Notes under the pieces: model-generated | The model's input: only the letters and a program-made list of their open reading frames with translations | Told to the model about the DNA's origin: nothing | Databases searched by the model: none | Made by a program: the position numbers and the translations under genes | In this document: positions 1 through 20,137 of the stretch, one piece after another | How the letters are laid out: the number at the start of each line of letters is the position of its first letter | Position numbering within the stretch: position 1 is the stretch's first letter | IMG/VR virus record: IMGVR_UViG_3300034106_000651 | Coordinates: 1 to 20,137 of that record | DNA length: 20,137 bases | From: a virus | Strand: one strand, 5' to 3'

Positions 1-9
1 CCTCACGAC

Positions 10-1719
10 ATGCTTTCTGAGGAGGCGTTGAGGGGGCTTGAGGATTTTGACTTTTTCCGTACTTACTACCTTGGCCGTGTTCCGTCTCCGTGGCAGGTCG
101 AAGCAGCTTTGACACTTGTTGAGTTGTTGGAGTCTGAAGAAAAAGAATTTGTTGTTTTGAATGTCCCCCCTGGTGCGGGTAAGTCAACTTTGTTTCACGA
201 CGTGGCGGTGTGGGCAATTGTCCGTAACCGCCGTATCCGTGTGATGATCGGGTCGGTGTCTCAGAACATGGCGAAGATGTATTCTCGCCGTATCCGTGAA
301 ACGCTTGAGCGTGTGATGCCTATTGAACCTGACCCGATGATGGTCGAGAAGGGGTTGGCTGTCAACGCTGTCGGGTGTTTAACGATTGATTATGGAAGGT
401 TTAAACCAGTTGATAAAGGTGCGCTATGGAGAGCAGAAGAATTTGTCGTTGAACAACTGGACGGGAACGGGCTTGACAATAAGGAGCCAACCGTTCGTGC
501 CTATGGCATTGAAACAGAGTTCATTGGTCACCGTGCGGACTTGTGCCTTTTTGACGACGTGGCATCCCCAGATAATGCCCGTGAGTCGGTTGCCAGAGAT
601 AAGTTGCTGGAACGGTGGGATGGTGTCGCAGAGGCTCGGTGCGACCCAGGTGGATTATTGGCTGTCGTTGGGCAGCGTCTTGGATCAGGAGATTTGTACG
701 CGCATTGTTTGGCGAAAGAAACTTACGACATTGATGACGACATTAACTATGACGGTTCGGATGTGGAAACCCCTGAGGATGTTGAGAATGGTCAACCGAT
801 CAGGCAGAAGAAGTACCGCCATATCATCTACAAAGCGTATTACGAAGAACTAGATACGGGTAAAGAGTCCAGATCTTTCAAATCAAAGCCGTACCCTGAA
901 GGCCCACTGCTTGACCCGAAGCGTTTGCCGTGGAAAGACCTTTCGTTTATTCGTTACAACAAACCTGATGTTTTCAATGTTGTGTATCAGCAGGAAGATT
1001 TGGATATTGACTCTCGACTTGTTGATCGCACTTGGCTTACCGGTGGTGTTGGTAACGACGGGGTGATGTATAACGGTTGCATTGATAATGAACGCCTACC
1101 TGGGTACATACCTAACGGATTATCGCACCCACTGGTATCTATTGTCGCCGTTGACCCATCCCCCACAATGTTTTGGGCGTTCGTTTGGATCATTTACCAG
1201 CCTGATTTGAACCTGTACCACGTCGTTGACTTGGAACGCATCAAATTAACCGCTGAAGAAGTGCTTGGCTACGACACAATGACCGGCACATACTCAGGAA
1301 TGATGGAAGAATGGCAGGAACGCTCGGTTGAATACGGTTATCCCATCTCACATTGGGTTGTCGAGATCAACGCAGCGCAAAGATTTCTTCTTGCCCACGA
1401 CTTTGTACGCAAATGGCAGTCAATGTGGCGGGTAAACATTATTCAGCACACCACTTCCCGTAACAAATTGGACGAAGCCCTCGGTGTTGAGGCGTTATTA
1501 CCCCCTGTTGTCCGATCTGGTGCGATTCGGTTCCCCACTATGCGTGGAAACTGGAAAACTCTTGCAGCTGTTGACGAGTTAACGAAGTGGAGTAGGGATA
1601 AAAAGAACGGAACCGACATTGTGATGGCGTTATGGATGGCAATTTTGAACCTGCCGAACCTGACCCAAGTAAAGAAGCCTCCTCGACAGTGGCGACCGTC
1701 ATGGATGATAGGTGACTAG
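10..1719 (+). CDS. terL: Terminase large subunit (packaging ATPase and nuclease)
   Basis: This is the DNA-packaging motor: it pumps genome DNA into the prohead through the portal and cuts the concatemer. The 569-residue length is normal for the family. The ATPase half shows a Walker A loop at residues 51-60 (NVPPGAGKST), a Walker B strand at about 178-184 (LCLFDDV, with the Asp pair 182-183) and a coupling-type segment at about 219-230. The nuclease half has the expected RNase H-like acidic residues: D382 (VAVDPS), E452 (VVEINA) and D536 (GTDIVMALW). The portal gene follows 41 bases later, the usual order. The ATG at 10 is the first in the window, but the frame is open to base 1, so the true start could lie upstream. 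No small terminase subunit is visible. The function is secure; the exact start is not. Confidence 0.95.
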   Translation: MLSEEALRGLEDFDFFRTYYLGRVPSPWQVEAALTLVELLESEEKEFVVLNVPPGAGKSTLFHDVAVWAIVRNRRIRVMIGSVSQNMAKMYSRRIRETLERVMPIEPDPMMVEKGLAVNAVGCLTIDYGRFKPVDKGALWRAEEFVVEQLDGNGLDNKEPTVRAYGIETEFIGHRADLCLFDDVASPDNARESVARDKLLERWDGVAEARCDPGGLLAVVGQRLGSGDLYAHCLAKETYDIDDDINYDGSDVETPEDVENGQPIRQKKYRHIIYKAYYEELDTGKESRSFKSKPYPEGPLLDPKRLPWKDLSFIRYNKPDVFNVVYQQEDLDIDSRLVDRTWLTGGVGNDGVMYNGCIDNERLPGYIPNGLSHPLVSIVAVDPSPTMFWAFVWIIYQPDLNLYHVVDLERIKLTAEEVLGYDTMTGTYSGMMEEWQERSVEYGYPISHWVVEINAAQRFLLAHDFVRKWQSMWRVNIIQHTTSRNKLDEALGVEALLPPVVRSGAIRFPTMRGNWKTLAAVDELTKWSRDKKNGTDIVMALWMAILNLPNLTQVKKPPRQWRPSWMIGD

Positions 1720-1722
1720 TGT
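1717..1722 (+). promoter_or_regulatory. Weak candidate -10 element before the portal gene
   Basis: The hexamer TAGTGT overlaps the terminase stop codon. It lies in the string TAGTGTGATACC, which closely resembles TAGTGTAAGATACC upstream of 15863. A start about 7 bases downstream would give a leader of roughly 30 bases with an AAAGG ribosome site at 1750-1754. No -35 element or TG extension is evident, so this is only a lead. Confidence 0.2.
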
Positions 1723-1760
1723 GATACCTTTACATCCGTTGAATCTAGTAAAGGTCGCGC

Positions 1761-3593
1761 ATGAAATCAGTTGAGGAAATTGTTGATCTTTATCGTGAGC
1801 GTCATCAAAACCTTGGGCCGATCCTCCAGCAGATGCGTGAGGTGCGCCGACTCGCTAACGGTGAAGTAGTTGTACCCCTGTCCGAGTTGGATCGTACATC
1901 TCGTTCATCTGTAGCGAACCTGTTTGTTCAGGGTCTTGACCAAATGGCTATGCGTGTCACCTCGACATCCCCTTCTCCGTATTTCCCTGCCCTGCGTGAA
2001 GGACAAGATCGCTCCATGCAACTTGCCCGTGACCGCAAGCGAGCCATGCTGTCCATGTGGGACCAAAACCGCATGAACCAAAAGGATCGCCGACGTGCGC
2101 GTAACTTCTTCGCCTACGCCTCAGCCCCCGTTTTCCTCAAGCCAAACCTTGATAAGCGTCTTGTCGAATGGCATCTTCGTAACCCCCTTGATACCTTCGC
2201 TGCCCCTATCACGGACGAATCAAACCCTGTCCCTGAGAATGTCATCTTCTCCTACAGCCGTCCGTATGCATGGGTTATGCGTAACTACGGCCCATTGCTG
2301 AACGGTGTTCTTCGTGTTGGCAACCCCAACCCTGACGATCTGTTCACCATCCTTGAATATGTATGCGAAAACGAAATCGTTGTGTTGGTGCTGGGATCAG
2401 AAAAAGATCGTGACCCAATCACCGGTGGTGCCTACATGGGTCGTGCAGCGGTAGAACTGTCTCGTATATCCAACCGTGCTGGTATGCCATTGGTTGTCAA
2501 CCCCCAGCGTATTACGCTTGACAAGCCCCGTGGACAGTTTGATGGTCTGCTTGGAATGTATTACACCCGCGCTCGACTTCAGGCTCTCACCGAAATCGCT
2601 ATTGAGCGTGGCATTTTCCCCGATGAATACCTTGTTTCCCGCCCAGGTGAGAACGCTGAAATCATCCAGATCGCTGACGGCAAGACAGGGCAGTTAGGTG
2701 TTGTCAAGGGTGGCGACATCCAAGTACAACAGTTAAACCCTGGCTACAAAACAGATACAGCCTTGGATCGACTTGAACGCCAAGAGCGTTTAGAGGGTGC
2801 TATCCCTGCCGAGTTCGGTGGAGAATCAGGCACCAACATCCGTACCGGTCGCCGAGGCGAATCCATTCTTTCAGCCACCGTTGACTTCCGAGTCCAAGAA
2901 GCACAAGACACATTCGCAGCTGCCCGTGTTGAAGAAGACAAAATCGCTATTGCCCTTGAAAAAGCATATTGGGGTAACACCTCCAAGTCTTTCTTCATGC
3001 CAGGCAGCTCAGGCGGTATGAAGGATTACACCCCGAACAAACTGTGGGAAACAGACTTCCACTATGTCTCATACTCAGCTGCAGGTTCCGACGTGAACAA
3101 CCTTGTTATCGGCTTGGGTCAGCGTCTCGGTGCAGGACTTATTTCTAAAGAATCAGCCCGTGAAGCAGACCCGTTGGTTGCAGATCCTGAGTTGGAAAAG
3201 GATCGCATCGTTGCCGAAGCAATCGAGTCGGCATTGCTGTCCTCCATCCAGTCACAAGCTGCAGATCCGAACGGCCCATACCAGCCTGACGACCTCGCCT
3301 TTATCGCTGATCGTGTTCTTCAAAACAAGATGTCGTTGCCTGAAGCAATTCAAGCAGCACAAAAGCGCGCACAGGAACGGCAGGCAACACCTGTCCCTAC
3401 TGGCGCACCTGAAGCACAGCCAGGTTTGTCTATGCCAGGCATGGGTATGGAACAGCCACCGTCTGCTCCGCAACCTGGCGGTATTGAAGGATTACTCGCA
3501 CAACTTGGCGGAGGAGGTGGAGGACTTCCATCACCGGCTGGACCGATGAGTTCACCTTTACCTCCAATGCCACCAATGGGAGCAGGGGCTTAA
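1761..3593 (+). CDS. Portal protein
   Basis: The 610-residue protein is best read as the portal, the dodecameric ring at one capsid vertex through which DNA enters and leaves. Support is mainly its place directly after the terminase, its size, and an N-terminal half with the helical, Arg-rich character of phage portals (for example SSVANLFVQGLDQMAMRV, about residues 49-66). A long helix-rich stretch at about 370-400 (SATVDFRVQEAQDTFAAA) would suit the stem/wing region. The last 60 or so residues are a flexible Gly/Pro/Met-rich tail containing GGGGGG, probably disordered. The ATG at 1761 is supported by AAAGG at 1750-1754, six bases upstream. The stop is followed immediately by the next ATG at 3594. 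I recognise no single diagnostic motif, so the call rests partly on gene order. Confidence 0.85.
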   Translation: MKSVEEIVDLYRERHQNLGPILQQMREVRRLANGEVVVPLSELDRTSRSSVANLFVQGLDQMAMRVTSTSPSPYFPALREGQDRSMQLARDRKRAMLSMWDQNRMNQKDRRRARNFFAYASAPVFLKPNLDKRLVEWHLRNPLDTFAAPITDESNPVPENVIFSYSRPYAWVMRNYGPLLNGVLRVGNPNPDDLFTILEYVCENEIVVLVLGSEKDRDPITGGAYMGRAAVELSRISNRAGMPLVVNPQRITLDKPRGQFDGLLGMYYTRARLQALTEIAIERGIFPDEYLVSRPGENAEIIQIADGKTGQLGVVKGGDIQVQQLNPGYKTDTALDRLERQERLEGAIPAEFGGESGTNIRTGRRGESILSATVDFRVQEAQDTFAAARVEEDKIAIALEKAYWGNTSKSFFMPGSSGGMKDYTPNKLWETDFHYVSYSAAGSDVNNLVIGLGQRLGAGLISKESAREADPLVADPELEKDRIVAEAIESALLSSIQSQAADPNGPYQPDDLAFIADRVLQNKMSLPEAIQAAQKRAQERQATPVPTGAPEAQPGLSMPGMGMEQPPSAPQPGGIEGLLAQLGGGGGGLPSPAGPMSSPLPPMPPMGAGA

Positions 3594-3971
3594 ATGGCAA
3601 AGCAATATCCAAACCGATCCGATCTTCGTAACGCCGGTGGCAAAGTAGCCAAGCAGACAGCGACAGGTCAAACCTATGGCGAAGCAAAAAAGCAGATGGA
3701 TGCACAGTCGGCAGTGCCAATGGCTGCAGCTCCTACCGATGCCCCGCCACAAATTCTTCCTGGTCAGTTAGGTGCGTTTAACCGCCCAACAGAACGACCT
3801 GATGAGCCTGTTACCGCTGGTGCATCTTTCGGTGCTGGACCTACTCCACGCACACAGTTCGCTGTCCCTACAAGCGATCCTGTTTTGACAGAGTTACGCG
3901 CTTTGTATTCTGCTTATCCTTCTACAGAACTTGCGGATATGCTTGACTCGTATGTTCGTGAGGGGTATTAA
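3594..3971 (+). CDS. Small uncharacterised virion-block protein
   Basis: This 125-residue protein is not one I recognise. The N-terminus is basic and polar (KQYPNRSDLRNAGGKVAKQ), the middle is rich in Pro, Ala and Gly and looks disordered, and the last 30 residues form a probable amphipathic helix (VLTELRALYSAYPSTELADMLDSY). Such an architecture, a disordered body with a C-terminal helix, suits a small accessory that docks on a partner. The ATG directly abuts the portal stop, and its TAA overlaps the next start as TAATG, so it is likely translated by coupling with the portal and the large protein. It could be a minor head component or chaperone; nothing in the sequence decides this. Confidence 0.75.
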   Translation: MAKQYPNRSDLRNAGGKVAKQTATGQTYGEAKKQMDAQSAVPMAAAPTDAPPQILPGQLGAFNRPTERPDEPVTAGASFGAGPTPRTQFAVPTSDPVLTELRALYSAYPSTELADMLDSYVREGY

Positions 3972-6900
3972 TGCCGATTTTTGAAGGCGACCCAGTCACA
4001 CAAGACGCACGATACAAAGCGTATTACGACCAACAAAAAGCAGAACAAACAGCAAAAGAAACTGCGACCCCCGACGTTGCTACTCGTGCTTCACAGATCT
4101 ATAAAGATGCTCCGTATATCCCTGCCTCTGTCATTATCTCTATGGCTAAAGCAGGCACATCACCTGAAGCAGTTGCTGCAATTAAAAAGTCTGCGGCACA
4201 ACAAACAGCAGGACAACTAGACCCAGCCAAGCCAAAGAAAAAAGGCTGGTTCCAAGAAGTTATTCACGACAATATAAAAGCAGCTTCTCGATGGAGTTTT
4301 GCTGGATTGTCGCTTATTCCTGATCTGGTTCAAAACGTCGCTTCTCAAGCATTTTCTGGTAACGACCCAGCAGGGTTTGATGGTTGGTTTAAGTCCACCC
4401 AGTTAGGCACATTGATGTCTAATACTCAAGAAGCCGGTGAAGGTTATTTCCTCAGCCAAAAGGCAATGGAAACACAGGCTGAGCGCGCACGTCGTGTCCG
4501 TGGAACAATCAATGGCAGTGCTTGGACTATTGGCCGTGGGTCTGCTGAACTTGCTTTTACACCTGGTTCTAAACCGTATTCAATTTTGTCGGGATTTGTT
4601 GACGCTGCCGTACAGATCGGTACAGATCCAACGATGTACGCAGGTAAAGCGGTTAAAACAGCAAGGCTTGCTAAGGCAACATTGCCAGGCATATCTGCGG
4701 TTGATGAAATTGAAAGTGCCGCAAAACTGGCTAAAGGTGCCGCAGGTTTAGGATCAGCAGACAGCGCAGCCTTTGAAGCATCAAAGTTTGGTCAATGGGT
4801 TTTGTCTGACAACCGAGCGAAGCGTTTGGTTGCCCGTGTTGTCGAGGTTGCAAGCGATACCACAAAAACTATTGATGAAAAAACTTTGTTTATGTTGGAA
4901 AACATTGACGGTTTAGACACGGTTACTGCCAAAGCATTTGCTGAGGCTGATGACGAAGCAAAAGTTCTTGGTCTTCTTGGTACAGCCTCTGCTCGTTTAG
5001 CAACAAACCCTGCCGACGTTCTTCTCCCGACAGACATCAGAGATATCCGTCTTGCCAGATTTGGTGCGATGATCGGCGATGAAGTAAAGGAAAGAATCCC
5101 TTTGTGGCGTTCATTTAGAAACGGCCGTTGGTTTGAAACAATGCCTAAAGGATCTGTCATCATTAACGGAACTGGTGCAGATAAAAAAGCAGCAGTTATT
5201 TCTTACGCCCGTTATTTGCGTGGAGCAGGTCTTGGTGACGATTCGCAAGAGTTCAAGACAGTTATGGCAAAGGTGATTGAAGCCTATTCAAGCACTGATC
5301 CATCGACTGCCCGTGCTTCAGCAAAAGAAGCCTACGACCTAGTTATTGAAACCGTATTCACAACTATTGGTGGCAAATCACCTGGCGCAACACAGTTCGC
5401 TCAAGAAGTTATTGGCGCAGCCAAGAGCGCAAAAGCCCGTGTATTCCAAATTGACGAATACGGAAATGCCGATGACGGCGGAGCATTGCAGATCCTAAGG
5501 ACTCTTTTGCCTGCGAATGTATTTGATGACATTCCTCTCAACATCCAAGACAAGGTTGTTATTAACGGCCCAGGTTCTTTGACTGAACTTGCAGACGACG
5601 TGGAATACCTCCCCGACTTCCGCCGTGTACGAGCATTAGCAGGGAACCCATTCTTTACCCGCAACACAGCAGGTAAGCAAAGAGCAGGAACAATCGCTGC
5701 CGAGTTTGTACAGCAAGAGATTTGGAAACCATTGGCTCTCGCCACCGGTGGATATGTGATGCGTAACATGATTGACGCACAAACCCGTATTGCCATGTCA
5801 GGAATGTCGGGTATGTTCAGTCACCCGCAAGATTTCATTCTGTGGGTTCTCCGCAAAAAAGGAAACTTTGACATCACCGGTGAAGACTTCGGTGGTATTG
5901 CGGGCAACTGGAATAAAGAACAAGACGAGTTTTGGAAAGCACTCACCTTTGATGTTCACAAGAACCTTGAGAACCCTTGGGGTGTAGAAGAAGCACTGTT
6001 CCGTAACGGCAACTTCTCCATTGTTGACCGAGGAGACGACGCAATCGCTCATGTCACTGGTTATGTTGACAACCTTGCATTGATCCACGCCGACCCTGTT
6101 TTGGTGCAGATCGCACAACTAGGTTTAGAAAATCTCACCCAGCCTCAGCGCACACAGCGCATTGTTGATTGGCTATACAAGCCTGAGAACAAAGAACTTC
6201 TTGGTCAGTTGCGTAATTACTTTGCTGAAGGAATTAAATATGTTGACCCGACAACCGGTCAAGCAGGTCGAATCCGTATTGACCCAGCAGACCTTGACGA
6301 TGCAGTCAACACTTGGGTTGATCGACTTTCAGAGTTCAAAGTAGGAACCGTTGTTAAAGACAACGAGGATCTTCGTGTGGTGGCCGCCTATAACAAAGTC
6401 CCTTTAACTGTTGAATCGGCACCAGGCAAATTTGTCGCTGTTGCCACACAAAATGTTGATGTCAACTCTATTAATCCAGCAGACATCCTTTCAGGTAACG
6501 GTGGTATCGGATCTGTTGTTCGTCTTGCAAGCGGCGAAGAAGGCGTTATTGTCCGTCAAGTAACAACGTCGGCTGGTGTAGATGAATTTGTTATTCAGCC
6601 TGTTTATGCAGGTCCTGCATTTACAAAAGATGGTTTAGGTACACAGAACCTTCGCAATCTTCTTGACACTCTTGGTGGAGATCAGAAACTTGCCCCTAAA
6701 GTTAAAATTGCTCAGCGCGGTCGTGGCGACTCATCTGATCTTGGTAAAAAGTTTTTACAAGTCAAAGACAGTGCGGTTGACTTCTTCTTCGTGAACCTTT
6801 ACGGAAAGGCAACCCAAGCACTTGAAAAGTCTCCGGTGTTCCGCCAGTATTACTATCGAGAAGTTTTTCAGAACGCAGACCTTTTAGATCCTGCCGAGGC

Positions 6901-8593
6901 AGCTGCTTTGTTGCAACGGGCTAAACAATCTGCATCTACTGCAAATATGAGCCTGAGCCGATACTTGGGTGGCAAAGATGTTGTTAGCAAACTTGAAGAA
7001 GTTGCTGCGATGACAGGCTCTAAAGCCACTGGAACTGTTGATCAGTTGGATGACTACGCTAAAGCGGTTGCTTTACGCAACACAAAAGAACTTTTGTACA
7101 ACGCCACAGAGCGTTCCAACCTTGAAGATGTTCTTCGTATTGTTGTACCTTTTGGTTCAGCATGGAAAGAAGTTCTCGGAACCTACGCAAAAAGCATTGT
7201 TGAAGATCCGACCCGCATCCGCAAAGCACAAGTTATTTTTGACGGGGCAAGAAAATTTGACCCCGACAACAACGGTGAAGGTTTCTTCTACAAAGATGCA
7301 ACAACCGGTGAGTACTCTTTCAACTTCCCAATGTCAGGTCAGTTATCAAAACTTTTGACAGGCGTTGAAGCACCGATGCAGGCACCTGTAAAGCGCATCT
7401 CAATTGGTCTTGGCGTTGTCCCGTCTATCGGGCCGATGGCTCAAATCGCTGCTTCTAAGATCATCCCTGATACCCCAGCGACCGATTCAATTGTTAAGTT
7501 TCTTTTGCCTTATGGCAGAAAAGAAGGACTGTCTATTACCCCGTTGTGGATTCAGCGTTTCAACCAAGCATGGGAAGGTGATACGCAGAAACTTGAAACG
7601 GTGTACGGCAACACCTATATCGAGACACTTCGTGCGTTGTCGGCATCTGGCGAGTATGACCTTGCTGATCCGAACGAACAAGAAAAACTTTATGCTGATG
7701 CAAGAGGTAAAGCCCGTGCGTTGACAGCACTTCGTGCATTGGGTCAGTTCTTTGGTCCAACGTCGCCAGCACCTGAGTTCAAAATTGAAACCATTAGCGG
7801 TGACTTCTATGGCACCCAGTTGGTGAAAGAGTTCCAAAAGCTGCAAGATCCCAATTCAATAGGGGCTGATGGTGCAGCAGGTAACTACGACACAGCGGTA
7901 AGCCGGTTCTTGGACATCTACGGCAACGATGCTTTGTTGTACATTTCAAACAAGACAGAATCAATCGCTGGTGGTCTGGAAGCAACCGATGAGTTCGGTG
8001 ACTGGGAACGCAGTGAAGGTAAAGGCTTGATTAGTCAATACCCTGATGTGGCTGGTTTCATGGCACCAGGTGGTGACGACTTCTCATTTGAGGTCTGGTC
8101 ACGCCAGTTGTCAAAGGGTCGCCGTCGCCGTCTGACAGATCGTGAGATTGTCGAGTTGGCCCAGTACAAAGCTGCTTCTGCCCAGTACCGTGAGTTGCGT
8201 GACAAGTTGCCACCACGCCCTACTGCGGATCAGAAGCGTTGGCTTCGCCAGTGGCGTGTCAAGTTAAACAAGGAATACCCTGGCTTCCCTGTGGTCGCCG
8301 AGTTCAACCCTGGTGAGTTCCCTAAGAAGTTGGAGCAGTTAGATCGTCTTGTCAAGGATGACCGTTTGATTGGTAACGACGTGGCTGATGCGACTCGTCA
8401 GTATTTGACAGCCCGTGATGCAGCCGTTGAGCGTTATGTTCAAGCCGGTGGTGCAGCAGGTGGGTTCTCGACTGCTACTGCTGCGGCACCTTTGCGTGAC
8501 TGGCTCGCCGGTATTGGCAAGGCGTTGAAACAGGACACCCCTGAGTTTGCTCGACTGTATGAAAGACTATTATCTAACGAGGTTGAAGAATGA
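3971..8593 (+). CDS. Giant virion protein (1540 aa), putative internal or ejection protein
   Basis: This is the largest gene in the window. I see no catalytic motif such as a transglycosylase or protease site. Visible landmarks include a basic then amphipathic stretch at about 86-116 (KPKKKGWFQEV, KAASRWSFAGLSL), a segment at about 580-613 (WKPLALATGGYVMRNMIDAQ), a conserved-looking PVFRQYYYREVF at about 955-966, and VPFGSAWKEVLGTYAKSI at about 1058-1075. A SIGPMAQIAASKI segment follows near 1150, an RRRR run near 1382, and a charged helical C-terminus. The PF-x-x-AW segment recalls PF motifs in large uncharacterised proteins of environmental phages and in large polyvalent injected proteins; that resemblance is from memory and needs a profile search. 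The TAATG start overlap, GAGGGG just upstream and position between portal and scaffold favour a minor head or DNA-ejection protein. It is not a typical tape measure. Confidence 0.8.
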   Translation: MPIFEGDPVTQDARYKAYYDQQKAEQTAKETATPDVATRASQIYKDAPYIPASVIISMAKAGTSPEAVAAIKKSAAQQTAGQLDPAKPKKKGWFQEVIHDNIKAASRWSFAGLSLIPDLVQNVASQAFSGNDPAGFDGWFKSTQLGTLMSNTQEAGEGYFLSQKAMETQAERARRVRGTINGSAWTIGRGSAELAFTPGSKPYSILSGFVDAAVQIGTDPTMYAGKAVKTARLAKATLPGISAVDEIESAAKLAKGAAGLGSADSAAFEASKFGQWVLSDNRAKRLVARVVEVASDTTKTIDEKTLFMLENIDGLDTVTAKAFAEADDEAKVLGLLGTASARLATNPADVLLPTDIRDIRLARFGAMIGDEVKERIPLWRSFRNGRWFETMPKGSVIINGTGADKKAAVISYARYLRGAGLGDDSQEFKTVMAKVIEAYSSTDPSTARASAKEAYDLVIETVFTTIGGKSPGATQFAQEVIGAAKSAKARVFQIDEYGNADDGGALQILRTLLPANVFDDIPLNIQDKVVINGPGSLTELADDVEYLPDFRRVRALAGNPFFTRNTAGKQRAGTIAAEFVQQEIWKPLALATGGYVMRNMIDAQTRIAMSGMSGMFSHPQDFILWVLRKKGNFDITGEDFGGIAGNWNKEQDEFWKALTFDVHKNLENPWGVEEALFRNGNFSIVDRGDDAIAHVTGYVDNLALIHADPVLVQIAQLGLENLTQPQRTQRIVDWLYKPENKELLGQLRNYFAEGIKYVDPTTGQAGRIRIDPADLDDAVNTWVDRLSEFKVGTVVKDNEDLRVVAAYNKVPLTVESAPGKFVAVATQNVDVNSINPADILSGNGGIGSVVRLASGEEGVIVRQVTTSAGVDEFVIQPVYAGPAFTKDGLGTQNLRNLLDTLGGDQKLAPKVKIAQRGRGDSSDLGKKFLQVKDSAVDFFFVNLYGKATQALEKSPVFRQYYYREVFQNADLLDPAEAAALLQRAKQSASTANMSLSRYLGGKDVVSKLEEVAAMTGSKATGTVDQLDDYAKAVALRNTKELLYNATERSNLEDVLRIVVPFGSAWKEVLGTYAKSIVEDPTRIRKAQVIFDGARKFDPDNNGEGFFYKDATTGEYSFNFPMSGQLSKLLTGVEAPMQAPVKRISIGLGVVPSIGPMAQIAASKIIPDTPATDSIVKFLLPYGRKEGLSITPLWIQRFNQAWEGDTQKLETVYGNTYIETLRALSASGEYDLADPNEQEKLYADARGKARALTALRALGQFFGPTSPAPEFKIETISGDFYGTQLVKEFQKLQDPNSIGADGAAGNYDTAVSRFLDIYGNDALLYISNKTESIAGGLEATDEFGDWERSEGKGLISQYPDVAGFMAPGGDDFSFEVWSRQLSKGRRRRLTDREIVELAQYKAASAQYRELRDKLPPRPTADQKRWLRQWRVKLNKEYPGFPVVAEFNPGEFPKKLEQLDRLVKDDRLIGNDVADATRQYLTARDAAVERYVQAGGAAGGFSTATAAAPLRDWLAGIGKALKQDTPEFARLYERLLSNEVEE

Positions 8594-9363
8594 GCGATAA
8601 CAACACAAACACAGACATAGATCTTTCGACCCTTCCTCCACTTGGGCAGGTTGGATCTGGCGGGTACACACTTCTTCCTACGGTTAAGTTGCCTAAAAGA
8701 ACTGCCAAAGGTGCAGACAAATCCATCGGGACAATCCCCGCTGAAGACATTATTTCAGCGTCAGCAGGAAACAAAGATTTTGTTTATATCGGCCAAAACC
8801 TTGTCAACAATTCTGGTGTTATTACCCGTGGTCAATACTCAGAAGATGAGGCTTACTCTGAGTTAGCAAAACTTGCCCCTGCCGAACGTCGCCAGTTGCA
8901 GAACCTTTTGTATTCGGTCGGTGCGTATGGCAGCTCTAAACCTTCACGATCTGGGTTTAATAGTTCTGACTTCTCTGCTATGCGTGAAGCAATGCTGTAT
9001 GCCAACGCCAAGGGTGTAACGCTTGATGTTGCTACTTCGATGATGGCAACTGAACTTGGTGGTGGCGTAGGCGGTGGCGGTGGTCAGCGTATCCGTACCA
9101 CTGCGAAACAGGATCTTCAAACCGTGTTCCGCCAAGTGTCCGGTCAGGTTCTTGGTCGCCGTTTGTCCGACTCTGAAGTGGAAAAGTTTGTTAAGGCTTA
9201 CAACCAAAAAGAGATTTCTGAAGCCTACGGCGGTGAGGCTGCACCACAGGCTGATGTGGCTGCTATGGCACAGATCGAGTCTGCTGTCCCTGAAGAAGCA
9301 GGGGCTGTGGGGATGTTGAAGTTGAGCAATGTTATTGATAGCGCAATTAAGGAACTTGGATAA
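8590..9363 (+). CDS. Uncharacterised structural-block protein (257 aa)
   Basis: I do not recognise a named family. The first 60 residues are polar and probably flexible. A Gly-rich linker (GGGVGGGGG, about 156-164) precedes a C-terminal helical segment at about 175-207, LQTVFRQVSGQVLGRRLSDS followed by EVEKFVKAYNQKE. This LGRxLSxxEVxxFxxxY pattern looks like one seen in minor virion proteins of environmental phages that sit beside giant structural proteins (recalled, not searched). The start overlaps the previous stop as ATGA, with GAGG at 8579-8582 giving good spacing, so translation is coupled to the 1540-residue protein. Its stop overlaps the next ATG as TAATG. It probably acts with its neighbours as a minor head or ejection component. 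Confidence 0.75.
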   Translation: MSDNNTNTDIDLSTLPPLGQVGSGGYTLLPTVKLPKRTAKGADKSIGTIPAEDIISASAGNKDFVYIGQNLVNNSGVITRGQYSEDEAYSELAKLAPAERRQLQNLLYSVGAYGSSKPSRSGFNSSDFSAMREAMLYANAKGVTLDVATSMMATELGGGVGGGGGQRIRTTAKQDLQTVFRQVSGQVLGRRLSDSEVEKFVKAYNQKEISEAYGGEAAPQADVAAMAQIESAVPEEAGAVGMLKLSNVIDSAIKELG

Positions 9364-10823
9364 TGGCAACAGCTGCTGAAATTGAAAAACAAATTGCAGA
9401 CACGCAAGCAATCATTGACCAGATTGAGAACGCTGAAACTACTGCCCAAGGAACTTTTGTTTATCGTGGTAGGACATACACACCAGCGCAACTTGAGTCA
9501 TTGGCTAAGCCTTATCAGGCTCGTTTAAGTGCTTTGAACAAGATTTATTCTCCTTACGCATCAGCCTCCGCCCAGTTGTCAAGGGCTAGAGAAGTAGCGA
9601 AGAACCCAATCACAGAGTCTCCTACTGGTATGACACAGGCTGAAGCGAACAAGGCTGTCAAAGATGCTGAGGCTTTGCTTGCTACTGCCACTTCAAACTT
9701 AGGCACTGCTGTCATCCCCGCTGAAATTACTGCCTCTGTTTCTTCTGGTCGGCGCGGTCAAAGCGGTATGTCCGAAGCAGAGACAATGAAGATGGCTGCT
9801 GGTTTGGCAAAGATGCCTAAGAAAGAAACCAAAACTGAAAAACTTTCTTCAGATAAAACAAACAAGCCTGGTGTCGGCGGTGGGCCTACAAAGCCAGGTA
9901 TGGCACCAGGAGACACCACGGTCAAGGGTGGTACCAACTACACATGGGACGGAACCAAATGGGCTAAGTCAGGAACAGGTTCTTTTGAAAAAACTGAATC
10001 GACGTTCCGCAAGATGTTCCCATCACAAGCATGGTTGCTTGATTTGGATCGTGGCAAATACCCGAAACTGTTTGAACTTATTCGCCGTGCTGTTGATGGT
10101 CGGATGTATGAAACATCACAGGGACTTGAGCGTTTTGCTGCTGAACTGAAAAACACTGACTTCTATACGGAACTTGCCACCACCGACAAGGTACGCCAAA
10201 TCAAGGCTGTCACTGGCGACCTTGGGTTTGAAGGATCAAACTTCAACAAGTTCCTGACCACCTCAATGAACATGGGTTGGGAAGGCGACACCCTTAAGGC
10301 TGAAACATACAAGGAAGTTTTCCGCAAGGACGACCAAGGTAACTACATCAACACGACAGCGGTACAACGAGCCAAGAAGTCAAACGATTACCTGAAGGTT
10401 GCCAACGTCGGCAAGGCGTACTTCAATAACATCTCTGACTCCACCATCGAGAGTCGCCTGACCGGTGCATTGAACGATGATGATATTCAGCGTCAACAGC
10501 GTGAACTGGCAAAAACCAAGTACGCCCATCTTGGGAATCTCATTGACCAAGGTTTCACTCTTGCTGATCTTTCATCAGGGTTCAAACAACAGGCTGCCCA
10601 ACTTCTTGAAAAAGACGAGAACGCTATTGACATGAGCCAAGCAGATTTTGAAGCCGCCTACAACTACGGCGAGCCAGGTCAGAAACGAATGATGACCAAC
10701 GGTGAGTGGGAGATCATGCTTCGCAGTAACGCCAAGTTTGGTTGGGACAAAACAAACAACGCCAAGGCTGAGGCTCGACAACTTGCCTCTACTATCAGTC
10801 AAGCATTCGGGAGGATTATCTAA
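9363..10823 (+). CDS. Uncharacterised structural-block protein (486 aa) with N-terminal coiled coil
   Basis: The N-terminus (about 1-30, EIEKQIADTQAIIDQIENAE) looks like a coiled coil, followed by Ala-rich helices. A Gly/Pro/Lys/Thr-rich linker lies around 135-190, and then GTNYTWDGTKWAKSG at about 189-203. The C-terminal 280 residues are a folded, aromatic- and charge-rich region beginning near TFRKMFPSQAWLLDLDRGKY. This includes NTDFYTELATTDKVRQIKA and VTGDLGFEGSNFN, a pattern I associate loosely with other phage head-block proteins. There are no membrane segments or catalytic motifs. The start overlaps the previous stop (TAATG) with AAGGA at 9349-9353. Its TAA overlaps the following start in the same way. 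The role is unknown; a minor capsid, neck or ejection protein is the likeliest reading. Confidence 0.75.
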   Translation: MATAAEIEKQIADTQAIIDQIENAETTAQGTFVYRGRTYTPAQLESLAKPYQARLSALNKIYSPYASASAQLSRAREVAKNPITESPTGMTQAEANKAVKDAEALLATATSNLGTAVIPAEITASVSSGRRGQSGMSEAETMKMAAGLAKMPKKETKTEKLSSDKTNKPGVGGGPTKPGMAPGDTTVKGGTNYTWDGTKWAKSGTGSFEKTESTFRKMFPSQAWLLDLDRGKYPKLFELIRRAVDGRMYETSQGLERFAAELKNTDFYTELATTDKVRQIKAVTGDLGFEGSNFNKFLTTSMNMGWEGDTLKAETYKEVFRKDDQGNYINTTAVQRAKKSNDYLKVANVGKAYFNNISDSTIESRLTGALNDDDIQRQQRELAKTKYAHLGNLIDQGFTLADLSSGFKQQAAQLLEKDENAIDMSQADFEAAYNYGEPGQKRMMTNGEWEIMLRSNAKFGWDKTNNAKAEARQLASTISQAFGRII

Positions 10824-11692
10824 TGGAAGACCAGTCAGCATTTGACATTCTTTTGAATACCTTAAAGTATTACGGTTTAGTGAAAGAGGGCGACACCGCG
10901 CTTTTTGAGACAATCAAAACGGCATGGACAGGAAAACAAATCGGACCTGGTGATGGCCCTGATGAAGTTGGCATAGCCCTGCGTGACAATGAAACATTCC
11001 AGGCTCGTTTCCCTGCAAACAAAGCACTTAAAGACCAAGGAAAACCACAGTATTCTGTTACTAGGTACTTGCAACTTGAAGGCGATTACAAAGCAGCTTT
11101 GCAAGAAGCCGGTTTGCCAGCGGATTTTTACGATCAACCAAGCGATTTCCAAGCGTGGATTGCTGGCGGGACTTCCGTCAACGAAGTAAGAGATCGCGCA
11201 CAACTTGGCTATCAGGCTGTTCGACAGTCCAACCCTCAAGTCATCGCAGAGTTCAAGCGTCTCTACGGTGTCAACGAAGGCGAACTGGCTGCATACTTCA
11301 TTGATCCTGAACGGATGCGTCCGACCTTTGATCGTTACGAAGCAGAGCGTCAAGCCCGTTCAGCCCAGATCGCAGCGCAAGCCACAACCCAAGCAGGCTT
11401 CACCCTCGGTCAGCAACAGGCTGAAGAACTAGCCCGTGCCGGTGTCACACAAGAACAAGCACAAGCAGGCTTCACCGCTTTAGGCGACACACGGGAACTG
11501 TTCCAAACGTCGCTCGCAGGCGAACAGCAAATCACTCAGCAAGAACAAATCGCAGGCACCTTCAACACGAACGCTGAAGCCCGCCAAAAAATTGCAGCTC
11601 GCAGGCGTGGACGACAAGCAGCGTTTGAATCTGGTGGTGGCTTCGCCACAGGTCAAACAGGTGTCGCAGGTCTTTCTACTGTAGGGCAGTAG
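10823..11692 (+). CDS. Uncharacterised structural-block protein (289 aa), Gln/Ala-rich C-terminus
   Basis: The N-terminal 150 residues look folded, with aromatic and acidic helices such as YLQLEGDYKAALQEAGLPAD and FYDQPSDFQAWIAGG. They are followed by RAQLGYQAVRQSNPQVIAEF and an LAAYFIDPERM segment near residue 155. The last 120 residues are Gln/Ala/Glu-rich, predicted helical, and end in a basic patch (IAARRRGRQAAFES) and a flexible Gly/Thr tail. The start is strongly supported: TAATG overlap plus GGAGG at 10810-10814, eight bases upstream. It is the last gene of the coupled run, and the next gene is separated by 154 bases holding a candidate promoter. I infer a minor head or ejection protein. 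A second scaffold-like role is possible given the Gln-rich helices, but there is no direct evidence. Confidence 0.75.
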   Translation: MEDQSAFDILLNTLKYYGLVKEGDTALFETIKTAWTGKQIGPGDGPDEVGIALRDNETFQARFPANKALKDQGKPQYSVTRYLQLEGDYKAALQEAGLPADFYDQPSDFQAWIAGGTSVNEVRDRAQLGYQAVRQSNPQVIAEFKRLYGVNEGELAAYFIDPERMRPTFDRYEAERQARSAQIAAQATTQAGFTLGQQQAEELARAGVTQEQAQAGFTALGDTRELFQTSLAGEQQITQQEQIAGTFNTNAEARQKIAARRRGRQAAFESGGGFATGQTGVAGLSTVGQ

Positions 11693-11709
11693 CATAAAAA
11701 AAATACCTG

Positions 11710-11718
11710 TGTTACTGT
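11710..11718 (+). promoter_or_regulatory. Candidate extended -10 promoter for scaffold/capsid
   Basis: The string TGTTACTGT matches the extended -10 form TGnTAnnnT and lies in TGTGTTACTGTAA. Almost the same string, TGTGTTACTATAA, precedes the first basic protein gene near 13376. No -35 hexamer is recognisable 17 bases upstream. Transcription would begin near 11725 and give a leader of about 120 bases. Confidence 0.45.
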
Positions 11719-11846
11719 AAGTCTGATCCCGATGGGAAGACACATAGGTAACCCCCCCGTGCCTATGTCGTAAATAGGGGTGTAACAATTTAACGCAGCC
11801 ACCACAACCCTCCAGTGTGGTGTGGGCAGAAAACGGAGTGTGCCAA
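11719..11846 (+). promoter_or_regulatory. Structured 5' leader with three hairpins
   Basis: This gap has no credible ORF. It can fold into three successive hairpins. The first is 11721-11741: GTCT and TCCC pair with GGGA and AGAC around a GAT loop, with a two-base bulge. The second is 11742-11768: ACATAGGTA with TGCCTATGT, including one G-T pair, around a nine-base C-rich loop. The third is 11800-11822: CACCACA with TGTGGTG, around a nine-base loop, and it ends 12 bases before the GGAG of the scaffold gene. None has a T-run, so they do not look like intrinsic terminators. mRNA stability or translation control of the capsid genes is an inference. Confidence 0.4.
11835..11838 (+). promoter_or_regulatory. 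Ribosome binding site deciding the scaffold start
   Basis: GGAG lies eight bases before the ATG at 11847. An in-frame GTG at 11817 would place the start inside the third hairpin without a comparable site, so the ATG is preferred. Confidence 0.6.
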
Positions 11847-12308
11847 ATGTCAGAGATCGACTACGAAGATTACTCGGACGACGACCAGCAAGAACCACGC
11901 AAGGACCCAGTCCGAGCAAGGCTCAAGCAGTTGGAAAAGCAGAACGCAGAACTAAGTCGGTTGGTTGAACAAGCCAACTCAGCACAGCGGGAACTGACTT
12001 TTACTAAGGCAGGGATCAACCCTGACGAACCAAGGTTTAAGTATTTCCTTAAAGGCTACGACGGTGAACTTACTGTGGATGCAATCCGACAGGCCGCAGA
12101 AGAAGCACAATTGCTTACACCCCAGAACCCAGTCAATGACTCGGATAAGGCAGCATGGCAGCAGTCCAACAGGATTGCAGCTGGAGCCGAATCAGGATCA
12201 GATGGGCCTTCATGGATGAAGCGAATCGCAGACGCTGGTTCCGAGGAAGAATTGATGGCGGTTTTCGCTGAGGCGCAAGCCCAAGGCATTGACCTTGGAT
12301 CAATTTAA
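11847..12308 (+). CDS. Probable capsid scaffolding protein
   Basis: The protein is 153 residues from the ATG at 11847. It is very acidic at the N-terminus (MSEIDYEDYSDDDQQEP), then shows a coiled-coil-like helix at about 28-55 (LKQLEKQNAELSRLVEQANS). The C-terminal half is polar and helical, ending in MAVFAEAQAQGIDLGSI. Acidic, coiled-coil proteins encoded immediately before the major capsid protein are the classic layout of phage scaffolds, which template prohead assembly and leave before or during packaging. There is no protease motif, so it is not a protease-scaffold fusion. The capsid gene starts 28 bases downstream, likely on the same transcript from the 11710 promoter. The function is inferred from composition and position. 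Confidence 0.75.
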   Translation: MSEIDYEDYSDDDQQEPRKDPVRARLKQLEKQNAELSRLVEQANSAQRELTFTKAGINPDEPRFKYFLKGYDGELTVDAIRQAAEEAQLLTPQNPVNDSDKAAWQQSNRIAAGAESGSDGPSWMKRIADAGSEEELMAVFAEAQAQGIDLGSI

Positions 12309-12336
12309 CCCCTCTACCTATTAAGGAAAAAACCAA

Positions 12337-13317
12337 ATGGCTGACTATTACGCAGCAGAAATCGGCACCGCCAACCTCTCGGTTGATCAGATTGCCTTTG
12401 AAAAGATGGCATATTTTGCCCTCCGTCCAGAGATGTACTTTGACCAGTTCGCAGATGTTCAAGCAACAAATGCAACGAACCCTGGTTCATCTATCAAGTT
12501 CACCGTCTTCGCTGACCTTGCAGCAGCTACTACTCCTCTTGGCGAAGCCGAGGATGTAACTCCTGTTTCAATGTCTGACAGCCAGGTCACCGTTACTCTT
12601 GAGGAGTATGGTAACGCCACTGTCACCACAGCGAAGTTGCGCGCATCTTCGTTCATGCCTGTTGACCCAGTTGCAGCTCAGGCTGTTGGTTACAACGCTG
12701 GTTTGTCAATTGACACCATCGCTCGTAATGTTGTTCAGGCTGGCGACAATGTGATTTACGCAACCGGTGGTGCTGTTGATCCATCAAGCCGTACAACGGT
12801 TAACGCAGATGACACCCTTGCAGCTAACGATGTCCGTCGAGTCGTCGCTCAGTTGCGTGGTGCAAATGTGCCAACCATCAACGGTTCATATGTTGGCTTC
12901 ATCCACCCCGACGTGTCTTACGACTTCCGTTCGGCAACCGATGCAGCAGCATGGCGTACCCCAGCGAACTATGTAAATCCTGAAGGCATTTACAACGGTG
13001 AAATCGGAATGTTTGAAGGCGTTCGCTTCATGGAGTCCTCACGCGCTCCATTGTTTGCTAACGCATCCAACAACAGCGGTTCTGCTGGAACCATCGACGT
13101 GTACGGCACATTGATCATGGGTCGCCAGGCTCTCGCTAAGGGTGTTTCCCTTGGTGGCGAGTACGGCGCACAGCCAACGATCGTGTACGGCACAGTGACC
13201 GACCTCCTCAAGCGTTTCCGCCCTGTGGGTTGGAAGCACTTCGTGGGTTACGGTGTGTTCCGTCAGGAAGCCCTCCGTCGTATCGAGTCGGCTTCGTCCA
13301 TCGGCACCAACGCCTAA
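12337..13317 (+). CDS. Major capsid protein, N4-gp56-like HK97 fold
   Basis: This 326-residue protein forms the capsid shell. The N-terminal helix region (AFEKMAYFALRPEMYFDQFA), the strand-turn segments ATTPLGEAEDVTPVSMSDS and VTVTLEEYGNATVTT, and a later HPDVSYDFR (about 190-198) are typical of the N4-gp56-type major capsid family. That family uses the HK97 fold with an extended loop. It lies straight after a scaffold-like gene. AAGGA at 12323-12327 stands nine bases before the ATG. The gene ends in a double stop (TAATAA) and is followed 25 bases later by a strong UUCG terminator, consistent with high, isolated expression. No N-terminal cleavage site is obvious. The family name comes from recognition of the sequence pattern, not from a search. 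Confidence 0.88.
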   Translation: MADYYAAEIGTANLSVDQIAFEKMAYFALRPEMYFDQFADVQATNATNPGSSIKFTVFADLAAATTPLGEAEDVTPVSMSDSQVTVTLEEYGNATVTTAKLRASSFMPVDPVAAQAVGYNAGLSIDTIARNVVQAGDNVIYATGGAVDPSSRTTVNADDTLAANDVRRVVAQLRGANVPTINGSYVGFIHPDVSYDFRSATDAAAWRTPANYVNPEGIYNGEIGMFEGVRFMESSRAPLFANASNNSGSAGTIDVYGTLIMGRQALAKGVSLGGEYGAQPTIVYGTVTDLLKRFRPVGWKHFVGYGVFRQEALRRIESASSIGTNA

Positions 13318-13341
13318 TAATTTCCGACAAGGAATTAGCAG

Positions 13342-13376
13342 AAACCCCCTGCCTTCGGGCGGGGGGTTTTTGTTTT
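13342..13376 (+). terminator. Rho-independent terminator after the major capsid gene
   Basis: A 12-base-pair stem pairs AAACCCCCTGCC (13342-13353) with GGCGGGGGGTTT (13358-13369), including one T-G pair. The loop is TTCG closed by C-G, the very stable UUCG tetraloop. A T-rich tail (TTTTTGTTTT) follows. A promoter-like element starts two bases beyond it. Confidence 0.92.
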
Positions 13377-13377
13377 G

Positions 13378-13386
13378 TGTTACTAT
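13378..13386 (+). promoter_or_regulatory. Extended -10 promoter for the first basic protein gene
   Basis: TGTTACTAT fits TGnTAnnnT. The predicted start near 13393 gives a 25-base leader with the GGAGG site. A -35 at normal spacing would fall inside the capsid terminator stem and shows no match, so the element probably relies on the TG extension. The same spacing recurs in copy B. Confidence 0.55.
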
Positions 13387-13405
13387 AAATTCACCCACCC
13401 GATTT

Positions 13406-13410
13406 GGAGG
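13406..13410 (+). promoter_or_regulatory. Ribosome binding site fixing the 13418 start
   Basis: A perfect GGAGG lies seven bases before the ATG at 13418. The open frame extends back to 13253 inside the capsid gene, but this site and the conserved copy B context fix 13418 as the start. Confidence 0.85.
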
Positions 13411-13417
13411 AATACAT

Positions 13418-13714
13418 ATGGCCGCTAAGAAGGCTCCCGCAAAAAAAGCAGCACCTGCTAAGGCTACTGGTCGCAAGCCAGCCGACTTCATGGGTGCAAA
13501 AATTGGCACCAGTGCAGCCGCTAAGCGCATGGCTGACGAAGGAATGACAGCAAAGTCAAAGGCTGTCAAGGCCGCACAGCGCCGTGGCGCAAGTGGTGTC
13601 GCCACCGCAGCAGCAGGAAGCAATGCTTATTACGCAACAGTCAAGAAGGCAAAGGGTTACAAAGTAAGTGACACCGATGCTTCGTATGCAGCAAGAAACA
13701 AGAAGAAGAAGTAA
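13418..13714 (+). CDS. Lys/Ala-rich basic protein A, putative DNA- or capsid-binding
   Basis: This is a 98-residue, strongly basic protein beginning MAAKKAPAKKAAPAKATGRK and ending RNKKKK. The N-terminal tail resembles the KA/KP-rich tails of histone H1-like and actinobacterial HU-type proteins, which bind DNA by charge. The middle (TSAAAKRMADEGMTAKSKAV) is probably helical, and SNAYYATVKKAKGYKV adds aromatic residues. It shares its first ten residues and its lysine-only C-terminus with the next protein (13817), while the centres differ. It has its own promoter, ribosome site and downstream terminator, suggesting high late expression. Plausible roles are DNA condensation in the head, capsid decoration or a host-directed nucleoid factor. 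No family was identified with certainty. Confidence 0.8.
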   Translation: MAAKKAPAKKAAPAKATGRKPADFMGAKIGTSAAAKRMADEGMTAKSKAVKAAQRRGASGVATAAAGSNAYYATVKKAKGYKVSDTDASYAARNKKKK

Positions 13715-13740
13715 TTAGTTTTTAACTGATCCTTTCAAGC

Positions 13741-13775
13741 AAAGCCTCTCGTCTTCGGACGGGGGGTTTTTGTTT
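13741..13775 (+). terminator. Rho-independent terminator after basic protein A
   Basis: The stem pairs AAAGCCTCTCGTC (13741-13753) with GACGGGGGGTTTT (13758-13770) around a TTCG loop, with three G-T pairs, followed by T and GTTT. The right arm keeps the GGGGGG of the capsid terminator while the left arm has drifted, so the stem is weakened. This is as expected for a duplicated copy. Confidence 0.88.
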
Positions 13776-13776
13776 G

Positions 13777-13785
13777 TGTTAGGGT
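13777..13785 (+). promoter_or_regulatory. Extended -10 promoter for the second basic protein gene
   Basis: TGTTAGGGT fits TGnTAnnnT and holds the same distance to the ribosome site and ATG as copy A. The central three bases differ (GGG versus CTA), so strength may differ. No -35 is visible because that position is the terminator stem. Confidence 0.5.
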
Positions 13786-13804
13786 AAATGCACTTACTCG
13801 ATTT

Positions 13805-13809
13805 GGAGG
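13805..13809 (+). promoter_or_regulatory. Ribosome binding site choosing 13817 over 13811
   Basis: GGAGG is one base from an ATG at 13811 and seven bases from the in-frame ATG at 13817. Only the second spacing works, and it equals that of copy A. Confidence 0.8.
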
Positions 13810-13816
13810 AATGATT

Positions 13817-14158
13817 ATGGCCGCTAAGAAGGCTCCCGCAAAGAAGATGGTTGCACCTAAGAAGACAGGGAAGACTGCTGATTCCAGCAAGTTGACTCTA
13901 TCGCAAAAGAAGAATCTTGCAGCAAGCGCAAAGATGCGTACTGACGCTGCTGGTCGTTCGGGAATGGGCGAGACAGCAACATCAAATATAAGGTTTAAGG
14001 GTGGTAATGCGATGTCTTCGGCAAACAAAACAGCCCTTGCTGCAGCCGACAAAGCATCCAAGTCTGGTGGTAGTCCAACAACTGCGTTTGTAAAAAGTTT
14101 GCGCGCTGCAGGGAAAGCTGCAGAACAAGCAGCAGCCATGAGAAAGAAAAAGAAGTAG
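13817..14158 (+). CDS. Lys/Ala-rich basic protein B, paralogous ends with protein A
   Basis: The protein has 113 residues from 13817. It starts with the same ten residues as protein A (MAAKKAPAKK) and ends RKKKK. The central part is different: LTLSQKKNLAASAKMRTDAA, then a Gly-containing stretch, then an Ala/Lys helix (SLRAAGKAAEQAAAMRK). The shared ends with unlike centres suggest duplication of the regulatory front followed by recombination or fast divergence. It is flanked by its own promoter and a UUCG terminator. Function is unknown. As for protein A, nucleic-acid binding is a charge-based inference, and a decoration or cement role next to the capsid gene is an alternative. Confidence 0.8.
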   Translation: MAAKKAPAKKMVAPKKTGKTADSSKLTLSQKKNLAASAKMRTDAAGRSGMGETATSNIRFKGGNAMSSANKTALAAADKASKSGGSPTTAFVKSLRAAGKAAEQAAAMRKKKK

Positions 14159-14171
14159 TAACTCTTTTAAG

Positions 14172-14203
14172 CAAAGCCCCTCGCTTCGGTGAGGGGCTTT
14201 TGC
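14172..14203 (+). terminator. Rho-independent terminator after basic protein B
   Basis: The stem AAAGCCCCTCGC (14173-14184) pairs with GTGAGGGGCTTT (14189-14200) around TTCG, with one G-T pair. A short T-run follows. The upstream string AAGCAAAGCC is shared with the 13741 terminator, so the 3' ends of the two basic genes are also related. Confidence 0.9.
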
Positions 14204-14209
14204 TATTCT
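14201..14209 (+). promoter_or_regulatory. Extended -10 promoter giving a leaderless start
   Basis: TGCTATTCT fits TGnTAnnnT and directly follows the terminator. Counting six bases from the end of the hexamer places transcription start on the A of the ATG at 14216. No ribosome site fits between, so a leaderless mRNA is predicted. Confidence 0.45.
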
Positions 14210-14215
14210 CAACAC

Positions 14216-14473
14216 ATGGCAACATTCAGTCCCCCAACAGACAACCTTGTGGCATGGGCCGACCGGTATGAAACAGGGATCTTTGCGGCGTTACGCCCAG
14301 GGCGACGTGGACGCAATGTGTTCAAAAAGACAGACGGATCATTCACTGAGAACCAGCCGTTTGACCCAGCCGAGATTGCTATCACCTACCACGGTGGTCA
14401 TGTCCACCCGTTGACCGCGCAGGAAGAAGCAGACCTTAGGGACGCTGGCTATGGAGATTACATAACGCCATGA
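14216..14473 (+). CDS. Small conserved-looking phage protein (85 aa)
   Basis: The protein reads as one compact domain: an ADRYETGIFAALRPGRRGRN segment (about 15-34), TDGSFTENQPFDPAEIAITY (about 39-58), a GGHVHPLT motif and an EEADLRDAGYGDYI end. The pattern of a Tyr/Arg-rich strand, an FTENQPF turn and a C-terminal AGYG is one I associate loosely with small proteins of the phage head-to-tail region, but I cannot name the family. The ATG at 14216 is chosen because the alternative GTG at 14189 lies in the terminator stem. It appears to be leaderless. Its TGA overlaps the next ATG (ATGA). A virion role is inferred from position. Confidence 0.75.
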   Translation: MATFSPPTDNLVAWADRYETGIFAALRPGRRGRNVFKKTDGSFTENQPFDPAEIAITYHGGHVHPLTAQEEADLRDAGYGDYITP

Positions 14474-14766
14474 AACACAGAGAGACACATCCAAACTTGG
14501 ATGTTGAGGGGTGCTTTGGATGTCGAGTTGCCGGTGTCAGTTTTGGTGCCAACGAATCAACGACCCGTGGGGCGCAAGTGAAGGCGATTAACCAGCGGGA
14601 AAAAGGTTGGAATCGTGATATGCCTGCGTATAAGCGTTTGCGTGATCAGGGTTTGCAACCACGCCAGATTGACGGGGCTGCTTTGTTGGAATCTTCTGCT
14701 ACAGAGAAATGGCAGATTGAAGGCACAACTGTTGCTGAGGCTAAGCCGGTCAGTTCAGAGTCGTGA
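14470..14766 (+). CDS. Small phage protein with a Cys-x2-Cys motif (98 aa)
   Basis: The N-terminus MKHRETHPNLDVEGCFGCRV contains two histidines and a CFGC pair, which could bind zinc as a small knuckle, although no second CxxC is present. The rest is polar: AGVSFGANESTTRG, then a helix NQREKGWNRDMPAYKRLRDQ and LQPRQIDGAALLE. I recall similar short proteins (HPNLDVxGCFGC followed by YKRLRxQGLQP) in environmental phages, without known function. The start overlaps the previous stop as ATGA, and the best ribosome site (GGAG at 14453) is distant, so coupling is likely. The TGA overlaps the next gene's GTG start. A DNA-binding or virion role is possible but unproven. Confidence 0.75.
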   Translation: MKHRETHPNLDVEGCFGCRVAGVSFGANESTTRGAQVKAINQREKGWNRDMPAYKRLRDQGLQPRQIDGAALLESSATEKWQIEGTTVAEAKPVSSES

Positions 14767-15845
14767 ACTACCAGTCTTGGCGGGGGTGTGAAGACCCGAA
14801 GTTTGGCTATGGTTCAATGCTTGAAGGGTTTGTCACGTCGCTTCCTAAGACGGTGAGCCTTGATCTGTTGGCTTCGACTGATGTCTATATGGGTACCCCT
14901 GATGGGGCGGGTGGTTGGCATGAAGGTCAGCACCGTGCGTGTTTCACCATGTGGGAGACAGATACTTTGCCTGAGTATTTTCTGCGTTGGCTGCCGAAGT
15001 ACGACCAGATCATTGTCCCGTGTGAACATAACCGTGAGTTGTTTTCACGCCACCATGACAATGTAAGTGTTGTGCCGTTGGGTGTTGATCATCGGTTTTG
15101 GCGACCGATAGAAGTGGAACAGTCAGAAACTTTTCGGTTTCATGCTGGCGGATCGTTGTGGTTCCGTAAAGGTTTAGACATTGTGGTCAAAGCGTTCACA
15201 GCGTTGGGGTTGCCTAACAGCGAGTTGCATATCAAGGCAGCTCCTCACGCCCGTGATACTCCTGACCGGTTCCCACCGAATGTGATCATGCACCGCAATT
15301 GGATGACGATGGATACCCAGCGGGAATGGTTTAACAAGGCTGATTGTTTTATTGCTGTGTCCCGTGGCGAAGGGTTCGGGCTGATGCCTTTGCAAGCCAT
15401 AGCGTCAGGTATCCCTACAATCCTCTCAGACAGCACAGGACAGTCCCAGTTCGCTCATTTAGCCTTTGGGGTAGTTCCGTGTGGCAAATCCAAAGCAGAG
15501 TCTGTGGGGCTGTGGGATGAACCAAATCAGGCCGTCCTTGAAGAACTGATGGTCGAGGCGTACAACAACCGAGAAGCAAACCGTATCCGTGCAGCCAGTC
15601 AAATCTCGGCAACCAAAACATTCTCATGGGCTAACGCCACCAAGAAACTCATAGCCACCCTGCCCAACGGTGAACTGCTAGACAACCCAACCCACATCCC
15701 AGCGACCGTGGTTATCCCCATGCAGGTACGTCGCAAAGTCAACGCCACCATCGGCAACAAACACTGGCTGATGACACCAGGTGAAACCTACGAAGTCCCC
15801 GAAGATGTCCATCGAGTCCTCACCGAATCAGGGGCTGCGGTTTAG
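14763..15845 (+). CDS. GT4-type glycosyltransferase with C-terminal add-on
   Basis: This 360-residue enzyme would transfer a sugar from a nucleotide donor and should act in the cytoplasm. The GT-B, family 4 features are visible. VPLGVDHRFWRP (104-115) is the interdomain signature, AGGSLWFRKGLDIVVKAF (128-145) opens the donor domain, and VSRGEGFGLMPLQAIASGIP (199-218) is the donor-binding EX7E region. In that region E203 is kept but the second Glu is Gln211, a possible change in catalysis. After about residue 300 a 55-residue segment (VVIPMQVRRKVNATIGNKHW, then a GETYEVPEDVHRVLTESGA end) does not belong to the transferase. It resembles small phage virion-type domains. The start is a GTG overlapping the previous TGA. 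It sits between capsid and fibre genes, so a virion protein is a plausible acceptor. Confidence 0.87.
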   Translation: MNYQSWRGCEDPKFGYGSMLEGFVTSLPKTVSLDLLASTDVYMGTPDGAGGWHEGQHRACFTMWETDTLPEYFLRWLPKYDQIIVPCEHNRELFSRHHDNVSVVPLGVDHRFWRPIEVEQSETFRFHAGGSLWFRKGLDIVVKAFTALGLPNSELHIKAAPHARDTPDRFPPNVIMHRNWMTMDTQREWFNKADCFIAVSRGEGFGLMPLQAIASGIPTILSDSTGQSQFAHLAFGVVPCGKSKAESVGLWDEPNQAVLEELMVEAYNNREANRIRAASQISATKTFSWANATKKLIATLPNGELLDNPTHIPATVVIPMQVRRKVNATIGNKHWLMTPGETYEVPEDVHRVLTESGAAV

Positions 15846-15853
15846 TGTAAGAT
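15843..15853 (+). promoter_or_regulatory. Candidate promoter before the 15863 gene
   Basis: TAGTGTAAGAT offers two overlapping -10 hexamers, TAGTGT and TAAGAT. They imply transcription starts about 8 and 3 bases before the ATG at 15863, a nearly leaderless mRNA. No ribosome site is visible in that gap. There is no clear -35. Confidence 0.35.
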
Positions 15854-15862
15854 ACCCCTGTT

Positions 15863-16201
15863 ATGGCGCAACCAGCAGATCAAGATCTCATCATTACCCG
15901 TGGCGACACCGAAACGATTGTTGCCACCATTCAGGATGACACTGGCACAGCCATCAACATCACGGGTCGTACCTACCGCGCCCAGATCCGTTCTACGCAG
16001 GACTCCACCACAATCAGGGGTTCGTTTACTTGTACCGTCACTGATGGTGCTGCTGGTCAAGTCACTTGTGTGTTGTCAGCTGCCGACTCAGCCACGCTTT
16101 CACCAGGTTTGGCTTATTGGGATTTAGAAGAAAACGCCAGCGGTATTATCTCGACAATTCTTGCAGGTAGTGTCACGGTTCTTGCTGATGTGACGAGGTA
16201 G
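15863..16201 (+). CDS. Small beta-rich protein, baseplate/fibre-type Ig-like domain
   Basis: The 112-residue protein is a single predicted beta sandwich: [40 protein letters not shown], a central [20 protein letters not shown] and a closing [17 protein letters not shown]. The order GDT, D-x-TG, ITG, G-x-V, then GxVxVxxDVT is the pattern of the N-terminal domain of baseplate upper (BppU-like) and similar tail proteins that anchor fibres. It precedes the collagen-like fibre with a two-base gap, so an adaptor linking fibre to the particle is a reasonable inference. Transcription may start just before its ATG. The family match is from pattern only. Confidence 0.7.
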
Positions 16202-16203
16202 CA

Positions 16204-17697
16204 ATGGCTACATTGAACATCACCGTTACTAAGTCATCTGAAACATTAGGCTTAATTACTTCTAATGTTGTAACTGTTGTCGGTTCTTCTGCTGCTGGAC
16301 CACAAGGACCGACAGGTCCGACAGGCGCACAAGGAATCCAAGGAGTTACTGGTCCAACTGGTTCCACAGGTCCAACAGGTCCAACAGGTCCAACAGGTTC
16401 TACAGGGGCAGCTTCTACAGTCACAGGTCCCACTGGCGCAACTGGCGCAACTGGCGCACAAGGATCAATTGGACCTACAGGCTCCACAGGGTTGCAAGGA
16501 GTCACTGGACCGACAGGTCCGACAGGCGCACAAGGAGACATCGGACCTACAGGCGCACAAGGACCTACAGGCGCACAAGGTATCCAAGGTATCCAAGGGA
16601 ACCAAGGTGTAACTGGACCAACAGGATCTACGGGTTCTACGGGTCCTGCCGGACCCACAGGTGCCACAGGTGCCGCTTCCACAGTTACTGGACCAACAGG
16701 TGCTACGGGTGCTACGGGTGCAGCAAGTACCGTCACGGGACCCACGGGTCCCACGGGTCCGCAGGGTCAGTCGTCAAGTTTCTACGACTACAGAATTGAC
16801 ACGAACACCACAAGCGGGAACCCTGGCACTGCCTTAATTGCGTATAACAATGCAACTCAAACTTCTGCGACACAGTTGCAAATCAACCATATCGATGTTG
16901 ATGGTTTTGACATTGACTTGTTCCTTGGGCTGTTAAAACCAAACGACACTGTTTACATTCAAGACGCTGGCAACTCTGCGAACTTCCAAAAGTTCATTGT
17001 CAGTGGAACGATCACCGATCATGTGAATTCTTGGATTGATGTCCCTGTTACCTACTCCACTGGTGGCGGTACAGGCGCATCAGGGTTTGCAGACAACCTG
17101 CTCGTCCTTCTTGTCATAGCGAACATTGGTCCGACAGGACCCACGGGTGCGACAGGCGCGACAGGTGCTGCCTCTACAGTTACGGGACCTACTGGGGCAA
17201 CAGGTGCGTCTGGCACCAACGGCACCAACGGCATAGATGGAGCAACAGGTCCAACAGGCCCTACAGGTGCAACTGGTTTGGATGGTGCGACAGGTCCAAC
17301 TGGATCGCAAGGACCTACTGGCGCACAAGGCATCCAAGGAAATGCCGGTGCTACTGGGCCAACTGGCGCAACAGGGGCAGCCGCTTCTTTTTCTAACGCA
17401 CAAACAATCAACGCCCAAACAGGGACAACATACAGTTTGGTTTCGGGTGACGCAGGGAAAATGGTTACTTTAAACAATGCGTCAGCAATCACCGTCACGG
17501 TTAATGCAACGACAGCATTATCTGCTGGTCAGGCTATTGACCTTCTACAAATAGGTGCGGGACAAGTAACGGTAGTTGCTTCTAGCGTAACGATGAATAG
17601 AACACCTGGTCCTAAGTTTCGTGATAGGTATTCAGCAGCAACACTGTTCTGTGTCGGCTCTAACGATTATGTGCTTATTGGCGATTTGAGTTCGTAA
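16204..17697 (+). CDS. Collagen-like tail or head fibre protein
   Basis: The 497-residue protein has five parts. Residues 1-31 are a beta-rich anchor ([20 protein letters not shown]). Residues about 32-188 are G-x-y triplets dominated by GPTG, GATG and GAQG. About 189-308 is a non-collagenous domain ([20 protein letters not shown] onward). About 309-395 is a second collagen block, and 396-497 a C-terminal domain ([20 protein letters not shown] and [11 protein letters not shown]), likely the trimerising, host-facing tip. Collagen blocks form rigid triple helices in phage fibres. Thr in the Y position is very common, which matters because Gly-Pro-Thr collagens of Bacillus spores (BclA) are O-glycosylated on Thr. 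GAGG at 16195-16198 supports the ATG. The stop overlaps the adhesin start (TAATG). Confidence 0.9.
16297..16768 (+). repeat. Collagen-coding triplet repeat block 1
   Basis: This is a 9-base-unit tandem array coding G-x-y. Exact and near-exact runs such as GGTCCAACA occur three times in a row near 16367-16390, and ACAGGCGCACAAGG recurs. The array is prone to slippage, so length may vary between relatives. Confidence 0.85.
17126..17390 (+). repeat. Collagen-coding triplet repeat block 2
   Basis: This second G-x-y array shares peptide units with block 1 ([24 protein letters not shown]) with different codon wording in places. This points to old internal duplication rather than very recent copying. 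Confidence 0.8.
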
Positions 17698-18839
17698 TGC
17701 CAATTAGGCGTGGGTTTATTGCTTCGTCTGTTGCGTTGGCACCGACTGTTTCTTTATCGGCAGCAAGCAACTTTAACCAATCAATAGCGACGTTAAACGC
17801 AACCGTTAGCGCGAACTTGTACTCCACAACAGTTAAGTTTCAGTACAACACAACCAACAACTTTGCTTCATTCACCGAAGTCAACGCCGCCACTACACCG
17901 ATTACTGGTCAAAGTGTTTCTTCATATGCCAACATAACTGGGCTGTCTGTAGGTACTACATACTATTTTCGTTGTGTCGCTACCAATGCTGCTGGCACAA
18001 CCACTACATCTTCATCATCATTCACCACCTGGTCTTTGAAGACATACTTAAACACAACTGCTGGTTCTTGGTCGCTATCTATACCATCAGTTACCCCGAC
18101 TGGTGGTTCTGCAATAGCCCCAACTATTTACGAAATGCTTTTGTACGGCGGTGGTGGTGGAGCGAACTATTCAGGTGGTGGCGGTGGCGGCTATCGCCTT
18201 GCTGCTAGTCACACATCGTCAACTACTGGCACACAAACAATTTCAGGTTCAGTAGGTGGCGGAGGTGCCGCAGGTAACGGTGGCGGTGGGACTGGTAGTG
18301 CAACCGCAGGTGGCAGCACAACATTAACTGTCGGTTCAACAACATGGACTGGTGGCGGCGGCGGAGCAGGACAGCACCCAGGTAGTTGCGGAGCGTCATG
18401 TGGTGGTCGTGGAGGTACTGTCGGTTCAGGAACCAACGGTGCGAACATCGGGGGTTGTACCACTTACGGTTACTACTATGTTTCCAGCCAAACCTTTATT
18501 TGCACAGCATCTGACAAAAACGGTTGTACTGCTGGTTATTTCCAAGATAACTATTCCTACGATTGTGGTTACTATGCCGGTGGTGGCGGCGGCGGTACTG
18601 ACGGCGGTGGGGCTAATGCAGCTACACAAAACAGTGCTTCCCACGTCGGCGGTGCTGGCGGTACAGGTGGCGGGGCATACGGTCTTCGTGGTGGAAACGG
18701 TGGTGGCGGCCAAGGCACACAAGGAAACGGTGCAGCAGGTGGTTTCTCTGTCGGATCTGGGACAATCGTAGGTACAGGCGGGTCTGTATTCGGTGCGGGA
18801 ACTGCTGGTGGTATTACATTTAAATACTACGGACCGTAA
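17697..18839 (+). CDS. Glycine-rich receptor-binding adhesin with fibronectin III-like domain
   Basis: This 380-residue protein begins with a fibronectin type III-like domain (about 12-112; LSVGTTYYFRCVATNAAG is a typical F-G strand region). It continues with a short beta linker to about 145. The remainder is a glycine-rich region with GGGGG runs at 151, 160, 219 and 295. Such runs recall the polyglycine-II sandwich of T-even gp38-type tip adhesins, where loops between Gly runs contact the receptor. One loop (about 252-294) has no Gly run and is Tyr/Cys-rich (TTYGYYYVSSQTF, NGCTAGYFQDNYSYDCGYY). With C231 and C235 it makes six cysteines in 60 residues (231, 235, 254, 269, 277, 290). The TAATG overlap couples it to the fibre gene. 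The function is inferred from architecture. Confidence 0.82.
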   Translation: MPIRRGFIASSVALAPTVSLSAASNFNQSIATLNATVSANLYSTTVKFQYNTTNNFASFTEVNAATTPITGQSVSSYANITGLSVGTTYYFRCVATNAAGTTTTSSSSFTTWSLKTYLNTTAGSWSLSIPSVTPTGGSAIAPTIYEMLLYGGGGGANYSGGGGGGYRLAASHTSSTTGTQTISGSVGGGGAAGNGGGGTGSATAGGSTTLTVGSTTWTGGGGGAGQHPGSCGASCGGRGGTVGSGTNGANIGGCTTYGYYYVSSQTFICTASDKNGCTAGYFQDNYSYDCGYYAGGGGGGTDGGGANAATQNSASHVGGAGGTGGGAYGLRGGNGGGGQGTQGNGAAGGFSVGSGTIVGTGGSVFGAGTAGGITFKYYGP

Positions 18840-18851
18840 CGAAGGAAAATC

Positions 18852-19955
18852 ATGGAACAGTTCACATTAGACAAAATAAAAAACTACAAAATGTTTTATG
18901 TCTTAAAAAAAATTAAATCAACATCGCAAGAGATCGTTCTGCTACATAAGCAATCACAGGAGATGGTTGTTGTCGAAACAGAAAAGTATGATTTGTTTCA
19001 AGTCGGAGTTGACCAAGTTCTTGTTGCTTTTACAAACTTATTCCAACATAGCGGTAAACATAATTATGTTGCGTCTAACGGTTTGCAACAGGAAAACATT
19101 CTTCTGAACCCGTATGAACGAATCGTTGATTATTACAAGACAGACAGGGATGATGAACCTTCAGGGGTTTTTTTGTTTATGAATTCTTGTCCCGTCCTTT
19201 TGAAAGGACAAGATTGGCGGTGCGACAACGCATTGTTTGGTCCTCGTAAATTTTTTCCAGTCGGTCAAGAAGAAAAAGGGCTGATAGATGGTATAACAAA
19301 AATCAAAGTGTATGAACCGGTGTTAAGTATCAACGGGATTGGACATATTGTTTATTTCAAACACGAAGGCGATGACACGGGCATAAGATTTGACCACATC
19401 AATAACGCAGAACTTCCCCAGTCAGCGGAAACTCTTTCTGAAATGATTAAGTTGATTTTTGAATGGGCCAAGGTTTCTGAAGAACCTTTTAACAACACCG
19501 AGCAGATTTCAGCAAAAGCAAAACAATTTATAGATGGGTTTGGTATATCGGAAAGCATTATTGCTGGTCAGCCAGATATGCAAGTAATGAAATACTTGCA
19601 AGGTGATATGTCAGCACGAACCCGTACTCACGGGACATACCAAATTTCTGATGCGATAAACAGTTTGGTTATTGACAATATTCCGTATATGACCTTTAGT
19701 AAAATTGTTGAACTTAACCCAACGATTTTTGATCTTGAGGAATGTTTGGGAATAGAGACGCAATGGTTGAGGGAAGAATGGAACGAAGCATTGGTCACTC
19801 ACAACATTGTTGAACCAAAAGAACACGGCGACGTTGATGGGGTATGCGAACATATTTTGAATACTTTTCCTGACAACCTAACTTTCCCTAAAATAGTCTT
19901 TGGGCTTCTAAGAAAAAAGAAAGAATTGTTGGAAGAAATACTTCAACGCAATTAG
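18852..19955 (+). CDS. Unrecognised 367-residue protein
   Basis: I do not recognise this protein. It is soluble-looking, with no signal peptide or membrane helix. The N-terminus is basic and helical (KIKNYKMFYVLKKIKSTSQE), a middle beta-rich part includes GVFLFMNSCPVLLKGQDWRC and GIGHIVYFKHEGDDTGIRFD, and the C-terminal 170 residues are helical. Two similar C-terminal phrases, MTFSKIVELNPTIFDLEECL and LTFPKIVFGLLRKKKELLEE, hint at an internal repeat. The gene looks more AT-rich than the fibre genes before it. This suggests a separately acquired cargo gene inserted after the adhesin. AAGGA at 18842-18846 supports the ATG. A tail-fibre chaperone or a partner of the following glycosyltransferase are guesses from position only. 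Confidence 0.75.
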   Translation: MEQFTLDKIKNYKMFYVLKKIKSTSQEIVLLHKQSQEMVVVETEKYDLFQVGVDQVLVAFTNLFQHSGKHNYVASNGLQQENILLNPYERIVDYYKTDRDDEPSGVFLFMNSCPVLLKGQDWRCDNALFGPRKFFPVGQEEKGLIDGITKIKVYEPVLSINGIGHIVYFKHEGDDTGIRFDHINNAELPQSAETLSEMIKLIFEWAKVSEEPFNNTEQISAKAKQFIDGFGISESIIAGQPDMQVMKYLQGDMSARTRTHGTYQISDAINSLVIDNIPYMTFSKIVELNPTIFDLEECLGIETQWLREEWNEALVTHNIVEPKEHGDVDGVCEHILNTFPDNLTFPKIVFGLLRKKKELLEEILQRN

Positions 19956-19967
19956 TTAGGAGGGGTT

Positions 19968-20137
19968 ATGAAAATAGCGGTATATACGATCGCTAAGAAC
20001 GAAGAACAGCACGTCGCACGATGGGCGGAATCCTGCAAGGAAGCCGACTACCGGTTTATTCTTGATACAGGATCGACAGACAATACCCGTCAAGCAGCTA
20101 TAGACGCAGGTGTAGAAGTACAGTCGCGCCAGTTTGA
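19968..20137 (+). CDS. GT2-type glycosyltransferase, N-terminal fragment cut by window end
   Basis: Only 56 codons are in the window and the frame is open at base 20137. The start MKIAVYTIAKNEEQHVARWA is the classic first strand and helix of a GT-A family 2 glycosyltransferase, where IAKNE binds the nucleotide. FILDTGSTDNTRQAA is the D-x-G-S-x-D-x-T segment of the donor pocket. A strong ribosome site (TAGGAGGGG, 19957-19965) precedes the ATG, 12 bases after the previous stop. It would be the second glycosyltransferase near the fibre genes, after 14763. Acceptor and sugar cannot be judged from this fragment. Confidence 0.85.
   Translation, partial: MKIAVYTIAKNEEQHVARWAESCKEADYRFILDTGSTDNTRQAAIDAGVEVQSRQF

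Follow-up and report, generated by a model that had tools for sequence, protein, structure and literature searches.

A conserved, probably pseudoknotted leader RNA preceding the scaffold and capsid genes of a group of phages

In preQ1-II-type riboswitches, the Shine-Dalgarno sequence is one strand of a pseudoknot in the expression platform. The P22 scaffolding protein exerts autogenous, post-transcriptional feedback on scaffold synthesis, although we know of no RNA element of the kind described below for P22. According to those sections of PMC3014915 that deal with pseudoknotted leaders, the product of T4 gene 32 (gp32, a single-stranded DNA-binding protein) nucleates on a leader pseudoknot and goes on to cover an unstructured A+U-rich region at the ribosome-binding site, and the translational operator of Escherichia coli rpsO (S15) also contains a pseudoknot. 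The RNA characterized here resembles the gene 32 leader in that a phage leader carries a likely H-type pseudoknot upstream of the ribosome-binding site, with translational control as its predicted role. It differs in that the loop of a second hairpin complements the Shine-Dalgarno itself and that the genes served are those for scaffold and capsid. The rpsO operator, unlike this phage leader, serves a bacterial ribosomal-protein gene. The preQ1-II-type riboswitches share the use of the Shine-Dalgarno as a pseudoknot strand, but the leader has no Rfam match and no metabolic gene context, while the P22 feedback would follow the same logic if the leader acts on scaffold supply. The nearest described logic is that of the T4 gene 32 leader pseudoknot (PMC3014915).

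The stretch of DNA analysed (the window) is a virus record of 20,137 nt that encodes terminase, portal, a 1540-aa protein, scaffold, major capsid protein, glycosyltransferase and collagen-like genes. No close relative of this virus was found among phage records. A 497-aa collagen-like protein with GPTG-type repeats (16204-17697) is likely a tail fibre. The name "scaffold" is based on gene position and on the acidic, coiled character of the product; the PHROG to which it belongs is itself of unknown function. The gap ahead of this gene encodes a conserved RNA of approximately 125 nt, the 5' leader of a predicted scaffold-capsid mRNA (Table 1). An earlier note on this DNA had called it the only sizeable non-coding gap, a slight overstatement: the gap is real, but two more of approximately 100 nt follow the capsid gene. 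A strong terminator-like hairpin (17 pairs, then T-rich; 13337-13374) lies directly 3' of the capsid gene, as do two Lys-rich, histone-H1-like small proteins (13418-13711, pI 10.5, and 13811-14155, pI 11.1).

Table 1. Positions of the leader, its predicted parts and the adjoining genes in the window
Feature	Position	Strand	Description
Upstream ORF	10823-11692		289 aa; ends where the leader gap begins
Non-coding gap holding the leader	11693-11846		154 nt; from the stop of the 289-aa ORF to the scaffold ATG
Predicted -10 element	11713-11718	+	TACTGT; preceded by TGTGT (extended -10)
H1 hairpin	11727-11737	+	UCCC-GAU-GGGA; conserved GA flanks both sides
H2 stem (stem 1 of likely PK1)	11742-11768	+	ACAUAGG(U)...(G)CCUAUGU; 7-8 pairs
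C-run in H2 loop (5' strand of likely PK1)	11752-11758	+	seven C
GGGG (3' strand of likely PK1)	11777-11780	+	within conserved GGGGUGUAA
H3, whole	11795-11827	+	outer stem, internal loop, upper stem, apical loop
H3 outer stem	11795-11796 with 11826-11827	+	GC/GC
H3 internal loop	11797-11799 / 11823-11825	+	AGC / NGG; AGC and GG invariant
H3 upper stem	11800-11806 with 11816-11822	+	CACCACA-ACCCUCCAG-UGUGGUG spans 11800-11822
CUCC in H3 loop (5' strand of PK2)	11810-11813	+	Shine-Dalgarno complement
GGAG (3' strand of PK2)	11835-11838	+	scaffold Shine-Dalgarno; followed by conserved NGUGCCA to ATG
Scaffold-like gene	11847-12308	+	153 aa; phrog_7813; first gene 3' of the leader
Major capsid protein gene	12337-13317	+	326 aa; phrog_1357

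The order along the locus is promoter, H1, H2 (whose loop faces GGGG as PK1), H3 (whose loop faces the Shine-Dalgarno as PK2) and scaffold start. The three hairpins described in the earlier note, including the run of seven C, are all present. Across 100 homologues, the AGC and GG of the H3 internal loop and four C of the H2 loop are invariant (100/100 in each case), and sequence conservation extends across the Shine-Dalgarno and spacer as far as the start codon.

The best 80 of 420 loci were taken from a capsid-protein scan, 65 of them with both flanking genes. The leader was recognised in 67 of the 80, and the other 13 begin too near, or within, the leader. A DNA pattern of the RNA alone, which is independent of any protein, found at least 120 stretches in IMG/VR. 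Among the matches listed, R1, a covariance model derived from 42 distinct leaders, matches 104 of the 113 loci that this pattern added, each with a score of at least 69 bits; the remaining nine are chance matches within unrelated sequence. A scaffold homologue lies 3' of the leader in 146 of the 149 matches listed, in which some contigs appear twice, and the three exceptions have at most 36 nt of downstream DNA. In a second capsid clade (67% identical), a leader match was found in 73 of 80 loci; the DNA of the other seven begins no more than 510 nt from the capsid gene. The leader therefore has the fixed position 5' of the scaffold gene, on the same strand and within a predicted transcript, that is characteristic of a cis-regulatory leader RNA. 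Leader divergence correlates with scaffold divergence at rho 0.59 vs 0.41 for the equally adjacent upstream gene (80 loci; bootstrap difference 0.02 to 0.31), which gives weak support to a link with the scaffold side.

Each of 28 records (25-79 kb) has exactly one leader copy, and 25 of the 28 carry a WhiB gene. Because WhiB is a marker of actinobacterial phages, the host of the leader-bearing phages is probably an actinobacterium. A pattern scan of genome contigs for host or prophage copies returned 81 stretches (80 loci) with no convincing model match (best 17.5 bits, E-value: 0.043).

To score covariation, 100 of 103 distinct sequences were aligned to the covariance model. With both pseudoknots counted, the structure has 28 pairs, and 95.6% of 2790 cells are paired. 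Two-sided changes occur in 20 pairs and in 654 cells, vs 168 expected by shuffling. The covariation score is 0.608, compared to 0.174 for shuffled alignments (0/500 reach the observed value) and 0.035-0.098 for slid controls; compensatory changes are thus overwhelmingly present, and the secondary structure covaries as that of a cis-regulatory leader RNA should. The alignment was fitted to the modelled H1, H2 and H3, so that the following counts for these hairpins are favoured, while PK1 and PK2 lie outside the model. Two-sided changes affect all three pairs of H1 (99.0% formed) and all eight of H2 (88.6% formed), for which 52 distinct 5' arms are found among the 100 sequences. The H3 outer stem is 100% formed and both of its pairs covary; in the upper stem, 97.7% formed, six of seven do. 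A first RNAalifold consensus from a MAFFT alignment had no H2 and showed PK1 as a regular helix; the covariance-model alignment corrected both.

Single-sequence folding was rejected as evidence, as the whole leader folds no better than shuffles in the window and two homologues and worse in a third. The 128 nt of the earlier note give -34.1 kcal/mol vs a shuffled mean of -34.87 (z 0.20), so that the shuffling check named in that note, taken alone, would have led us to discard the three-hairpin structure, whereas the note's other check, for compensatory changes among relatives, comes out overwhelmingly in its favour. Of the single hairpins, H2 has a z of -3.58, H1 of -0.99 and H3 of +0.32; only the window H2 and one Streptomyces leader (L444) stand out from shuffles.

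PK1, in which the C-run of the H2 loop pairs with GGGG, is paired in 99.5% of cells and is invariant in the clade of the window. As this invariance leaves no covariation there, the argument that H2 and GGGG likely form an H-type pseudoknot is made by analogy with Streptomyces-type relatives. By eye, only part of the sequences can pair beyond CCCC/GGGG, and no such extension is claimed.

Capsid proteins of the Streptomyces Beephvirinae are approximately 41% identical, and the R1 model found no match in the Streptomyces-type relatives (79 sources). Their leader occupies the same pre-scaffold gap, directly 3' of a tRNA array, and is built of a hairpin with a loop that pairs with a downstream segment, a conserved GAGC, a strong hairpin, a conserved GGC and the Shine-Dalgarno. 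H1 was not seen in these leaders. Fifty-one of 58 distinct parsed leaders were aligned (L441, L473, L489, L490, L514, L516 and L084 were left out because they were misparsed or difficult to align); 8 further loci were too short or unparsed. In the 51, PK1 is 95.1% paired and four of its five pairs show two-sided changes; for the outer stem, the figures are 100% and three of four. The PK1 5-mers are ACCGG/CCGGU (16), GCUGG/CCAGC (14), GCCAG/CUGGC (11), GUCAG/CUGAC (2) and five more types once each; nine of the 15 exact 5-mer pair types were assigned to the PK1 place by reading and six were taken as chance or register slips. Both clades have AGC 5' and GG 3' of the internal loop beside the outer stem. 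From the shared position, plan and AGC/GG motif, we infer that the two leader types are of common descent.

Several observations concern individual relatives. In Streptomyces phage Kumquat, 21 tRNA genes (L082:2338-4351) stand where the freshwater phages have the promoter, and the leader directly follows the last tRNA. The annotated start of the scaffold-position gene of Immanuel3 (L604:218) falls within the leader hairpin; the likely true start is further downstream. Streptomyces phage BRock has a gap of only 71 nt, in which no leader was recognised. Among Bacillus phages, inspection by eye suggests a possible H-type pseudoknot (UGAG/CUCA) in Pascal, Page and Pookie but not in Palmer, and in Pascal (L519:1571-1666) and Page (L601:129-231) a hairpin abuts the Shine-Dalgarno before the scaffold-position gene.

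PK2 was recounted directly from the sequences because 11 alignment rows were out of register. The classes are CUCC/GGAG (93), CUCU/GGAG (5) and CUCG/CGAG (2), with no mismatch in 100/100 leaders; the variation thus consists of one two-sided swap and one wobble class. As the swap was found in leaders with identical H3, it is probably a single event. Two scans for altered PK2 (loops lacking the last C, and Shine-Dalgarno sequences lacking the first G) found no broken pair among the matches listed and brought the parsed set to at least 122 distinct leaders. The leader therefore has a conserved partner that covaries with the Shine-Dalgarno, as a sequestering RNA would, on the strength of one swap, probably a single event, and a wobble class. 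Two points count against PK2: of its four pairs, three are nearly constant in the clade of the window, and a loop rich in C will pair with nearly every Shine-Dalgarno.

In the Streptomyces clade, the apical loop and the Shine-Dalgarno form combinations such as CCUAG/CUAGG, CCUAA/UUAGG, CUCCC/GGGAG and CCCAG/CUGGG. For 31 loop/Shine-Dalgarno types (loops of at least 8 nt), the leaders' own pairing scores 4.55 vs 4.33 when permuted, and 50 of 2000 permutations reach the observed value; five of the 31 pair by 3 to 3.5 only, and narrower loops show no excess (3.28 own, 3.11 cross, 3.25 loop-shuffled). Tracking of the Shine-Dalgarno by the loop is therefore suggestive only in this clade.

The candidate promoter of the earlier note fared well in comparison with relatives. 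The best sigma-70-type site in 94 distinct upstream regions scores 8.4 vs 6.6 in shuffles. In 64 of the 94, the end of the best -10 is no more than 2 nt away from a common point, which precedes the conserved GA of the H1 foot by approximately 5-9 nt. TATAGT is the usual -10 of the relatives, and TTGACA-like hexamers lie 16-18 nt upstream of it. In the window, the best-scoring hexamer of this comparison fell elsewhere, and a separate strict consensus scan reported no promoter at TACTGT. The predicted transcription start (approximately 11724-11726) lies at the foot of H1. Covariation, position and promoter together strongly support the structured leader that had been placed between a promoter and the ribosome-binding site of the scaffold/capsid mRNA; that proposal included neither pseudoknot, nor the match between the H3 loop and the Shine-Dalgarno, nor the breadth of the RNA family.

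As to function, protection of the mRNA, regulation and protein binding had all been suggested. No binding partner was found, and the anatomy favours control of translation initiation, the simplest reading of an element that ends at the start codon, conserves the Shine-Dalgarno and spacer and has a loop that tracks the Shine-Dalgarno. We consider it fairly probable that the leader acts in cis as a translational switch for the scaffold-capsid mRNA. In the freshwater clade, a linker of 3-10 nt (3-6 in 89/100 and 4 in 40/100) separates the H3 outer stem from the Shine-Dalgarno. By pseudoknot geometry, so short a linker would not reach across a fully formed H3, which makes PK2 and the H3 outer stem probable alternatives. 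With PK2 formed, the ribosome-binding site would be covered and scaffold, probably along with capsid, poorly translated; with the outer stem and internal loop formed, the linker would be too short for PK2 and the site would be free. The state may be set by a factor that binds the invariant parts, namely the PK1 core and the AGC/GG internal loop. The first candidate would be a phage morphogenesis protein, which would give feedback on shell-protein supply, and the second a host factor.

A more specific form of this switch is proposed tentatively, as possible but doubtful: an ancient, phage-only device that senses how far capsid assembly has gone, in which a morphogenesis protein (scaffold, capsid or an assembly intermediate) would bind both the PK1 core and the AGC/GG loop and so toggle access to the Shine-Dalgarno. 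It would predate the split between the freshwater and Streptomyces phages and might have a remnant in the Bacillus Pagevirus phages. Scaffold (pI 4.4) and capsid (pI 4.7) are both acidic, unlike typical RNA binders, which counts against the switch in either form. Two other candidate partners were rejected. For the Lys-rich proteins, a crude test detected such an ORF after the capsid gene in 8 of 74 relatives only. A 35-aa zinc-ribbon ORF (CxxC...CxxC), for example at L005:3252-3359 between the 289-aa-type gene and the leader, where its start overlaps the upstream stop, occurs in some relatives only and is absent from the window.

The leader could instead be a translational enhancer or standby site, whose structure keeps the Shine-Dalgarno accessible in a defined geometry and recruits ribosomes for very high late expression while the CCUCC loop pairs only transiently. 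Capsid genes need high expression, and the Shine-Dalgarno, spacer and start are conserved together with the RNA; however, an enhancer would not call for a loop that changes in step with the Shine-Dalgarno, and we regard this reading as unlikely. Decidedly unlikely is an mRNA stability element in which a 5'-terminal H1 and the pseudoknots block RNases. The predicted transcription start and the conservation of the H1 stem are in keeping with such a role, but it requires neither invariant loops, nor an invariant internal loop, nor pairing of a loop with the Shine-Dalgarno, and the Streptomyces-type leader follows tRNAs and has no recognised H1.

A put-like RNA, acting on the transcribing RNA polymerase so that it reads through terminators (the hairpin 3' of the capsid gene would be one), would suit a leader directly 3' of a promoter. 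A crude pattern picked up similar hairpins at that place in no more than 24 of 74 relatives, the RNA invariably stops at the scaffold start and the Streptomyces form stands behind tRNA genes, all of which makes this role very improbable. There is a similarly slim chance of a metabolite-binding riboswitch that tunes capsid synthesis to the state of the host: a double pseudoknot, invariant core and Shine-Dalgarno pairing are riboswitch-like, but the RNA was found only before structural genes and in none of the host genomes scanned. Inverted repeats acting in the DNA, for protein binding or packaging, can be dismissed almost entirely despite palindromic arms that are perfect in the window, since the pair types of both clades include G-U wobbles, which point to RNA pairing rather than DNA palindromes, and since the loops are invariant, the pseudoknot strands complementary and the orientation before scaffold strict.

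No Rfam 15 family reached the gathering threshold in the window, nor did any tRNA; a search of 11680-11880 at E-values up to 5 gave one sub-threshold match, on the opposite strand. None was found in 14 homologue loci, and only tRNAs were found in six Streptomyces-type loci. No report of this leader RNA was found in the open-licence PMC literature. The leader appears to be an RNA family absent from Rfam, new but of the pseudoknotted translational leader type, with unusual target genes.

This leader precedes the most highly needed genes of a common metagenomic group of actinobacterial phages, and a diverged form of it precedes those of cultured Streptomyces phages. Retention of the same plan (a pseudoknot, then a hairpin with an anti-Shine-Dalgarno loop) across approximately 41% capsid identity argues for strong selection. 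If the assembly-sensing reading is true, scaffold and capsid would be made only as fast as shells consume them. The balance of scaffold and capsid in phages is a long-standing question, and one that becomes testable with the Streptomyces phages Manuel, FlowerPower, Immanuel3 and Abafar.
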